Part shown: positions 1 through 64,000 of the stretch, in pieces
Position numbering within the stretch: the stretch's first letter is position 1
Layout: each line of letters starts with the position of its first letter
Source: Chitinophaga niabensis
GTDB taxonomy: Bacteria; Bacteroidota; Bacteroidia; Chitinophagales; Chitinophagaceae
DNA: 64,000 nucleotides
Direction of reading: 5' to 3'
NCBI GenBank assembly: GCA_017849435.1
Contig: JAFIGY010000002.1
Location: 728,587 to 792,586 of the forward strand
The notes under the pieces: model-generated
The model's input: the letters and a program-made list of their open reading frames with translations, nothing else
The model's database searches: none
What the model was told of the DNA's origin: nothing
Program-made: the position numbers and the translations under genes

Positions 1-120
1 ATCGCTCAAAATGAAATTCCCCAAACTCCCATCGGCAAAAAAATAACGAGGAGAACAGGAGGTAATGTATTAATATCGCACTTGTTACACCATTATTTTT
101 TAACGATAAAACCTTTGCGT

Positions 121-495
121 ATGTCCTTTTTCAGTGAATTCAAAGCCTTCGCCATGAAAGGCAATGTGATTGATCTGGCAGTCGGTATCGTGATCGGTGC
201 TGCTTTCGGAAAGATCGTGAATGCCCTGGTAACGGCTATTATTATGCCTATTGTGGGAATATTGATCGGGGGATACAATTTCGCCAGCCTGTCGATCGAT
301 GTAGGATCTGCCAAAGTGAAGTATGGCGAATTCATCCAGGCGATCGTGGAATTCCTGGTGATCGCGTTCGCCCTGTTCCTGGTGATCAAAGCCATCAACA
401 GGATGAAGAAGCCAGAAGCGCCTGCCGCTCCGCCCGCACCCACTACGCAGGAGAAATTACTGATGGAGATCCGGGATACGCTGAAACAGAAATAA
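121..495 (+). CDS. mscL: Large-conductance mechanosensitive channel
   Basis: MscL is a homopentameric inner-membrane channel that opens under membrane tension and releases solutes on hypo-osmotic shock. The 124-residue product has the family layout: a short amphipathic N-terminus ([15 protein letters not shown]), TM1 with the [17 protein letters not shown] signature, a short periplasmic loop, TM2 ([20 protein letters not shown]) and a charged cytoplasmic helix ending in EIRDTLKQK. The reading frame is open upstream, but the ATG at 121 is the start that matches family N-termini. The stretch before TM2 is a normal loop length, and a short Pro/Ala linker ([11 protein letters not shown]) precedes the C-terminal helix. 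It appears to be a single-gene unit. Confidence 0.95.
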
Positions 496-574
496 TTTAC
501 CGCTTTACAAACTGACGGTTGGCTGTGTTATGCAGCCAACCGTTCCATATTACATTTGTTTAACCAATCAGAGA

Positions 575-1519
575 ATGAAGAAATTTTACTTGTCCCTGGC
601 CATTTGCCTGCTGGCAGCTTTCACTGTGATGGCACAGGAAAATACAATGAGAAAACTAAGGGAGGAAACCGAAAAGAAAATCAAGAACAGCGAAAAAGAT
701 ACCACCGGCAGATTATGGAAAAAAGGCGGCACCTTTGGACTCACCTTTAACCAGGGATCGTTAACCAACTGGGCCGCGGGTGGTGATAAACTTTCCCTCT
801 CCCTGCTCGGTACGCTTAACGCTTTTGCGAATTACAAGAAGGATAAACATTCCTGGGATAATAACCTGGACCTTGCCTATGGCTATGTGAACACCACCAG
901 CCTGGGGGGCCGTAAAAGCGATGATCGCATTGACCTTACTTCGAAGTATGGTTATGAGATCGGGAAGCACTGGTACCTGAGCGCTCTTTTCAACCTGCGC
1001 ACCCAATTCGACAAAGGATATCTCTACCCCAAGGATACCACGCCGCAGCTGGTTTCCAAGTTTTTCTCCCCGGCTTACATCGTGCTTTCACCGGGTGTGG
1101 ATTACAAACCGACCGATGAATTCTCCCTCTTCATGTCTCCCGTTACAGCCCGCTGGGTGGTTGTGATGGATGATACCCTCGCCGCCCATGGCGCCTACGG
1201 GGTAGATACCGGCAGGCATGTGCGCAGCGAATTTGGTGCCTATGCCGTAGTCACCTGGAACAAGGAAATCGTGAAGAATATCACTTACCGGACGAAACTG
1301 GAACTCTTCTCCAATTACAAGAAGACCCCCCAGAATATAAAAGTGTTCTGGACCAATACTTTGTCCCTGAAAGTGAATAAATGGATCAATGCCAATGTGA
1401 ATGTGGATATGATTTATGATGACGATGTGAAGGTGTTTGAGAACCCGAAAACGGGCGTCATGGGACCGCGACTACAGGTCAAACAGGTCATCGGCGTGGG
1501 CTTCACGGCCAAGTTCTGA
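575..1519 (+). CDS. DUF3078 outer-membrane beta-barrel protein
   Basis: A 314-residue secreted protein with signal peptide MKKFYLSLAICLLAAFTVMAQ. The mature part begins with a charged helix (RKLREETEKKIKNSEKD), then carries the WKKGGTFGLTFNQGSLTNWAAGG block typical of Bacteroidota DUF3078 proteins. The rest is alternating short strands rich in aromatic residues and ends in an aromatic-Lys-Phe terminus, as expected of an outer-membrane barrel. The function of the family is not established. The ATG at 575 is preferred over earlier in-frame starts because it begins exactly at the signal peptide. A strong terminator follows immediately. Confidence 0.8.
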   Translation: MKKFYLSLAICLLAAFTVMAQENTMRKLREETEKKIKNSEKDTTGRLWKKGGTFGLTFNQGSLTNWAAGGDKLSLSLLGTLNAFANYKKDKHSWDNNLDLAYGYVNTTSLGGRKSDDRIDLTSKYGYEIGKHWYLSALFNLRTQFDKGYLYPKDTTPQLVSKFFSPAYIVLSPGVDYKPTDEFSLFMSPVTARWVVVMDDTLAAHGAYGVDTGRHVRSEFGAYAVVTWNKEIVKNITYRTKLELFSNYKKTPQNIKVFWTNTLSLKVNKWINANVNVDMIYDDDVKVFENPKTGVMGPRLQVKQVIGVGFTAKF

Positions 1520-1536
1520 TTCAGCCGGAATTTTCT

Positions 1537-1544
1537 TATTTTTG
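1537..1544 (+). promoter_or_regulatory. Putative -7 box (TATTTTTG) for scpA
   Basis: A perfect match to the Bacteroidota TAnnTTTG -7 element, 42 bases upstream of the scpA ATG. It lies between the previous stop codon and the terminator hairpin, so the two signals nearly overlap. No clear -33 box was seen. Confidence 0.35.
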
Positions 1545-1547
1545 ATA

Positions 1548-1575
1548 AACCTGTCGGGCCTTCCGGCAGGTTTTA
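1548..1575 (+). terminator. Rho-independent terminator after the DUF3078 gene
   Basis: A hairpin with arms AACCTGTCGG and CCGGCAGGTT (one bulge or mismatch) is followed by TTATTG. It lies 28 bases after the stop codon and directly before scpA. Confidence 0.7.
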
Positions 1576-1585
1576 TTGTTTAACT

Positions 1586-2377
1586 ATGAGCAACGAACAA
1601 GAAATTTACAAGATCAGTCTGCCCCAGTTCGAGGGGCCGTTCGATCTGTTGCTGTTCTTTATTGAAAGGGATGAGCTGGATATCTACAATATCCCGATCA
1701 CCAAGCTGACGAAAGACTTTCTGGAGTACATCCATCATTTGGAATCGCTGAACATTGAACTGGCCAGCGAATTCATCCTCTTCATATCCACCCTCATGCG
1801 TATCAAAGCCAAAATGCTGCTGCCCCGCAAGGAGCTGGATGAAGCCGGGAACGAGATAGACCCGCGGCAGGAGCTGGTGGACAAGATACTGGAATATAAA
1901 CGCTACAAACAGTCCGCCGCTGAATTGGCAGAAATGGAAGCGGACCGGATGCTGCTGGCAAAACGCGGCAACATTGCCAAAGAACTGGCAGAGATAGGAG
2001 AAGTGACCAGTGAAGGCACTGAAGTGCAGACCCTCACGCTCTTCAAACTCACCAAAACTTTTGAAAAGGTGATGCAGCGTGTAAAAGAACGGACTAACAA
2101 GCCGCAGCACGTGGTGTACAAGTACGATTATACCATGGAAGGCTCCAGGGAATACATGATGGACCTGGCCCGCTCCGAGCGGACGATCGCCTTTGAGAAG
2201 ATATTCGATCACTGTAAAGACCGCGTACATGCCATTTTCCTTTTCCTCGGTATGCTGGAGCTTGTGCAGGCAAAGTACCTCAGCATCATGGTAGGCGAAG
2301 GCAGGAATAATTTCATTATCGAATATGTGGATCCTTCCGAAAGACCGGAAGGAGAGCCCGTTGTGTTTGAAGAATAA
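1586..2377 (+). CDS. scpA: Segregation and condensation protein A
   Basis: ScpA is the kleisin subunit of the SMC-ScpA-ScpB condensin complex that organises and segregates the chromosome. The 263-residue protein has the N-terminal kleisin signature (YKISLPQFEGPFDLLLFFIE), the PITKLTKDFLEYI helix, and the helix that ends in RIKAKMLLP. A C-terminal winged-helix region follows (RTIAFEKIFDHCKDRVHAIFLFLGMLELVQAKYL). Length and motifs are normal for the family. No scpB lies next to it, so the partner must be elsewhere. It is followed by an AraC-type gene after a single base, suggesting co-transcription. Confidence 0.95.
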   Translation: MSNEQEIYKISLPQFEGPFDLLLFFIERDELDIYNIPITKLTKDFLEYIHHLESLNIELASEFILFISTLMRIKAKMLLPRKELDEAGNEIDPRQELVDKILEYKRYKQSAAELAEMEADRMLLAKRGNIAKELAEIGEVTSEGTEVQTLTLFKLTKTFEKVMQRVKERTNKPQHVVYKYDYTMEGSREYMMDLARSERTIAFEKIFDHCKDRVHAIFLFLGMLELVQAKYLSIMVGEGRNNFIIEYVDPSERPEGEPVVFEE

Positions 2378-2378
2378 T

Positions 2379-3287
2379 ATGGCCGAAAAGAAAGAACATA
2401 TCGAGGTCGTGTCCCTCCCGGATTATTCACACGGCGCACAGGAAGCGGATCACTTCAGCGTATCCACTCTTTGCGGTATGGGACCGGCTTTCTTTGAACA
2501 TCAGGAAGCCCCGCACCGGCACGATTTCTATACGATCTACTGGATCAGGAAAGGACAATTGACTCATACGATCGATACGGTTACCCACGTGGTAAAGCGT
2601 AACACGCTCTTCTTTCTTGCACCCGGCCAGGTACACCAGATGAAGTTTTCGGAAAAGGTGGAAGGATATATGATCGCGTTCCATGATTCCCTGCTCTGCC
2701 CCGCCGGCGGTGATTCCACCGGTATGAATGCTGTGCGGAACGGGCTGTTCGTCAATGACCAGTTCAGCTCCGTCATCCATATCACGAACCAGGATGATGA
2801 AAAGGAACTTGAATGGATGGTGAAACGGATGATGCAGGAAGTGGAACAGAAACAACCTAACTATGAGGCGGCCTTCCAGAATCTCCTGCATTACTTTCTC
2901 GTAGTAGCTTCCCGCAATGCGCCGGAACCGGTGGAAGTGATCCCGGAGTACCACGCAAAACATAACGGCGCCCTTTTTGTGCATTTCAAAACCCTGATCG
3001 AAGACAAATACCGGGAACTGAAGAACGTATCAGACTACGCGGCCCTGCTGCATATCAAACCCGTATTGCTCAACGAGATCAGCAAACAGTTATCCGGTAT
3101 CACCGCAGGAGAACATATCCGCAATCGTGTGATCCTGGAAGCGCAACGATATCTCTATAATACAGACCTCTCCGCTAAAGAAATAGCATATAAGCTGGGC
3201 TTCGAAGATCCCCATTACTTCTCCCGCTTCTTTAAAAAATACACGAACCAGTCGCCCTCAGAATTCAAGGATTTGGCAAAGGCTTGA
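2379..3287 (+). CDS. AraC-family transcriptional regulator
   Basis: A 302-residue regulator. The N-terminal half is a cupin-like sensing domain (RHDFYTIYWIRKGQLTHTID, FFLAPGQVHQMKF). The C-terminal ~100 residues are the double helix-turn-helix of AraC proteins, with the typical second-helix signature AKEIAYKLGFEDPHYFSRFFKKY and ending SPSEFKDLAK. The ATG at 2379 lies one base after the scpA stop, which argues for translation coupled to scpA and against a longer upstream start. The target and ligand are unknown. A possible target is the neighbouring pirin operon, but this is only inferred from position. Confidence 0.85.
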   Translation: MAEKKEHIEVVSLPDYSHGAQEADHFSVSTLCGMGPAFFEHQEAPHRHDFYTIYWIRKGQLTHTIDTVTHVVKRNTLFFLAPGQVHQMKFSEKVEGYMIAFHDSLLCPAGGDSTGMNAVRNGLFVNDQFSSVIHITNQDDEKELEWMVKRMMQEVEQKQPNYEAAFQNLLHYFLVVASRNAPEPVEVIPEYHAKHNGALFVHFKTLIEDKYRELKNVSDYAALLHIKPVLLNEISKQLSGITAGEHIRNRVILEAQRYLYNTDLSAKEIAYKLGFEDPHYFSRFFKKYTNQSPSEFKDLAKA

Positions 3288-3367
3288 TAATCATTCAATT
3301 GCATCTTTTCAAAAAAAAGTACACCTGGAACAGCATTCTATCCATTCCAAATAGATGTTGTAACATG

Positions 3368-3375
3368 TAATTTTG
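3368..3375 (+). promoter_or_regulatory. Putative -7 box (TAATTTTG) of the pirin-YceI-nitroreductase operon
   Basis: A TAnnTTTG match 26 bases upstream of the pirin ATG at 3402. A good Shine-Dalgarno (AAAGGAG, about 3387-3393) lies between the two and supports the 3402 start. Confidence 0.45.
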
Positions 3376-3401
3376 TGTTGTCTTTAAAAGGAGAACACAT
3401 T

Positions 3402-4274
3402 ATGACAACGATAAAAAAAGTAGCACATGTTTACCAGGGCGCACAATCACACATGGTTGGCGACGGTTTTAAGGTGCAGAATCTGTTCCCGAACGGTAAC
3501 CGCATCGGGAAGCAGCTCAGCCCTTTCTTTCTGCTGGACTATGCGGCCCCCAGCTACTTTCCCCCGTCAGATCATCCCCGTGGCGTGGAAGAACACCCGC
3601 ACCGTGGCTTTGAAACTGTTACCATTGCTTACCAGGGCTCCCTGGAACACCGCGATTCCGGTGGTAATGCAGGGAAGATCGGGCCCGGCGACGTACAATG
3701 GATGACCGCTGCTTCCGGCGTTGTGCACGAAGAAAAGCATGAAAAAGAATTCACCCGTCAGGGTGGTGTGCTGGAAATGGCGCAGCTGTGGGTGAACCTT
3801 CCGAGGGCACATAAAATGGATACCCCTCGTTATCAGGCCCTCGAAAAGAAAGACATCCCTGTTGTTGATCTTGGTGAAGGCAGCTACCTCCGGGTGATTG
3901 CGGGTAGCTATAATGGTCAGCCTGGTGCTGCCAGAACTTTCAGTCCTCTGAACCTTTTTGACGTGCAGCTGAAAGCAGGCAAAACGTTCACGCTCACACT
4001 GCCGGATGGTTATAATACCGGGATCGTAGCGTTGAAAGGCGAAGCCCGTTTCAATGACACGCATACAGCAAAGGGAGTGGAGATTGCAGTATTTGAAACT
4101 GCAGGTGAAACCATCACCATCACGGCGCTCACGGATGCGTCCCTGCTGGTGCTGAATGGCGAGCCGATCAATGAGCCCATCTTCGCTTATGGTCCTTTCG
4201 TAATGAACACAAAAGAGGAAATCATACAAGCGGTAGAAGATTACAACAACGGCAAAATGGGTCATCTTAATTAA
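3402..4274 (+). CDS. Pirin family bicupin protein
   Basis: Pirins are Fe(II) bicupins. Some act as quercetin dioxygenases, others as redox-sensitive regulators. This 290-residue protein has the metal-binding set in the first cupin: EEHPHRGFETVTI (two His), the loop GDVQWMTAASGVVHEE with a further His and Glu, and the conserved PDHPRGVEEHPHRG-like region. The second cupin carries the usual pirin C-terminal end (GPFVMNTKEEIIQAVEDYNNGKMG). The ATG at 3402 is chosen because an AAAGGAG ribosome site precedes it. It is first in an apparent operon with YceI (46-base gap) and a nitroreductase (12-base gap), a common oxidative or electrophile stress set in Bacteroidota. Confidence 0.9.
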   Translation: MTTIKKVAHVYQGAQSHMVGDGFKVQNLFPNGNRIGKQLSPFFLLDYAAPSYFPPSDHPRGVEEHPHRGFETVTIAYQGSLEHRDSGGNAGKIGPGDVQWMTAASGVVHEEKHEKEFTRQGGVLEMAQLWVNLPRAHKMDTPRYQALEKKDIPVVDLGEGSYLRVIAGSYNGQPGAARTFSPLNLFDVQLKAGKTFTLTLPDGYNTGIVALKGEARFNDTHTAKGVEIAVFETAGETITITALTDASLLVLNGEPINEPIFAYGPFVMNTKEEIIQAVEDYNNGKMGHLN

Positions 4275-4320
4275 TTCGTACCAATACCACTATCATTTAT
4301 AACACTAAAAACTACAAACA

Positions 4321-4848
4321 ATGACAACCTGGAAAATTGATCCCACTCACAGTGAAGTGGAATTCAAAGTAAAACACCTGATGATCACCAACGTTACCGG
4401 TCATTTCGGTGAATATGACGCTACTGTTACCAGCAGCAAAGACGATTTCAGCGATGCGAGCGTAAGCTTCGAAGCAAGCGTGAACAGCATCAGTACCAAG
4501 AACGGCCAGCGGGATGAACACCTGAAGAGTGCTGATTTCTTTGACGCCACCAATCATCCGAAGCTGACTTTCCAGTCAACCGGTGTGAAAAAGAAAGATG
4601 CAGAGCGCTTCGTGCTCGCAGGTAACCTTACCATTCGCGGTAATACCCATCCTGTTGAACTGAACGTGGAATACACCGGTACTACCATTGATCCCTGGGG
4701 TCAGACCAAAGCAGGGTTTGAACTCACCGGCAAGATCAACCGTAAAGATTTCGGACTTACCTGGTCTGCCACTACGGAAGCCGGCGGTCTGGTTGTAAGT
4801 GATGAAGTGCGTCTGATCGCCGCAGTACAGGTCATTAAACAAGCATAA
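4321..4848 (+). CDS. YceI family lipid-binding protein
   Basis: YceI-family proteins are lipocalin-like barrels that bind isoprenoid or similar lipids. The 175-residue protein begins with the family signature WKIDPTHSEVEFKVKHLMITNVTGHF. It has the central KSADFFDATNHPKLTFQST block and the C-terminal GFELTGKINRKDFGLTW motif. Most characterised members are periplasmic, but no signal peptide is seen here, so this form is probably cytoplasmic, as is common for the Bacteroidota copies next to pirin genes. It sits mid-operon between pirin and nitroreductase, consistent with a stress role. The lipid ligand cannot be read from sequence. Confidence 0.93.
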   Translation: MTTWKIDPTHSEVEFKVKHLMITNVTGHFGEYDATVTSSKDDFSDASVSFEASVNSISTKNGQRDEHLKSADFFDATNHPKLTFQSTGVKKKDAERFVLAGNLTIRGNTHPVELNVEYTGTTIDPWGQTKAGFELTGKINRKDFGLTWSATTEAGGLVVSDEVRLIAAVQVIKQA

Positions 4849-4860
4849 AAGTATTATAAC

Positions 4861-5490
4861 ATGGATATCCTGGAGAAACTTGCGTGGCGCTATGCCACCA
4901 AAAAGTTCGATCCTGAGAGACAATTAGATGAGCGGCAGCTGGAAAGGATCCTCCGGGCCACCAACCTCTCCGCTTCTTCATACGGTCTCCAGCCCTACAA
5001 AGTGATCGTAGTAAAAGATAAAACCGTAAAGGAAAAGCTGAAAGCGGCTTCCTGGAACCAGTCGCAGATCACAGATGCATCGCACCTGATCGTATTTGCC
5101 CGGTATGAAGAAGTGAATGGGCGACACGTGGAAGACTATATTGAAAATATTGCCGGTACCCGCAAAGTAGACCGCACGCAGTTGAATGGATTTGAAAACA
5201 TGATGAAAGGGAAACTGGATGCACTGGATGCGGACACTAAAGCGAACTGGTCGGCCAAACAAGCCTACCTCGCGCTGGGTACCCTGCTGACGGCAAGCGC
5301 AGCAGAAGGCATTGATGCTTGCCCGATGGAAGGATTCGACGCAGCGGCTTATGACGAAATACTAGGGCTGAAGGAAAGGGGGCTGCGCACGGTTGTAATT
5401 GCAGCGGTTGGTTTTCGCGCAGCGGATGATGGCATGCAGCATGCGAAGAAAGTGAGGAAATCCCTTGAAGATTTTGTGGAACTGGTGTAA
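4861..5490 (+). CDS. NAD(P)H-dependent nitroreductase (NfsB-like)
   Basis: A 209-residue flavin (FMN) oxidoreductase of the nitroreductase superfamily, expected to reduce quinones or nitro compounds with NAD(P)H. Family marks are the N-terminal WRYATKKFDPERQL, the FMN-contacting RATNLSASSYGLQPYKVIVV segment, SAKQAYLALGTLLTASAAEGIDACPMEGFD, and the end GLRTVVIAAVGFRA. Length fits the NfsB group. It is last in the pirin-YceI operon, followed by a strong terminator at 5510-5542. The physiological substrate is unknown. Confidence 0.9.
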   Translation: MDILEKLAWRYATKKFDPERQLDERQLERILRATNLSASSYGLQPYKVIVVKDKTVKEKLKAASWNQSQITDASHLIVFARYEEVNGRHVEDYIENIAGTRKVDRTQLNGFENMMKGKLDALDADTKANWSAKQAYLALGTLLTASAAEGIDACPMEGFDAAAYDEILGLKERGLRTVVIAAVGFRAADDGMQHAKKVRKSLEDFVELV

Positions 5491-5509
5491 AGTGTGTAGG
5501 GGTTAAGGT

Positions 5510-5542
5510 AAAACCGGATGATATGTTTCATCCGGTTTTTTT
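5510..5542 (+). terminator. Rho-independent terminator of the pirin-YceI-nitroreductase operon
   Basis: Perfect 11-bp stem AAAACCGGATG / CATCCGGTTTT around an 8-nt loop, running into a T tract. It begins 20 bases after the nitroreductase stop. Confidence 0.9.
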
Positions 5543-5595
5543 GTTATTTTTAAGACCGCTTTCGATCAAACAATCACCTCATAAAAAATTAAACC

Positions 5596-6006
5596 ATGAA
5601 AAGATCTGCATCTGCCAATTGGAAAGGTACCGGCAAAGAAGGAAAAGGCACCGTTTCAACCCAAACAGGCATACTCAATAATACACCTTATTCCTACCTG
5701 AGCCGCTTTGAAGACGGTCCCGGTACTAATCCCGAAGAACTGATAGCAGCCGCTCACGCGGGTTGCTTCACCATGAAGCTCAGCTTTGTGATCTCCGGTG
5801 CAGGGTTCACTCCCGGTAACATTGACACAAAAGCGACCGTTACGCTGGAGAATGGCGCTATCACCAGCAGCCATCTGGAAGTAACGGCCAGCGTACCCGG
5901 ACTGGATGCTGCGAAGTTCGCGGAGTTTGCAAAAGATGCGGAGGAAAATTGCCCCATCTCCAAGCTGTTTAACACTAAGATCACGATGGACGCAAAGCTG
6001 GTGTAA
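5596..6006 (+). CDS. OsmC/Ohr family peroxiredoxin
   Basis: OsmC-type peroxidases reduce organic hydroperoxides with a two-cysteine centre. The 136-residue protein starts with the OsmC signature (KRSASANWKGTGKEGKGTVSTQ) and carries both catalytic cysteines: Cys57 in AAHAGCFTM and Cys119 in EENCPISK. The residue order matches OsmC (SalE/OsmC branch) rather than Ohr. It is flanked by strong terminators on both sides (5510-5542 and 6029-6073), so it is a monocistronic unit within a redox-stress neighbourhood. Confidence 0.93.
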   Translation: MKRSASANWKGTGKEGKGTVSTQTGILNNTPYSYLSRFEDGPGTNPEELIAAAHAGCFTMKLSFVISGAGFTPGNIDTKATVTLENGAITSSHLEVTASVPGLDAAKFAEFAKDAEENCPISKLFNTKITMDAKLV

Positions 6007-6028
6007 GCGAACGGAAAGATATCATATG

Positions 6029-6073
6029 CAAAGGCCGGACGAGCAGATCAAACCTGCGTCCGGCCTTTGTTTT
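6029..6073 (+). terminator. Rho-independent terminator after osmC
   Basis: A 13-bp perfect stem (CAAAGGCCGGACG with its complement) closes a 15-nt loop and is followed by TTTT. Confidence 0.85.
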
Positions 6074-6173
6074 GGAGAAAATATTTGTCCATCTTTTTAA
6101 CCGATCTGTCCATTGATAAAACCTGAGGATGGATGGAAATTTGCTGTAGAAAATAACTCAGGAGGAAATAATT

Positions 6174-6887
6174 ATGAAAACAGTAGTTCACCGGGGAAAT
6201 ACCCGCGGGTTTGCGGATCATGGATGGTTGCAGTCGTTTCATACTTTCAGCTTCTCAGGCTATTACAACCCTGACCGCATTCATTTCGGCGCATTGCGCG
6301 TATTGAATGACGATACTGTCAAAGGCGGTATGGGGTTCGGCGCGCATCCGCATGATAATATGGAAATCGTCAGCATTCCGTTAAGCGGTGCATTGGAGCA
6401 CAAAGACAATACCGGTCGGCATAAGATCATCAATCAACACGATGTGCAGATCATGAGTGCCGGCACAGGCATACAACATTCGGAATTCAATGCATCCAGA
6501 ACAGAACCTGTAAAATTCCTGCAGATATGGCTCTTCCCCAGGTTGAAGGACATCCCGCCCCGGTACGATCAGAAAACATTCGATCCTGCCGGCCGGAATA
6601 ACCAATTGCAGGTAGTAGTAGCGCCGGAAGAAAGCGATGCAACACTCTTCATCAATCAGGATGCATGGTTCTCGCTCGGCAAATTCGATAAGGGGCAATC
6701 CATAGCATATGCTTCCAAAAAAGCCGGTAACGGTGCGTACCTGTTTGTGTTGAACGGGAAAGTGAAAGTAGGAGAGGAAATCCTCGAAACCCGCGACGCT
6801 ATCGGGGTTACGGATTACAGTACATTGCAGGTGAGCATGCTTGAAGATGCGGAATTCCTGCTGATGGATGTGCCCATGCATGTCTGA
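6174..6887 (+). CDS. Pirin family protein (YhhW-like)
   Basis: A second pirin, 237 residues, of the shorter YhhW/quercetinase type. The N-terminal cupin keeps the full Fe ligand set: His58 and His60 in GAHPHDNMEIVS, then His102 and Glu104 in GTGIQHSEF. The sequence FADHGWLQSFHTFSFSGYYNP is typical of this branch. A strong ribosome site (AGGAGG, around 6161-6166) precedes the ATG at 6174, which is unusual for this phylum and settles the start. It appears to be monocistronic. The activity (quercetin dioxygenase or redox sensor) is not decided by sequence. Confidence 0.9.
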   Translation: MKTVVHRGNTRGFADHGWLQSFHTFSFSGYYNPDRIHFGALRVLNDDTVKGGMGFGAHPHDNMEIVSIPLSGALEHKDNTGRHKIINQHDVQIMSAGTGIQHSEFNASRTEPVKFLQIWLFPRLKDIPPRYDQKTFDPAGRNNQLQVVVAPEESDATLFINQDAWFSLGKFDKGQSIAYASKKAGNGAYLFVLNGKVKVGEEILETRDAIGVTDYSTLQVSMLEDAEFLLMDVPMHV

Positions 6888-7090
6888 TAACGTAGAAAGA
6901 TCGTATTCAAAATAAGCGTAAACTATGCGGCTGTTGGGGTGGATAAATTTCCCGCTGTAGGATGTACCCCGGAATAGAAAAGAATCGTAAATTAGAAGTG
7001 AGGATGAGCATATTGACACATAAGCATGGAATGTATGATAGATAAGGCCCTGACCAGCTATCGTCATCATTTACCTTAAATCAATATATC

Positions 7091-7468
7091 ATGGAAGTAC
7101 CCACACAGTCCACCGACCTGCAGGCACAGATTCTTGCCTGGAAGGGTGAGGTTGAGAATGTACGCACTGATTTACGTGCTATGCGCCGCAGGTTGGAAGA
7201 AATGGCCGGAATGCGTCAGGCCAACCAGGAAAGAATGGTTGAAATAGAACACTTCCAGAATCAGTTCATCAGACAGCTGGAAGTAGCAGATGAGATGTTC
7301 CACGATCTGAAACAGTCGGCAAAAACAATGAGCAACGGTCGCCAGCCAATTATTCACCACGACAGGCCGGTAGATGATTACCCGGTTTTACAGGACCGAA
7401 TGCAGGTGTTCCACAAACTACATGCTGAATTGAAAGGAGATTTTAACCGGTTTGAATCATACCGTTAA
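7091..7468 (+). CDS. Hypothetical coiled-coil protein
   Basis: A 125-residue protein with no recognised domain. Residues 10-75 are charged and heptad-like (VENVRTDLRAMRRRLEEMAG, RMVEIEHFQNQFIRQLEVADEMFHDLK), predicting a coiled coil. The C-terminal part is His/Asp-rich (IIHHDRPVDDYPV), followed by a second helix. There is no signal peptide or membrane segment, so it is probably cytosolic. Its stop codon overlaps the stop of the convergent PAS-protein gene. The function is unknown. Confidence 0.6.
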   Translation: MEVPTQSTDLQAQILAWKGEVENVRTDLRAMRRRLEEMAGMRQANQERMVEIEHFQNQFIRQLEVADEMFHDLKQSAKTMSNGRQPIIHHDRPVDDYPVLQDRMQVFHKLHAELKGDFNRFESYR

Positions 7469-8661
7469 GCGGAGCTTTTTTCATTCATCTCTTTGAGCTT
7501 ATCCTGTATCTTATGAAGCATGGCATCCAACTCTGCGCTGCTCTCCTGCAGCATGCCCAGCAGTTGTTTGTTCAGGGAAGGTGTGTTTTTTTCCAGATCC
7601 AGCAGAGACACGATCCCGAGAATGGCAGATACAGGCTTGCGGATATCATGTGAATTGATGCGGGCTATATCCTGCAATACTCCGTTCTGATGCAGCAGTT
7701 GCCGTGTTTGCCGGGTATTGCTGTCAATATCCTGGATAGCGCCGATCATTCGCACGGGTTTCTTTTGTTCATCATAGATGATGTGTCCACGGTCACGTAC
7801 ATATTTGTAGGTACCGTCACCGCAGAGGAAGCGGTATTCTCCGTTCCAGTTCATTTCCCCGTTCCACATCGCCTGTTCAATAGAGGCGGTAACACCGGCA
7901 ATATCTCCGGGATGTACTTTGGTGCGCCACCAGCTGCGGCTGCCGTTCACTTCCTCATCCTTATATCCGAACAGGGAAACGGGGCCGTGATTGCTGGTAA
8001 GCCGGTTGGTAACAATATCCCAGTAATAGATATAATCCTGCGTAACCTTTGCCAGCAGCTCATATCGGGTGCCGATATCTTTTGCCATGATCGTGGATCG
8101 TATTTCCATATCCACATCTATCGCCATTACAATGCGGGCTTCCCGGCCATGGTATTGTGTGCTGTGGGAATAGATCTCGGCAGAGAACACCTCGCCGTTC
8201 TTTTTGCGGTGTTGCCAGATGCCCCGATAGGCAACATGTTGCTTGGTATTTTTGACGTCAGCGAGTACCTGCAGGATCGTGGAAGGATCGCGGATGTCCA
8301 GTATCTTCATTTGCATGAACTCCTCGTGGCTATACCCATACTTGACTACCGCCGCGTTATTGACCGCGAGGAAACGCAGGGTATCCCAGTCGTAAATCCA
8401 CATCGGTACCGGATGCTCATAAAAAAGCTGCCGGTATTGTTCAGAATAACGTGTATTCCTGGAAAGATCACCCCTGACCAGCACGTAGATAAGCACAGCC
8501 GAACATGCCATGAAAACGGCATGCAGCAGATACTGTAATAATGCCGGATTAACCTGGGGGAAACGTGCTGCGAGTGATGTCCATATAAGATTGTAACAGC
8601 CCAGCCATACCAACCCGAACAGGAGATAAAGACTTGCTGCTTTGAGAGCAGTATGGCCCAT
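7465..8661 (-). CDS. Membrane PAS protein ending in a histidine-kinase DHp domain, no ATPase
   Basis: A 398-residue protein with two N-terminal membrane helices (about residues 8-30 and 40-62) and two PAS domains (about 75-185 and 200-315; the second has the PAC-type ending YKYVRDRGHIIYDEQKKPVRMIGAIQDI). A helical segment follows with SHDIRKPVSAILGIVSLLDL, a typical phosphoacceptor H-box with His338. The protein then ends about 60 residues later in a coiled coil. There is no N-, G1- or G2-box, so no HATPase domain. It may be a naturally short sensor or phosphotransfer partner. It lies 51 bases downstream of the ferredoxin-reductase gene on the same strand and may be co-transcribed with it. 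Confidence 0.75.
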   Translation of the reverse strand: MGHTALKAASLYLLFGLVWLGCYNLIWTSLAARFPQVNPALLQYLLHAVFMACSAVLIYVLVRGDLSRNTRYSEQYRQLFYEHPVPMWIYDWDTLRFLAVNNAAVVKYGYSHEEFMQMKILDIRDPSTILQVLADVKNTKQHVAYRGIWQHRKKNGEVFSAEIYSHSTQYHGREARIVMAIDVDMEIRSTIMAKDIGTRYELLAKVTQDYIYYWDIVTNRLTSNHGPVSLFGYKDEEVNGSRSWWRTKVHPGDIAGVTASIEQAMWNGEMNWNGEYRFLCGDGTYKYVRDRGHIIYDEQKKPVRMIGAIQDIDSNTRQTRQLLHQNGVLQDIARINSHDIRKPVSAILGIVSLLDLEKNTPSLNKQLLGMLQESSAELDAMLHKIQDKLKEMNEKSSA

Positions 8662-8712
8662 CGCAGAAATTTGAAATGAATTTATGGAAAATTGCGGACG
8701 TCTCCAATTTCC

Positions 8713-9768
8713 TTACCACTCCAGCGTCACATTCGCTGTTTGCGCATACCCCGTACAGGTGAGGACCAATCCCTTCGACAGCTCCCGGTCCGTCAACACT
8801 TCGTTTACAGACATCCATACCTTCCCTGCTGTGCATTTGGCGATGCAGGAGCCGCAAACGCCGCCTTTGCAGCTGTAAGGGAGGTGTACGTTCTGCCGCA
8901 GGGCAGCGTGCAGGATATTCTCGTTACCGGGCACTTCGAGCGTTTGTTCGGAGTCGCCGAAACGTAACAGTACTTTGCGGGGTGAGGGGTCTTCCGGTAA
9001 TTGTACCCGGGCTATTTTGGCTTCCGTATTCACCACGAAATTCTCCTTGTGCAGCTGTTCGCTGCGGAAGCCCATGAACGTGAGCGTGAATTGTACCATA
9101 CGCATATATTCCGCCGGCCCGCATATAAAGAACTCAGCGTTCTCTCGCGGGAATTTCAGGTGCTTCGGCGCGATCATTTCCAGGAGACTGTTGCTCATGC
9201 GGCGATATAATACGGCGGTATCTCCGGGATCACTGAAGAGCCAGAGCACGGTGAGGCGATCGGGGAATTTTTGCTGAAGGGATTTTATCTGCTGGTAGAA
9301 AATAGTGTTGTGCTCATTCCGGCTACTGTAGATCAACGTTACGTGCGCTGCTTTTTCTACATACAGGATGTGCTGCAGCATGGAGAACAGGGGCGTGATG
9401 CCGCTGCCGGCGCCGAGCAGGAAAATATCGCGGGGAGTATCCGGCATATGCTCCAGTGTAAAACGACCGGAAGGCAGGAGTGAGGTGATCACATCCCCTG
9501 TTTTCCAGGTGCGCAGGATATGCCGGGAGATCTCGCCGTTAGTGATCCGTTTGATAGTAACGGACATGAAAGAATCAACCTCCGGTGTGGAGCTGAAAGA
9601 ATAGGAACGGCGGTACTCCGTGCCATGCAGCCGGATGAGAAAAGTAAGGAATTGACCGGCCTTGTACGCTACCGTTCTTCCGCTCACTTCTTCCAGCCGG
9701 AAGGTCACAGTATCCGGTGTTTCCGGAATCACGGCTGTGATGCGTAATTGTATGTACAGGTCGTTCAT
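8713..9768 (-). CDS. Ferredoxin-NADP reductase-like flavoprotein with C-terminal 2Fe-2S domain
   Basis: A 351-residue electron-transfer reductase of the PaaE/phenol-hydroxylase-reductase type. An FAD domain (KAGQFLTFLIRLHGTEYRRSYSFSS, about 40-65) is followed by an NAD(P)-binding domain (IFLLGAGSGITPLFSMLQHIL; FICGPAEYMRMVQFTL). It ends with a plant-type ferredoxin domain with Cys ligands in PYSCKGGVCGSCIAKC and a last Cys in LVLTCTGYA. It should pass electrons from NAD(P)H to an unidentified oxygenase or desaturase. ATG 9768 is chosen because the residues before it do not match the family. It lies 36 bases after dxs, with a hairpin between. Confidence 0.85.
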   Translation of the reverse strand: MNDLYIQLRITAVIPETPDTVTFRLEEVSGRTVAYKAGQFLTFLIRLHGTEYRRSYSFSSTPEVDSFMSVTIKRITNGEISRHILRTWKTGDVITSLLPSGRFTLEHMPDTPRDIFLLGAGSGITPLFSMLQHILYVEKAAHVTLIYSSRNEHNTIFYQQIKSLQQKFPDRLTVLWLFSDPGDTAVLYRRMSNSLLEMIAPKHLKFPRENAEFFICGPAEYMRMVQFTLTFMGFRSEQLHKENFVVNTEAKIARVQLPEDPSPRKVLLRFGDSEQTLEVPGNENILHAALRQNVHLPYSCKGGVCGSCIAKCTAGKVWMSVNEVLTDRELSKGLVLTCTGYAQTANVTLEW

Positions 9769-9774
9769 GGTAAG

Positions 9775-9803
9775 AAAGGCCGCCGGCGGCAAATACGGCC
9801 TTT
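9775..9803 (-). terminator. Likely terminator after dxs (minus strand)
   Basis: On the minus strand an AAAGGCCG / CGGCCTTT stem with a 13-nt loop is followed by CTTACC, just after the dxs stop and before the reductase start. The T tract is weak, so some read-through into the reductase gene is possible. Confidence 0.45.
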
Positions 9804-9804
9804 A

Positions 9805-11733
9805 TCAGCTGGCGTGAACAGTGATTTTACTTTTGAGCATTTCACGTACGGCCGCCGCAATACCGGCAGCATCATAGCCGCATTCCCGTTGCAATTCGGC
9901 GGGCTTGCCATGTTCGATCAGGCGGTCCGGGATACCGAGGCGTCTGATCTCGGCCTTGTAACCATGATCTCCCATGAACTCCAGGATGGCGCTGCCGAAG
10001 CCGCCCTGCAAGGCGCCGTCTTCTACAGTGATCACCTGATCGAAACGCTGGAAGATATCATGTAACATGGCGGTATCGAGCGGTTTTACAAAACGCATGT
10101 CGTAATGCGCGGGCTGCAAACCATCTGTCATCAATTCTTTCATGGCTTCGGTCACAAAGTTGCCGGGGTGGCCGATGGAAAGTATCGCAATGTCCCGCCC
10201 GTCCTGGATCTTGCGTCCGGTGCCGATGCGGATCGGTGCGAAAGGTCTGCGCCAGTCGGTCATCACCCCTTCCCCGCGCGGGTAACGGATCACGAAAGGT
10301 ACCCTGGTGGAAGGCAATTGTGCCGTATACATAAGATTGCGCAGTTCTTCTTCGTTCATGGGCGCGCTCACCACGAGGTTGGGGATGCAACGCATATAGG
10401 GAATGTCGTACGCCCCATGGTGCGTGGCACCATCTTCTCCTACAAGCCCCGCCCTGTCAAGGCAGAAGATCACCGGCAGGTTCTGGATGGCAACGTCATG
10501 CACCACCTGGTCGTATGCTCGTTGCATAAAGGAAGAGTAGATGTTGCAGAATACGGTCATCCCCTGGGTAACCATACCAGCAGAGAGGGTGACGGCATGC
10601 TGTTCGCAGATGCCCACGTCAATAGCCCTGTCCGGCATTTTCTCCATCATGAACTTGAGGGAGGAACCGGAAGGCATGGCGGGTGTGATGCCCATGATGG
10701 AAGGATTCTGCTCGGCCAGCTCAATGATGGTATGGCCGAAAACATCCTGGTATTTGGGAGGCTGCGGCGCTTCAATGGTCTTCTTGAAAATTTCACCCGT
10801 GATCTTGTCGAACAGTCCGGGTGCATGCCATTTGGTCTGGTCCTGCTCGGCCAGCGCATAGCCTTTACCTTTAGTGGTGACGATGTGCAGCAGCTTCGGA
10901 CCGGGAATGTCCCGCATATCCTGGAGGGTATCCACCAGTTTGGTGATATTATGCCCGTCGATGGCTCCGAAATAGCGGAGGTTCAGGCTTTCGAAAAGAT
11001 TGCTGGAACGGGATACCATGCCTTTTACACTGGCTTCCAGCTTGGAGGCCATATCCCGCGTGAATTTCTTGCCTACGGGCAGCTTACCCAGCAGGTTCCA
11101 CACATCGTCCCGGAATTTGTTGTAAGTATGGGAAGTGGTGATATCGGTAAGATATTCTTTCAGTGCGCCCACATTCGGGTCGATGGACATGCAGTTGTCG
11201 TTCAGGATGATGAGCAGGTTGGTATTGGACACTCCTGCGTGATTCAGCGCCTCGAAGGCCATCCCGGCCGTCATGGCGCCGTCCCCTATCACTGCAATGT
11301 GCTGCCGGTCATGTTCCCCCTTGTTCTTCGAAGCGATGGCCATCCCCAAAGCCGCGCCGATGGACGTGCTGGAATGCCCTACCCCAAAGGTATCGTATTC
11401 GCTCTCGCCGCGGTTAGGAAAACCGCTGATCCCCTTGTACTTGCGATTCGTATGGAACACATCTTTCCGGCCGGTCAGGATCTTATGTCCATAAGCCTGA
11501 TGCCCAACGTCCCACACCAGTTGATCGTATGGAGTGTTGAAGGCGTAGTGCAGGGCCACGGTAAGCTCCACAACGCCCAGGCTGGCGCCGAAGTGCCCGC
11601 CATGTACGCTCACGGTGTCAATGATGAACTGGCGCAGCTCTTCGCACACCTGGTGCAGCTGCTCCTTGCTCAATTTCCGCAGATCGGAGGGGTACCCGAT
11701 CTGGCTCAGTAACGGACCGGCCGTAATTTCCAT
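9805..11733 (-). CDS. dxs: 1-deoxy-D-xylulose-5-phosphate synthase
   Basis: DXS condenses pyruvate and glyceraldehyde 3-phosphate using thiamine diphosphate, the first step of the MEP isoprenoid pathway. The 642-residue product has the expected N-terminal HGGHFGASLGVVELTVALHY with catalytic His, the GHQAYGHKILTGR block, and the TPP/Mg motif GDGAMTAGMAFEALNHAG. It also has SLNLRYFGAIDGHN and the glutamate-containing GICEQHAVTLSAGM, plus a transketolase C-terminal domain ending near GIPDRLIEHG. The ATG at 11733 is preferred to an upstream TTG because a -7 box lies only 22 bases upstream of it. Confidence 0.97.
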   Translation of the reverse strand: MEITAGPLLSQIGYPSDLRKLSKEQLHQVCEELRQFIIDTVSVHGGHFGASLGVVELTVALHYAFNTPYDQLVWDVGHQAYGHKILTGRKDVFHTNRKYKGISGFPNRGESEYDTFGVGHSSTSIGAALGMAIASKNKGEHDRQHIAVIGDGAMTAGMAFEALNHAGVSNTNLLIILNDNCMSIDPNVGALKEYLTDITTSHTYNKFRDDVWNLLGKLPVGKKFTRDMASKLEASVKGMVSRSSNLFESLNLRYFGAIDGHNITKLVDTLQDMRDIPGPKLLHIVTTKGKGYALAEQDQTKWHAPGLFDKITGEIFKKTIEAPQPPKYQDVFGHTIIELAEQNPSIMGITPAMPSGSSLKFMMEKMPDRAIDVGICEQHAVTLSAGMVTQGMTVFCNIYSSFMQRAYDQVVHDVAIQNLPVIFCLDRAGLVGEDGATHHGAYDIPYMRCIPNLVVSAPMNEEELRNLMYTAQLPSTRVPFVIRYPRGEGVMTDWRRPFAPIRIGTGRKIQDGRDIAILSIGHPGNFVTEAMKELMTDGLQPAHYDMRFVKPLDTAMLHDIFQRFDQVITVEDGALQGGFGSAILEFMGDHGYKAEIRRLGIPDRLIEHGKPAELQRECGYDAAGIAAAVREMLKSKITVHAS

Positions 11734-11754
11734 ATCAGAGGAGGGTTTAATGCC

Positions 11755-11762
11755 CAAAAATA
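11755..11762 (-). promoter_or_regulatory. Putative -7 box (TATTTTTG, minus strand) for dxs
   Basis: TAnnTTTG match read on the minus strand, 22 bases before the dxs ATG. The predicted start site leaves a leader of only about 15 nt. Confidence 0.45.
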
Positions 11763-11852
11763 CAGCTTTTTTGCGCTACTTTGCCGCAAACCCATTTAAA
11801 CGCCTATACCGCCATTGATAAAAAATGCTTTTCCGCCGATAGGCTCAGATGC

Positions 11853-11860
11853 TATTTTTG
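11853..11860 (+). promoter_or_regulatory. Putative -7 box (TATTTTTG) for the LytS/LytR pair
   Basis: TAnnTTTG match about 50 bases upstream of the sensor-kinase ATG at 11911. Confidence 0.4.
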
Positions 11861-11910
11861 AATGGAACGCAGGGTTTTAGTAACTTGAGTAACCTTGCCA
11901 AATTGCATGA

Positions 11911-12942
11911 ATGTTTAAACGTATTTCAAAATATTGGTGGTGTCAGATACTCGGGTGGGGAGCTTATGCCTTTCTTTATTTTTTCTTCGGGTTCTTTTTT
12001 GACATACTGGACATCTCCATGGTGCAGTATGTGTTCTCCGTAGTTGTGATCGGTATCCTTATCACCCATGCTTTCCGCGCCGTCATCGTTCGGTTCAGGT
12101 GGATCGAAAAGCCTTTTGAAAACGTAGCCATCTACTTTTTTTTCGGCATATTGGTTTGTTCCACGCTGGACTCCTTCCTGCTCAGCTGCCTGGGCCTGCT
12201 GTTCAATCCCAGTCATCTCGTATACGATTTCAACGATAACTGGCTGCGGGCCTTCATCCAGCAAACGGTATTCCTCGCCCTTTGGGCGGTGATCTATTTC
12301 CTCTGGCATTACGTGGAGGAAAGCCGGAACTCCCAGGTGGGCCAGTTGAAGCTGGAAGCCACGGTGCGTACGCTGGAACTCAAAACCATCAAATCGCAGC
12401 TCAACCCGCATTTTATTTTCAACGCATTGAACAGCATCCGCGCCCTGGTAGACGAGAACCCGCGCAGGGCCAGAACAGCCATTACCGAGCTGAGCAACAT
12501 CCTGCGGAACTCCATGCAGGCGGACAAAGCGGAGACTGTAAGCCTGGAGAACGAATTGAGTATCGTAAAAGATTATCTTGCACTGGAGAATATCCGTTTT
12601 GAGGAAAGGCTCAAAGTGCAATACGACATAGACCCGGAGACCCTGGAACTCCCCGTTCCCCCGTTGATGTTACAAACGCTGGTGGAAAACGCCATCAAAC
12701 ACGGCATCTCCCGGGAAGTAAAGGGAGGGCTTATTCTGATCGGGTCCCATGTGCACGACATGAAGCATGAGATCACTATCCGGAACACAGGGCAGATCGT
12801 TGAAGACATGAATGGCCACGGATTTGGGCTGGCCAGCACGCGGCAGCGGCTCGGATTGCTCTTCGGCAAACGCGCCTCCTTCGAGATCTATAACCTCGAC
12901 CCGGCAACGGTAGAAGCCAAAGTGCGGATGCCGCTGCTTTGA
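11911..12942 (+). CDS. LytS-type sensor histidine kinase
   Basis: A 343-residue membrane kinase of the LytS/YehU class (His_kinase, PF06580). Four hydrophobic segments fill residues 10-135 (about 12-30, 38-60, 72-96 and 117-135). The cytosolic kinase core follows, with the phosphoacceptor His167 in QLNPHFIFNALNSIR and the N-box LVENAIKHGI near residue 255. The terminal HATPase G-box has GFGLASTRQRL. There is no extracellular sensing domain beyond the membrane bundle. The LytTR response-regulator gene starts 50 bases downstream, so the two form a cognate pair. Confidence 0.92.
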   Translation: MFKRISKYWWCQILGWGAYAFLYFFFGFFFDILDISMVQYVFSVVVIGILITHAFRAVIVRFRWIEKPFENVAIYFFFGILVCSTLDSFLLSCLGLLFNPSHLVYDFNDNWLRAFIQQTVFLALWAVIYFLWHYVEESRNSQVGQLKLEATVRTLELKTIKSQLNPHFIFNALNSIRALVDENPRRARTAITELSNILRNSMQADKAETVSLENELSIVKDYLALENIRFEERLKVQYDIDPETLELPVPPLMLQTLVENAIKHGISREVKGGLILIGSHVHDMKHEITIRNTGQIVEDMNGHGFGLASTRQRLGLLFGKRASFEIYNLDPATVEAKVRMPLL

Positions 12943-12992
12943 TCGCGAAATATTTACTTTAAACGTCATCAACCAAATAAAGCAAGACAAGT

Positions 12993-13721
12993 ATGAAAAA
13001 AGCACTGATCATAGATGATGAAAGGCTTGCCAGAAGCGAGTTGAAGAAGTTGCTGGTAGATCACCCGGAAATTGTGGTGGTAGGAGAAGCGGTGAATGCA
13101 AAAGACGGGATTGAAAAGATAGAGACATTACGGCCCGACTTGCTGTTCCTGGACATTCAGATGCCAGACAAGACAGGATTTGATCTGCTGGCCGAACTTG
13201 AAAGAACGCCGCAGGTGATCTTTACCACGGCATATGACGAATATGCCCTGAAAGCGTTCGAATACAATGCGCTGGATTATCTTCTCAAACCCATCGAACC
13301 CAAGCGACTGGCCGATGCTATCCACAAACTGCATCAGGTGGAAGAAAAAGAGCGTCTCGCCGCCGCATCCGGTATCCGCAACATCCTCGGGGAAAATGAC
13401 CAGGTATTCGTAAAGGACGGGGATCGCTGCTGGTTCGTGAAACTGCAGGAGATACGGCTCTTTGAAAGTGTGGGGAACTACGCCCGCGTTTATTTTGAAA
13501 CCAATAAGCCTTTGATCCTCAAATCATTGAATGCGCTTGAGGAGCGCCTGGACGAGCGGGTGTTCTTCCGGGCCAACCGCAAGCACATCGTCAACCTGCG
13601 GATGATTGAGCGGATCGATACTTACTTCAATGGCGGGCTGCTGCTGGAAATGCGGGGAGGAGAGAAGATCGAAGTAAGCCGGCGGCAGGCGGTGAAGTTC
13701 AAGGAAATGATGAGCCTGTAA
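12993..13721 (+). CDS. LytTR-family response regulator
   Basis: A 242-residue response regulator. The receiver domain (1-120) has the acidic pocket IIDDE, phosphoacceptor Asp54 in LLFLDIQMP, and the switch Thr/Lys in FTTAYDEYALKAFEYNALDYLLKPI. The C-terminal LytTR DNA-binding domain (about 138-240) has the typical IRLFESVGNYARVYF and FFRANRKHIVNLRMIERI blocks. LytTR proteins bind pairs of direct repeats spaced about 21 bp. It is paired with the upstream LytS-type kinase. Confidence 0.93.
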   Translation: MKKALIIDDERLARSELKKLLVDHPEIVVVGEAVNAKDGIEKIETLRPDLLFLDIQMPDKTGFDLLAELERTPQVIFTTAYDEYALKAFEYNALDYLLKPIEPKRLADAIHKLHQVEEKERLAAASGIRNILGENDQVFVKDGDRCWFVKLQEIRLFESVGNYARVYFETNKPLILKSLNALEERLDERVFFRANRKHIVNLRMIERIDTYFNGGLLLEMRGGEKIEVSRRQAVKFKEMMSL

Positions 13722-13954
13722 TAACCTTCTTTAGCATAAAGGGCCTTCCGGAGAGGACGGCCCGCTGAATTGTGATTATGAAAAAAGGCCTTTAGGGCCA
13801 TATCTCTGATCGATCTTCGTATAGCTGTTACAGTGATAACGGCAATGTTATGCAATAGAAGGGAAGGGTAATGCCTGGGATTTGCTTGTTAAGTCCGGAT
13901 GTTTTCAGTAAAATTTGAGGAAGGGATAGAACAGGAACGGGTTACAGGGAAGGG

Positions 13955-14716
13955 TTATCTGTTGGCGTTAACAGGAGCTTTGTGTACAGCATCTGCAATT
14001 TCCTTGATCAGGGAAGTATCTTTCTCAATAGCATTACCTACTACGATAATATCGGCGCCGGCTTTACAGTTGAGATAAGCCTTTTCCGCGTCCCTGATAC
14101 CACCGCCTACGATCACGGGTACTTCTACCTGGCTGGCCACCCGATGGATCATGGTTTCAGTGATCGGTTTACGGGCGCCGCTGCCGGCATCCATATAGAT
14201 CACTTTCATACCCAGCATATCACCGGCCATAGCCGTACACATCGCGATATCGTCCTTGTCCGCCGGAATGGGTGCGGCATTGCTGATGTAGGAAACAGTA
14301 GTAGGTGCACCTCCATCTATCACCATGTAACCGGTGGAGATCACTTCCAGCCCGCTCTTTTTAACAGCGGCGGCAGAAACCACATGCTGGCCGATCAATA
14401 GTTCGGGGTTGCGGCCGGAGATCATGGAAAGGTACAGCAAAGCATCGGCATACCTGGAAACCTGGGAGGGACTCCCGGGGAAGAGAATCACCGGAATAGA
14501 GCAGGTAGCCTTGATCTGTTGCACCACCTCATCAAGATGGTTCGTGATCACAAGGCTGCCGCCCAGGAAAATATAATCAACCTTTGCTTCAGTACATTTC
14601 GCCGTCAGATCAGCGATACCGGTAGGTGCCACCTTATCCGGATCTATCAGAACTGCGAATGACTTTGTACCCTTTGCCTTTCTCTCGATAAAGGAACTGT
14701 ATATTTTTCTGTACAT
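13955..14716 (-). CDS. Geranylgeranylglyceryl phosphate synthase family protein (PcrB/GGGPS)
   Basis: GGGPS-family enzymes are TIM barrels that join a polyprenyl diphosphate to glycerol 1-phosphate. They are archaeal-type, but known in Bacteroidota. The 253-residue protein has the family marks: the KSFAVLIDPDK start, YIFLGGSLVITNHLDEVVQQIK, PVILFPGSPSQVS, IYMDAGSGARKPI, and the phosphate-binding VIVGGGIRDAEKA and ADIIVVGNAIE. The ATG at 14716 is chosen over the TTG just before it. It follows the LytS/LytR pair convergently. The product lipid in these bacteria is uncertain. Confidence 0.9.
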   Translation of the reverse strand: MYRKIYSSFIERKAKGTKSFAVLIDPDKVAPTGIADLTAKCTEAKVDYIFLGGSLVITNHLDEVVQQIKATCSIPVILFPGSPSQVSRYADALLYLSMISGRNPELLIGQHVVSAAAVKKSGLEVISTGYMVIDGGAPTTVSYISNAAPIPADKDDIAMCTAMAGDMLGMKVIYMDAGSGARKPITETMIHRVASQVEVPVIVGGGIRDAEKAYLNCKAGADIIVVGNAIEKDTSLIKEIADAVHKAPVNANR

Positions 14717-14743
14717 CAATTAATGCAATTGTTCCGGTTGTCG

Positions 14744-14751
14744 CAAATGTA
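14744..14751 (-). promoter_or_regulatory. Putative -7 box (TACATTTG, minus strand) for GGGPS
   Basis: TAnnTTTG match on the minus strand, 28 bases upstream of the GGGPS ATG. Confidence 0.4.
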
Positions 14752-14882
14752 TAAATTTTTTTCTAATAAGGCACAGCATTAAATAAATATGCATGGTATT
14801 GATTTTGCAATTGAATAAGAGCGAAAAGGATGCCAATATCCGGTAAAAAAGGGCCATTTGTTAATGAAAGGAATGAGGCTGA

Positions 14883-14903
14883 TTATGCACAGGCTGTGGA
14901 TAA
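14883..14903. promoter_or_regulatory. Inverted pair of DnaA boxes upstream of nrdJ
   Basis: TTATGCACA and TGTGGATAA (the reverse complement of the consensus box TTATCCACA) face each other across GGC. Together they form a 21-bp dyad that is perfect apart from the central base of each box and the spacer. It lies 100 bases before the nrdJ start, where DnaA control of ribonucleotide reductase would act. It could also be an operator for another dimeric regulator. Confidence 0.5.
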
Positions 14904-15002
14904 GAAAAGGGACGGTCAAGGGGTTTATTAAATTATTTTAGTAATCCCGCACACAACGTAGGAAAATCGATTTGTTTAATCCTGTTAAAATAATCATAGG
15001 GC

Positions 15003-18000
15003 ATGAAAAATCAAGTTAAAAAGGCCGGCGGCCTCACGTTTACCCGCCACTTTACCAGGGAAGGTATTAGCCCATACGACCAGTTTGAATATGAAATGAG
15101 GACCTCGGTGATCCGGAATCCCGGAGGAGACGTCGTGTTTGAAATGAATAATGTGGAAGTGCCGGCGGCATGGTCCCAGATCGCTACCGATATCCTCGCC
15201 CAGAAATACTTCCGCAAGGCCGGCGTTCCCCAGCCCGACGGTTCCCTCGGCCGGGAAACCTCTGTAAAACAGGTGGTGCACCGTATGGCCAATTGCTGGC
15301 GCGCCTGGGGCGAGAAGTACGATTATTTCGCTTCCATGAAGGATGCTCAGGTTTTCTACGAAGAGCTGGCGTATTGCATGCTCAACCAGGCCTGCGTACC
15401 TAATTCTCCCCAATGGTTCAATTCCGGCCTCTATGAAAGCTACGGCATCAAAGGAAAGCCGCAGGGCCATTATTATGTGAACCCCCGTAGCGGTCAGCTG
15501 GAAAAGTCCACCTCCGCTTACGAAAGGCCGCAGCCACACGCCTGCTTCATCCTGAGCGTGAGTGACGACCTCGTGAACGATGGCGGCATTATGGATCTTT
15601 GGGTACGGGAGGCCCGTATCTTCAAATATGGTTCCGGCGTGGGCACTAACTTCTCACATATCCGCGGAGAAGGAGAAAAACTCAGCGGCGGCGGTACTTC
15701 CAGCGGTCTGATGAGCTTCCTCAAGATCGGGGACCGGGCGGCCGGCGCTATCAAGTCCGGCGGTACCACCCGGCGGGCGGCAAAGATGGTGTGCCTGGAC
15801 CTGGATCACCCGGAGATATTGGAATTCGTGAACTGGAAAATGGAAGAGGAAAAGAAAGTAGCCGCCCTCATTGCGGCAGGATATTCCTCTGATTATGAAG
15901 GAGAAGCTTATCGTACGGTATCCGGACAAAATTCCAATAACTCCGTACGCATTCCTAACAGTTTTTTCCATGCCCTTGAAAAGAACGGCGATTGGGAGCT
16001 GAAAACCCGCATGACCGGCAAAACCGTCAAAACCGTAAAAGCCGGCGACCTCTGGAGTCAGATCGCTTACGCGGCATGGCGTTGCGCGGACCCCGGCACA
16101 CAATACGATACCACCATCAATGAATGGCATACCTGTCCACAGGGTGGCCGGATCAACGCATCCAACCCCTGTTCCGAATACATGTTCCTGGATAACACAG
16201 CCTGCAACCTTGCATCCGTGAACCTGCGCCGCTTCTTCAACGAGGAGAACAACCAGTTTGATGTACCGGGGTTTGAATACACGGTAAGATTGTGGACGGT
16301 AGTACTGGAAGTTTCTGTACTCATGGCGCAGTTCCCTTCAAAGGAAGTGGCACAGCTGAGCTACGAGTACCGCACCCTCGGCCTGGGGTATGCGAACCTC
16401 GGTTCCATGCTGATGGTGAGCGGTATCGCTTATGACAGCGAAGAAGCCCGCGGGATCGCGGGGGCAATCACAGCCATCATGACCGGTGTTGCCTATAAAA
16501 CTTCCGCTGAAATGGCCGCTCATCTGGGCGCTTTCCCCCGGTATGAGGAAAACAGGGGAGATATGCTCCGCGTGATGCGTAACCATCGCGCAGCAGCTTA
16601 CGACGCCGCAGATGCATATGAAGGGCTGGAAATCCGGCCGCATGGGATCAATGCGCGGTATTGCCCGGACTATCTCCTGAAAGCCGCTACCAAGGCCTGG
16701 GACGATGCCGTGCAACTGGGTGAGCGGTATGGCTACCGGAATGCGCAGGCTACTGTAATAGCGCCTACCGGTACCATCGGATTAGTGATGGATTGCGACA
16801 CTACCGGCGTAGAGCCTGATTTTGCTTTGGTAAAATTCAAAAAGCTCTCCGGCGGCGGCTACTTCAAGATCATCAACCAGTCCATTCCCACAGCATTGCG
16901 CAACCTCGGTTACAGGGAAAATGAGGTCCGCGCGATCGTTGATTATGCAAAAGGAACCGGCAGTTTCTCCGGTGCGCCTTACATCAATCCGCAAAGCCTC
17001 AGTGAAAAAGGCTTTATCTCCGAAGAAGTCCGCAAGCTCGATACCGCTGTTGCCTCCTCTTTCGATATCACTTTTGTGTTCAACGTTTATACACTCGGCG
17101 AAGAATGCCTGCAGCGGCTCGGTTTCAAGCCGGAACAATATTTCAGTCTTGAGTTCAGCCTTTTGCACGAACTTGGATTTTCGGATGAGCAGATAGAGGC
17201 CGCCAACGATTACGTGTGTGGTACTATGACCGTAGAAGGCGCGCCCTACCTGAAAGCAGCGCATCTTCCCGTATTCGACTGCGCAAACAAATGCGGCCGG
17301 AAAGGGGAGCGGTACATACACCCGCACGGCCACATCCGTATGATGGCGGCGGCGCAGCCATTCATTTCCGGCGCTATCTCCAAAACCATCAACCTTCCGA
17401 ACGAAGCCGCGGTGGAAGAGATCGCGGATGCCTACAAACTTAGTTGGGAACTCGGCCTCAAGGCCTGCGCGCTCTATCGCGATGGTTCCAAACTGAGCCA
17501 GCCGCTCAGTAATAAAAGCGACAAGAAAAAGAAAACTGCCGGGGAACCCGCAGAAGCAGCGGCAGAGGCCGGTACAAAGATCATCGATATGGATTCGCTG
17601 ACCATCGATGAGCTGCTTGAAGAGTTGAACAAGCGCATGATCGCCAGTTCGGACACCTCGCTGAAGCGGGCCCTGTCAAGGATCGTAGAGCGAAAGAAAT
17701 TGCCTACCAAGCGCCGCGGCTTCACACAGAAAGCCAAAGTGGGCGGGCAACCCATCTTCCTGCGCACCGGTGAATACAACGACGGTACGCTGGGTGAGAT
17801 CTTCATAGACCTCGCCAAAGAAGGCTCTACTTTACGCAGCCTGATGAACTGCTTCGCCATCGCAGTGTCCGTAGGATTGCAATATGGCGTGCCGCTGGAA
17901 GAGTTTGTGGACAAGTTTGTGTTCACCCGCTTTGAGCCCGCCGGTATGGTAGACCATCCCAATATCCGCTCCTCCACTTCCCTGATCGATTATATCTTCA

Positions 18001-18329
18001 GGGTACTGGGCTACGAATACCTCGGCCGTACGGACCTCGTACACATCCTGGATGCACCCGGCAATACAGGAGAAGATGAGTGGGATGAACCTGTGATGCA
18101 ACACGAGTTATCCAACGTGCGCATCATTGGCAGTCCTGCCGGGGCAACCCCGCATAAGGCAACGAAACCGCATGCTGTAGCGGCTTCCAGCGGGGAGAGC
18201 AGTACACAGGATTACATGCGCAGTATGCAAAGTGATGCACCGGCCTGCAGTACCTGCGGTCATATCACTGTGCGTTCCGGAACCTGCTATAAGTGTCTGA
18301 ACTGCGGGAATAGCATGGGTTGCAGCTGA
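15003..18329 (+). CDS. nrdJ: Vitamin B12-dependent ribonucleotide reductase (class II)
   Basis: NrdJ makes deoxyribonucleotides using adenosylcobalamin to generate the thiyl radical, independent of oxygen. The 1108-residue product has the substrate and cysteine region around PHACFILSV, the [15 protein letters not shown] and [19 protein letters not shown] loops, the catalytic Asn-Cys-Glu of [24 protein letters not shown], and the [18 protein letters not shown] loop. A C-terminal TSCPD domain (about 900-1010: [21 protein letters not shown]) and a Cys-rich tail ([21 protein letters not shown]) complete it. Length is usual for the long class II form. No nrdA/nrdB is in the window. Confidence 0.97.
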
Positions 18330-18501
18330 TCGGGAAGCGCGTTTTTTAAGGAGCAGTTAACAACTTCCGATAACATCCCCGAATGGGGGCGTCTGCTGAA
18401 AGTTGCGATGGGATTGAGTTTGGATGGAAATAAAAAGACGAAAACTTTGTTAATTATTTGTTATTCACACATAAAAATTTCAAATAAAGTTAACATAGCT
18501 A

Positions 18502-18509
18502 TACCTTTG
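18502..18509 (+). promoter_or_regulatory. Putative -7 box (TACCTTTG) just outside the MITE
   Basis: TAnnTTTG match overlapping a perfect 12-bp palindrome (TTTGTATACAAA, 18506-18517). The inserted element begins 11 bases downstream, about at the predicted start site, so this promoter is now separated from what it originally transcribed. Confidence 0.4.
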
Positions 18510-18519
18510 TATACAAATA

Positions 18520-18540
18520 GGGTTTTCATAGGATAGTAAC
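18520..18540 (+). repeat. Left terminal inverted repeat of the MITE
   Basis: 21 nt starting GGGTTTTCATAGG. It pairs with 18973-18993 with two mismatches and is preceded by the AAATA target duplication. Confidence 0.7.
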
Positions 18541-18972
18541 AAATTGAGGGCGCTTTTCTAAGTGCCCTTTTTCTTTTGTAACCCTTGTGGAGAAAGGGTT
18601 TTGTGGGGCGAGGGTTCGCCCGGGAAAACCGGTTCACTTTCTCTCTTCTCTTTCCCGCTGCGGGATCATCGCAGTCAGTAAGCACTACTAACGATCTTCA
18701 AACTGAAAATTTTTAGCGCCTTTCCGATAGAACGAAGACACTGCATGTGATTTGTTAACAAACCACCCGATCCGGTCATTTTTATCCCCGGAATCTTGCA
18801 AAACCGATTTTGCCATCCGGAATCTTCTATTCGATTTTGTTCAAAAAAGGAGGATTTATTTCGTTTATTTTTATTTTGAGAGGCTTATTTTGAGGTTTTT
18901 AAATATTCATAGGATTCCATTTCTATTTATGTTAAACTTTTTATATTTGTTAAAGTATTAATTTTTTATATG

Positions 18973-18993
18973 GTTACTGTCCTATGAAAAACC
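18973..18993 (-). repeat. Right terminal inverted repeat of the MITE
   Basis: 21 nt ending CCTATGAAAAACC on the plus strand. It is the reverse complement of the left end with two mismatches and is followed by AAATA. Confidence 0.7.
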
Positions 18994-18998
18994 AAATA

Positions 18999-19075
18999 TT
19001 CCTACACCGCGAGAATCTTCTTGCAAAGTAAATGACTCTCGAAAGCAATGGATTAATCCATTGCTTTTGTTTTTA
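18999..19075 (+). ncRNA. Possible small RNA with intrinsic terminator, 5' end displaced by the MITE
   Basis: If the MITE and one copy of its target duplication are removed, the TACCTTTG promoter at 18502 lies about 10 bases before this segment. The segment contains a hairpin (CGAGA 19010-19014 with TCTCG 19037-19041) and ends in the strong terminator at 19042-19075. No open reading frame fits. It may now be driven by the outward TATATTTG box inside the MITE. Alternatively the terminator is a distant 3' end for nrdJ. Confidence 0.3.
19042..19075 (+). terminator. Strong plus-strand intrinsic terminator
   Basis: A 26-nt perfect palindrome (arms AAAGCAATGGATT) followed by TGTTTTT. No plus-strand protein gene ends nearby. 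The adjacent gene on the right is on the minus strand, and the T tract does not serve it. Confidence 0.75.
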
Positions 19076-19101
19076 TAGAGGCCGGTGTGGAAGTTTGGGG
19101 A

Positions 19102-19851
19102 TCAGACAGGAAGCAGGTCGCAGAAATAGAACCGGGTGTCCCAATCAGTCGGTTCCTCCTTCTTAAAGCAATTTTCGCCATCATCTTTATAACAATCACC
19201 TCCCCGGCTGCGTGCCGGTGCGTAGACTCTTTCAACCGTTTCACCTAACTGAAAGTCAACAGGTTGAGCAAAGAGCGGGCCGTCAAACACAAAACTGTGG
19301 AACTCGCCGTTCTCTCCGCAGGGATCCACTCCCGGTGGGAGATCGGCGAGGAAGGCCTCATCAATAAAGCGACCGGCAAAGGAGGCCGGCAGATATTTCG
19401 CATTAACACACACAATCACCGCTTTGAACCCCTCGGCCAGAAAATCCCTCATCAACCCTGCACTATCCCGTCCCCACAAAGGGAATACCCCATTCATGCC
19501 CACTTTAGCCAACTGCGCCTCCCGGTAAGCACGCAGGTCTTCCAGGAAAATATCCCCGAAAACCGCATGCCGGATACCTTCTGATTGAAGATCGGTTAGC
19601 TGCGCCTCCATAATACGATTGTAATCTTCCATGGAAGCATTCTCCGGGAGATAGGCTTTCTTCAGCGGAATGCCCGTTTGTTTTGCCTGTTCCTCCAGTA
19701 AAGCCTCCCGCACCCCGTGCATGGATACCCGGTGATAGGCTTCGCTCAGCGTGGTAAACAGGTAGCGTACCCGGTAAAGCTGCTGCTTTTGCAGCTGCCA
19801 CAGCGCGAAAGTGGCGTCTTTCCCGCCACTCCAGTTGATATATGCATCCAT
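19102..19851 (-). CDS. Diphthine-ammonia ligase family ATPase (DPH6-like)
   Basis: A 249-residue ATP-pyrophosphatase of the adenine-nucleotide alpha-hydrolase fold. The P-loop-like SGGKD motif sits at residues 8-12 (INWSGGKDATFALWQL). The family-specific C-terminal motif GENGEFHSFVFDGPLF is present, with the downstream conserved ARSRGGDCYKDDGENCF region. Eukaryotic homologues amidate diphthine on EF2, which bacteria lack, so the bacterial substrate is unknown. ATG 19851 begins directly at the conserved core; an in-frame start six codons upstream is also possible. Confidence 0.8.
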   Translation of the reverse strand: MDAYINWSGGKDATFALWQLQKQQLYRVRYLFTTLSEAYHRVSMHGVREALLEEQAKQTGIPLKKAYLPENASMEDYNRIMEAQLTDLQSEGIRHAVFGDIFLEDLRAYREAQLAKVGMNGVFPLWGRDSAGLMRDFLAEGFKAVIVCVNAKYLPASFAGRFIDEAFLADLPPGVDPCGENGEFHSFVFDGPLFAQPVDFQLGETVERVYAPARSRGGDCYKDDGENCFKKEEPTDWDTRFYFCDLLPV

Positions 19852-19869
19852 GGATGTAAAATTATTCAA

Positions 19870-20070
19870 AATCCGGGTGTGGGCGCGAATTGTATTTAAT
19901 CAATTGATAATAAATAATTTATATGCAATAACCCGTATTGTGATGCTGCATGTTTATAATCTAAGATGTTGATTTTAAACTATCTACGATTTCCGGAGGA
20001 TTTTTTTGCAGGATCCCCCATTTTTCTGCAACTTTTCCGCCAACGGGTCGTCTTTCTATTGTACGCCGGA
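19870..20070. other. Gene-free stretch, nothing recognised
   Basis: AT-rich spacer between divergent genes. No open frame, hairpin with T tract or clear promoter was identified before the direct repeat at 20078. Confidence 0.5.
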
Positions 20071-20077
20071 ATTTTGG

Positions 20078-20105
20078 TACCGTGAAAACCGCAGTTTGTA
20101 CCGTG
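20078..20105 (+). promoter_or_regulatory. LytTR-like direct repeat upstream of the 160-residue secreted protein
   Basis: Two copies of TACCGTG (20078-20084 and 20099-20105) are exactly 21 bp apart, in contexts ACCGTGAAA and ACCGTGGAA. This resembles the spaced repeats bound by LytTR regulators. The repeat ends about 40 bases before a weak -7 box (TTATTTTG, 20145-20152) of the downstream gene. Confidence 0.4.
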
Positions 20106-20180
20106 GAATTACGTATTTAGCCCGGGTTCATATTTTATTTCATGTTATTTTGTATTTTTAGGTCATTAAAATTTACCCGT

Positions 20181-20663
20181 ATGAAAAAGCTGTTGTTTTT
20201 GCTGATACTGGGTATCGTAACAGCCACTGCAGCGATCGCCGGTAATGGTGATAAAAATAATAACGGTGATAAAACCGAAAAGGGCGCAAAAGCCAAAACA
20301 ACGAACAGATTGGAGGAATTCATCTGGACGCTTCCGCAATCCAAAGTGGTGGAGAAAGTAGAGGAGAACGAGATGCAGAAGGCCATGGTGGAATTGTATA
20401 AATGGTATCTGCAGAACGAGACCCGCATCAACAGCAGCCCGTCTCTGAAAGGTGACAGCAACGAATCCCAGGTAGCGCCGTTCAAAATCGATCCCAAAGT
20501 GCTGCAGCAGTACATCCAGTTCATCAAAAAGAATTTTCCAGGTCTGAATGAAGACGACCTGAATGATAAACGTCCTACTACTTCCACTATCAGGGGCAGG
20601 AATGCGCCTGTGTCTTATGCCGATGACCTGGATGCACCCACTTCTTTGACCGCATCAAAATAA
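20181..20663 (+). CDS. Hypothetical secreted protein
   Basis: A 160-residue protein with signal peptide MKKLLFLLILGIVTATAAIAG, then a low-complexity Asn/Asp/Lys stretch (GNGDKNNNGDKTEKGAKAK). A conserved-looking helical part follows (EEFIWTLPQSKVVEKVEENEMQKAMVELYKWYLQNETRI). The mature protein would be exported to the periplasm or beyond. No family is recognised. The ATG at 20181 is chosen because it begins the signal peptide. A possible LytTR operator lies upstream, and the YcxB-like gene follows after 17 bases, suggesting an operon. Confidence 0.65.
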   Translation: MKKLLFLLILGIVTATAAIAGNGDKNNNGDKTEKGAKAKTTNRLEEFIWTLPQSKVVEKVEENEMQKAMVELYKWYLQNETRINSSPSLKGDSNESQVAPFKIDPKVLQQYIQFIKKNFPGLNEDDLNDKRPTTSTIRGRNAPVSYADDLDAPTSLTASK

Positions 20664-20680
20664 TTTTGTAAGTTCGGTGA

Positions 20681-21181
20681 ATGCATTTTCTACAGTTTAC
20701 GTACAATAGGGAAGAGGTTATTCACGCATTACGTTTTCACTTTCTCCGCCGGGGTGAGATCAAAGTATTCCGCAATACCCTGATCATCCTGCTCATCGCA
20801 GCCATTACAGGATTCCTGTTCCGGCTCGTGAATTTCAACGCCCTCCTGGGCATCGCCATTATGATGGGGATACTGGGCTGGGCTTTCTGGTATTTATTGC
20901 CGGTATCCACCTATAACAAGGCCGCTACTTTTAAAGACAATATCCGTTTACGTTATAACGATGAAGGAATGGCGATCGTGACGGGACAGGGAGAACGGGC
21001 GATGCCCTGGGAGCGGTTTTCGCAGATCGTGGAAACACGGTCTTTCTTTTTTCTGTATCGCGACAAGCGCAGTTTCTTTCTCATCCCCACCAGCGCCTTT
21101 GAAAGCGACGAAGCCCGGGAACAGTTCAGCGCGCTCATGCAGCGCCTGTTCTCCGACTACAGCCGTTTGAACATTTCATAA
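20681..21181 (+). CDS. YcxB-like two-helix membrane protein
   Basis: A 166-residue protein starting MHFLQFTYNREEVIHALRFHFLRR. Two membrane helices follow (about residues 35-52 and 56-75), then a PH-like domain with PWERFSQIVETRSFFFLYRDKRSFFLIPTSAF, which is the signature ending of YcxB-like proteins. The function is unknown in the family. The 3' end overlaps the convergent acetyltransferase gene by 25 bases. Confidence 0.7.
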   Translation: MHFLQFTYNREEVIHALRFHFLRRGEIKVFRNTLIILLIAAITGFLFRLVNFNALLGIAIMMGILGWAFWYLLPVSTYNKAATFKDNIRLRYNDEGMAIVTGQGERAMPWERFSQIVETRSFFFLYRDKRSFFLIPTSAFESDEAREQFSALMQRLFSDYSRLNIS

Positions 21182-21588
21182 TGTGGGATGCCCACTTCTT
21201 CAAATTCTTCTCCGCGTACCTTGTATCCGTTCTTTGCGTAAAATGCTACCGCTTCTTTCCTCGCATGCATCATCAGTTCCATGAATCCGTTCAGGCGACC
21301 CTGCTCTTCCGAGAAAGCAAGGATGCTACTGCCGATACCTTTTCCCTGTAATCCGTTATCCACGGCCATTTGCCGTAACTGCAAAGCATCGTCGTTCAAA
21401 GGCGTGAGAATGCAGCAGCCAAGCAATTGCTGCTCATCAAAACAACCGACGAGCACATCGTTGATCTCCTGTTGCAGGTATTCCTGTGTAAAGCTGAGAC
21501 CAAGCGGTTTCCGCAGGATCTTGTCGCGCAACGCTACCATATGCTGGTAATCGCAACTGCCGTATTCGATGAGGCGCAAAGTGAGCAT
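21157..21588 (-). CDS. GNAT family N-acetyltransferase
   Basis: A 143-residue GNAT acyltransferase (ElaA/YjcF-like). Visible marks are the central strand and acetyl-CoA loop LRQMAVDNGLQGKGIGSSILAFSEEQGR (Q-x-x-G-x-G/S motif) and the C-terminal KEAVAFYAKNGYKVRGEEFEEVGIPHYEMFKRL. The latter is typical of the group whose members end with PHYEMxK. The substrate is unknown. The gene ends inside the YcxB-like gene on the other strand and starts 9 bases downstream of the PRPP-synthetase-like gene on the same strand, implying an operon with it. Confidence 0.85.
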   Translation of the reverse strand: MLTLRLIEYGSCDYQHMVALRDKILRKPLGLSFTQEYLQQEINDVLVGCFDEQQLLGCCILTPLNDDALQLRQMAVDNGLQGKGIGSSILAFSEEQGRLNGFMELMMHARKEAVAFYAKNGYKVRGEEFEEVGIPHYEMFKRL

Positions 21589-21597
21589 GTTGCAAAA

Positions 21598-22530
21598 TTA
21601 ACGCGGAATGCTTTGAAAATAACTGACGATCAGCGGAGCTACGGAATGTACCCGCAGGAGCGGATCTGATATTTGCAGCGCATTGGGATGAGTGTCTGTA
21701 CAAATCATCTGTTGTATCAGACCGCTGTTCCGGATCTTTTCAAAGCCGTTACCGGCAAAGATCCCATGAGTAGTGATCACGGCAATGGCCCGGGCGCCTG
21801 CGTCCAGGTAGGCTTTGGCGGCGTGCAGCAGCGAACCGCCGGTGCGGATCATATCATCGTAAATGATCACCAGCTGATCCTGCACGTTGGCGCTGATAGC
21901 AGTGATATAAGTTTCTTCGCCGGAGATGCGGCGTTTGAAGACAAATGCTGCGGGCACGTGGAGGTCGTTGGCCAGGGACTCCACCCATTTTGCGCGGCCG
22001 GCATCCGTGCTGGCAAGCACAAAAGGCATACCTTGCGCGAGCTCCAGCGCAGCGTTTCGCACGAGGAGCTTGCCGTAGAGGTGCACGGGGCGGACGTTGC
22101 TTTCGAAATAATAGGAAATGCCGTCCACATGCAGATCGATCATGATTACTTTGGTGCCCATGGATGTGACCGGCAAAGCAGAAAAAAGAATGGCGCGGTT
22201 CTTGGCCTTCACTACCTCCCCGTATTGTACGGCGCGTTCCATGGTGGAATAGCCGAAATAGGGGATCACCAGGTTCAGGCCCAGCGCACCGTTCTGGATA
22301 CAGCCGTTGGCGATGTCAAAGAGTTCAAGGGTTTCTTTGTCGTCAATTGTTCCGCCGATCAGCACTACCTCCCGCCCACTAACGTTGCTGGTTATACGAT
22401 GATAGTGCTCTCCGTCGGGGAAGTCGCGGATAGTGATGGCGCCATCTTCCCAGTCCTTCGGAGCGATATCGAGGATGCGTTCTTTCAGATACTGGTAGCG
22501 CTGGGTAGCGAAAATGATCTTTTGTGGCAT
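21598..22530 (-). CDS. Ribose-phosphate pyrophosphokinase-like protein
   Basis: A 310-residue PRPP-synthetase-fold protein. It keeps the tandem phosphoribosyltransferase layout: an N-terminal half with IRDFPDGEHYHRI and LVIPYFGYSTMERAVQYGE, the metal-binding DLHVDG, and the PRPP-binding loop VIIYDDMIRTGGSLLHAAKAYLDAGA followed by TTHGIF. In housekeeping Prs the catalytic flexible loop reads FGYARQDR; here the RQDR is replaced by STMERA. This suggests a divergent paralogue rather than the main PRPP synthetase. It lies upstream of, and close to, the GNAT gene. No riboswitch was seen. Confidence 0.75.
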   Translation of the reverse strand: MPQKIIFATQRYQYLKERILDIAPKDWEDGAITIRDFPDGEHYHRITSNVSGREVVLIGGTIDDKETLELFDIANGCIQNGALGLNLVIPYFGYSTMERAVQYGEVVKAKNRAILFSALPVTSMGTKVIMIDLHVDGISYYFESNVRPVHLYGKLLVRNAALELAQGMPFVLASTDAGRAKWVESLANDLHVPAAFVFKRRISGEETYITAISANVQDQLVIIYDDMIRTGGSLLHAAKAYLDAGARAIAVITTHGIFAGNGFEKIRNSGLIQQMICTDTHPNALQISDPLLRVHSVAPLIVSYFQSIPR

Positions 22531-22616
22531 GATAAGGGAGGATAATGGCCGAAATTACGTGAAAATTATTTTTAACGTTTCATTTGGGCTTGGAGCGCTA
22601 AATTTGACAGATTCGT

Positions 22617-23372
22617 ATGAAGCATGTTCTGTTCAGATATACTGTTGCACTGTTCCTTTTTGCCGTTCCGGCATGGCAGGGTGTTGTGGCGCAGGTGCGC
22701 TTGTCGGGGATGGTGACCGATTCGGATACCCGTGCAGGATTACCTTCTGTGAGCATCTGGAACAAGCGGGCCAGGATAGGCACCCTGAGTAGCGAAACAG
22801 GCCGTTATTTTATGCAGGCTATGCCTGGCGATACGGTGGAATTCTCCATGTTGGGGTATGTACGGGAGCAGGTTGTTGTACCGGCGCTGCCCAGTCCCAC
22901 GCTTAACATTGAATTACATAAACAGATCATCGGCCTGTCCGGTGTTCGCATAAAAGGACGTATTTATCAGCGGGACTCACTGGCTATCCGGGAGGAGTAT
23001 GCAAAATATTTTGGATACAAACGGCCCGGCGCAGTGGACGTGTTGAAAACCCTGCCTTCCAATCCCATCACAGCCCTCAGCTACCTGATACCCAATAAGG
23101 CACGCCGGCGGAAAGAGAAATTCGGCGAACAGCTGAAATACTGGGAAGAAGAAAAGAATATCGATTATCGTTTCAACCCGGAACTGGTACAGCGGATCAC
23201 CAGGCTGGAAAGCCCGCAGCTGGACAGTTTCATGCTTAGTCACCGCCCGAGCTACCATTTTCTCCTGAACGCCACCGAGTACGATCTGATGTTGTTCATC
23301 AAGCAATCGTACCAGCGGTATGCGCGGGAGAAGGGATTTGCGCCGAAGGATTCCACAACGGGTCAACCGTAG
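22617..23372 (+). CDS. Secreted protein with carboxypeptidase-like regulatory domain
   Basis: A 251-residue protein with signal peptide (MKHVLFRYTVALFLFAVPAWQGVVAQ). An 85-residue CarboxypepD_reg-like beta-sandwich follows (VRLSGMVTDSDTRAGLPSVSIWNKR..GTLSSETGRYFMQAMPGDTVEFSMLGY). The charged helical C-terminal half is of unknown role (RRKEKFGEQLKYWEEEKNIDYRFNPELVQRITRLESP). Proteins of this kind are common in Bacteroidota and usually surface or periplasm located. It is transcribed divergently from the PRPP-synthetase-like gene. Confidence 0.75.
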   Translation: MKHVLFRYTVALFLFAVPAWQGVVAQVRLSGMVTDSDTRAGLPSVSIWNKRARIGTLSSETGRYFMQAMPGDTVEFSMLGYVREQVVVPALPSPTLNIELHKQIIGLSGVRIKGRIYQRDSLAIREEYAKYFGYKRPGAVDVLKTLPSNPITALSYLIPNKARRRKEKFGEQLKYWEEEKNIDYRFNPELVQRITRLESPQLDSFMLSHRPSYHFLLNATEYDLMLFIKQSYQRYAREKGFAPKDSTTGQP

Positions 23373-23489
23373 ATAAAAGCTGAAGTGAGTGACACAACGG
23401 CGGCCGGGAAATGTTACCGGCGCCTGTATCCAAAAGAAAAACCAGCTGCACGGGCAACCGGTCCTTCACAAATATCCTGTTGACAAAAT

Positions 23490-24815
23490 TCATTTCAACA
23501 GCTGCCCTTTCAACCGCAACAATTCCGTTTCCGCCAGTTTCGTATTGTATCTCGCCTGAATAAGCCGATAGGCGGCCAGTTCAAGGCTTTGCTGCGCTTC
23601 TTTCACCTCCAGGGTTGTGGAAACGCCCTGCCGGAAGCGCTCCAGCGCCACCATCACGTTTTCCCTTGCCAGTCCCACACTTTCTTCTTCCAGCGTGAGG
23701 GATTGTTTGTAGTATTCGTAATCCTTGAATGCGTTCCGCAGCGTCAGTCTTACCTGTGATTCCTGGCTTTCCAGTGACAGTTGCTGATATTGGATATCCA
23801 GCTTAGCCGCTTTGAATTGGCGTTGTGCATTAAGACCGTTGAAAATCGGCACCGTGGCGGAAAGGCCGTAAGTGAACCCCCTGTTCTGGTTGAAGACAGG
23901 GCTGAATTGGTTTATCGCGGCGCTGGCGCGGGACTGGTTAAAGTTGTAGGCGGAGTTGAAAGCGATAACGGGGAAGAAATCGCCCCGGCGTTCTTTCAAC
24001 ACGATTCTGGATATTTCAACATGCTGTTTCGCTACCTGCAATTGCGGGTTGGTATTGTGCAGATTTTCGAGGATCTGACCGTAAGAGAGCGCAAGATTTA
24101 CCGGGATGGTATCCAGCACATCATAATTGGTGTTCTCGTCAGCAATGGCCAGCAATTGATTCAGCGCAGCTTTGCTCTGGTCAATGGTTGTTTGTTGCCG
24201 CAACCAGGCAGCGCGTTGTGCATTGTAATCCACCTTTGCCTGCAGCCAGTCTGTTTTCGGAGCAAGGCCCGTCTGGAATTTGGCATCGGAGAGTTTTACG
24301 CGTTCGTCTGAAATAGACAGTTGTTCTGCCAGTGCGCGCAGTTGTTGTTTTTGCTGCGCGATGTTGTAGTAACTGTTGATGATGGAAGCGATCGTGTTCT
24401 CTACCTGGTTCTTCACGCTGAGCTCGCCGAGTATGTCAATCGCCTGAATGCGCTGGCGTGTGGCGAACATCTTGAGGCCGTCGAACAGCGTCCATGTGAG
24501 GTTAAGGGAAGATTGCCATTGCTGGTTCCTGATGCCGCTGGTGTCTCTTTTGTTACCGTTCCCGAACTCCTGCTTCGACCCTGTGTTGCTCCAGGTTTTG
24601 GAGGCTGTTCCATTCAGCCGTGGCGCAAACGCGAAATCCGCATACGCCCGGTCATTTGCCGCCACTTCTGCATTGTTGCGGGCGAGACGGATGTCGAAAT
24701 TATTTTTCAAGCCCAGGTCAATTGCCTGCTCCAGCGTCAGTACCTGTTGCGCCTGTGTATCGATGGCCAGCAGTGTGAGCAATATCCCGGCTGCGTAAAT
24801 CCTGATCAATTTCAT
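23490..24815 (-). CDS. TolC family outer-membrane efflux protein
   Basis: A 441-residue TolC-type outer-membrane channel component. A signal peptide (MKLIRIYAAGILLTLLAIDTQAQ) is followed by two similar helical halves typical of OEP proteins: LTLEQAIDLGLKNNFDIRLARNN at the start and SLESQESQVRLTLRNAFKDYEYYKQSL in the second repeat, then VSTTLEVKEAQQSLELAAYRLIQARYNTKLAETELLRLKG at the end. ATG 24815 begins the signal peptide and lies 13 bases after the RND pump stop. It is last in the MFP-RND-OEP operon. Confidence 0.92.
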   Translation of the reverse strand: MKLIRIYAAGILLTLLAIDTQAQQVLTLEQAIDLGLKNNFDIRLARNNAEVAANDRAYADFAFAPRLNGTASKTWSNTGSKQEFGNGNKRDTSGIRNQQWQSSLNLTWTLFDGLKMFATRQRIQAIDILGELSVKNQVENTIASIINSYYNIAQQKQQLRALAEQLSISDERVKLSDAKFQTGLAPKTDWLQAKVDYNAQRAAWLRQQTTIDQSKAALNQLLAIADENTNYDVLDTIPVNLALSYGQILENLHNTNPQLQVAKQHVEISRIVLKERRGDFFPVIAFNSAYNFNQSRASAAINQFSPVFNQNRGFTYGLSATVPIFNGLNAQRQFKAAKLDIQYQQLSLESQESQVRLTLRNAFKDYEYYKQSLTLEEESVGLARENVMVALERFRQGVSTTLEVKEAQQSLELAAYRLIQARYNTKLAETELLRLKGQLLK

Positions 24816-24828
24816 CTGTTTATATTTA

Positions 24829-27800
24829 TTAGGCATGCGCCGCGGAGGCTGCTGCTTCCGGCGCTTTCAGCACTGCGCTTTCAAACTCCGTGTTCTTTTT
24901 ACGAATACTGAAGAAACTGTACATCGCGGGGATCACATACAACGTGAGCACCAACGAGAACATGATACCACCTACGATCACGATCCCCAGCGGAATACGG
25001 CTGGTGGATGCGGCACCGAGGCTCATGGCGATAGGCAGGGCGCCGAGGGCCATAGCAAGACTGGTCATCAGGATCGGGCGTAAACGCATCACCGCTCCTT
25101 CCACCGCCGCTTCGGATTTTCCCCTGCCGGCATCGCGCATATGATTGGCGAATTCCACAATAAGGATACCATTCTTCGTCACCAGGCCAATCAACATGAT
25201 CACACCGATCTGCGAGAAGATATTCCAGGTTTGACCAAACAGCCAGAGGGACAGCAATGCACCCGCAAACGCCAGCGGTACGGTGAGCATGATGGTTATC
25301 GGATCGATCCAGCTTTCGAACTGTGCGGCCAGTACAAGATAGATCAGCACCAGAGCCAGTACCAGCGCAAACATCGTATTGGAGCCACTCTCTGCATAGT
25401 CGCGCGAAGAGCCGCTGAGGGCGGTGTCAAAGCTGTCGTCCATCACTTTCTCTTTTTGCAGCTTATCGTAGATTGCATACATGGCTTTAATACCGTCTCC
25501 GATGGTTTTGCCGGGGGCGAGACCGGCGGAGATGGTGGCTGATTTCATACGGTTGTAGTGATAGATCACCGGGGGGCTTGTTTCTTCTTCCATCGTCACC
25601 ACATTGTCCAGCTGAATAGCCTCCCCACGGTTGTTGCGCACATAAATACTTTGCAGGTCCACAGGATCATCGCGATCCTTACGGAACACCTGGCCCATTA
25701 CCTGGTACTGTTTCCCATTCCGGATGAAATACCCGAAGCGGCGATTACTCAACGCAAGTTGCAGGGTAGAAGAAATATCCGCTACGGAAACGCCCAGTTC
25801 GCTTGCTTTTGCACGGTTGATCCGGATGCGCAGTTCCGGCTTGTTGAACTTGAGGTCTACATCCACGCCCTGAAAAACGGGGTTACTGTTCGCTTCATCC
25901 ATAAAGCGCGGGATCGCTTTCGAGAGTTTCTCGAAATTCACGTTCTCCAGTACGAAAGATACCGGCAACCCGCCACGGCGGCCTACCTGTATGGTCTGTT
26001 GTTCCAGCGCGAACACCTTTCCTGTAGGGAAGCGGTACATGTTGCGGTTCACCATGTTCACGATATCTTTCTGCGAACGGGTCCGGTCTTTCGGTTCAGG
26101 CAGTGTTACAAAAGAGAAAGCCGTGTTTACAGAGCCCGCGCCGGAGAAGCCGGGGGCCGTAACGGAAAGGATCACGTTCTTTTCCGGAATGGAATCTGCC
26201 AGGAACTGTACCAGGTCATTCACATATTTATCCATCGCATCGTAGGAGGTTCCTTCCGGCGCGGTGATGGAGAGGCGGAAATAGCTTCTGTCTTCCAGCG
26301 GCGCCAGTTCCGATTGGAGGGTGCGGAAGAGGAAGTAGATCATACCCAGACAAACAAGTATGATCGCCACTGCCATTAACCGCACTTTCATGAATGCATT
26401 CAGCGAGCTTTTATAACTGTTCTCCATCCAGCGGAAGAAAGGTTCTGTTTTCTCGTAGAACCAGGAGTGCTTATGAGTTTTACGCGCCAGCTTCACGTTG
26501 AGCACCGGCGTGAGGGTGAGCGAAACAAACGCGGAGATCAATACCGCACCGGCCACAACAATCCCGAATTCCCGGAAAAGCCTTCCTACAAAGCCTTGCA
26601 GGAAGATGATCGGGAGGAATACGAAAGCGAGCGTAATGGAGGTGGCGATCACCGCAAAGAAGATCTCTTCCGATCCTTCCTTGGCGGCACGCATGCGTGG
26701 CAGACCTGCTTCGATCTTTTTATAGATGTTTTCCGTTACCACAATACCGTCGTCTACCACCAATCCCGTTGCGAGTACAATAGCCAGCAGCGTAAGGATG
26801 TTGATGGTGAATCCGCAGATGTACATGATGAAGAATGCACCGATGAGTGAAACAGGGATGTCTACGATCGGGCGAAAGGCCATGAGCCAGTCGCGGAAGA
26901 ACAGGTACACGATGAGGATCACCAGTGTGAGCGCGATGATGAGCGTTTCCTGCACTTCGTGGATACTCTTCTTGATGAAGGCTGTGTTATCCATCGCGAT
27001 GTTGAGGCTGAAATCTTCCGGTATATCTTTTTTCAGGTGTTCATAACGTTTGTAGAATTCTTCGGAAATGGCCACATAGTTGGAGCCGGGCTGCGGGATC
27101 AGGGCCAGCGCTATCTGCGGAATACCGGATTCCTTCAGCTGTGTTTCCTCGTTTTCAGGGCCGAGTACTGCCTGTCCTACATCACGCAAACGGATCTCCG
27201 CGCCGTTCACGTTTTTGATAATAAGGTTATTGAACTCTTCTTCTGTATCCAGTCGCCCGAAAGTTCGTACAGTCAGCTCCGTTGCATTCCCCGCGATCTT
27301 TCCCGAAGGTAGTTCCACATTCTCCTTTTGCAGGGCGGTTTGCACATCGCCGGGAGTGAGACCGTAGGCGGAGAGGCGGGCGGGGTCCATCCAGATGCGC
27401 ATGGCGTATTTCTTCTCGCCCCAGATCTGGATGGCGCTTACGCCGGGGATGGTCTGCAGTTTTTCCAGCAGCACGTTGGTGGCATATTCTGTGATCTCCA
27501 GCTGGTTGCGGGTATTGCTTTGCACTGTCATGGAGATGATCGCGTCGGAGTTGGCGTCTGCTTTGGTTACAACGGGCGGGGCCTCGAGGTCGTCAGGGAG
27601 GGAGCGTTGGGCCTGGGAGACCTTGTCCCGCACATCATTCGCGGCTGCTTCAAGGTCTTCACCCAGCTCGAATTCCACCGTGATATTGCTGCTGCCCTGG
27701 CTGCTGAGTGAGGAGATATTCTTGATACCGGCTACGCCGTTGATGGCTTTCTCTAACGGTTCGGTGATCTGTGTTTCGATGATATCAGAGTTGGCGCCGG

Positions 27801-27954
27801 GGTAGGAAGTCCGGACGTTCACTACCGGCGGGTCGATAGCGGGGAAGTCCCGCACGCCGAGGAAAGTAAAGCCCACAAGGCCGAAGATCACAATGATGAT
27901 GTTCATCACTATGGCTAGTACCGGTCGCTTGAGGGATATGGAAGGTAAACTCAT
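24829..27954 (-). CDS. RND (HAE1-type) efflux pump permease
   Basis: A 1041-residue inner-membrane drug/proton antiporter of the AcrB/MexB family. It has TM1 (PVLAIVMNIIIVIFGLVGFTFLGVRDFPAIDPPVV), the periplasmic porter domain, TM4 with the proton-relay GLVVDDGIVVTENI (the two adjacent Asp), TM10 with Lys in GLVTKNGILIVEFAN, and the signature FLPIIFLQGFVGRLFREFG. It exports hydrophobic or amphipathic compounds together with the membrane fusion protein and TolC partner encoded on either side. The specific substrate is unknown. Confidence 0.95.
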   Translation of the reverse strand: MSLPSISLKRPVLAIVMNIIIVIFGLVGFTFLGVRDFPAIDPPVVNVRTSYPGANSDIIETQITEPLEKAINGVAGIKNISSLSSQGSSNITVEFELGEDLEAAANDVRDKVSQAQRSLPDDLEAPPVVTKADANSDAIISMTVQSNTRNQLEITEYATNVLLEKLQTIPGVSAIQIWGEKKYAMRIWMDPARLSAYGLTPGDVQTALQKENVELPSGKIAGNATELTVRTFGRLDTEEEFNNLIIKNVNGAEIRLRDVGQAVLGPENEETQLKESGIPQIALALIPQPGSNYVAISEEFYKRYEHLKKDIPEDFSLNIAMDNTAFIKKSIHEVQETLIIALTLVILIVYLFFRDWLMAFRPIVDIPVSLIGAFFIMYICGFTINILTLLAIVLATGLVVDDGIVVTENIYKKIEAGLPRMRAAKEGSEEIFFAVIATSITLAFVFLPIIFLQGFVGRLFREFGIVVAGAVLISAFVSLTLTPVLNVKLARKTHKHSWFYEKTEPFFRWMENSYKSSLNAFMKVRLMAVAIILVCLGMIYFLFRTLQSELAPLEDRSYFRLSITAPEGTSYDAMDKYVNDLVQFLADSIPEKNVILSVTAPGFSGAGSVNTAFSFVTLPEPKDRTRSQKDIVNMVNRNMYRFPTGKVFALEQQTIQVGRRGGLPVSFVLENVNFEKLSKAIPRFMDEANSNPVFQGVDVDLKFNKPELRIRINRAKASELGVSVADISSTLQLALSNRRFGYFIRNGKQYQVMGQVFRKDRDDPVDLQSIYVRNNRGEAIQLDNVVTMEEETSPPVIYHYNRMKSATISAGLAPGKTIGDGIKAMYAIYDKLQKEKVMDDSFDTALSGSSRDYAESGSNTMFALVLALVLIYLVLAAQFESWIDPITIMLTVPLAFAGALLSLWLFGQTWNIFSQIGVIMLIGLVTKNGILIVEFANHMRDAGRGKSEAAVEGAVMRLRPILMTSLAMALGALPIAMSLGAASTSRIPLGIVIVGGIMFSLVLTLYVIPAMYSFFSIRKKNTEFESAVLKAPEAAASAAHA

Positions 27955-27970
27955 GTTGATCTTTTTAGGC

Positions 27971-29050
27971 CTATTGCACCTTGTTGTACCTGAAAGTTGA
28001 TCCCGGCTTCAGCTGCAGGATGCCGGTGGTGATAACGGTATCGCCTATCTCCAGGCCGCTGAGTATCTGCACATTGCTGGCGTTCCGGATACCGGTTTCC
28101 ACGTTTACGAATTTTGCCCGTCCGCTGTCTGCAACAATCACCTGTTTGTAACGGGTGCCGGGGATCACGGCCTGGGACGGGATCATGATCGCGTTCGGGT
28201 TATTTTTCAGCTGGATGGAAGTTCTGGCAAAAGAGCCGGGAAACAGCTTCCCGCCAGGATTCGGCACAATGGCGCGGATCTTTACGCTGCGGGTGGCCAG
28301 GTCGATCTTAGGATCGATGGCATAGATGCTGCCCTTGTATTTTTCGGTATCCCCTGCCACGGAAAATGTAACGGGGTCGCCTTTACGGATCACATTGCTG
28401 TATTTCTCCGGCGATGCAAAGTCGATCTTCAGCGGATCCAGCTGTTGCAGCGTAGCCATCACCGTAGTGGGACCTACAATGGCGCCTTCGCTCACGTTCC
28501 GGAAGCCCAGCGTGCCGCTGAAAGGAGCGCGGATCTCGGTTTTCTGAAGCTGCGCCTTGTTATATTCAATGTCCGCACCGTAAGCGCTGACCTGGTTGCT
28601 GGTGATATCCACATCCTGCTGGCTGATACCATTGATCTTGAGCAGTTGTTGTTGCCGGGTGAGGGTGGTTTGGGCGAGCTGGCGCTGAAGTTCCAGTTTC
28701 TGGAGCTGAGCCCTGATGTCGCCATCGTATAATTTGACCAGCAGAGTGCCTTTACTCACTTTGGTACCTTCCTTGAAGTAGATCTGAACGATCCTGCCGG
28801 TAAGCTCCGGCTTCAACTCCACTTCTTCATTGCTTTGCAGGGTACCGCTGGCTTCAATGATCTCGTCCAGCTTCACGGGTTTTACAACATAGGCATCTGC
28901 AAGGATCGGTTTACCGGGCCCCCGGCCGGCTGCCGGAGCCGGGCCCGTGGGCGCTTTCGGGTCTTTTTTGCTGCCGGACTGGCAGGAAAACAGCCCTGTG
29001 GCCGCCGGAATGGAAAATAAAAGAACAAATAATACACTCTTACTGCGCAT
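27971..29050 (-). CDS. RND efflux periplasmic adaptor (membrane fusion lipoprotein)
   Basis: A 359-residue HlyD/AcrA-type adaptor. The N-terminus carries a lipoprotein signal (MRSKSVLFVLLFSIPAATGLFSCQSG; the Cys after LFS is the expected acylation site), so it is anchored to a membrane on the periplasmic side. It has the biotinyl-lipoyl-like hairpin ends (GRIVQIYFKEGTKVSKGTLLVKLYD and APFSGTLGFRNVSEGAIVGPTTVMATLQQ) with a coiled coil between. Beta-barrel and membrane-proximal domains follow. ATG 29050 starts the signal. It is first in the operon, with a promoter about 90 bases upstream. Confidence 0.93.
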   Translation of the reverse strand: MRSKSVLFVLLFSIPAATGLFSCQSGSKKDPKAPTGPAPAAGRGPGKPILADAYVVKPVKLDEIIEASGTLQSNEEVELKPELTGRIVQIYFKEGTKVSKGTLLVKLYDGDIRAQLQKLELQRQLAQTTLTRQQQLLKINGISQQDVDITSNQVSAYGADIEYNKAQLQKTEIRAPFSGTLGFRNVSEGAIVGPTTVMATLQQLDPLKIDFASPEKYSNVIRKGDPVTFSVAGDTEKYKGSIYAIDPKIDLATRSVKIRAIVPNPGGKLFPGSFARTSIQLKNNPNAIMIPSQAVIPGTRYKQVIVADSGRAKFVNVETGIRNASNVQILSGLEIGDTVITTGILQLKPGSTFRYNKVQ

Positions 29051-29137
29051 GTGAAATAATATGATTTTGTGAACGCTTAAGCCGAGCTCCTTACATGACA
29101 ATACGTCTCCCGCAAGTTAGCGGAAATTGTAGCTGGA

Positions 29138-29145
29138 CAAATTTA
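29138..29145 (-). promoter_or_regulatory. Putative -7 box (TAAATTTG, minus strand) of the RND operon
   Basis: TAnnTTTG match on the minus strand with TTGG about 22 bases further upstream (29168-29171) as a possible -33 element. The predicted leader is about 80 nt. Confidence 0.4.
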
Positions 29146-29427
29146 ATAATTGGATGTTAAGCCTTCCCCAATCCGGTTTTAAATATGGTTAAGTGGCGGA
29201 ATAGCAGTTTGAATGGTCAACTTATCTGTCGTAACACTTAAATGGGACAACGCCATATATAATAGTATGAATGACATGAAAAAGGGCGTCATTTTCGTAC
29301 ATCCGACGAGAAGGGAAACAACCTTATATACCTGTAGAAATGAGTTCCACAGCGGATTTGAGCACAGCTGTACATTGGTATCCCACGTTAAAATTTAGTG
29401 ACCTCCTTGGCAATTCAATAAAAAGTA
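29146..29427. other. Gene-free stretch, nothing recognised
   Basis: Spacer between the divergent RND operon and acpP. The 61-residue open frame at 29213-29398 has no recognisable features. No hairpin with T tract was found. Confidence 0.5.
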
Positions 29428-29435
29428 TATTTTTG
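29428..29435 (+). promoter_or_regulatory. Putative -7 box (TATTTTTG) for acpP
   Basis: TAnnTTTG match 34 bases upstream of the acpP ATG, with TTGG (29407-29410) about 20 bases upstream as a -33 candidate. Confidence 0.5.
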
Positions 29436-29468
29436 CAGTCAAGTTTTAAACCAAAAACACTTAAAATT

Positions 29469-29705
29469 ATGTCAGACATTGCATCAAGAGTTAAAAAGAT
29501 CATTATTGACAAATTAGGCGTTGACGAAGCAGAGGTAACTCCTGAAGCCAGCTTCACCAACGACTTAGGTGCTGACTCTTTGGATACGGTAGAACTGATC
29601 ATGGAATTCGAAAAAGAATTCAACATCTCCATTCCTGACGAACAAGCAGAAACTATCACCACTGTTGGCCAGGCTGTCGCATACCTGGAAGAACACGTAA
29701 AATAA
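29469..29705 (+). CDS. acpP: Acyl carrier protein
   Basis: A 78-residue ACP that carries growing fatty-acyl chains on a phosphopantetheine arm. The attachment motif [20 protein letters not shown] gives Ser38 as the modified residue, and the helix II charge pattern is normal. The frame is open upstream, but ATG 29469 is the start that matches ACP N-termini ([17 protein letters not shown]) and lies after the promoter. It is followed by fabF after 23 bases, the common acpP-fabF arrangement. Confidence 0.97.
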
Positions 29706-29728
29706 TCCAACAAATCAGAACTGTTTTA

Positions 29729-30982
29729 ATGCAACCAAGACGAGTAGTCGTTACAGGTTTAGGCGCGCTGACACCGCTCGGCAATTCCGTGGAGGCCTAT
29801 TGGCAGGGATTGGCGAACGGTGTATCCGGCGCTGATTTTATCAAGCAGTTTGACGCTTCCAAATTCAAGACCCGCTTTGCTTGTGAGCTGAAAGACTTCG
29901 ATCCTGCCAATTACATGGATAAGAAGGATGCCCGCAAGATGGATCCCTTTACACAGACCGCAGTGATTGCAGCAGACCAGGCCGTGGCTGATGCCAGGGT
30001 GGACAGGGCTTCTGTGAATGTGGACCGGGTAGGGGTTATCTGGGGTACGGGCGTAGGGGGAATGATCAATTTCACCAACGAACTGAAGGAATTTCATGCC
30101 GGGGATGGAACGCCGCGTTTCAGCCCTTTTCTGATCACCCGTCTGATACTGGATATAGCCGCGGGGCATATATCCATGCGTCATGGGTTCAGGGGGCCGA
30201 ACTTTTCCGTTGTTTCTGCTTGTGCATCCGCCACCAATGCCATTATTGAGGCGATGTACACGATCCGTTACGGAAAGGCGGATATGATCATTACCGGAGG
30301 GTCCGAGAATATCATCAATGAGCCTTGTGTTGGCGGATTCAACGCCATGAAGGCCCTCAGCGAGCGGAACGACGACCCCAAAACGGCATCCAGGCCGTTT
30401 GATCTGGACAGGGACGGGTTTGTAATGGGAGAAGGCGCCGGAGCACTGGTGCTGGAGAGCTATGAACATGCCCTCGCCCGGGGAGCCCGGATCTATGCGG
30501 AGTTAGCCGGAGGCGGCGCTACCGCAGATGCGCATCATATCACGGCACCACACCCGGAAGGGCTGGGAGCATTCAATGTCATGAAACAGGCACTGAGCGA
30601 TGCCGGCCTGCAACCCGGAGACATTGACTACATCAATGTACACGGAACTTCCACCCCATTGGGCGATATTGCAGAAGTAAAAGCCATTCAGCAGGTATTC
30701 GGCGAGGCTGCCTACAAATTGAACATCAGTTCCACCAAATCCATGACCGGGCATTTGCTCGGCGCGGCCGGTGCGGTAGAATCCATCGCCAGTATCAAAA
30801 GTATACTGGAAGGTCTTGTTCCGCCAACAATCAATCACTTCACAGACGATCCTCAGCTGGATTCAAAGTTAAATTTTACCTTTAACGTAGCACAAAAACG
30901 AAAAGTAAGAGCAGCACTGAGCAATACCTTCGGGTTTGGCGGGCATAATGCCTCTGTTATTTTCAAAACATTTGTTCCTTGA
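29729..30982 (+). CDS. fabF: 3-oxoacyl-[acyl-carrier-protein] synthase II
   Basis: FabF elongates acyl-ACP by decarboxylative condensation with malonyl-ACP. The 417-residue protein shows the thiolase-fold Cys-His-His centre: nucleophile in VVSACASATNAI, His in NVHGTSTPLGDIAE, and His in STKSMTGHLLGAAGAVE. The C-terminal NTFGFGGHNASVIFK is also present. The start MQPRRVVVTGLGALTPLG is canonical. It is co-transcribed with acpP upstream and rnc downstream. Confidence 0.97.
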   Translation: MQPRRVVVTGLGALTPLGNSVEAYWQGLANGVSGADFIKQFDASKFKTRFACELKDFDPANYMDKKDARKMDPFTQTAVIAADQAVADARVDRASVNVDRVGVIWGTGVGGMINFTNELKEFHAGDGTPRFSPFLITRLILDIAAGHISMRHGFRGPNFSVVSACASATNAIIEAMYTIRYGKADMIITGGSENIINEPCVGGFNAMKALSERNDDPKTASRPFDLDRDGFVMGEGAGALVLESYEHALARGARIYAELAGGGATADAHHITAPHPEGLGAFNVMKQALSDAGLQPGDIDYINVHGTSTPLGDIAEVKAIQQVFGEAAYKLNISSTKSMTGHLLGAAGAVESIASIKSILEGLVPPTINHFTDDPQLDSKLNFTFNVAQKRKVRAALSNTFGFGGHNASVIFKTFVP

Positions 30983-30986
30983 TTGT

Positions 30987-31718
30987 GTGAAAATACTTCC
31001 AGGATTCGTATATAAACTCATCTACGGCAAAAGGCAACTGTACAAAGACCTTTACAATTTACTCGGGTTTCACCCGGGCAACCTGTCCTTGTACGAAGTA
31101 GCATTGAGCCATCGCTCCAGCAAGGAGAAATTCCTGGAGAGCAACGAGCGACTGGAATACCTTGGGGACGCCATCCTGGGCGCTATTATCGGCGACTATC
31201 TCTTCAAAAAATATCCTTACAAAACAGAAGGCTACCTTACTGAAATGCGCTCCAAGATCGTGAACCGGCAGCAGCTGAATGATATCGCGATCAAGATGGG
31301 ATTGCGCAAGCTGACGATCTACGATAAGTACAATTCTTTCCTCAAGATCAGCCAGATCTTCGGTAACACCCTGGAAGCCCTTGTGGGAGCAGTTTACCTG
31401 GATCGCGGATATAACCAGACCAAGCAATTCGTGCACAAACGCATCCTGGTGCCTTACATCGACCTGGAAGCACTGGAGACCGTGGAAATGAACCACAAGA
31501 ACAAGCTCTACGGCTGGGCCAACAAGCACGGCAAAACGCTGGAATTTGAACTGATCGAAGAGCAGATGGACAATGGCCGCCGCATCTTCACCGTAGGGGC
31601 CATGCTCAACGGCGAACTTATCTGTACCGGCAAAGCCTTCAATAAGAAAGACGCCAGCCAGATCGCGGCTTCTCAGGCCATAGAGTTGCTGGGCATTGGC
31701 ACGGATGATGCCAAATAA
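30987..31718 (+). CDS. rnc: Ribonuclease III
   Basis: RNase III cleaves double-stranded RNA in rRNA maturation and mRNA turnover. The catalytic domain has the signature ERLEYLGDAILGAIIGDYLF with the acidic active-site residues. A second acidic cluster sits in FGNTLEALVGAVYLDRGY. The C-terminal dsRNA-binding domain follows (YGWANKHGKTLEFELIEEQ, ending GTGKAFNKKDASQIAASQAIELL). The start is uncertain: the frame runs back into fabF (ATG at 30936 or 30948), while GTG 30987 begins four bases after the fabF stop and fits the family N-terminus better. Confidence 0.93.
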   Translation: MKILPGFVYKLIYGKRQLYKDLYNLLGFHPGNLSLYEVALSHRSSKEKFLESNERLEYLGDAILGAIIGDYLFKKYPYKTEGYLTEMRSKIVNRQQLNDIAIKMGLRKLTIYDKYNSFLKISQIFGNTLEALVGAVYLDRGYNQTKQFVHKRILVPYIDLEALETVEMNHKNKLYGWANKHGKTLEFELIEEQMDNGRRIFTVGAMLNGELICTGKAFNKKDASQIAASQAIELLGIGTDDAK

Positions 31719-31723
31719 CCCCT

Positions 31724-32326
31724 TTATTTAGACTTCACATCCAGCCGCAATATCGTTTTCAACCGCTCTACCGGCGTTTTGGAAGGATCCGTAATGTAAA
31801 TCTCGTGGTGTACGCCTGCTTCCTCCAGGTGATGCTGTTTCATGTATTCCAGCAGGCGGTGGATATTGGGGGTTTCATCATGATAAGATCCGATATGGAG
31901 AATCTGTACGGCGAGGGTGCCGGGCAGGTGTTCAAAGCAGAGTTCCGGCAAATGGGGGACGTTCTTGTTCCCGGCGAGGGCAACGGCTTGTTTGAAATCG
32001 TTCCGGGTAACGAAAGAGGGTAGCTGGATGAGGAGCTTCCAATGCCATTCTGCAACGGGCACCTCATTCACCTGCGCGCCGCTTTCCGTCCACCACAATC
32101 CTTCAAGGGAGGCTACCTTGAAATCCTTATCCTGCAGCTTGTTGATCTTTTTAATATTGTACGCGGCCGTGTACAGGGCTTTCACCTTTGCATGAAAAAG
32201 CCCGGCATTCGGATCGCCCGCTCCTTCAATGGTGATGTAGCTGGCGGCAGCGATGGTCACCAGCTCCGGAGCTGACTTGGCGCGGTAATAGTGTTTTTGC
32301 TCTTTGGCGAGATCGGTCTTTTGCAT
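31724..32326 (-). CDS. GyrI-like domain protein
   Basis: A 200-residue GyrI-like (SOUL/GyrI fold) small-molecule-binding protein. It starts MQKTDLAKEQKHYYRAKSAPELVTI and has the family segment ASYITIEGAGDPNAGLFHAKVKALYTAAYNIKK. EGLWW and WHWKLLIQLPSFVTR follow, with HIGSYHDETPNIHRLLEYMKQHHL near the end. These stand-alone proteins hydrolyse or bind small ligands in some cases; the ligand here is unknown. It lies 51 bases downstream of the WYL regulator gene on the same strand. It ends 5 bases from the convergent rnc stop. Confidence 0.85.
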   Translation of the reverse strand: MQKTDLAKEQKHYYRAKSAPELVTIAAASYITIEGAGDPNAGLFHAKVKALYTAAYNIKKINKLQDKDFKVASLEGLWWTESGAQVNEVPVAEWHWKLLIQLPSFVTRNDFKQAVALAGNKNVPHLPELCFEHLPGTLAVQILHIGSYHDETPNIHRLLEYMKQHHLEEAGVHHEIYITDPSKTPVERLKTILRLDVKSK

Positions 32327-32377
32327 ATGTTTCAGGTTATTTATGCAAAGGAAAGACCGGGAGATGACAACCTTATG

Positions 32378-33331
32378 TCAGCAGTGATGCGCAGATAATT
32401 CCCTGATCTGGGTTTGTATAACCACCTTCAGCTCCTCCGGTTCCACAATAGTAACGCGGTTGCCGAACATCAGCAGCCAGCGGGAAAAATAACCCAGATT
32501 ATTATACAGGAAGGTCATTTCCACATCATCTCCTTCTGTTCTTTCCTGCACCATGCCGTAATGATACTTCTGCTCCTGCAGATAGCGGGCCACATCGTGG
32601 GAGAACCGCACTTTCACGAGATTGGGATGGTCCGGGTCAGATTCAAATTCATGGGAGAGATATTGCTGCAGGGTCATCCGGGCGTTTTTATCGAAGGAGT
32701 GCTCGGTGAGGGAAAGGTTCTTGATCCGGTCCGCCCGGAAGTCCCTGTAATCCTGCCGGAGCCGGCAAAATCCAATAAGGTGCCAGCTGCTGTTCATGTG
32801 AAAGATCCCTATGGGCTCAATTTCCCGCCGCGTCACGGAGTCGTTGTAAAAAGAATAATACTCCAGCGCCAGCACCCGCTGCCGGGCGAGGGCATCCTGT
32901 ATATCTGTGAGAAAGCGGTTGGGGAATTGATCATCCGCTTTCCTGGTCCGCAGAACAGCAATATTCTCGTCCAGCGACTCCAGGAAATCCTTATCACCTC
33001 CCCGTAGTACGGCCCGGATCTTTTGCATGGCATTGCTGAACTGCTGCCGGTTGGAATGATCGCTGTGCTGTTCCATGAGTTTTTCGCCGGTGAGCAGGGC
33101 GGCTGCTTCCGAACGGTTGAACATGACGGGAGGCAGATGATAACCGTCTACAATGTAATACCCCGTTCCGGCCTCGGCGCCGATCGGAACGCCTGCTTCC
33201 ATCAAGGCTTTCACATCGCGGTATACGGTCCGGAGGCTAATCTCGAAACGGTCGGCAATTTCCTGGGCTTTCACAATTTTTTTGCCCTGAAGTTGTATGA
33301 GGATGGCTGTTAGCCGGTCGATGCGGTTCAT
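32378..33331 (-). CDS. WYL-domain transcriptional regulator (YafY family)
   Basis: A 317-residue regulator. It has an N-terminal HTH_11 helix-turn-helix (MNRIDRLTAILIQLQGKKIVKAQEIADRFEISLRTVYRDVKALMEAGVPIGAE), then a WYL ligand-sensing domain (VLALEYYSFYNDSVTRREIEPIGIFHMNSSWHLIGFCRLRQDYRDFRADRI). A WCX-type C-terminal domain follows. The ligand is unknown, but WYL proteins are often linked to DNA damage or nucleic-acid signals. The GyrI-like gene downstream is the likely co-transcribed partner and possibly the target. Confidence 0.9.
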   Translation of the reverse strand: MNRIDRLTAILIQLQGKKIVKAQEIADRFEISLRTVYRDVKALMEAGVPIGAEAGTGYYIVDGYHLPPVMFNRSEAAALLTGEKLMEQHSDHSNRQQFSNAMQKIRAVLRGGDKDFLESLDENIAVLRTRKADDQFPNRFLTDIQDALARQRVLALEYYSFYNDSVTRREIEPIGIFHMNSSWHLIGFCRLRQDYRDFRADRIKNLSLTEHSFDKNARMTLQQYLSHEFESDPDHPNLVKVRFSHDVARYLQEQKYHYGMVQERTEGDDVEMTFLYNNLGYFSRWLLMFGNRVTIVEPEELKVVIQTQIRELSAHHC

Positions 33332-33547
33332 GTACGCAAATGTACATTTTCCCGATCTCAGGGGGAGCAGGAAGGAAATTTTTCCCGTATTAAACTCCGG
33401 GGGAAAAAGAAGGTCAAATGACGTGACGATATTCTGTTCAGGTACAAAACGCAGAAAATCCAGGAAAAAGATGTTCCAACGCGCAAGCTTTCACAAAAGA
33501 TATCGTCTAACTTTTAAAATCCCGGAAAAAAACTGTTAAAGATATTT

Positions 33548-33647
33548 CGACCCTGCGCAAAGGGTCGTGAAGTGCTAGTTGCTGTTACAGCATATAGTTA
33601 GGTTAAATGGTAAAGCCTTGGCAATTCCTTGCCGGGGCTTCTTTTTT
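33548..33647 (+). ncRNA. Candidate small RNA downstream of cydB on the opposite strand
   Basis: The 314-base gap 33332-33645 holds no gene. Within it lie a hairpin (GACCC 33551-33555 with GGGTC, about 33564-33568) and, at the end, a 12-bp terminator stem with wobble pairs (33613-33640) followed by CTTTTTT. The T tract serves plus-strand transcripts, yet no plus-strand gene precedes it. No perfect TAnnTTTG box was found, so the 5' end is unknown. It could instead be a bidirectional end for cydAB. Confidence 0.25.
33613..33647 (+). terminator. Intrinsic terminator next to the cydB stop
   Basis: Stem AAGCCTTGGCAA / TTGCCGGGGCTT (two G-T pairs) with loop TTCC, then CTTTTTT on the plus strand. 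On the minus strand only TTTACC follows, so it works best for plus-strand RNA but may also stop cydAB transcripts. Confidence 0.65.
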
Positions 33648-34680
33648 AGTAGCTCATCTCATTCAGCTTCACTTTGCCCCGGAAAGTCCAGAACACGAAT
33701 ATGGTGTAGGAAAGCACCAGCGGTGTGCCAATAGCGGCTATCAATAGCATGATCTTCAACGATTTGGGAGATGATGCCGCTTTGTAGATGCTGATGTTAT
33801 AAGCAGGATCCAGTGTTGAAATGATGATGTTCGGGTAGAGGCCGATGGCAAACAGGATCAACAGGATGGAGGTGATGATGCTGGAGAACACGAATGCCGT
33901 GAAGTACCTGCGGCTGTCAATGCTCCGCTTGATGTTCAATACGGTCAATACCGCCAGCAGCGGCAGTGCGAAGAGCAGCGGATATTCCTTGAAAACGGCC
34001 GTCATATGCGGAATATAGATTAACGTACTCATGGAAGCAAGGATGAAGCAGAGGATGAAGAATTTGCTGCAGTTGTTCACGAGCACTGTGAGCTTGGCAT
34101 ACAGCCGGTTCTCTGTTTTCATCACGAGATAAATGGAGCCGTGCAGCATGAAGAGCGACAGGGTGGTAATGGAGATGAGCAGGGCGTAGGGGTTGAAGAA
34201 AGTGAGCAGGTCCCCCGTGAACTCGTGCTCCGCGTTGATGGGCAGCCCGTGGATGAGGTTGCCGAGGACGAGCCCGAGCAGCAGTGTGATGAGGGTGCTG
34301 GAGGCCATATAGCTGATATCCCATAATTTCCGCCACCAGGCCATCGGCTCCTTGCTGCGGAATTCGATGGAAATAGCCCTGAAAATAAGTGCGACCAGGA
34401 ACAGCATGAAAGGGATGTAGAAGGTAGAGAGGATTGTGCCGTATACCAGCGGGAACCCTGCGAACAGGGCGCCACCGGCTATTACAAGCCATACTTCATT
34501 CCCGTCCCATACCGGCCCGATAGCATTCAGCGCTTTTCTGCGGCTTTCTTCTTTGTTGAAGAAAAGATGCAGGCTGCCGGCGCCCAGGTCAAAGCCGTCC
34601 AGCACGCCATAGCCGGTGATAAGGCCGCCGATGACAAGGAACCAGAGTGTTGGGAGATCTAAACCGAGGATTGTTTCCAT
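33646..34680 (-). CDS. cydB: Cytochrome bd ubiquinol oxidase subunit II
   Basis: CydB is the second membrane subunit of the high-affinity bd-type quinol oxidase. The 344-residue protein has the N-terminal signature LPTLWFLVIGGLITGYGVLDGFDLGAGSLHLF. GPVWDGNEVWLVIAGGALFAGFPLVYGTI follows, then about eight membrane helices and the conserved EFRSKEPM. It follows cydA after 14 bases on the same strand. Bacteroidota use this oxidase at low oxygen. Confidence 0.96.
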   Translation of the reverse strand: METILGLDLPTLWFLVIGGLITGYGVLDGFDLGAGSLHLFFNKEESRRKALNAIGPVWDGNEVWLVIAGGALFAGFPLVYGTILSTFYIPFMLFLVALIFRAISIEFRSKEPMAWWRKLWDISYMASSTLITLLLGLVLGNLIHGLPINAEHEFTGDLLTFFNPYALLISITTLSLFMLHGSIYLVMKTENRLYAKLTVLVNNCSKFFILCFILASMSTLIYIPHMTAVFKEYPLLFALPLLAVLTVLNIKRSIDSRRYFTAFVFSSIITSILLILFAIGLYPNIIISTLDPAYNISIYKAASSPKSLKIMLLIAAIGTPLVLSYTIFVFWTFRGKVKLNEMSY

Positions 34681-34694
34681 ACTACAGATTTGAA

Positions 34695-36092
34695 TCAGGA
34701 ATGATGAGTGACAGGCAACTGACCGATGTTGCGTTTGGAATATTCGTCGCTTTGCTCTTCTTCATTGGTGGTGATGTCCGGACCATGTTTGATCTTTTTG
34801 TTCAGCAGGTACAGGAAAAGCACCAGCAGCAATGCATATACGAGCGTGAACAGGATCAGTGAGAACATTACCTGGTGCGCTTTCACATCTTTGCTCAGCG
34901 CATCCGAAGTACGGAGAAGACCGTACACCACCCAGGGCTGCCGGCCGGTTTCCGCCGCGTACCAGCCCGCCTGGTTCGCTATCTGTGGTAACAGAACCGC
35001 CAATACGAAAATGCGCATCAACCATCGCTGGGAGAAGAGCTTCTTCCGCCAGAGCAGGAAAACCGCCAGGAGCGAAAGCGCGATCAGCGTCATGCCAATG
35101 CCGATCATGATATGATAGGTCTGGAAAACGAAGTTCACTGCAGTGGGCTGCTCGTTTTTCGGGAATGCGTTCAGCCCGGTAACAGGTGCCTGAAAGCTGC
35201 CGTGGGTGAGGAAAGACAGTCCCCCCGGCACCCGGATCCCTGTTGTTTTCCCGGATTTCGCATCCACCCAGCCCAGCAGGTACATGTCCGCAACGGCCAG
35301 ACTGTCGTAATGCCCTTCCATCGCCGCCAGCTTTGCCGGCTGGTATTCGCTGACATATTCTGCGGAACGGTGACCGGAGAAAAGCTGCAGCAGCGCCGCC
35401 ACCACCGCCACGCTGAGCCCGACCCTGAACATCGCCTGTGCATGTGTTACGAAGCGGCGCTTGAGGATATACCAGGCGGCCACACTCATCACCAGGAAAG
35501 CGCCGGCCAGGAAAGCGCCGATCACCACATGAATGTAGCGGTCTACGGAGGAAGGGTTGAACACCATGGCCCAGAAATCTGTGATGATCGCGCGGGCCTC
35601 CAGGCCTTCGCCTTCAATAATATAGCCGGCAGGTGTTTGCTGCCAGGAGTTTGCTACTACGATCCAGAGTGCGGAGAACATAGAACCCAGTGCTACCATG
35701 ATGGTGGCGAAGAAGTGAACACCCTTGCTCACACGGTTCCAGCCGAACAGCAGTACCCCCAGGAACCCTGATTCCAGGGCAAAGGCGAAGATGCCTTCCG
35801 CCGCCAGCGCACTACCGAAGATGTCGCCTACATACCGCGAGTAGGTGGCCCAGTTAGTGCCGAACTCAAATTCCATCACAATACCGGTAGCTACCCCAAT
35901 CCCGAAGATTAATGCAAAGATGCGGATCCAGAAACGGGTGATGTCCTCATACATTTTTTTGCCTGTGCGCAGATACATCCCCTCCATGATCACCAGGCAA
36001 AGCCCGAGGCCAATGCTCAGCGGGGGATAGATATAGTGAAAGGCGATGGTGAAAGCGAACTGTATGCGGGCAAGTATCTCAACGGAGGGCAT
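34695..36092 (-). CDS. cydA: Cytochrome bd ubiquinol oxidase subunit I
   Basis: CydA carries the three hemes (b558, b595, d) and the quinol site of bd oxidase. The 465-residue protein begins [30 protein letters not shown], with the heme-ligand His. It has the [16 protein letters not shown] region that is diagnostic for CydA, and a short Q-loop. Length is near the usual 440-520. A -7 box and a CRP/FNR-type palindrome lie just upstream, suggesting oxygen or redox control. It forms an operon with cydB. Confidence 0.97.
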
Positions 36093-36121
36093 GATGATAT
36101 GGAGTTTAGTGGATCATGATA

Positions 36122-36129
36122 CAAAGGTA
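36122..36129 (-). promoter_or_regulatory. Putative -7 box (TACCTTTG, minus strand) for cydAB
   Basis: Perfect TAnnTTTG match on the minus strand, 30 bases upstream of the cydA ATG. The predicted start site is near 36116. Confidence 0.55.
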
Positions 36130-36150
36130 CCGTGTCGTGGTCATTGAACG

Positions 36151-36168
36151 GACTGACGTTGATCAGTC
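36151..36168. promoter_or_regulatory. CRP/FNR-type palindrome upstream of cydAB
   Basis: Inverted repeat GACTGA-N6-TCAGTC, containing the TGA-N6-TCA spacing of CRP/FNR-superfamily sites. Its centre (36159.5) is about 43 bases upstream of the predicted cydA start site, a typical class II activator position. A degenerate copy (CTGATGTTAGTCAT, 36177-36190) follows. The regulator is not in the window. Confidence 0.5.
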
Positions 36169-36255
36169 GGCCACCCTGATGTTAGTCATAGCACCTTTGT
36201 GTAATAACCAATATTTAACATCATCCGGCTACCCGGGGTTTTATATTTGACCGCC

Positions 36256-36346
36256 ATTCGCAGTTACCTACGTGTTAAATCGACTGCAATGGGTTAAATT
36301 GGAGCGTATTAAACAGGTCTGGCGGTCCCGCCGGACCTGTCCTTTT
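36256..36346 (+). ncRNA. Candidate small RNA 1 upstream of the hybrid kinase
   Basis: A TATATTTG -7 box (36242-36249) lies 7 bases before the segment. The segment carries the motif TAAATTGGAGCGTA (36295-36308) and ends in a strong hairpin (ACAGGTC..GACCTGT with inner GGCGG/CCGCC, 36313-36340) followed by CCTTTT. It has no open frame. The same 14-nt motif with one variable base recurs in the next unit, suggesting a family of short transcripts. Confidence 0.4.
36313..36346 (+). terminator. Intrinsic terminator of small-RNA unit 1
   Basis: 7-bp outer stem ACAGGTC/GACCTGT and 5-bp inner stem GGCGG/CCGCC, separated by one mismatch, then CCTTTT. Confidence 0.7.
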
Positions 36347-36396
36347 AACAAGAAGGGTCATTTCATTAACAAGCGTTTAACAAATCTTACCATTTT

Positions 36397-36417
36397 GTGT
36401 TATTAATTTAGTAACAC
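36397..36417. promoter_or_regulatory. 21-bp imperfect palindrome before small-RNA unit 2
   Basis: Arms GTGTTA and TAACAC. Across the 21 positions only the centre and one symmetric pair fail to match the reverse complement. It overlaps a weak -7 box (TAATTTAG, 36404-36411), so it could be an operator or a 5' hairpin. Confidence 0.4.
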
Positions 36418-36504
36418 TACCAACTTGAATTACCAGTAAGTTCAATATCATAAATTGGAGAGTAAATTTCAATCTGGCCCGATTTTCATCGGGCTAATTT
36501 TTTG
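36418..36504 (+). ncRNA. Candidate small RNA 2 upstream of the hybrid kinase
   Basis: A second short unit right after unit 1. It contains TAAATTGGAGAGTA (36451-36464), matching the unit 1 motif at 13 of 14 positions. It ends in a perfect 7-bp stem GCCCGAT/ATCGGGC with loop TTTC and the tail TAATTTTTT. It is non-coding. The 5' end is inferred from a weak -7 box only. Confidence 0.35.
36477..36504 (+). terminator. Intrinsic terminator of small-RNA unit 2
   Basis: Stem GCCCGAT/ATCGGGC with a 4-nt loop, followed by TAATTTTTT. Confidence 0.75.
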
Positions 36505-36640
36505 AATACTGTTTTTTTGTTAATGAGTTGTTGTCGAAAAAAGCTAATTATAAAAAGAAATAAAAATAATTTATTGATATTCAATATATTAATTCTGATT
36601 CACGTATGAATGGATTTGTTTACAGCTTGTGAAAAAGAAT

Positions 36641-36648
36641 TATATTTG
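36641..36648 (+). promoter_or_regulatory. Putative promoter (TATATTTG) of the hybrid kinase gene
   Basis: Perfect -7 box 20 bases upstream of the ATG at 36669, with TTTG at 36615-36618 as the -33 element. The leader would be only about 14 nt. Confidence 0.5.
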
Positions 36649-36668
36649 ATATAGGTATTTCTTGATAA

Positions 36669-38714
36669 ATGATCTCGAACAGGTTCAATAACATTAAGAA
36701 AACAGGCCTTACATCCCTTGTGAAAGATGATGATGCGCGAAAGATCATGGTGGTGAATTCTTTCAGTTTCCTCACAGCCCTGTTGTGTACCCTTTGCGGG
36801 GTATCATTGTCTGTTATATCCGGTCACTGGATCATTCTTTACACAGCCCTTGTATTCGTTGCCGGTTTTCTGAGCATCCTTTTGCTGAATAAAAAGGGAT
36901 ATTATGCCCTTGCCAAGTTCGGACTGCTCCTGGTGTTCTGCATGGTCATGCTGTATTACGGCGCTACTTTCGGGGAAAGCACACAGGTACATTTTCTCGG
37001 ACTCTTCCTGATAGGGGTGCCTTTGCTGATTTGTTCCCCCCGTGAAAAAGGATTGAAATGCGCCTGTTTGGCGCTGCCGCTGATGTCCATCATCCTGTTG
37101 GAAGCGAATTACTATTACGACATTTTTCAACCCATGGAACTGACGCGGAGCATGACGTATGCTTTCCGCTGGCTGATCATGACGGTAGTGGTAGTATTGA
37201 ATGGTATGGTGATCAGTTTTCACCAGATCAATATCAACAGTCTGCTGAAAGCCCTGAATGTGCGCAATCAGGTATTGAATAACCGGAATGAAGACATTGC
37301 CCGGAAAGAAAGGGAGTTGAAGGAAGCATACCAGGAACTGGCTGCTTACAATGAAAAACTGGAGAGGGAGGTCAGCAAGCGCACTGCCGAAATAAACAAC
37401 AACCGGATAATGCTGGAGGATATGCTGCGCAACCTGCAGGAAAGCATGACCCAGTTGAAAAAGAAAGATGTACAGCTGGAGCAATATGTGGCTGAGCTGG
37501 AAACATTAAAGAACAGCCTGACTATGGCGCGGGATGATGCGCAGAATGCAAATGCAGCCAAATCCGCTTTCCTGCGGGAGATCAGTCACGAGATCCGCAA
37601 TCCGCTCAATGCCATCATCGGGATCAGCTATCTGTTGCTGAACGATCAGGGGAACAAGAACAAGATCCCGCGCAGCATTGTGAATTACATCGAGAATATT
37701 TATACGAGCAGCCATAGTTTGCTGGAGATCATCAATAATGTGCTGGAACTTGCCAAGATAGAAGCGGGCAAAACGGATGATATCCGCCTGGAGCCTTTCG
37801 CACTGCGGGATTGGGTGCGCAGTGTTACGGATATCTACCAGAACGCCGCGCGGGTGAAATCGGTGGAGATACAATTGCAGGTAGATCCCCGGCTGCCGGC
37901 ACATATCCTGGGAGACCGCGTACATCTTACGCAGGTATTGAACAACCTGTTGGCCAACGCCATTAAGTTTACGCCCGCACATAAAAAGGTCACTATTGCC
38001 TGCTTCCGCCAGGAACCCCAGCTGTGGTGCATCCGGGTGTCCGATGAAGGCATGGGCATAGAGAAGGAAAAACAGGATCTGATCTTCCAGCCTTTCGAGC
38101 AGGCGGACAAAAGCATTTACCATAAATTTGGCGGAACGGGATTGGGACTGGCCATCACCAAGCGGATTGCCGAACTGATGGGAGGCGAGATAGAAGTATA
38201 CAGCGAGCCCGGAGAGGGTACATCCTTTACCGTTACATTGCCCCTCAAGGCAGATACGCGTACGGGATTGCAGGACAAACCCCATGAACGGAAACAATTC
38301 TCCCGGTTGCCGGATAACAAACGGATATTACTGATGGAAGACAGCCAGATCAACCAGATGATCATGGAGCGTTTCTTCTCTTATGTAGGTATGCAGATCA
38401 TGATCGCGGACAATGGGCAGGATGGGATCACGATGGCCCGCACCCAGCTGCCCGATCTGATCATTATGGATATGCATATGCCCAAACTGAGCGGCAGTGA
38501 GGCATTACAGATCATCCGGGAAGATCCCCTGCTGCAGCATATACCCGTGATCGCTATTTCAGCCGACGCCTTCCGGGAACAGCAGGAGGCCGCACTCCGG
38601 GCCGGCGTGAACGAATACCTGATCAAACCTGTGGAGTTTGACCGCCTGTATGAAGTGGTGGATAAATATCTTCACGCGGCAGATCAAACGCTGATCGCCA
38701 AGGCGGCGGTGTAA
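36669..38714 (+). CDS. Hybrid sensor histidine kinase/response regulator
   Basis: A 681-residue membrane kinase. It has six or so hydrophobic segments in residues 30-185 and a long coiled coil (200-295). The HisKA domain has His307 in REISHEIRNPLNAIIGISYLL. HATPase_c follows, with N-box LNNLLANAIKFTP, the DEGMGIEKEKQDLIFQPFEQAD segment and G2 GGTGLGLAITKRI. A C-terminal receiver has the acidic pair in LLMEDSQINQ and Asp in LIIMDMHMP. There is no extracytoplasmic domain, so it likely senses through the membrane bundle. A separate partner is not adjacent; the lone receiver at 40382 is a possible one. Confidence 0.92.
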   Translation: MISNRFNNIKKTGLTSLVKDDDARKIMVVNSFSFLTALLCTLCGVSLSVISGHWIILYTALVFVAGFLSILLLNKKGYYALAKFGLLLVFCMVMLYYGATFGESTQVHFLGLFLIGVPLLICSPREKGLKCACLALPLMSIILLEANYYYDIFQPMELTRSMTYAFRWLIMTVVVVLNGMVISFHQININSLLKALNVRNQVLNNRNEDIARKERELKEAYQELAAYNEKLEREVSKRTAEINNNRIMLEDMLRNLQESMTQLKKKDVQLEQYVAELETLKNSLTMARDDAQNANAAKSAFLREISHEIRNPLNAIIGISYLLLNDQGNKNKIPRSIVNYIENIYTSSHSLLEIINNVLELAKIEAGKTDDIRLEPFALRDWVRSVTDIYQNAARVKSVEIQLQVDPRLPAHILGDRVHLTQVLNNLLANAIKFTPAHKKVTIACFRQEPQLWCIRVSDEGMGIEKEKQDLIFQPFEQADKSIYHKFGGTGLGLAITKRIAELMGGEIEVYSEPGEGTSFTVTLPLKADTRTGLQDKPHERKQFSRLPDNKRILLMEDSQINQMIMERFFSYVGMQIMIADNGQDGITMARTQLPDLIIMDMHMPKLSGSEALQIIREDPLLQHIPVIAISADAFREQQEAALRAGVNEYLIKPVEFDRLYEVVDKYLHAADQTLIAKAAV

Positions 38715-38716
38715 GC

Positions 38717-39457
38717 CTACAACGCCGGTAGCCCTTCGTACACTTTGCTTTCAATCACACTTTCATCATCCGGTTTTGCTTTTCTGACGGAGTTAACGGT
38801 CCGGTATTCCAGGGCTTCCGATGGCAGGGCATATTGCAGGATCTGTTGCAGGCCGTTGTCAGAAAGCGCCGGAGAGAGCCATTCCTCTTCCAGTTCTGCG
38901 GGGAGCATCAGGGGCATGCGACCGGCATTTTCACCGCCATTATGGATACGGCGCATCACATCGTTGGCATCTCTCGTCAGCAGCGTGAATGTTCCGGGCA
39001 GCTCCCCGGTTTCGGGGTGGGGGATGTGCGAATAATTATAAAGACCGGCAATAAAGAAAAGTTCCCGGTCCTTCACGCGGATATAGTAAGGCACTTTGTT
39101 CTTCCAGCCCGGTACTTCACGGTGTTCAAAGAAGCCGGTGGCCGGCACCAGGCAACGATTCCTCCGGATACGGCTCCAATAGGCGTTCCCATCCAATACT
39201 TTTTCCGAACGGGCATTCACCATCCACTTCCGCCCTTTCTTCACATCTTCCGGTGTTTTCATGTAATTCGGGATCACTCCCCATTCAAAAGACAACAGCT
39301 TCATGTCGCCTTTATCATTGATCACAACCGGCCATTTGGGATACCCCTGGGCCACCTTGTGAAAAGTGGGCTCAAAACGGATATCCGTTCCCGTTAGTGC
39401 GGGGATATATCTGAATATGGACTCAATACTGGAGGAAAACGCAAGATCGTAACACAT
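38717..39457 (-). CDS. SOS response-associated peptidase (YedK/HMCES family)
   Basis: SRAP proteins crosslink through Cys2 to abasic sites in single-stranded DNA, protecting them. The 246-residue protein begins MCYDLAF, with the catalytic Cys2 after removal of Met1. It has NARSEKVLDGNAYWSRIRRNRCLVPATGFFEHREV with the conserved NARSE and the catalytic Glu of GFFEH. FTLLTRDANDVMRRIHNGGENAGRMPLML has the conserved His. Length is normal for the family. It ends 3 bases after the convergent hybrid kinase stop. Confidence 0.95.
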   Translation of the reverse strand: MCYDLAFSSSIESIFRYIPALTGTDIRFEPTFHKVAQGYPKWPVVINDKGDMKLLSFEWGVIPNYMKTPEDVKKGRKWMVNARSEKVLDGNAYWSRIRRNRCLVPATGFFEHREVPGWKNKVPYYIRVKDRELFFIAGLYNYSHIPHPETGELPGTFTLLTRDANDVMRRIHNGGENAGRMPLMLPAELEEEWLSPALSDNGLQQILQYALPSEALEYRTVNSVRKAKPDDESVIESKVYEGLPAL

Positions 39458-39461
39458 GTAT

Positions 39462-39992
39462 TTATATTTTTTCGATGTCGGACAAAGGGATTGGCATTTC
39501 TTTATCGCGGTACTTCAAAGTAATAAAAAGTTCCCCGAACTGCAGGCATAACGCTGCTTCCAATTCGTTTTTCCTGCCGGGGCGCCAGTTGGTATGGATG
39601 CCCACCCATCGCTTCACCTTTGCTTTCAGAACAGGGTCCGGATCCCAGTCCTCCTCCTTCAACAGCGCAATGTACACCAGGAAACCGGTGGGCTGGGCTG
39701 CGGCGATGTACAGTTTATCGACATCAACGGTGTCTTCCACGCGGTACATGTGCCTTCGATGGTCTGCGGGAATGGCCTCGTAATGGGCAAACGCTTCATC
39801 CGGAGAGCGGTAAGGCGTGATCAGCAGGGCTTCCTGCGATGCTTTTCCGCCACGGGGATAAGATTGGCGTACGAAGGAGGAATGGCCGGCTGCAATAAGG
39901 GCTTCCAGCAGGGAGGGGTCCAGTAATGCGAGCGGGTTGTGCATCTGCAATATTAATACAAATCGCTGTGCCATGCATGCAGCAAGGATCAT
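39462..39992 (-). CDS. Hypothetical protein, translationally coupled to upstream gene
   Basis: A 176-residue cytosolic protein with no recognised domain. Visible segments are DPSLLEALIAAGHSSFVRQSYPRGG, the conserved-looking IHTNWRPGRKNELEAALCLQFGELFITLKYRDKEMPI, and a mid part DTVDVDKLYIAAAQPTGFLVYIALLKEEDWDPDP. The ATG overlaps the stop of the upstream gene as ATGA, which favours this start although later Met codons exist. It lies next to the SRAP protease gene on the same strand, so a three-gene operon is possible. The function is unknown. Confidence 0.6.
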   Translation of the reverse strand: MILAACMAQRFVLILQMHNPLALLDPSLLEALIAAGHSSFVRQSYPRGGKASQEALLITPYRSPDEAFAHYEAIPADHRRHMYRVEDTVDVDKLYIAAAQPTGFLVYIALLKEEDWDPDPVLKAKVKRWVGIHTNWRPGRKNELEAALCLQFGELFITLKYRDKEMPIPLSDIEKI

Positions 39993-40348
39993 GCGAAATG
40001 CCGGGTAATGGCTTCCGCCAGCGCTTCTACCAGCCGGGCGTCTACCGGGGCGCCCGAAGTAAGGGCCCGCAGGTTATCTTCTTCATCCAGTTCAAAAATG
40101 ATGGAACTGCCTTCGGCACTGACATGAAAAGACACGGTATAGCCTTTTGCATAAGGTGTTACAAGATAAACGTTGTTATGGACGGTTACGGAGAATGGTT
40201 CCATCACAGGGCATTTGAAAGCGAATATACGCTGGTTTCCGGTTTCGCCCGGCTGCCCGGATAAAGACCGGACAGCCACAACAGGGTGATCAGGTTGCAA
40301 ACTAGGTTGAAAGGCCGGCTTCGGGCGATGCTTGTGATGTTCTTTCAT
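39989..40348 (-). CDS. Hypothetical protein upstream in the same operon
   Basis: A 119-residue protein with a basic, Pro-rich N-terminus (KEHHKHRPKPAFQPSLQP). A beta-rich core follows (AFKCPVMEPFSVTVHNNVYLVTPYAKGYTVSFHVSAEGSSIIFELDEED) and a C-terminal helix ends in RHFA. No family is recognised. It overlaps the downstream gene by the ATGA motif, indicating coupled translation. Confidence 0.55.
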   Translation of the reverse strand: MKEHHKHRPKPAFQPSLQPDHPVVAVRSLSGQPGETGNQRIFAFKCPVMEPFSVTVHNNVYLVTPYAKGYTVSFHVSAEGSSIIFELDEEDNLRALTSGAPVDARLVEALAEAITRHFA

Positions 40349-40381
40349 CGCCCCGGCGAATGATTCCGAACAGGTAATTCG

Positions 40382-40765
40382 TTAGTCCTGCACCCACCTG
40401 CCCGCCAGCAGGCGGGCTGTTTGATGAGCCAGCACTTCCGGTTCAAAAGGCTTGTGCAGAAATGCATCGGCCTGTATGCCGAACCAGTTGGAGATGTAGG
40501 ATTCCTCAATGGTGGATACGATCATCACCATTACCGGAAACCTTTTTCTGGCTTGACTTTCACGAATACCATCCACCATTTCCTTCAGATTCTCAAAGGG
40601 CAACCGCAGATCAATGATTACCAGGTCATAGTCGTGCATACGCAAGTTAGCAGCAGCTTCTCTGCCATTGTGGACAAGTTCTGTCGCATAGCCTTCATTC
40701 TTCAGTATCAGTTCAATCACACGGAGCATCAGCAGATCGTCCTCTACTACCAGTATCTTTTTCAT
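40382..40765 (-). CDS. Stand-alone response-regulator receiver
   Basis: A 127-residue single-domain receiver (CheY-like). It has the acidic pocket in ILVVEDDLLMLRVIE, phosphoacceptor Asp52 in DLVIIDLRLP, the Ser/Thr switch in MIVSTIEES, and the conserved Lys in FLHKPFEPEVL. There is no output domain, so it likely relays phosphate or regulates by contact. ATG 40765 is chosen because it begins the receiver strand; the frame extends 16 codons upstream without matching the family. Confidence 0.88.
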   Translation of the reverse strand: MKKILVVEDDLLMLRVIELILKNEGYATELVHNGREAAANLRMHDYDLVIIDLRLPFENLKEMVDGIRESQARKRFPVMVMIVSTIEESYISNWFGIQADAFLHKPFEPEVLAHQTARLLAGRWVQD

Positions 40766-40813
40766 ATCACAATGGTTGCCCGATGATACAGCGCATGGAA
40801 TCCCTACTGCCAA

Positions 40814-41130
40814 TGGCAGGTACAGGTATGCTGTATTCCGGATGTTAGTGTTTTAGGTTACCCCGACTGCAGTGTATACGTTTCCGTTATATCGTAACGA
40901 CGGTTCAGCGGCCTTATAGGTACACAGTTACTGTTTCGTGGTCAGAATCATAGGTTATTCAATATTGATATGGTTAGAATTATGGGCGTCATGCATGTAA
41001 CCGTGTAAGTATTTGCACATACTGTGCCAAAAATTATTGTGTATCAATTGTTATTGAGCATTAACTTTTTGAGGGAACGAAAAGCCGGATTTAACGCCCG
41101 ATTAACAAAACATAGGAATTTATGAGGCAC
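40814..41130. other. Gene-free stretch before the metE leader, nothing recognised
   Basis: No open frame, repeat or terminator could be supported. A short CGTTA/TAACG inverted repeat around 40890-40904 is too weak to call. Confidence 0.5.
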
Positions 41131-41135
41131 CTTCC

Positions 41136-41143
41136 TATATTTG
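41136..41143 (+). promoter_or_regulatory. Putative -7 box (TATATTTG) for the metE riboswitch transcript
   Basis: TAnnTTTG match about 40 bases upstream of the riboswitch P1 stem, placed to include the whole aptamer in the leader RNA. Confidence 0.5.
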
Positions 41144-41175
41144 CTCCGAGTTCTTTACTTCATTTCTTTTCTTTC

Positions 41176-41349
41176 CACAGCGCGGTAAGCGGCGAAAGCC
41201 GCTTTTAAAAAGGAATCGTGTGCAAATCACGAGCTGTCGCGCAACTGTAAGTAATGGAAAAGTTACCGTCCCCGATGTTCATTGCTCTAACCTGAATAGA
41301 GTGAGAAGAACGGCGGTAATGTTACAAGCCAGGATACTTGCCCGCTGTG
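41176..41349 (+). promoter_or_regulatory. Cobalamin riboswitch aptamer
   Basis: Adenosylcobalamin-type aptamer. P1 is formed by CACAGCG (41176-41182) with CGCTGTG (41343-41349). The core has GGAATCGTGTGCAAATCACG (GGAA..GUGcAAauC), the Cbl box GCGCAACTGTAAG (41239-41251), and the 3' motif AGCCAGGATACTTGCC (41328-41343), equivalent to the consensus aGuCAGGAuACcuGCC. It controls metE downstream. B12 binding should favour the terminator at 41388-41417 and turn off the B12-independent enzyme. The subclass is not determined. Confidence 0.9.
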
Positions 41350-41387
41350 TAAGACAAATGCTTTCGCGATTGAAGCAGTAGTCGGGA

Positions 41388-41417
41388 ACGGATGGGCATG
41401 CCCTGTCGTGTCTTTTT
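41388..41417 (+). terminator. Expression-platform terminator of the cobalamin riboswitch
   Basis: Hairpin ACGG(AT)GGG-CATG-CCC(TG)TCGT with a 2x2 internal loop, followed by GTCTTTTT, lying between the aptamer and metE. A competing antiterminator was not worked out. Confidence 0.6.
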
Positions 41418-41474
41418 CATTCCTCACCTTCTACACAAATCCTGAAAGCATACCGGAAACTGTAAGGAGCATTA

Positions 41475-41492
41475 ATGCACATTAATGTTTAA
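41475..41492 (+). other. Five-codon mini open frame before metE
   Basis: A Shine-Dalgarno AAGGAG (41464-41469) lies 5 bases before ATG CAC ATT AAT GTT TAA, which encodes MHINV. The metE start is 12-18 bases after this stop. The ribosome site fits this mini frame better than metE. It may be chance or a leader-translation element. Confidence 0.3.
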
Positions 41493-41503
41493 CCAAAAGT
41501 TTG

Positions 41504-43804
41504 ATGCGTATGCTTAAACACAACCTCGGTTACCCGCGCATGGGAAGCCAAAGACAGCTCAAGAAAGCCTGCGAAAAGTACTGGCAGGGCGAGATCGGCC
41601 GTACTGAATTATTCCTGACCGCCAAACGCCTGCAGGAGGAACACTGGCAATTGCAGCTGGATGCGGGAATGGACCTGATCCCCTGTAACGATTTCAGTTT
41701 TTACGACCAGGTATTAGACATGACGCTGCTGCTGGGCGCCATACCGGACCGCTATGCGGCCGTGGCCACAGATGTATCCGGGAATGCGGAGATAGATCTC
41801 TACTTTGCCATGGCCCGCGGATACCAGCAGCATGGCCTGGATGTTACCGCCATGGAGATGACCAAATGGTTTGATACCAATTACCATTACATCGTGCCGG
41901 AATTCACGGCTGCACAATCATTCCGGCTGTTCTCCAACAAGGTCTTCAATGCCTTTGATGCTGCGCGACAAGTCACCGGTTCCGCCGCTAAGCCTGTCCT
42001 GATAGGCCCCGTATCTTATCTTCTGCTTGGGAAGGAGAAAGAGAGCGGTTTTCACCGGATCGATCTGTTACCCCGACTATTACCGGTTTACATCGGGATA
42101 CTGCAAAAGCTGCAGCAGCAGGGAGCGGTATGGGTGCAACTGGATGAGCCTTTCCTGGCCATGGACCTGAGCGAGGTGGAGAAAGCCGCTTTCACGCAGG
42201 CTTATCGTGAGATCGCGAAACATTGCAAGGGCCTGAAACTGTTGCTGGCTACTTATTTTGAAGGACTGGGTGAAAATACTGCCCTCGCTGCGTCATTGCC
42301 TGTTTGCTGCCTGCATGTGGACCTTACCCGCGCTCCGCAGCAGCTGGAAGAATTGCTGGCCGCACTGCCGGAGAAAACCTCCTTATCCCTCGGCGTCGTA
42401 GACGGCCGCAACGTGTGGAAGAACGATTACGAACTATCGTTGACGAATATACGAAAAACGATCAATGTACTGGGCGATAACCGGGTGATGATAGCACCGG
42501 GTTGCTCCCTGCTGCACGTCCCGGCCGATCTGGCCCATGAATCGGACCTCGACCCTGAAATGCTTTCCTGGATGGCGTTTGCCCGCCAGAAACTGCAGGA
42601 GATACGGGAATTACATGATATCCTCCGGGGAAACACCGCACTGCTCACGGCCAATCAGGCGGCCATCGCATCACGGCGGCAATCTCCACGGATCCACAAA
42701 CCGGAGGTGAAGCAGCGTACGGCGGCGGTGACCGACAAGGATGCGATGCGGCAAAGCGCTTTCCTGCAAAGGCAGCAGGCGCAGGAGCAACGTTTCCGGC
42801 TGCCGCTCTATCCTACAACCACCATCGGTTCCTTCCCGCAGACGGACGACATCCGGCAGCTGCGCGCCAGGCTGCGGAAGGGAGATATCAGCCAGGAAAC
42901 GTATGACAGCGAAATAGAACAGGCAACGGTATCGGCTATACGATGGCAGGAAACCCTCGGGCTGGACGTACTCGTACACGGCGAGTTTGAAAGGAATGAT
43001 ATGGTGGAGTATTTCGGCGAAATGCTCGATGGTTTTGTGTTCACCCGCAACGGGTGGGTACAGAGCTATGGCAGCCGCTGTGTAAAGCCGCCGGTGATCT
43101 ATGGAGATGTGAGCCGCCCCGGGGATATGACCGTTCGCTGGTCCACTTACGCGCAGGCGCAAACCACACTGCCCGTGAAAGCCATGCTCACAGGGCCTGT
43201 TACCATCCTGCAATGGTCGTTCGTGCGGGATGATCAACCGCGTTCCCTGACCACCCGCCAGATCGCGCTGGCGATCCGGGATGAAGTACTGGCGCTGGAA
43301 GCCGCCGGTATCGGTATCATCCAGATCGATGAACCTGCTATCCGGGAAGGGCTGCCGCTGCGGAAAGCGAAGCGGGACGAGTACCTGAACTGGGCCGTGA
43401 ATGCCTTCAGGGTTGCAGCTTCCGGGGTAAAGGACGATACACAGATCCACACGCATATGTGTTACAGTGAGTTCAACGACATCATCGAGCATATTGCCGC
43501 AATGGATGCGGATGTGATTACGATCGAAACCTCACGATCGCAGATGGAACTGCTGGAAGCTTTTGCAGGTTTCCATTATCCGAACGAGATCGGTCCGGGT
43601 GTATACGACATCCATTCCCCCAGGGTTCCCGGAGTGGACGAGATGGCCCATCTGTTACAGAAAGCGGCGGCGTTACTACCGGTGAGGAATCTTTGGGTGA
43701 ATCCGGACTGCGGATTGAAAACGAGGAAATGGCCCGAGACGAAAGCGGCGCTGGAAAATATGGTAAAGGCCGCCAGAAGGGAGCGGGAGCGTGCAGGGGT
43801 GTAA
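41504..43804 (+). CDS. metE: Cobalamin-independent methionine synthase
   Basis: MetE transfers a methyl group from 5-methyltetrahydrofolate (polyglutamate) to homocysteine without B12. The 766-residue protein has the N-terminal (KHNLGYPRMGSQRQLKKACEKYWQG) and C-terminal barrels. The C-terminal zinc site is in HTHMCYSEFNDI and NPDCGLKTRKW. The motifs TTTIGSFPQT and IIQIDEPAIREGLPL are present, with DVITIETSRS. The start is ATG 41504 or 41510. A cobalamin riboswitch precedes it, and a terminator follows at 43814. Confidence 0.97.
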   Translation: MRMLKHNLGYPRMGSQRQLKKACEKYWQGEIGRTELFLTAKRLQEEHWQLQLDAGMDLIPCNDFSFYDQVLDMTLLLGAIPDRYAAVATDVSGNAEIDLYFAMARGYQQHGLDVTAMEMTKWFDTNYHYIVPEFTAAQSFRLFSNKVFNAFDAARQVTGSAAKPVLIGPVSYLLLGKEKESGFHRIDLLPRLLPVYIGILQKLQQQGAVWVQLDEPFLAMDLSEVEKAAFTQAYREIAKHCKGLKLLLATYFEGLGENTALAASLPVCCLHVDLTRAPQQLEELLAALPEKTSLSLGVVDGRNVWKNDYELSLTNIRKTINVLGDNRVMIAPGCSLLHVPADLAHESDLDPEMLSWMAFARQKLQEIRELHDILRGNTALLTANQAAIASRRQSPRIHKPEVKQRTAAVTDKDAMRQSAFLQRQQAQEQRFRLPLYPTTTIGSFPQTDDIRQLRARLRKGDISQETYDSEIEQATVSAIRWQETLGLDVLVHGEFERNDMVEYFGEMLDGFVFTRNGWVQSYGSRCVKPPVIYGDVSRPGDMTVRWSTYAQAQTTLPVKAMLTGPVTILQWSFVRDDQPRSLTTRQIALAIRDEVLALEAAGIGIIQIDEPAIREGLPLRKAKRDEYLNWAVNAFRVAASGVKDDTQIHTHMCYSEFNDIIEHIAAMDADVITIETSRSQMELLEAFAGFHYPNEIGPGVYDIHSPRVPGVDEMAHLLQKAAALLPVRNLWVNPDCGLKTRKWPETKAALENMVKAARRERERAGV

Positions 43805-43813
43805 GCATGGTAA

Positions 43814-43844
43814 GGGGCGTATCCGGAAAAGATACGCCCCTTTT
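43814..43844 (+). terminator. Rho-independent terminator after metE
   Basis: 10-bp stem GGGGCGTATC/GATACGCCCC around a 7-nt loop, followed by TTTTATTT. It sits between convergent metE and aquaporin. Confidence 0.9.
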
Positions 43845-43846
43845 AT

Positions 43847-44554
43847 TTATTTCTTTTCCAATACTCTCCAGACGATCGCCGCGGCAACACCGCCCACTAT
43901 CGGGGCTACGATGAACAGCCAGAGCTGCTCCAGTGCCCTGCCGCCGGCAAATACAGCCGGACCGAAGCTACGGGCCGGGTTTACGGAAGTCCCCGTGATG
44001 GGGATGGCCACCAGGTGGATCAGCACCAGGGTGATCCCGATCGCCAGACCGGCCATCGTACCGTTGCCCCATTTAGAGGTGGTGCCGAATATGACAAAGA
44101 GGAAGAGGAAGGTGAGCACCGCTTCCGCGATGAAGGCAGCGGAAGTGCCGTAACCGGCCAGGTACCCTTCACCCCAGCCGTTTGAGCCGAGGGCCCATGG
44201 ACCGGGCGCCCATCCGGGAAGGCCTTTTTGAATGGCGTACAACACAGCGGCACCCAGGGTAGCGCCGATGAATTGCGCAATGATGTAACCTACCGCGTCA
44301 CCGGCTTTGATCTTGCCGGCCGTTAGCATAGCGATCGTAATGGCAGGATTGATATGGCAGCCTGAAATGCCGCCAATGGCATAGGCCATCGCCACTACCG
44401 CGAGGCCGAAAGCAAAAGCGATACCCAGCAGGCCTATTCCCGCAGGCCCGGTTTGAGAGACCCCGGATACCACCGCTGCTCCGCAACCAAAGAGCACCAG
44501 CGAAAAAGTGCCCACCAGTTCGGCAAAATACTTCGTGGATGAATTTACTTCCAT
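43847..44554 (-). CDS. aqpZ: Aquaporin (MIP family)
   Basis: A 235-residue water channel of the AqpZ type. It has six membrane helices and two NPA loops: GCHINPAITI and GTSVNPARSFGPAVF, the second with the conserved Arg after NPA that marks aquaporins over glyceroporins. The start MEVNSSTKYFAELVGTFSLVLFGCGAAV fits AqpZ. The frame runs 41 codons further upstream, but those residues do not match the family. It is convergent with metE. Confidence 0.93.
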   Translation of the reverse strand: MEVNSSTKYFAELVGTFSLVLFGCGAAVVSGVSQTGPAGIGLLGIAFAFGLAVVAMAYAIGGISGCHINPAITIAMLTAGKIKAGDAVGYIIAQFIGATLGAAVLYAIQKGLPGWAPGPWALGSNGWGEGYLAGYGTSAAFIAEAVLTFLFLFVIFGTTSKWGNGTMAGLAIGITLVLIHLVAIPITGTSVNPARSFGPAVFAGGRALEQLWLFIVAPIVGGVAAAIVWRVLEKK

Positions 44555-44681
44555 ATAAGAAACGGGTTTGGTTCCTATAAATACAATCGGACCCCCGCGA
44601 TTGTTGTTGACCATCCAAAGATTATCCGGAAGATGCAAACGTTTGCATTTCTCGGGAAACAATGGTAAATTGTTCATCAGG

Positions 44682-45455
44682 ATGAAAGCGTTCCTTTATT
44701 TCACGTTACTGACCGCCTCTTTGCAGGCCTCCGCGCAAAAGATCGTTTTGCTGGACAGCTATTTCAATAATGAGCAAAAGAAAGACTCCGCCGGCAGGCT
44801 TCACTCCTGGCACTATAAATGGGAAGAGACCGCCATGAGCGGATTTTCCATCCTGGGCAACACCTTCCTGCAGCAGGGCGCAGACACAGCAACGCTATAC
44901 GAAGCCCCCACAGCCGCCAGCCTCCGCAAAGCCGCGATCTACATCATCGTGGATGCGGACAATGAAAAGGAGAATCCCTCCCCCCAATTCATCGAACAAC
45001 CTCACATCGACGCCATTTACAAATGGGTGGAGAACGGCGGCGTGCTGGTGCTGATGGGGAATGACAGCGCGAATGCGGAGCTGCATCATTTCAGCAGGCT
45101 GTCCAAACGTTTCGGGATCACGTTCACAGACCGCAGCCGGAATATGGTGAAAGGGAAAGACTATCCTACCGGCGCCATCCACATTCCCCCGCATCATCCC
45201 ATCTTTCCTTCCATTCAAAAAGTCTACCTGAAAGAGATCAGCATCCTCGAAGTGAAACCACCGGCCAGGGCGGTGATCACGGAAGGAACGGACGTGATCA
45301 TGGCGGTTTCGAAAGTGGGGAAGGGTACCGTGTTTGCGGTGGGAGACCCCTGGCTCTACAATGAATATACGGACGGAAAGCGGATCCCCGCCGAATATGA
45401 AAACCCCGCAGCCGCGAAAGACCTCGTAAAATGGTTGTTACAGCAAACCCGGTAG
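44682..45455 (+). CDS. Secreted DUF4350-like protein
   Basis: A 257-residue protein with signal peptide MKAFLYFTLLTASLQASAQ. It then resembles the DUF4350/GATase-like domain found attached to unsaturated-glucuronyl hydrolases in Bacteroidota. It has KIVLLDSYFNNEQKKDSAGR, YIIVDADNEKENPSPQFI, IYKWVENGGVLVLMGND, and an end AVSKVGKGTVFAVGDPWLYNEY. Here the domain stands alone without a hydrolase. It could act in uronate or pectin metabolism, but there is no other evidence for this nearby. It is transcribed divergently from the aquaporin gene. Confidence 0.6.
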   Translation: MKAFLYFTLLTASLQASAQKIVLLDSYFNNEQKKDSAGRLHSWHYKWEETAMSGFSILGNTFLQQGADTATLYEAPTAASLRKAAIYIIVDADNEKENPSPQFIEQPHIDAIYKWVENGGVLVLMGNDSANAELHHFSRLSKRFGITFTDRSRNMVKGKDYPTGAIHIPPHHPIFPSIQKVYLKEISILEVKPPARAVITEGTDVIMAVSKVGKGTVFAVGDPWLYNEYTDGKRIPAEYENPAAAKDLVKWLLQQTR

Positions 45456-45469
45456 CAGATGAAAGCGCA

Positions 45470-46171
45470 TCAAAAAATCGTTTCAAAAAGAAGGTGGAAG
45501 AACATGCGAAGGCTCGGATGACTTCCGCCTGCCATGATATACCATATCCAGAGCGGCGTCATCACTGTGCCAACACAAAGCATGACAGTCCCCTGCTTGC
45601 GGATAGCGGGCGTATAAGCGTATACACGGGTGCCGTCTGGGAGGGTTTTCTTCGTATACCAGAGGAACCCGCCGATAAAAAAGCCCAATAATCCTCCGAT
45701 GAAAGCAGACAGAAACCCGATCCACAGCCATAAACGGCCGATCGCTTCCGGCCGGGCCAGCTGTTCTTTACGCTGGCGGTCCAGATACGCCAATTGCGCA
45801 GGGGTGAATGTTACGCCTTTTTTTTCAAGGAGTTTCAGGGCGAGGGCGTAATCATATTCTCCCCATTCATCTTTCTTTTCGATCACTTCACGCAGCTCCG
45901 CTTCTGAAAAAGCGAGGAGATAATAATCCGGGTCAGCATCTTCATCGTCTGTCGTTTGGAGCTGGCGGATGAGGGCGTCTGCCGCGGAGAACAGGGCAGC
46001 AGGGATCTTTAGCAAAAAAGTGTTATCGAAATGTTGTCCGATCAGTTGCTGATCCAGCATGACAGGGGTTTCTTCCAATACCGCCGGAATATCGCCGGCC
46101 TGGAGGAATTCCTGCATGGACAGTGCTTCTTCGGCTGTAGCGTATTTCCTGAAGGTCAGGTATTCAGACAT
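45470..46171 (-). CDS. Hypothetical membrane protein
   Basis: A 233-residue protein. The N-terminal 80 residues resemble a DUF2007-type signal-transducing fold (TFRKYATAEEALSMQEFLQAGDIPAVLEET). A charged helical part follows, then two C-terminal membrane helices (WLWIGFLSAFIGGLLGFFIGGFLWY and GTVMLCVGTVMTPLWIWYIM). The ATG at 46171 is preferred to a GTG 8 codons upstream. The function is unknown. Its 3' end lies 15 bases after the convergent DUF4350-like gene. Confidence 0.6.
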   Translation of the reverse strand: MSEYLTFRKYATAEEALSMQEFLQAGDIPAVLEETPVMLDQQLIGQHFDNTFLLKIPAALFSAADALIRQLQTTDDEDADPDYYLLAFSEAELREVIEKKDEWGEYDYALALKLLEKKGVTFTPAQLAYLDRQRKEQLARPEAIGRLWLWIGFLSAFIGGLLGFFIGGFLWYTKKTLPDGTRVYAYTPAIRKQGTVMLCVGTVMTPLWIWYIMAGGSHPSLRMFFHLLFETIF

Positions 46172-46303
46172 AGATACGGTTATAATTGTGGCCACAATGT
46201 AGGGAAAAAGGCTACGGCGGTCAATGCCACAAAAGATGCATATAATACGGAAAGGGACAAACGAAAGTTTGTCCCTGTGACGGAAGGAGACGATACAAAT
46301 GCT

Positions 46304-46684
46304 TTACGCGATCAGACCTGTTTCCGCGCCGAAAGCATGATCTATCAGGATTTTCCAGGTACCATCGGTTTGCTGGTGCATGACCTCTATGCCTTTGGCG
46401 CTTACTTTCACTTCATCGCCGTCCGTGATGTTCCATTCAGATCTTCCTATGGCGATGTTCCCGGTTTGCAGGCAGTAGACCGTTTTGATCTCCATTTTTC
46501 CCCTGATGGATAAAATGGCTTTGATGGCTTCTTCAAAACGATCTCTGCCGGAAACGGGTTTGCCGGGCTCGGGAACAATAATACCGGAGGTATCGTACAT
46601 GCTCATTACCGTGGCTACGTTGCCGGTGTTGAAAGCCGCTGCAAGTGCTGCATGCGCATCTTCTGCTCTTTTGGGTAAATTCAT
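46304..46684 (-). CDS. SnoaL-like/NTF2-fold protein (DUF4440-type)
   Basis: A 126-residue NTF2-like small barrel. It has the family start (AEDAHAALAAAFNTGNVATVMSMYDTSGIIVPEPGKPVSGRDRFEEAIKAIL). The C-terminal strands follow: IKTVYCLQTGNIAIGRSEWNI and VMHQQTDGTWKILIDHAF. These domains bind small ligands or act as isomerases; no catalytic assignment is possible. It lies 12 bases downstream of the ada-type gene on the same strand and is probably co-transcribed with it. Confidence 0.8.
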   Translation of the reverse strand: MNLPKRAEDAHAALAAAFNTGNVATVMSMYDTSGIIVPEPGKPVSGRDRFEEAIKAILSIRGKMEIKTVYCLQTGNIAIGRSEWNITDGDEVKVSAKGIEVMHQQTDGTWKILIDHAFGAETGLIA

Positions 46685-46696
46685 ATTGCCTGATTT

Positions 46697-47740
46697 TTAT
46701 TGTGAAGAATATTTTCTTTCGAGGTTCAGCAGCCATTGTTTCTTTTCTATACCGGCGGCATACCCGGTGAGATTGCCGTTGCTGCCGATCACGCGATGGC
46801 AGGGAACGATGATGACGAGCCGGTTGCGGCCGTTCGCAGCGCCTATTGCGCGGGTGGCATTGGCACGTTGCATGCACAAAGCCTGTTCTTTGTACGACCA
46901 GGTTTCGCCGTAAGGGATGGATTGCAGTTGTTGCCATACCGCCTGTTCAAAAGTGGAGCCGGGCATGACTAACGGAATGGTAAATGTCTGCCGCATCCCT
47001 TCAAAATATTCTGCCAGCTCCTGTTGCACCTGCCCGAGATAAGGATGATTCCCGGGCAGCATCACTGCCTGTAATCTTTTTTTCAGATCATCCATTTCTT
47101 TTTCCAGCCTGATCCGGTTTGTGAATTCCAACAGGCACAGCCCTTCTGTGGTGGCGCCGGCTATCATGGGTCCCAATGGAGAAGCAAATTGCGCCATGCT
47201 GATCACGGTTGTTTCTTTTGCGCGGGAAGGTGCTTTCCCGAATACGGACCGGTAGCTGTCTGCAAATCCGCTGATGGATCCGAAGCCTACATGAAACGCC
47301 GTCCGGGTAATGGAGCTGCCGCCGGACATCTCCCGGAAAGCATTATTGATCCTGCGTTTCCGTTGATAAGCATGGAAGGTCATGTGGTAATGTTTTTTGA
47401 ACCATCTTCTGATCCTGCCGGGTGCCAGCTTTCTTTTTATTAACACCGCATCTGTGATCCGCAGGCCCGGATCGTTGTCGAGTTCTTCCAGCAGGCGGTG
47501 GATGAAGGAGGGCATTTCGCCGTTCTTTTCCATCGGCCTGCATTTGAGACATGGCCGGAAACCCTTTCCCATAGCCTCTTCAGCGGAATCGTAAAAGACC
47601 ACATTCTCCGGTTTGGGCTTCCTGGCAGAGCAGCCGGGTTTGCAAAAGATGCCCGTGGTTTTCACGGCTGCAATGAAAATGCCTTCGTACCGGGCGTCTT
47701 TCCGGAGGAGGATGTCGTATTTATCTTTAAACGTCAGCAT
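46697..47740 (-). CDS. ada: Ada: methylated-DNA-protein cysteine methyltransferase with AraC-type regulator
   Basis: Ada senses and repairs alkylation damage and activates its own regulon. The 347-residue protein has the full order. An Ada zinc domain has Cys33, Cys37, Cys64 and Cys67; Cys33 (IFCKPGCS) accepts the methyl from phosphotriesters. A helix-turn-helix AraC domain follows (SITRTAFHVGFGSISGFADSYRSVFGKAPS). The C-terminal O6-alkylguanine methyltransferase has PCHRVIGSNGNLTGYAAG, with the acceptor Cys near 314. A -7 box lies just upstream. It is co-directional with the SnoaL-like gene. Confidence 0.95.
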   Translation of the reverse strand: MLTFKDKYDILLRKDARYEGIFIAAVKTTGIFCKPGCSARKPKPENVVFYDSAEEAMGKGFRPCLKCRPMEKNGEMPSFIHRLLEELDNDPGLRITDAVLIKRKLAPGRIRRWFKKHYHMTFHAYQRKRRINNAFREMSGGSSITRTAFHVGFGSISGFADSYRSVFGKAPSRAKETTVISMAQFASPLGPMIAGATTEGLCLLEFTNRIRLEKEMDDLKKRLQAVMLPGNHPYLGQVQQELAEYFEGMRQTFTIPLVMPGSTFEQAVWQQLQSIPYGETWSYKEQALCMQRANATRAIGAANGRNRLVIIVPCHRVIGSNGNLTGYAAGIEKKQWLLNLERKYSSQ

Positions 47741-47765
47741 TTTGATGTTGAGGTAAATGTCAACA

Positions 47766-47773
47766 CAAAATTA
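47766..47773 (-). promoter_or_regulatory. Putative -7 box (TAATTTTG, minus strand) for ada
   Basis: TAnnTTTG match on the minus strand, 26 bases upstream of the ada ATG. Confidence 0.4.
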
Positions 47774-47814
47774 GGAGGATAGATACGTCCGGAATTGTAC
47801 AAAACGGAACAATG

Positions 47815-48630
47815 TCAATTGACGGTGAGAGCCTGCGCTACGGGGTAAGCGGCAGGGGAATACGCGGAAGGGGTAAAACCGGTGAAGAGTTTGAAATCGC
47901 GGATAAAATGGGATTGATCGAAATAGCCACAATCATAAGCGACGGTGGTGAGGGAAGATGGATGTTCTGATATCAGCTGAAGGCTGAGCTGAAAACGGTT
48001 GATCTTGTTATAGAATTTCGGGGTGACGCCGGTGTATTGCAAAAAAAGCTTGCTCAGGTAGCGGGAAGAAATATTGTACCGGGAAGCAATGGTTTCAATG
48101 TGATCAGGACCATCGGTTTGCTGCAGGTCTTTGACAATTTGCCCAACCATGGCGATATGGCCGAGCCGCTTTTCTTTTTTTGCCAATCGGCCCAATAAAA
48201 ATTTTTCTATCAGCGCGATCCTTTTATGCAATTGCGGTGTGCCCTTCAGCCGGGCATGCAGTGTTTTCACCGGTTCACCAAGCAGGTCCCGCAGATCGGT
48301 CACCTGATCATTGAACCGCCCCACTTCGCCATCCAGGAAGTATGCCGCGGAATGCGCATGGAAGCGGATACCCAGCATTTTGTTCTTTCCTGCGGACCTC
48401 ACGGCAAGCGGTTGTGTAAGCTTTCCCCACAGCTCAACCGGCGGTGTGGTCTGGAATACGTCATTCACGGAAAATTGCCATATCCCTTCACCAAGATTGA
48501 AAATGACCTCCATATGCCCGCCGGGAAATACGGTGTCATCCATTTCCACGCCTGTTTCCGACTCGAAAGTATAATAGCATTGGACGTATGGCCGTAATAA
48601 TTCTCCGGGTATGATCTCTCTGTATTCCAT
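47815..48630 (-). CDS. AraC-family regulator with DUF6597 N-terminal domain
   Basis: A 271-residue regulator. The N-terminal ~110 residues are the DUF6597 sensing domain (YREIIPGELLRPYVQCYYTFESETGVEMDDTVFPGGHMEVIFNLGEG), common in Bacteroidota AraC proteins. The C-terminal domain is the AraC helix-turn-helix (IETIASRYNISSRYLSKLFLQYTGVTPKFY and TVAYDCGYFDQSHFIRDFKLFTGFTPSAY). It lies directly upstream of ada on the same strand. The ligand and targets are unknown. Confidence 0.88.
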   Translation of the reverse strand: MEYREIIPGELLRPYVQCYYTFESETGVEMDDTVFPGGHMEVIFNLGEGIWQFSVNDVFQTTPPVELWGKLTQPLAVRSAGKNKMLGIRFHAHSAAYFLDGEVGRFNDQVTDLRDLLGEPVKTLHARLKGTPQLHKRIALIEKFLLGRLAKKEKRLGHIAMVGQIVKDLQQTDGPDHIETIASRYNISSRYLSKLFLQYTGVTPKFYNKINRFQLSLQLISEHPSSLTTVAYDCGYFDQSHFIRDFKLFTGFTPSAYSPAAYPVAQALTVN

Positions 48631-48791
48631 GTACCTAGTTTACGTCTACTAATTTACAGAAATTGCCAACCGGGAACAACCGGAAAATTGACAGGTAAGT
48701 CCCCCTTCGTGGTGAAGGGATCTCCAATGCATATTTTTCAGAATTTATTCGTCGTAAATTAGAGAACCATTATTTCATTCCCTTGTAAAAA

Positions 48792-49655
48792 ATGTCAATG
48801 TCTGGTAAAGCGAAAGAACATTTCCCTGTGCTGGGGATCAAAGCGTTCCGGCCTCCTGAATCGGAGGCGGACTATAACCTGCTCTACCACGAGATCCGGG
48901 GGGAAAGGCATATTGAAAAGCCGCATCAACACGACTTCCTCGTTTTTCTCCTGTTTGAAAAAGGCAGCGGGACCCATTCGATCGATTTCATCGATCACAA
49001 AGTGACAGACCACCAGGTGCATCTCTTATTCCCGGAGCAGGTACATCGTTGGGATCTTGGCAGGAAAACGCGGGCGCACCAACTGATGATCAGCCGGCCT
49101 GTTTTTGAAACCTTTCAGGATGCGCTTGAATTCTCATTTGTACTTTACCAGAACCATCCCGTGATCGCACTCGCGCCCGGGGCTTTCCGGGAACTGCTGT
49201 ACGAGTTTGAATCGATCCGGCAGGAACTTCGCAAGAAGTCCATCCAGTGGAGCATCGTTCATCTAAGGAGCAGGATCATTGCCCAGATGATCAGCCGTGA
49301 AGCGGAAAGTGCATTCGAGGATATAACAACATATCGTGCAAAACCGGTGCTGTTCAAATATCATTCGCTGGTGAACATGCATTTCAGAGAGCAAAGATCA
49401 GTGGCTTTTTATGCGGATCAGTTGAATATTTCGGCCAATTACCTGAATATACTTTGCAAAAGACATTTTCACGTACCTGCCATGTTCCTGATCCAGCACC
49501 AGACTATACTGGAGGCCAAGCGGCTCATCTATGCCTCGGAAATGTCCATAAAAGAGATCGCCTTTACCCTCGGCTTCAGCGACCTCGCTTATTTCTCCAA
49601 TTTCTTCAAAAGCCAGACCGGGGTTTCTCCACGGGAATTCAGAGAACAGTTATAA
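48792..49655 (+). CDS. AraC-family transcriptional regulator
   Basis: A 287-residue regulator with a cupin-like N-terminal half (EKPHQHDFLVFLLFEKGSGTHSIDF, LLFPEQVHRWDLG) and an AraC double HTH at the C-terminus (SIKEIAFTLGFSDLAYFSNFFKSQTGVSPREFREQL). It is transcribed divergently from the DUF6597 AraC gene and ahead of the amidohydrolase at 49733, so it may control that gene. The spacing is about 80 bases. Confidence 0.88.
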   Translation: MSMSGKAKEHFPVLGIKAFRPPESEADYNLLYHEIRGERHIEKPHQHDFLVFLLFEKGSGTHSIDFIDHKVTDHQVHLLFPEQVHRWDLGRKTRAHQLMISRPVFETFQDALEFSFVLYQNHPVIALAPGAFRELLYEFESIRQELRKKSIQWSIVHLRSRIIAQMISREAESAFEDITTYRAKPVLFKYHSLVNMHFREQRSVAFYADQLNISANYLNILCKRHFHVPAMFLIQHQTILEAKRLIYASEMSIKEIAFTLGFSDLAYFSNFFKSQTGVSPREFREQL

Positions 49656-49732
49656 AATTTACAAGTTTTGGCATAAATCCTCCATTCACTCCGGGGGAAA
49701 GTTGGGTAGCTTTGCCTGCAAAATAAAGTAGT

Positions 49733-51061
49733 ATGTCTTCCGAATCAATTTCCCGCAAACATTTCATTAAAAGTTCGTCTATCCTGCTCGCAGGTGGCAG
49801 CGGCCTGCTGTCCGGCCTTCCTTCAAACGCAACAGAACAAATAAAATCCACAACCGGAAGTAAAGCACTCACATTGAAGAATGTAAGGCTCGAAACGGGT
49901 TTTGAATATGAGGAGGGTGAGGTCATCGCTACAAAAACGGAATTATTTACAATCGGGATCAGTGAAGGGAAGATAAAGTCGGTGCTGCCGAATAAGCCGA
50001 ATGCTGCGGCTGTTGATGCAAAGGGATGGCTCATGCTTCCGGCGTTTAAAGACATGCATATTCACCTGGACAAAACCTTCTACGGTGGTCCCTGGAAGGC
50101 GCATCTCAGGAAGAACAGGTCTGTAAAAGACATGATCGCGTTTGAACAGAAGATCATTCCGGAACTGCTGAAAACGTCCACCTATCGTGCGGAGAAGCTC
50201 ATTGAGCTACTGCAGTCCCGTGGCTCCAGTTTTGCGCGGAGTCATGTGAATATTGAGCCCACTTCAAAACTGGATTCTTTAAAGAACCTGCAAAAAGCCC
50301 TCGAGAACAAGAAGCATTCGTTTGATGCAGAACTGGTGGCATTTCCGCAACACGGGATCTATTATACACAGTCCGCACAACTGATGAAGGAAGCCGCCAA
50401 GATGGATATCGATTTTATCGGAGGGCTGGACCCCAATGCCATTGACGGAAGCGTGGAGAAGAGCATGGATTTCGTGCTGCAATTGGCACTGGACCATAAC
50501 AAGGGTATTGACATCCACCTCCACGAAGGCGGAGAACCCGGCCTGAAAACAGTGATGTATCTTATCGACAAAGTGAATGAGAATCCTGTATTGAAAGGAA
50601 AAACATTCATCAGTCATTGTTTTGTACTGGCAAAACTGGAGGGGCGCGAGCTGGAGGAGGTTGCAGAAAAGATGGCAAATGCGCAGATCGGCGTTATTTC
50701 TACCATTCCATTCGGCAGCAGAACGATGCCCATCCCGGTGTTGTACAAGCACGGTGTGGATGTTCGCGCGGGGAATGATTGTATTATTGATCACTGGAGC
50801 ACTTTCGGATCAGGTAGCGTTTTGCAGAAAGCCAACCTGATGGCGCAACTATATGGCTATACCAGCGAGCTGGACCTTTCAAGATGTCTGAAACTTGCAA
50901 CACACAACATCCTGCCACTGGACGATAAAGGTAACCGCCAATGGCCGAAGGCTGATGATACGGCAAACCTGGTGTTAGTGGATGCCAGCTGTTCTGCGGA
51001 GGCCGTATCCCGTATATCGCCGGTTAGATCATTGATCCATCGCGGAAACATTGTATACTGA
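49733..51061 (+). CDS. Amidohydrolase family protein (cytosine-deaminase-like)
   Basis: A 442-residue metal-dependent hydrolase. Its N-terminus looks like a lipoprotein/Tat-type export signal (SRKHFIKSSSILLAGGSGLLSGLPS). Family motifs are the N-terminal metal site KDMHIHLDKTFYGGPW, IDIHLHEGGEPGLK, SHCF, and the C-terminal Asp in VRAGNDCIIDHWSTFGSGS. The HxHLDK form and the overall order resemble cytosine deaminase and related deaminases. The substrate cannot be assigned. It is followed after one base by the ankyrin gene. Confidence 0.85.
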   Translation: MSSESISRKHFIKSSSILLAGGSGLLSGLPSNATEQIKSTTGSKALTLKNVRLETGFEYEEGEVIATKTELFTIGISEGKIKSVLPNKPNAAAVDAKGWLMLPAFKDMHIHLDKTFYGGPWKAHLRKNRSVKDMIAFEQKIIPELLKTSTYRAEKLIELLQSRGSSFARSHVNIEPTSKLDSLKNLQKALENKKHSFDAELVAFPQHGIYYTQSAQLMKEAAKMDIDFIGGLDPNAIDGSVEKSMDFVLQLALDHNKGIDIHLHEGGEPGLKTVMYLIDKVNENPVLKGKTFISHCFVLAKLEGRELEEVAEKMANAQIGVISTIPFGSRTMPIPVLYKHGVDVRAGNDCIIDHWSTFGSGSVLQKANLMAQLYGYTSELDLSRCLKLATHNILPLDDKGNRQWPKADDTANLVLVDASCSAEAVSRISPVRSLIHRGNIVY

Positions 51062-51062
51062 T

Positions 51063-51731
51063 ATGATAAACCACTTTCTTTTGATCCTGTCAGCATTTTT
51101 TCTGAACGCGTGTAAAACAGATATTGATATGAGCCGGCAAACATCGATCATAGAAGCCGTAAAGAATAATCAACCGGCCGTTGTGGAAGCCGCATTGAAG
51201 AAAGGGGCGGATGTAAATACAAAGGACGGGAACGGCAAATCGCTCCTGCTGATCGCAACACAGGCCAATAACCTGGAAATGGCGCGGCTGCTGGTAGCAT
51301 ACGGGGCGGATGTAAATCAGCAGGATGACAGGAAAGACAGTCCTTTCCTGTATGCAGGAGCATCGGGATACGCCGCATTGATAAATTTGTTCCTCGCCAA
51401 CGGGGCAAGGTTTGATATATTCAACCGCTATAATGGTACTGCATTGATCCCGGCCTGCGAAAAAGGGCACCTGGAAGTTGTGCGTATATTAACCTCCACC
51501 AAAGGATTTCCCATAGATCATGTGAACCGCCTGGGCTGGACGGCGCTGATGGAAGCGGTGGTGTTGGGAAACGGGAGCGAAAAATATGTAGCCGTGGTAA
51601 AGATACTGGTGGATGCAGGATGTAACATCCACATTCCTGATAGCGAAGGGGTAACGGCATTGCAGCACGCCCGGTCAAGAGGGTATGCTGCAATTGCCGG
51701 AATTCTGGAGAAAGCTGTAAAGGCAGATTAG
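51063..51731 (+). CDS. Ankyrin-repeat lipoprotein
   Basis: A 222-residue protein with a lipoprotein signal (MINHFLLILSAFFLNACKTD; Cys17). It then has about five ankyrin repeats, for example VVEAALKKGADVNTKDGNGKSLLLIATQAN and MARLLVAYGADVNQQDDRKDSPFLYAGASG. The repeats suggest protein-protein contact at the cell envelope. It starts one base after the amidohydrolase stop, so the two are likely co-expressed. The 3' end overlaps the convergent hypothetical gene by 4 bases. Confidence 0.85.
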   Translation: MINHFLLILSAFFLNACKTDIDMSRQTSIIEAVKNNQPAVVEAALKKGADVNTKDGNGKSLLLIATQANNLEMARLLVAYGADVNQQDDRKDSPFLYAGASGYAALINLFLANGARFDIFNRYNGTALIPACEKGHLEVVRILTSTKGFPIDHVNRLGWTALMEAVVLGNGSEKYVAVVKILVDAGCNIHIPDSEGVTALQHARSRGYAAIAGILEKAVKAD

Positions 51732-52246
51732 AGCGGGACCCCGGTATAGCTGGTAGCGTCATGATCCCAGATGAAAATGGCGTTCTTACCGTTGTTGTGC
51801 TGGCCTACATACCAGTCGCGGTTCTGGATCGCATTTTTCAAAACGACAGGATAGTCTGATTTGCCGGTTTTTTCCCAGCGTCCTTTGCGCTGCTCACCGT
51901 ATGCCTCCCAATAATAGGAACCATCGCTATTGATGTGCAGTGGCTTTGTTCTTGCATTCACATTCACCACCATCGTTTTGCCGGCGGCGCCATTGTCTAC
52001 TACATAAAATGCATCCGTAACGCCTGTTTTCCATTTTTTAATGAAGAACGAAATGTCCGCAACTTTGGAAGTTCCATTGCCGGCAGTGGCATCTTTCTTC
52101 ACCACGGGAGCCGGGGCGGGTTTATAAGGCTCTATTTCTTTTGCCTTGTACACTTCAATCTCGCGGGGCTTGCCGGAGTTGTTCTGGCTGTGCGCAGCAA
52201 GTATACAGCTACAGGCGATTGTAACGGACAGTAGTAGTCTTTTCAT
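51728..52246 (-). CDS. Hypothetical secreted protein
   Basis: A 172-residue protein with signal peptide (MKRLLLSVTIACSCILAAHSQ), a charged Pro-rich linker (EVYKAKEIEPYKPAPAPVVKK), and a C-terminal beta-rich domain (ISFFIKKWKTGVTDAFYVVDNGAAGKTMVVN). That domain also has SDGSYYWEAYGEQRKGRWEKT and RDWYVGQHNNGKNAIFIWD. No named family is recognised. It is probably periplasmic or on the surface. Confidence 0.65.
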   Translation of the reverse strand: MKRLLLSVTIACSCILAAHSQNNSGKPREIEVYKAKEIEPYKPAPAPVVKKDATAGNGTSKVADISFFIKKWKTGVTDAFYVVDNGAAGKTMVVNVNARTKPLHINSDGSYYWEAYGEQRKGRWEKTGKSDYPVVLKNAIQNRDWYVGQHNNGKNAIFIWDHDATSYTGVPL

Positions 52247-52341
52247 AGATATTTTGCATTTTCAGGTTGAAGGAACAAAATAGCAAATCCCTGCTGCCGT
52301 TACAAGCCTTCAGGCTTAATAAGGGATTAAAAAATGATCTT

Positions 52342-52746
52342 TCAACCAGGTAACTGAGATGCATCGAGGTAGGCAAATTCCCATTGGTGGCCGTCCAGAT
52401 CGGCAAAACTGTGTTGATACATCCAGCCATGGTCTTGTGGCTCGCGATAAATGACTGCGCCCAGTTCCTTCGCTTTAGCGACCATATTTGATACCTCTTC
52501 TTTTGATACGGCATCCAGCGTGATCAGCACTTCGGTACTTTTTTGCGCATCGCTGATCGTTTTTTTGGTAAAGGTTTGAAAGTAAGGTTCCATGAGCAGC
52601 ATGGCATAAATGGTATCGCTGATCACCATGCAGGCGGCATTTGCATCGGTGAACTGCGGATTGAAATGAAAGCCGAGACCTTCAAAGAAAACCTTTGATC
52701 TGTCGAGATTCTTCACCGGGAGATTGATAAAAACTTTTGTTGCCAT
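52342..52746 (-). CDS. VOC family (glyoxalase/bleomycin-resistance-like) protein
   Basis: A 134-residue vicinal-oxygen-chelate protein. It starts MATKVFINLPVKNLDRSKVFFEGLGFHFNPQFTD, the usual DUF/VOC opening, and has LITLDAVSKEEVSNMVAKAKELGAVIYREPQDHGWMYQHSFADLDGHQWEFAYLD, with the metal-ligand-like His and Glu (DGHQWEF). The 16-residue frame extension upstream of the ATG at 52746 does not match the family. The function (glyoxalase-like or resistance) is unknown. The AraC gene 52851 is on the same strand just upstream. Confidence 0.88.
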   Translation of the reverse strand: MATKVFINLPVKNLDRSKVFFEGLGFHFNPQFTDANAACMVISDTIYAMLLMEPYFQTFTKKTISDAQKSTEVLITLDAVSKEEVSNMVAKAKELGAVIYREPQDHGWMYQHSFADLDGHQWEFAYLDASQLPG

Positions 52747-52850
52747 CGTGTTAAATTGAAAGGTTAAGATGTATTTAAATCGATACAACAAAGAAACTAC
52801 ACCCGGCCTGGAACAATTGGTTTAAAACTTGGGTAAACGGGTAAATTTGA

Positions 52851-53738
52851 TCACTTCTTTTCTTTCCTGAATGCAGAAGGCGATACGCCGGTTTGTTTTT
52901 TGAAGAATTTGCCAAAATTGGCAGGGTCTGAAAAATTCAGCTGATAGGCAATTTCCGTTATTTCGAGATCGGTGTAACGGATCAGGGATTTGGCTTCGCT
53001 GATCAGCCTTTCAGAGATATAAGCGAGCGCGTTCCTGCCTGAAACCTGTTTGACGGATTGGGAAAGATAGTTGGCCGTTACAGCCAGCAGATCGGCATAT
53101 TCCTGCACCGTCCGTTTATCGATATAATGGTTATTGATGAGCTGGATATATTTTCGAAGAAGTATTTGTTGCGCATTGGCCAGTCTGACCTCTTTCTGCC
53201 TTTCCATCATAAAGCCCTCCAAATGATAAAGCAGGCCAAGTAATTTCATCCGTGCTTCCATCTGCGGCTCTTTCCCGGATTTTTCATAAGCGGTAAATAT
53301 TGCTTCAAAATGCGGCGCCAGCACTTCAAAAGTGGTATGATCAAACCTGAACAGGTTGGTATGCAACAGATCAAATAAAGGGAACTCTTTGTGAAAATCC
53401 GGTTTAAAAAAAGAGAAACAGGCTGGTTTAAAGTAGATAATATAACCCTCCAGCGCGTTATTGTGAGAGAAGCTGTAAACCAGGTCAGGTGAATGAAAAA
53501 CAAGAAAAGAGTCGGGATCATGAATAGTTTGATCGCCGTATTGCACCTCCAGTTTTCCGGAATTATAGAACAGTGCGAAAAAGTAAAACGACCGTTTGAA
53601 AGGCGGCCGGTAAATATGCAGTTCCTGATCCAATTTCTTTACCCGCAGGCAGTAGAAGTCCGGATCAGTTGTTCTTCCCGGCCAGGGGATAGACGCAAGG
53701 AAGTCATTGATATCAGTATAATATGGGAGCTTGGCCAT
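52851..53738 (-). CDS. AraC-family transcriptional regulator
   Basis: A 295-residue regulator with a cupin-like N-terminal domain (HIYRPPFKRSFYFFALFYNSGKLEVQYGDQTIHDPDSFLVFHSPDLVYSF). A C-terminal AraC HTH follows (TVQEYADLLAVTANYLSQSVKQVSG and DLEITEIAYQLNFSDPANFGKFFKKQTGVSPSAFRKEK). It is divergent from the DUF6597 AraC gene at 53797 (58-base gap) and upstream of the VOC gene on its strand, which it may regulate. Confidence 0.88.
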   Translation of the reverse strand: MAKLPYYTDINDFLASIPWPGRTTDPDFYCLRVKKLDQELHIYRPPFKRSFYFFALFYNSGKLEVQYGDQTIHDPDSFLVFHSPDLVYSFSHNNALEGYIIYFKPACFSFFKPDFHKEFPLFDLLHTNLFRFDHTTFEVLAPHFEAIFTAYEKSGKEPQMEARMKLLGLLYHLEGFMMERQKEVRLANAQQILLRKYIQLINNHYIDKRTVQEYADLLAVTANYLSQSVKQVSGRNALAYISERLISEAKSLIRYTDLEITEIAYQLNFSDPANFGKFFKKQTGVSPSAFRKEKK

Positions 53739-53796
53739 GCTGCATAAAACTATGAAATATCCGGTTTTGAATTGGAATTAAACTAAATTTATAGCA

Positions 53797-54603
53797 ATGC
53801 GATTCAATTTCTACCGGCCGGATAATCCCATACTCGCGGATTTTATAGAGGGCTATTATTTTTTGAGTGGATGTGAGGAGGGTAGCGGGTTAAGGTATTA
53901 TACTTTCCCTAATAACTACTTTATCATTTCCGTTCTTGAGAACGCGCAAATTGATGTCACGGAAAATAAAGTGATATGCACTTCATCGTCCTGTCCAAAT
54001 TTCCAATCCAACCTTACCTGTAACTATGTTGCGCCGTTGCTGGTCAGTTATGAAGGGCCTGTCAATGAACTGACGATATATTTTAAACCGCTCGGCCTGC
54101 ATACTTTTGTGCCCGGCCTGGCTGAATATAACAAGGCGGAGAACTTTGCGCGCTTTGATCCGTTCCCCGACTTCCGGGAAGCGATGACGCATATTTTTCA
54201 CACGCCTGACCGAAAGGAACAGATCGCCTTACTGGAGCAATACTGGTTATCAAAGTCTGTTTTCGCTGTCGATCCATTGTTGCCGGCCATACTCAGCGGA
54301 ATGGAACAGGGAAAGAATGTATCGGAGATTGCAGAGAGCCTGAATATTTCGCGGCAGTATCTCAATCGGATCTTTGTAAGATACCTTGGGAAAACGCCGG
54401 TAGAATTCCGGAAGATCCAGCGGTTCAGGAACGCCGTGAAAACCAGAGACGGCTCAAGAACCTTAACGGAGCTGGGGCTTGACAGTAGCTTCTATGACCA
54501 ATCCCACTTTATCAGGATCTTTAAATCGCTGACTTCGCTGTCACCCGGTGTATTTTTCGGTAAAACAGGCTTTCAGCAGGAAAATGTGTGGTTGCACGTG
54601 TAG
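53797..54603 (+). CDS. AraC-family regulator with DUF6597 N-terminal domain
   Basis: A 268-residue regulator like the one at 47815. It has the DUF6597 sensing part (DNPILADFIEGYYFLSGCEEGSGLRYYTFPNNYFIISVLENAQ) and the AraC HTH (VSEIAESLNISRQYLNRIFVRYLGKTPVEFRKIQRF and LGLDSSFYDQSHFIRIFKSLTSLSP). Five AraC proteins of this general type lie between 2.4 and 54.6 kb, four of them between 47.8 and 54.6 kb. The targets are unknown. Confidence 0.85.
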   Translation: MRFNFYRPDNPILADFIEGYYFLSGCEEGSGLRYYTFPNNYFIISVLENAQIDVTENKVICTSSSCPNFQSNLTCNYVAPLLVSYEGPVNELTIYFKPLGLHTFVPGLAEYNKAENFARFDPFPDFREAMTHIFHTPDRKEQIALLEQYWLSKSVFAVDPLLPAILSGMEQGKNVSEIAESLNISRQYLNRIFVRYLGKTPVEFRKIQRFRNAVKTRDGSRTLTELGLDSSFYDQSHFIRIFKSLTSLSPGVFFGKTGFQQENVWLHV

Positions 54604-54665
54604 TTTACATTTGTACAATTGTGGCATCCTGCCAACGGTTATTTTTGCAGAAGAAATCGAAATCC

Positions 54666-55313
54666 ATGAAAGTTGTAATACGCCTTTATACTTTATTATT
54701 TGTTTTTATAGCGGCAGACGCGAGCGCGCAGGTGAATCAGTCTCTGACCAGAACCATTGACAGTCTTTATGATGTGGATCAGGCAGTACAGCTCAAATTA
54801 AAGGACCTGATCGAGCGCAATGCGCCCGCAGACAGCCAGGCGCAACAGACAGCCCTGAAAAAGGAAACCTTTGTCCGCCAGTTGCAGATTGTCAAAAAGA
54901 TCTACGCGCAGTATGGCTATCCCACTATCCGGATGGTGGGCGCGGATGCATCACATCATTTTTTCACATTGATCCAGCATGGGGATAAAGACCCTCAGTT
55001 TCAGTTGGAGATGTTGCCGGTACTGGAAAAGCTTTCCAAAAAAGGAGATATCTCCAGGAAAGACTATGCTTATCTCTATGATCGTGTTCAGCGCAACACA
55101 GGCGGGAAGCAGCTTTACGGTACGCAGCTTACTTATGGCAAGAATGGCAGCTTGTTTGACAGTAATAATAAAATCGCTTATCCGCCAGACCTCGCTGATC
55201 CGGAAAACGTGGATAAACGGAGGAAGGAGATGGGTCTTGAGCCTATCGAGGAATATTACGAATCCGTTCTGCAACTCCTGGGTAAGCCGAGGGCAAAGCC
55301 AGCATCCAGGTAA
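54666..55313 (+). CDS. DUF6624 secreted protein
   Basis: A 215-residue protein with signal peptide (MKVVIRLYTLLFVFIAADASAQ). It then has the DUF6624 layout: TIDSLYDVDQAVQLKLKDLIERN, IYAQYGYPTIRMVGADASHHFFTLIQHGDKDPQFQ, KLSKKGDISRKDYAYLYDRVQ, and a final QLYGTQLTYGKNGSLFDSNNKI. The family function is unknown. ATG 54666 is chosen because it starts the signal peptide. From here on the sequence looks more AT-rich than the preceding 50 kb. Confidence 0.8.
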   Translation: MKVVIRLYTLLFVFIAADASAQVNQSLTRTIDSLYDVDQAVQLKLKDLIERNAPADSQAQQTALKKETFVRQLQIVKKIYAQYGYPTIRMVGADASHHFFTLIQHGDKDPQFQLEMLPVLEKLSKKGDISRKDYAYLYDRVQRNTGGKQLYGTQLTYGKNGSLFDSNNKIAYPPDLADPENVDKRRKEMGLEPIEEYYESVLQLLGKPRAKPASR

Positions 55314-55584
55314 CCTCCTGTTTACAGGATCTCTACATATCCGTCCGTTTGCTGATGAGCGCGTTATGGAAGTGCTTCTCTTACCGTTCTCCGCTATATC
55401 CTTTCCCCAGGGCAGTTTCCCCAAACGTGGGTGGTTAATTGCCCGATTATAAGGGATGCCCTTATACTTTGTCGCTTTTTTACAACAAAAAAAGATGCTG
55501 CTTTATTATTTTCGGCGTATTTATTTTACTTATGAAGTCAGGTATAAAGAAATGGTAATTAGAAATAAACCATTCATTATCATC

Positions 55585-57396
55585 ATGAAATCACTTTACT
55601 TTTCTCTCGCATTTATATTAGCGGCTCTTTCTGCTCCTGCCCAAACAAAAATCACAGGCATTGTAATCAGCCATGTAAACATTGTTGACGTGGCAAATGG
55701 GGGAATACTCACCGACAAGGACGTGCTTATAAAAGGCAACCGTATCACCGCAATTGCTCCGGGGGGAACGAAAGCATCTTCCCGGCAATTGAACGGAAAT
55801 GGTAAATACCTGGTCCCCGGCTTCTGGGATATGCACATTCATATCACGGCAGACATGTCTTATTATGACTGGACCTGCCAGAACTTACGTTTGCTGATAT
55901 TGAACGGTATCACAGGATTCAGGGAGCCGTTCGGCGAACTGGCTACCAATAACAGGGTCCGGGAAGCAAATGATAAGGGTATATTCCCGTCGCCGCGTTT
56001 CGTTGTTTCCGGGCATATACTGGATGGTTATCCTGCGGTACAACCACAATCGACAGTAGTAACCACTACATCGGAAGCTATGCAGGCTGTGAATCTCGTA
56101 AAACTTGCCGGAACCGATTTTATAAAAGTATACTGGCAGTTGAACCCGGAAGTATTTGACACCATCATTACCTGTGCACATGACCAGGGACTAAAAGTAA
56201 CCGGCCATCTGCCTTTCCGTGTATCTTATTTTGATGCCATAAAAAAAGGTATGGATGCTGTTGATCATATGGATGGTTATATAGAAGCCTGTTCATCGGT
56301 TTATGACTCCATAAGGGCCAATCGTATATACCATTACGCGGTAACGGGCGGTAATTCTTTAAAGAATAAAACCTATACACCCGAAGATATTTTGAGGCCA
56401 ACCAGGCTGGCATTGGAACATTTCAGCAAAGAGAAACAACAACAATTATTGCAGGCGCTGGCCGCAGGCAACACATGGGAAGTGCCTACACTTGCCACCC
56501 GGCAGGTAGTGAGTTTTATGGACGACAGCCTGTGGGCAACCAACAAGGATGCTTACGACCAGGAGCTTTCCTACCCTGGTATAATAGAAGAGAATAGCGC
56601 CTGGCAAAAAAAACATCATAAACTGTATAATAAGCCTGAACATTGGGAAATAATGCACCGTGATTATGTTTTTAACAAAGAAGGTGTTCGCTTAATGGAT
56701 TCCTCCGGTGTTAAAATGCTGATAGGTACAGATGCTGTGGTGCCACCATTAATGACCGGGGTTTCCACACATTGGGAAATGAAGCTATGGCGGGAAGCAG
56801 GGGTATCCCCTGCGCATATACTAAAAGCCGCTACGTTAAACCCTGCTCTGTTCCTGAACAGGACAGATTCTTTAGGCACTGTCGAAAAAGGGAAAATAGC
56901 CGATCTTGTATTGTTGGATGCCAATCCGTTGGAAGATATCACCAATACCCAAAAAATTAACGCAGTGATTTTAAACGGGCGTTTATTCGACAGCACAAGG
57001 TTAGTAGCATTGCGAAAAGAAATTGTTGTCGTCAATAAAGGCATCGCATTGGTGAATGACTGTATAACAAGAGCATATCAACTGCACGATGAAAAGAAGT
57101 ACAAAGAAGGTACACTGCTTTTCGATTCCCTGTTCAGTACAAAAGCGTACGCTGCCTTAACCAGCCTGTATGGTAACCAGGGGGCATTAGCTAAAGCAAA
57201 TTACATTGCAGCCTGCTTTTGGGCGCTCTCAGGTAAGATTGACAAATCCTTTTATTATCTGAACAAGGCTGTTAAAGAAAATCATTTTTCTGATATCAAT
57301 AATATGCAGTCGGATCAGGATTTAACAGTACTTCATAACACTGTTCAATGGAATGAATTAATAAAAAGCGCGCGTCAGAATAAAAAACATCCTTAA
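55585..57396 (+). CDS. Amidohydrolase (imidazolonepropionase-like) with C-terminal TPR-like extension
   Basis: A 603-residue secreted metal hydrolase. After the signal peptide (MKSLYFSLAFILAALSAPAQ) comes the amidohydrolase fold: VPGFWDMHIHI (metal His), FIKVYWQL (Lys region), KVTGHLPF and AVDHMDG (further metal His), and VKMLIGTDAVVPP (Asp). It closes with KAATLNPALFLN and GKIADLVLLDANPLEDI. Residues from about 500 form an added helical tail (ANYIAACFWALSGKIDKSFYYLNKAVKE) of TPR type, common in Bacteroidota versions. Earlier in-frame Met codons are less likely because ATG 55585 starts the signal peptide. The substrate is unknown. Confidence 0.85.
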   Translation: MKSLYFSLAFILAALSAPAQTKITGIVISHVNIVDVANGGILTDKDVLIKGNRITAIAPGGTKASSRQLNGNGKYLVPGFWDMHIHITADMSYYDWTCQNLRLLILNGITGFREPFGELATNNRVREANDKGIFPSPRFVVSGHILDGYPAVQPQSTVVTTTSEAMQAVNLVKLAGTDFIKVYWQLNPEVFDTIITCAHDQGLKVTGHLPFRVSYFDAIKKGMDAVDHMDGYIEACSSVYDSIRANRIYHYAVTGGNSLKNKTYTPEDILRPTRLALEHFSKEKQQQLLQALAAGNTWEVPTLATRQVVSFMDDSLWATNKDAYDQELSYPGIIEENSAWQKKHHKLYNKPEHWEIMHRDYVFNKEGVRLMDSSGVKMLIGTDAVVPPLMTGVSTHWEMKLWREAGVSPAHILKAATLNPALFLNRTDSLGTVEKGKIADLVLLDANPLEDITNTQKINAVILNGRLFDSTRLVALRKEIVVVNKGIALVNDCITRAYQLHDEKKYKEGTLLFDSLFSTKAYAALTSLYGNQGALAKANYIAACFWALSGKIDKSFYYLNKAVKENHFSDINNMQSDQDLTVLHNTVQWNELIKSARQNKKHP

Positions 57397-57456
57397 CAGG
57401 ATATTTATTTTTTACGATGAGATTGATGTGATCATTCACTTCATAAACGCTACTCA

Positions 57457-58027
57457 ATGTTTCTCAAAAGTTCACTTTTTACAGGCTTTTTTTGCCTGGC
57501 AATAATTGTATCTTTTGCCCAAAAAAAACCTCCGCCTAACTGGCAATTACTCGACTGGCAGCAGGATGGCTTTCCCGGCACAAGCGTGGAAAAAGCGTAC
57601 AACACAATCCTTAAAAATAAAAAACCGAAAAAGAAAATTATTGTAGCAGTTATTGGCGATGGGCTTGACAGCACACATCCCGATTTGGCAGGTATACAAT
57701 GGACGAATACCAAAGAAATACCCGGCAATAATATTGATGACGATGGCAATTTCCAATGAAACCACAGAAGCCATCAGAGAATATGTTCGCCTGCGGCCAA
57801 AATTTGAAACAACTGATACGAATGCCGTTAAAGCCGATCCGCAATTTGCTTACTGGACGTCGGTTGTGGCTGATAAAGATGCGAGGCTTAAACAATTGTA
57901 TTCATTTAAAATGTATGCTCACTCCTTCAGTTTCTCCATGCTGCTAAGCTGGTTTCAATCTTCCTCTGATAGAATCCTTTCATCAGGAATTCACTTCTTG
58001 TTTTGTTGCAGGCTTATTTATGTTTAA
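57457..58027 (+). pseudogene. Broken S8 (subtilisin-like) peptidase gene
   Basis: The first frame (57457-57759) starts with a signal peptide (MFLKSSLFTGFFCLAIIVSFAQ), then NWQLLDWQQDGFPGTSVEKAYN and a subtilisin-like VAVIGDGLDSTHPDLAGIQWTNTKEIPGNNIDDDG. The usual catalytic Asp in the VIDSG motif is changed to Gly (VIGDG). It stops at NFQ. Further homology resumes one frame over (ETTEAIREYVRLRPKFETTD, about 57758-57900). The segment between DDDG and ETTEA is missing, and the protein then ends in unrelated sequence at 58027. His and Ser of the catalytic triad are absent, so it is a pseudogene. Confidence 0.75.
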
Positions 58028-58071
58028 GAGTAATTTTAATTGAGCAGATGCTGTTGGTCTTATTTTGAGGT

Positions 58072-58806
58072 TTACCCAAACAACCGCTCTGCTAATGCAT
58101 CTTTTCGCAAAGGAGACACTTCAATCTCTTTTCCATCCATTAATTCCAGTGTGCCTCCTTCTCCTTTGCGATATTTTACTACGTAATCCAGATTGACTAT
58201 CACGGAACGGCTTACCCGCAGGAAAGATGGCCCGCCGAGGGTATCTTCAAATTCTTTCAATGTTTTGGAAACAATAATTTTTTTGCTGCCAACAATATGA
58301 AATATACTGTAATTGCTCATGGCCTCTACATGGGTGATATTGGACCTGTTCACAAGATGTATTCCTTCCGCCGTGGGAAGCGCCAGGCGCCCATGCTCTT
58401 GTTGTTTGTTGTCTGTTGAACTTGTTTTTGGGGATTTTTGCTTTGCCGCTATCCTTTTGCTTAGCCGGTCAATGGCTTTTCGGAGTTCGTCTTCATCTAT
58501 CGGTTTCAGCAAATAATCTATGGCGCTGACCCGCAGCGCATCAAGTATATAAGTGTTATGAGCGGTTGTAAAAATGATTTCAAAACTAAATTCACCGAGG
58601 CGTTCAAGAAACTGAAAAGCATTCATACCGGGCATTTCAACATCGAGGAAAAGGATGTCCGGCTTATGGGTTCTGATTTCCTGCAACGCTTTTTCAGGGG
58701 AATTATAAATAACTTTAATATTTATGCTATCACGAAAATCGTGTAGCTTTTGCTCCAGCAGCCAACTGCTGCGGGGCTCATCATCAAGTATAGCAGCATT
58801 GATCAT
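58072..58806 (-). CDS. LytTR-family response regulator
   Basis: A 244-residue regulator with a receiver (AAILDDEP acidic pocket, phosphoacceptor Asp55 in ILFLDVEMPG, KPID switch end). Its C-terminal LytTR DNA-binding domain has LPTAEGIHLVNRSNITHVEAMSNYSIFHIVGSKKIIVSKTLKEFEDTL and FLRVSRSVIVNLDYVVKYRKGEGG. It starts 9 bases after the RCC1 lipoprotein gene on the same strand, forming an operon. The TPR histidine kinase at 60867 is its likely partner. The 21-bp-spaced direct repeats upstream of the RCC1 and cytochrome genes are its likely binding sites. Confidence 0.92.
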   Translation of the reverse strand: MINAAILDDEPRSSWLLEQKLHDFRDSINIKVIYNSPEKALQEIRTHKPDILFLDVEMPGMNAFQFLERLGEFSFEIIFTTAHNTYILDALRVSAIDYLLKPIDEDELRKAIDRLSKRIAAKQKSPKTSSTDNKQQEHGRLALPTAEGIHLVNRSNITHVEAMSNYSIFHIVGSKKIIVSKTLKEFEDTLGGPSFLRVSRSVIVNLDYVVKYRKGEGGTLELMDGKEIEVSPLRKDALAERLFG

Positions 58807-58815
58807 GGCCTTGCG

Positions 58816-59952
58816 CTACGGCGTTTTTATTTTTGTAAAGGTAACTGTATTTCCCCCAACAGCAATAACACTGTTGTCACCAAATGCTCCCTGGTAATTT
58901 TGCCCCGCTGCCCAAAGCGTACCATCTTTTTTTAGAACAAAACTATGCGAACCACCGGCAGATATTGCCACGGCGTTGTCAGCCACTTGTACCCAGGATG
59001 TGCTGTTGCTGGAGCTCCCCTTACCTAATTCCCCCGAATCATTTTTTCCGGTTGCCCACACGGTGCCATCCTGCTTTAGTATCAGGCTATGATGCTCCCC
59101 GGCTGATACAGCGGCAACCTGACTGGCCACCTGTGCCCACGAACTGACGTGTGTTGTAGAGCCGGTGCCTAAGAGGTCGCCGTCCCCGATGCCCCAAAGT
59201 GTGCCGTCTTTTTTAAGAATAAAACTATGAGACATTCCTGATGTTACAGACGCGGCATTATCTCCTACTTTTACCCAGGTAGTGCTACTTGTAGTACCAT
59301 TGCCCAACTCCAATCCGGCAGCCCAAACAGAGCCGTCCGATTTTAATAAAAAGGCATTGCTTACCGCTGTAGCTGCAGACGTTGCACCATTTGCCACTGT
59401 TTTCCATACAGAGTCAATCTTATTAATGGAGCCATTACCAAATTGCCCGTACCGGTTATTTCCAGTGGCTGCAACTTCTCCGGCTTTATTGATCATAAAG
59501 CTGTATCCGTGGCCCGCAGACGCAGACATGGTTGCTACATTGTTTGCCACGCTTACCCAGTTAGAATTGCCTTTAGTACTATTATTACCGAACTGCCCGG
59601 CAAAGTTAGAGCCTGCAGCCCACAGTGTTCCATCCTTTTTAAGCATAAGGCTGTGTGGAGGATAAGCTCCGACTTTTGTACTGACATCTGCAACATTATC
59701 AGCTACTTTCGTCCATGCAGGCTTGGCAATCTCCGTCCCATCACCCAACTGGCCGTGCAAATTGTTTCCGGCAACCCAAAGCGTTCCATCCGTTTTTAAC
59801 AGGAAGCTATATCCACTTCCTGCTATAATTTTTGGAGTAGCAGTTTCCGGAGGGTTGGTAATTCCGCCATCATTGTTTCCGCCGCCTTTACTACATGCGG
59901 CAAGGGTTATGGTCAGTAATAGCAGTTGAAAAACTTGTTTTAGCTGTTTCAT
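58816..59952 (-). CDS. RCC1-repeat (regulator-of-chromosome-condensation-like) lipoprotein
   Basis: A 378-residue secreted beta-propeller protein. A lipoprotein signal (MKQLKQVFQLLLLTITLAACSKGG; Cys20) is followed by about seven RCC1-like repeats with the pattern HSxxLKxDGTLWAxGxNxxGQxGxGT, for example GYSFLLKTDGTLWVAGNNLHGQLGDGT and HSLMLKKDGTLWAAGSNFAGQFGNNS. The repeats suggest a 7-bladed propeller that binds proteins at the envelope. A direct-repeat operator pair and -7 box lie just upstream. The response regulator gene follows in the operon. Confidence 0.9.
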   Translation of the reverse strand: MKQLKQVFQLLLLTITLAACSKGGGNNDGGITNPPETATPKIIAGSGYSFLLKTDGTLWVAGNNLHGQLGDGTEIAKPAWTKVADNVADVSTKVGAYPPHSLMLKKDGTLWAAGSNFAGQFGNNSTKGNSNWVSVANNVATMSASAGHGYSFMINKAGEVAATGNNRYGQFGNGSINKIDSVWKTVANGATSAATAVSNAFLLKSDGSVWAAGLELGNGTTSSTTWVKVGDNAASVTSGMSHSFILKKDGTLWGIGDGDLLGTGSTTHVSSWAQVASQVAAVSAGEHHSLILKQDGTVWATGKNDSGELGKGSSSNSTSWVQVADNAVAISAGGSHSFVLKKDGTLWAAGQNYQGAFGDNSVIAVGGNTVTFTKIKTP

Positions 59953-59978
59953 GACTTGATACGTTTATTTGTGTAAAC

Positions 59979-60047
59979 CGAAAATAGCCAGACCTAAGCT
60001 TTGTGTATATGCAGATGAGCGAACCGGGTATTCTGATGCGCAAATCA
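59979..60047 (-). promoter_or_regulatory. Promoter/LytTR operator 1 (RCC1 operon)
   Basis: Minus-strand -7-like box TATTTTCG (59979-59986, one mismatch). Upstream on that strand are two direct repeats, CGGTTCGCTCA (60016-60026) and TGATTTGCGCA (60037-60047), exactly 21 bp apart. The proximal repeat begins 30 bp from the box. It matches operator 2 upstream of the cytochrome gene in both repeat sequence and spacing. Confidence 0.6.
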
Positions 60048-60082
60048 CCTGTGTAAATAAGGGAGTTTTATTCGCCAATGTT

Positions 60083-60685
60083 TTACATTTTATCTGGCGA
60101 AATTGCACTTGGGACGATATTTTTAACCGGTTTAATACTTTTCAAATAAGAAAAAATGGCGTGGATCTCATCGTCTGTCAGTGCTTTAAAATTCATCCAG
60201 GGCATCGGTGGTAATAAAGTCCGGCCGTCATCAAGTCCTTTAAATTTTCCTTCGGTGAGCGCCTTTTTAAATTGTTTCTCTGTCCAGTTGCCGATACCGG
60301 TCTCATCGGGTGTTAAATTTCCTGCAAAGGAAATACCCCAGGGGCCTGCAGAAGCCGTGAGGTCTGGATAAAACATCGGAAAACCCTCCTCCTTGATTAA
60401 TTTGCTGTCAAGCTTTACCAAAGGTCTGTTGGAGGGATAGCCTGACAACATTAAGTCAGGAATGATTTCCGGGCCTTGTGCCCCCATTTTTTTGGGAGAA
60501 TGACAATCGTTACAACCTATTATGGTTACAAGATGTTGTCCCAGTTTTATAACATCTTCCTGTTTGGGTTTGCCGGTTGTAGCACTGTTGTCTGGTTTCT
60601 TTTCATTCTTGTTTGAGCAGGAATAAAAAGTCAGGATTAAAGAAACAGTGCTAATCGATGTAATAAATAATAAAATCTTCTTCAT
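60083..60685 (-). CDS. c-type cytochrome lipoprotein
   Basis: A 200-residue cytochrome c. The lipoprotein signal (MKKILLFITSISTVSLILTFYSCSNKN; Cys in YSCSN) places it on a membrane outside the cytoplasm. A single heme motif CNDCH lies in VTIIGCNDCHSPKK, with Met ligand candidates downstream (LPPMPWMNFKALTDDEIHAIFSYLK resembles the class I end). It has the DGRTLLPPMPW region of diheme/SoxX-like relatives, but only one CXXCH is seen. It lies on the minus strand upstream of the RCC1 gene with its own operator. Confidence 0.85.
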   Translation of the reverse strand: MKKILLFITSISTVSLILTFYSCSNKNEKKPDNSATTGKPKQEDVIKLGQHLVTIIGCNDCHSPKKMGAQGPEIIPDLMLSGYPSNRPLVKLDSKLIKEEGFPMFYPDLTASAGPWGISFAGNLTPDETGIGNWTEKQFKKALTEGKFKGLDDGRTLLPPMPWMNFKALTDDEIHAIFSYLKSIKPVKNIVPSAISPDKM

Positions 60686-60740
60686 CTTGTTTGATTTTGA
60701 GTATTTGAAGAATATGTTTTATTGAGATAATCGTATAAGT

Positions 60741-60809
60741 CAAAGATAGCCAGGGTGGGGTACCCTGTTCGAGCCGACGAGCCAACCAGGTATTTCAACG
60801 CGTAAACCA
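60741..60809 (-). promoter_or_regulatory. Promoter/LytTR operator 2 (cytochrome c; may also serve the kinase)
   Basis: Minus-strand -7 box TATCTTTG (60741-60748). Upstream on that strand are direct repeats TGGTTGGCTCG (60778-60788) and TGGTTTACGCG (60799-60809), 21 bp apart, the first 30 bp from the box. The four half-sites of operators 1 and 2 share yGrTTnrCkCr. The kinase gene starts divergently at 60867. Confidence 0.6.
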
Positions 60810-60866
60810 CCTGAATGAATAAGGAAAACCCTTTGAAATTGATAGATCAACCGCTATTTTTGGGGA

Positions 60867-62873
60867 ATGCGTGTATCCTCTTTTAAAGAGATCTCCCTTA
60901 TAGTCTTTGCCATATCGCTGATCCAGGTTGCCAGCGGGCAAAAGTATGGACTGCGCGCAATAGATTCCATGGTGAAAAGCCTGGTAAAGGTAAAAGAAGA
61001 TACCAACAAAATAAAATTGATCTACAGAATCGGAGATGCCTATACTACCATCGACCCGGTAAAAAGCATGCAATATGCCCGTGACGGGCTGGCCAGATCT
61101 GAAAAGCTGAAATGGAATAAAGGCATGGCGGCATTTAATATGTCAATAGGTAACGTTTTATCTTATGCGGGGCGATATGATTCTTCCATTTATTATTACA
61201 ACCGGGCCTATACTATTAATACAAGTATCAATAACAGCGGGGGCATTATCAGTGCATTGCTGAATATCGGTTCAGCGTACCAGGATAAGGGCAATTATAA
61301 TAAAGCCGTTGAATATTTATTCAGAATAATACCCATTGCGGAAAAAGCAAATGATTATTACAATCTTTCCATTGCTTCCCACAATCTTTCCGAACTATAC
61401 TACCTGATGGGCAATGCTGATAAAGCGCTGCATTACGCCGGGCAGGCGTTAGGGTATGCTGAAAAGGATGGCGATGCCCTGAATAAGGCGAATGCCACAG
61501 AGTCTTTCGCCAATGCATATTTATTGAGAAAAGATACGTTACAGGCAGTAGCATATTATGGAAAAGCATTCCTGTTATTTGAACAAATAAATGACCGGAA
61601 AGGTATGGCGACCATGTATTATAAATTGTCTGTAACGGCAAAGGACATCGTTAAAAAGACCGAATACGGGTTAAAGGCGCAAAAAATATGGGATGATATA
61701 GACCCTGCATTCAGCATTTCTATCGCAAATCTGGAGAACCTGGGATTTTTATTTTTAAACAGGGCGCAGGGCTCAACTGCGTACCGGCTTTTGGACTCAT
61801 CTGAAAAATATATCAGGCGGGCTAATGCGCTGAGCAAAGAAACCAACAATGCGGAATATATAGCAAGCACTACGAATATGCTCGCAAGGTTGCAGGAAGC
61901 TAAAGGCGACTATAAATCAGCGCTGATGAACCTGAAGGCGTCCACCCGGCTAAGGGATTCCCTCTACTCCTGGGAAACGCGCAGCAAAATTGCTGAACTG
62001 GAAACTAATTACCGGTTAAACAAACAGGCTACCGAATTTAAAGAAGAACAGGAGCTTGCCACGCTTCGTTTAAAACAACTGTGGGTGTATGTCATACTCT
62101 CGCTGGTTGTTATAGTAGGGATTTTCCTCTTCTTTTTAAACAAATACAGGATAAAACAGCTGAGGCTGCAACACGCAGTGCAACAACAGCAGGCCGAACG
62201 TAAAGAATGGGAATTAAAGATCCAGAACCAGTTAATGCAAAGTGAATTAAAAGCCATTCGTGCGCAGATGAACCCTCATTTTATTTTCAACGTTCTTAAT
62301 TCCATTGAAGCATTTATAGTGAACAATGAACCCAAGACCGCGGGCCGCCTGTTGCAAAAATTTGCCGCACTGTGCAGGTTGATGCTGGAGAACTCTACAC
62401 AACAATATGTTAATGCCGGACTGGAATGGCAGGCGTTAAAGCTTTATGCTGAACTGGAAGCGGCGCGGTTTAATTATCAGTTTTCTTATGAATTTGAGCA
62501 GGCGCCCAATACAAACCTTTCTGAATTGCTGATTCCCCCCATGATGGTACAGCCTATCGTTGAAAATGCAATTCATCATGGCTTACGCGATGCACCAGGA
62601 GCTGGCCTGCATTTTAAAGTAACCGCCATACACGAAGAGGATTTGCTCATCTTCATTACCGAAGATAACGGCAGGGGATTAAGACAAACAGAAGACGAAA
62701 AAAAGGCAGATGAATTTGTAAAGAAAAAATCTTTGGGGCTTGCATTGATAAAAGAAAGGATCGGCATTATCAATCAATCCATCGGGAAAGAAACGGCCGC
62801 ATTTTCATTGGAACCTAATATAACTGGCCGTGGCGCCGTTGCTATATTAAAGCTGCCGGTTTTAAATAATTGA
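60867..62873 (+). CDS. TPR-containing LytS-type sensor histidine kinase
   Basis: A 668-residue kinase. After a signal peptide (VIFAISLIQVASGQ region) come about six TPRs in the periplasm, with repeats such as GMAAFNMSIGNVLSYAGRYDSSIYYYNRAY and NKAVEYLFRIIPIAEKANDY. One membrane helix follows (LWVYVILSLVVIVGIFLFFLN). The cytosolic His_kinase core has His in AQMNPHFIFNVLNSIEAF, N-box VENAIHHGLRDAPG and GLALIKERIG. It is divergent from cytochrome c and close to operator 2. Its cognate LytTR regulator is at 58072. Confidence 0.93.
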   Translation: MRVSSFKEISLIVFAISLIQVASGQKYGLRAIDSMVKSLVKVKEDTNKIKLIYRIGDAYTTIDPVKSMQYARDGLARSEKLKWNKGMAAFNMSIGNVLSYAGRYDSSIYYYNRAYTINTSINNSGGIISALLNIGSAYQDKGNYNKAVEYLFRIIPIAEKANDYYNLSIASHNLSELYYLMGNADKALHYAGQALGYAEKDGDALNKANATESFANAYLLRKDTLQAVAYYGKAFLLFEQINDRKGMATMYYKLSVTAKDIVKKTEYGLKAQKIWDDIDPAFSISIANLENLGFLFLNRAQGSTAYRLLDSSEKYIRRANALSKETNNAEYIASTTNMLARLQEAKGDYKSALMNLKASTRLRDSLYSWETRSKIAELETNYRLNKQATEFKEEQELATLRLKQLWVYVILSLVVIVGIFLFFLNKYRIKQLRLQHAVQQQQAERKEWELKIQNQLMQSELKAIRAQMNPHFIFNVLNSIEAFIVNNEPKTAGRLLQKFAALCRLMLENSTQQYVNAGLEWQALKLYAELEAARFNYQFSYEFEQAPNTNLSELLIPPMMVQPIVENAIHHGLRDAPGAGLHFKVTAIHEEDLLIFITEDNGRGLRQTEDEKKADEFVKKKSLGLALIKERIGIINQSIGKETAAFSLEPNITGRGAVAILKLPVLNN

Positions 62874-62875
62874 CC

Positions 62876-62983
62876 TCCTCATTCACAGGAAAAAAGATTA
62901 TCGGGATTTTAAATGAACAGGAATCGGGCAAATCAGTAGTCGATATCTGTTGTGATCATGGCATAAGCCATGGCCAAAAGTAG
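62876..62983 (+). pseudogene. IS3-family transposase orfA remnant
   Basis: Right after the kinase stop, an in-frame segment (FTGKKIIGILNEQESGKSVVDICCDHGIS) closely resembles the N-terminal helix-turn-helix of IS3-family orfA (FTEEQIIxILNEQExGxxVxDICRxHGIS). It ends in a stop at 62981 after HGQK. The rest of the transposase and any orfB are not found, so only a scar remains. Confidence 0.6.
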
Positions 62984-63352
62984 AAAATGTGTAAAGGTGT
63001 TTTTACTGCTACATAAACTGTAAAAGCCAATACAGGAAAGGCCCTAAACAAAAAAATGCCTGGCAGTTACCTGATGATCATTTTAAAGCTTGCGGAGAGA
63101 GGGACTCCAATCGAACACCTGATACCATTTTTGACATTTTGAATGGGTTAAATAAATAATCGTCTGTAAAACGTTCAACGCACTAAATATAGTTTTTCAT
63201 TTTTTTATTTTATCCATTACCAAACATAGGAGTCTAAATAAAAGTGGTTGTCAGGATTCCCCCCTAAATTGTCGTTTTTGCACCGCGTAGAATCATAAAA
63301 TGCTTCTGACCTTTGTATTATCACTAACAATCAAACTAAACCGGGCTACTTT
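62984..63352. other. Gene-free stretch with tRNA-Ser-like fragment
   Basis: No gene identified. The only recognisable item is the 17-base tRNA-Ser 3'-end-like segment at 63091-63107. The spacing before the hydrolase start at 63353 has a weak promoter region only. Confidence 0.4.
63091..63107 (-). other. tRNA-Ser 3'-end-like fragment (possible att remnant)
   Basis: Read on the minus strand: GAGTCCCTCTCTCCGCA, which matches the T-arm end and acceptor strand of many tRNA-Ser genes. A nearby TTCGATTGG partly resembles the T loop. No complete tRNA cloverleaf exists here. Such fragments mark the far end of elements that integrated at a tRNA 3' end. Confidence 0.45.
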
Positions 63353-64000
63353 ATGAAGAATATATTAAAACCACGAAATCTTATTAAATTACTCCTAATC
63401 GCAATCATTATGACTGTAGCATCTATATCCAATGCACAACAAATCAAACCTGCCAGTAGTGGCTACGCACCAGCTAATGGTACCAAAGTTTATTACGAAG
63501 TATACGGCGACGGTAAGCCTATCGTTCTAATACACGGTGCTTACTATACTATCAGGATGAATTGGGGGGAATTAATACCTGAATTGGCAAAAACAAGAAA
63601 AGTAATTGCTATAGAATTGCAAGGACATGGGCATACACCCTTTTCAGATAGAAAATTATCACGGGTAACTTTAGCCAGCGATGTGGAGAAAGTAATGGAT
63701 TATCTGAAAATTGACAGCGCGGATATAGCGGGATATAGTTTCGGCGGTCAGGTAGCCTACCAGTTTGCGATACAAAGTCCTAAACGATTGAGGAAATTGG
63801 TCATCATTTCTGCTGTTTATAAAAGTGAAGGCTGGATAACCGAAGTAAGCGGTGTTTTTAAAAAAATGAAGCCTGAGTTTTTTGCAAATTCGCCGCTGCA
63901 AACCGCCTATGATGCGGTAGCACCAGATAAAACAAAATGGAATAAGTTCCTGGAACAGATGATTGCCTTGGCTGGAGAGCCATTTAATTTGGGTGACGAC
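63353..64000 (+). CDS. Alpha/beta hydrolase, partial (cut by window edge)
   Basis: The first 216 residues of a secreted alpha/beta hydrolase. It starts with a signal peptide (MKNILKPRNLIKLLLIAIIMTVASISNAQ), then has the VYYEVYGDGKPIVLIHGAYYT oxyanion region and RKVIAIELQGHGHTPFSDR. The nucleophile elbow is ADIAGYSFGGQVAYQFAIQSPKRLRKLVIISAVY (Ser in GYSFGG). The catalytic Asp/His region is beyond the window. It begins after a mobile-element scar region. Confidence 0.85.
   Translation, partial: MKNILKPRNLIKLLLIAIIMTVASISNAQQIKPASSGYAPANGTKVYYEVYGDGKPIVLIHGAYYTIRMNWGELIPELAKTRKVIAIELQGHGHTPFSDRKLSRVTLASDVEKVMDYLKIDSADIAGYSFGGQVAYQFAIQSPKRLRKLVIISAVYKSEGWITEVSGVFKKMKPEFFANSPLQTAYDAVAPDKTKWNKFLEQMIALAGEPFNLGDD

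Follow-up and report, generated by a model that had tools for sequence, protein, structure and literature searches.

Genes and predicted control regions of the locus

The window analysed here, a 64-kb stretch of the Chitinophaga niabensis genome, holds a locus at which a LytTR response regulator, an RCC1-repeat lipoprotein, a c-type cytochrome and a LytS-type histidine kinase with a TPR region are encoded together, just as an earlier sequence-only reading had described. A predicted LytTR operator and a -7 box lie before the RCC1 gene and again before the cytochrome gene:

58072..58806, minus strand: LytTR response regulator with receiver and LytTR DNA-binding domain (Pfam PF00072, 1.5e-18; PF04397, 9.4e-16)
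58816..59952, minus strand: RCC1-repeat lipoprotein of 378 aa, the cargo (Pfam RCC1_2, 1.7e-39; WD40_RLD, 2.3e-46; lipobox by eye)
59979..59986, minus strand: -7 box TATTTTCG of the predicted RCC1 promoter, 29 bp from the proximal half-site
60016..60026, minus strand: proximal predicted LytTR half-site CGGTTCGCTCA before RCC1 (motif match; within the model R1 match 60013-60047)
60037..60047, minus strand: distal predicted LytTR half-site TGATTTGCGCA before RCC1 (motif match; model R1)
60065..60718, minus strand: cytochrome-bearing segment that the G310 locus lacks, with a copy of the operator region on either side
60083..60685, minus strand: c-type cytochrome with one CxxCH, lipoprotein by eye (Pfam Cytochrom_C, 8.8e-07)
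60741..60748, minus strand: -7 box TATCTTTG of the predicted cytochrome promoter, 29 bp from the proximal half-site
60778..60788, minus strand: proximal predicted LytTR half-site TGGTTGGCTCG before the cytochrome (motif match)
60799..60809, minus strand: distal predicted LytTR half-site TGGTTTACGCG before the cytochrome (motif match)
60867..62873, plus strand: LytS-type histidine kinase with TPR region (Pfam TPR_12, 8.9e-22; His_kinase, 1.2e-18)

The phosphoacceptor of the regulator, read from the sequence, is Asp55. The kinase has a signal peptide by eye, one hydrophobic segment near residues 398-429 by hydropathy and the H-box MNPHFIFN at residue 468, and its TPR region is probably extracytoplasmic. 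The RCC1 and regulator genes are separated by 9-10 bp and both lie behind the operator, an arrangement that fits autoregulation, and the short gap between them suggests that they are co-transcribed. An AlphaFold model of the RCC1 protein made from one sequence has a mean pLDDT of 51.9, too low to be usable.

The two intergenic regions align with 62 of 97 columns identical over the operator-promoter core, which bears out their proposed homology. Each contains two direct repeats that match yGrTTnrCkCr with 0 mismatches exactly 21 bp apart, and in both the TAnnTTyG -7 box lies exactly 29 bp from the proximal repeat. LytTR regulators are known to bind direct repeats in tandem that are spaced by about two helical turns and lie upstream of a promoter, a layout already pointed out for these sites. 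They are the only two exact pairs at this spacing in the whole window, and none of 60 first-order Markov simulations of it produced an exact pair, while all 60 together held 3 pairs with up to two mismatches, though this comparison is partly circular because the consensus had been derived from these very sites. Non-circular tests are provided by the spacing and -7 box distances at orthologous loci and by a model built without window sequence.

Operator geometry at orthologous loci

In a first test, a repeat pair with up to three mismatches was found in 5 of 8 orthologous loci (simulated mean 0.82, maximum 4). A half-site consensus, TTCrCTCA, was taken from 7 non-window operators at 6 loci, picked with the motif of the sequence-only reading at 21 bp, and was applied with the spacing left free (9-60) to 37 further Sphingobacteriaceae-type loci outside the motif definition. 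Pairs with up to two mismatches occurred 43 times at 21 bp, in 26 of the 37 loci, while the other spacings gave a mean of 1.51 and a maximum of 9 at 42, i.e., 2x21. Exact pairs numbered 6 at 21 bp and 0 at every other spacing, and pairs with up to one mismatch were observed in 15 loci versus 0-1 in 5 Markov controls. A -7 box matching at least 7 of 8 positions lay 29 bp downstream of 19 of 60 pairs and 50 bp (29+21) downstream of 18 of them, and at any other distance from 5 to 59 bp it was never found for more than 2; many of the compared loci are related, so that all these counts are not independent.

With 3 of 5 further Chitinophagaceae-type loci added, operators of the window type are present at 29 of 42 further loci of window-regulator orthologues. 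In several loci the operator stands ahead of the regulator or kinase rather than a lipoprotein. A TTCRCTCA pair with up to two mismatches was absent from 11 of the 37 Sphingobacteriaceae-type and 2 of the 5 Chitinophagaceae-type loci; one of the latter, L240, has an exact yGrTTnrCkCr pair. At L241 no such pair was found between kinase and cargo at up to four mismatches.

Chance as the source of the repeats is ruled out by the Markov simulation together with the spacing and -7 box tests. It is also most improbable that the two intergenic regions are alike through duplication alone, free of regulatory constraint: the window does hold a duplicated operator region, but the repeats and the -7 spacing persist at distant loci that have other genes downstream, and the held-out spacing test contradicts pure duplication. 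These comparisons support the view that the window repeats behave like a LytTR operator, and the rule that they follow (TTCrCTCA, 21 bp start to start, TTCrCTCA, 29 bp, TAnnTTTG) can be used to search for targets.

Scans of the window and its genome

Model R1, which includes no window sequence, ranked the RCC1 operator (60013-60047) first in the window with an E-value of 0.0025 and gave the cytochrome operator a weak score of 5.7 bits (rank 5, E 1.9). Genome-wide, with 150 of 299 first-look candidates scored, it placed the RCC1 operator second, with an E-value of only 0.19, and a site at the C9 paralogue first, and over 25 stretches around the genome's other LytTR genes the C9 site was its sole match. 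Model R2 takes in the window and C9 sites and is circular for them; after the two window operators and C9, its next place in the genome had an E-value of 0.65 (150 of 1361 candidates scored), by which the regulon looks local and dedicated. This part of the earlier proposal, a local, dedicated LytTR regulon, is well supported; RCC1 plus cytochrome, by contrast, did not prove to be the conserved unit. The genome has 26 LytTR matches, and a motif-free repeat search at 24 other LytTR loci returned 20 overlapping matches from 5 loci at 21 bp, compared with 8 and 3 at the neighbouring spacings of 20 and 22 bp, which is no more than suggestive.

In a rival reading, the main binder of the window repeats would be a different LytTR regulator such as the orphan paralogue at C9, or both regulators would bind them. 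The C9 regulator shows 46-48% identity, two copies of TTCACTCA spaced by 21 bp lie alongside, model R1 scores the C9 site above those of the window, and the surrounding 14 kb yielded no relative of the window kinase. However, the operators of window type at 29 of the 42 further loci go with orthologues of the window regulator, and we regard such cross-binding as rather unlikely.

A conserved core with exchanged cargo

We compared 50 loci of the window-type regulator, the window included, within the stretches fetched. In its commonest form, the recurring unit is a kinase gene that diverges across a predicted operator from one or more lipoprotein genes followed by the regulator gene. RCC1 proteins are present in 4 of the 50 loci and the cytochrome in one, that of the window, so the set of RCC1, cytochrome and LytTR genes is not conserved in related genomes; no other locus with all four genes was found among the 50. 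This comparison and the locus of one relative, G310, rule out a conserved four-gene block.

RCC1 lipoproteins stand beside a window-type regulator in G310, L274 and L275, the last two being loci with RCC1 or VYVAG/WKNG lipoproteins. The cargo differs from that of the window in G057 (a different repeat lipoprotein), G081, G368, G282, G239 and G401, and its kinds comprise RCC1 propellers, VYVAG/WKNG repeats, collagen-like proteins and arrays of small lipoproteins. When 24 proteins, either cargo or neighbours of it, were scanned with Pfam, no toxin family passed its cut-off, and one weak RIP match fell below it. The RCC1 lipoprotein is not widespread in relatives: of the 148 genomes searched first, the window genome alone had a match at 1e-30, and G310 was added with a larger set afterwards. 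Across the compared loci the core of kinase, operator geometry and regulator is conserved and the cargo is exchangeable.

The G310 regulator and kinase are each 94% identical to those of the window and its RCC1 protein 83%, and the locus has one operator with 0 mismatches and no cytochrome within 15 kb. DNA homology extends as far as the stop codon of the regulator gene on one side and that of the kinase gene on the other, the flanks beyond are unrelated, and the RpoB proteins of the two genomes are 83% identical over 513 residues. The cassettes are therefore more alike than RpoB and sit in unrelated flanks, indicating that the cassette appears to have been transferred horizontally between relatives as a unit.

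In a blastn comparison with L240, window positions 58072-60064 and 60719-62876 map to L240 segments whose ends overlap at 7790-7898, and the cytochrome operator region corresponds in position to the one operator of G310, with 83 of 97 columns identical. Judged from these alignments, the cytochrome of the window copy is an insertion that came together with a duplicated operator.

Coupling of this cytochrome family to LytTR systems recurs, since in six other genomes (L060-L065) the family also stands behind 21-bp repeats, there belonging to a different LytTR pair. At four of these six loci, where our script recognised the gene, a divergent ZU5-like lipoprotein has 21-bp repeats as well, and sites before it were seen in a separate search at the remaining two. 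A LytTR gene and a kinase occur within the 13 kb fetched in 12 of 20 loci of the family, compared with roughly 7% expected (an estimate from 26 LytTR genes in 5.0 Mb). These observations, along with matching operators at both genes in the window, would favour a purpose-built regulon in which an RCC1 propeller and an electron carrier, both switched on by the TPR kinase, share a task. We consider this possible yet doubtful, for the G310 cassette has RCC1 without the cytochrome in its locus, a cytochrome relative was not found in the fetched stretches of the other 49 loci, and the cytochrome operator is the weaker one by model R1. Why one cytochrome family repeatedly adjoins a LytTR pair and a lipoprotein becomes testable with this analysis.

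Proposed working of the cassette

We conclude that the locus is very probably a horizontally mobile two-component cassette with exchangeable lipoprotein cargo, the window copy of which has captured a cytochrome and a second operator. The sequences themselves show the order of the genes, the spacing of operator and -7 box at the compared loci, the exchange of cargo, the insertion with its duplicated operator and a cassette that is more alike between G310 and the window genome than RpoB is. How such a cassette would work we infer as follows. An extracytoplasmic signal would act on the TPR region of the kinase, which would phosphorylate the regulator at Asp55. The regulator would then bind head-to-tail on two TTCrCTCA half-sites (in relatives sometimes three) spaced by 21 bp along the same face of the DNA and would recruit RNA polymerase to the -7 box 29 bp downstream. 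This would switch on the lipoprotein, presumably destined for the cell surface, and the regulator itself, i.e., positive feedback. With the duplicated operator of the window, the same switch may drive both RCC1 and the cytochrome. The locus offers a case in which a conserved, apparently mobile regulatory chassis goes with lipoprotein cargo that changes from one locus to another.

Relation to known systems

LytTR regulators are numerous in the window genome (26 matches), yet our literature search found no paper on LytTR with Pedobacter and none on LytTR with Chitinophaga, and none of the titles describes a locus of the window type. The predicted 378-aa lipoprotein has the RCC1 repeats of the RCC1/BLIP-II propeller group (PMC9218822). 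LytTR regulatory systems (LRS) are described with LytTR direct repeats that leave 11-13 bp between them just upstream of the promoter and with positive autoregulation; in an example from Bacteroides, repeats of 11 bp separated by an 11-bp spacer precede TGTA-19 bp-TATCTTTG (PMC6193735). LRS pair the regulator with a membrane protein, whereas the window locus has a receiver domain and a histidine kinase and hence falls outside this group.

The receiver with phosphoacceptor Asp, the LytTR domain, and the kinase with His_kinase domain and H-box place the locus among the LytS/LytTR systems. With AgrA and YpdB it shares a receiver-LytTR regulator, a LytS-type kinase and tandem direct repeats upstream of the promoter; it differs by its TPR sensor, Bacteroidota -7 promoter and exchangeable lipoprotein cargo. 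BlpR and ComE belong to further LytS/LytTR two-component systems, and streptococcal Blp-type bacteriocin loci combine a LytTR switch with strain-variable secreted cargo behind matching repeats. The likeness of the window-type cassette to these loci lies in its variable cargo and shared repeats, which are seen, and would extend to recognition and secretion; its cargo, however, consists of lipoproteins, repeat proteins and a cytochrome. As a speculation to which we give little weight, the cassette could be a Bacteroidota counterpart of the streptococcal LytTR bacteriocin and pheromone islands, a mobile chassis spreading between genera whose interchangeable surface lipoproteins (propellers, collagen-like proteins, a glycosidase, a cytochrome) would serve to recognise neighbouring cells or to act on them, while the extracytoplasmic TPR sensor would read these lipoproteins or their ligands.

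The LytTR locus and its putative operators

The sequence-only reading had grouped a TPR kinase, a LytTR regulator, an RCC1 lipoprotein and a cytochrome c, with a repeat pair before each of the latter two genes, and all four genes and both pairs were found in the window:

58072 (stop codon end), minus strand: LytTR regulator
minus strand, beside the regulator: RCC1 lipoprotein
60013-60047: candidate operator of the RCC1 gene
within 60065-60718, minus strand: cytochrome c
ending at 62873, plus strand: TPR kinase
57457-58030: short ORF adjoining the cassette end

The RCC1 and regulator genes, about 10 bp apart, may lie on one transcript, and the kinase gene is oriented divergently from them. The whole 64-kb window contains two exact pairs of yGrTTnrCkCr at 21 bp, both at this locus; 60 simulated windows contained none. 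At the RCC1 and cytochrome promoters alike, the proximal half-site ends 29 bp from the -7 box. The short ORF, which by eye looks like the N-terminal portion of a subtilase, has an early stop and looks like a decayed gene; a Pfam scan of a 100-aa part gave no match.

The predicted operator recurs beside related regulators

Relatives were sought with the 58072 protein (G denotes relatives' genomes, L fetched loci). Among an initial 148 genomes the nearest regulators were those of G057 (84%) and G081 (60%). A second collection, of 394 genomes, yielded those of G310 (94%) and of G368, G282, G239 and G401 (58-62%); seven of its genomes passed 1e-65, including the window's own and G081. A contig scan found relatives at 52-59% in Pedobacter, Parapedobacter and one MAG labelled Chryseobacterium, and the G814 family had matches at 1e-70 in 60 of 399 genomes (63 places). 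Forty of these places were taken and three removed as duplicates of L121, L123 and L124, leaving 37 test loci, in one of which (L312) the regulator was not recovered by the ORF caller.

Seven candidate operators from six non-window loci (G057, G081, Pedobacter helvus with two, P. foliorum, Parapedobacter defluvii and Pedobacter sp. Leaf41), selected using the motif of the sequence-only reading at 21 bp, share TTCrCTCA twice, 21 bp apart. Five of the first eight loci held a pair with at most three mismatches, where 100 simulations gave on average 0.82 such loci and 4 at most. The remaining 37 loci were then scored for TTCrCTCA pairs anywhere within 13 kb, any spacing between 9 and 60 being allowed. 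Among these loci, which like all those counted are phylogenetically clustered, 43 pairs with at most two mismatches fell at 21 bp (26 of 37 loci) against a mean of 1.51 at other spacings; a second peak of nine pairs at 42 bp is expected from three tandem sites. At most one mismatch left 16 pairs at 21 bp in 15 loci (elsewhere mean 0.22, maximum 3), and the six perfect pairs were all at 21 bp. Across 60 pairs from 48 loci (11 earlier ones plus the 37), TAnnTTTG matching at 7 or 8 of 8 positions stood 29 bp from 19 pairs and 50 bp from 18, with at most 2 at any other distance. In some other loci the gene behind the operator is that of the regulator or of a larger kinase.

A model built from the seven operators, containing no window sequence, ranked the RCC1 operator first in the window (E 0.0025) and the cytochrome operator no higher than fifth (E 1.9). 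In a genome-wide scan that scored 150 of 299 candidates, the best place was the site of a paralogue on contig C9 of the window's own genome (E 0.0055). The RCC1 operator followed at E 0.19, ahead of an unrelated-looking place at E 0.57. Once the two window sites and the C9 site were added to the model, these three sites alone had E below 0.1 (150 scored of 1361 candidates), a result that is circular for them.

The C9 locus (L109, G000:C9:20000-34000, the part at 5004-7456) holds an orphan-looking regulator paralogue (46-48%) with its own TTCACTCA pair; a VYVAG/WKNG repeat lipoprotein resembling the G057 cargo lies about 460 bp beyond, with a short remnant-looking ORF between. L109 is possibly a split second cassette. 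At further LytTR loci of this genome (L212 1267, minus strand; L216 1222; L217 3544; L219 2861; L223 400), direct repeats at 21 bp whose half-sites have different sequences stand near -7-like boxes.

A probable mobile cassette with exchangeable cargo

DNA homology between the window and G310 runs from the regulator stop codon (58072) to the kinase stop (62873; alignment to 62876), with none beyond, and regulator and kinase are 94% identical vs 83% for RpoB (513-residue part). Together these indicate horizontal transfer of the cassette as one unit. For G057 the order is reversed (regulator 84%, kinase 75%, RpoB 93%). We consider it likely that the locus is a mobile LytTR cassette; its apparent novelty lies in a mobile chassis carrying exchangeable lipoprotein cargo.

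Cargo of the cassettes (lipoprotein and signal-peptide assignments by eye)
RCC1 lipoprotein: window, G310
VYVAG/WKNG repeat lipoprotein, judged by its repeats probably a propeller: G057, C9 locus
Collagen-like lipoproteins: G081, G239
LYGPK repeats: G282, L121; weaker in G368
Small lipoprotein: G401

In L107, L108 and L240-L244 (Chitinophagaceae-type) the kinase is divergent from the cargo and the regulator lies downstream of it, and several Sphingobacteriaceae-type loci carry cargo arrays; both labels are inferred from named relatives and three loci sharing sequence with named records. L275 combines RCC1 and VYVAG/WKNG lipoproteins, and in L274 an exact operator is directly followed by an RCC1 lipoprotein. 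Within the stretches fetched for 50 loci, RCC1 occurred in 4, VYVAG in 2 and the cytochrome in 1. A GH5 cellulase-family lipoprotein (Pfam) lies in the L274 array (4846-5913), with BLAST relatives in the arrays of L120 (3719-4774) and L285 (7434).

The catalytic part of the kinase diverges more slowly than the regions outside it (sensor and catalytic part 73 and 82% for G057, 51 and 72% for G368). The sensor seems exchangeable as well: kinases of 1034-1078 residues stand beside the same regulator type in L121, L123, L288, L295, L302-L305, L307, L309 and L310, those of L121 and L123 with propeller-like repeats by eye. L302 and L303 also keep a TPR-kinase relative, which is replaced in the others within the stretch fetched.

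Origin of the cytochrome gene

Window 60065-60718, with the cytochrome inside, is absent from the G310 locus, whose single operator region (about 109 bp) aligns to both flanks, so the cytochrome was inserted together with a duplication of the operator. The copy before the cytochrome is closer to the G310 operator (83/97 identical) than that before RCC1 (68/98).

Cytochrome matches, many short, occurred in 69 of 148 genomes, and 21 places in 19 genomes exceeded 140 bits, the window's own included. Twelve of the 20 places outside the window had a LytTR gene and kinase, but their regulators share just 23-28% identity with the window's. A script recognised the cytochrome in 15 of the 20. In L060-L065 (six genomes) 21-bp repeats stand before it, followed 31 bp downstream by a -7 box; the pair in L057 was weaker and lacked a box, and the other 8 of these 15 had no such repeats. 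In four of the six, the script also recognised a ZU5-like lipoprotein, each time with 21-bp repeats, and a separate motif search found sites at the corresponding place in L063 and L064. The arrangement that sets a lipoprotein and this cytochrome next to a LytTR pair has apparently originated two or more times. The cytochrome family stands beside a different LytS-LytTR pair in L060-L065, L057 and L068, and the divergent ZU5-like lipoprotein is seen in L057, L060-L063, L065 and L068.

Comparison with known LytTR systems

According to PMC6193735, LytTR repeats mostly leave a gap of 12 bp, sometimes 11 or 13, and lie upstream of an autoregulatory promoter; Bacteroides examples stand before TATCTTTG. 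The window's repeat layout agrees with this. The LytTR regulatory systems (LRS) of that paper pair their regulator with a membrane protein, but the window locus has a kinase, so it is no LRS. AgrA dimers sit on two direct repeats upstream of AgrA promoters, according to PMC4227749. The window locus shows all three features by which a LytS/LytTR two-component system can be recognised from sequence, and by its anatomy would work like a LytTR activator.
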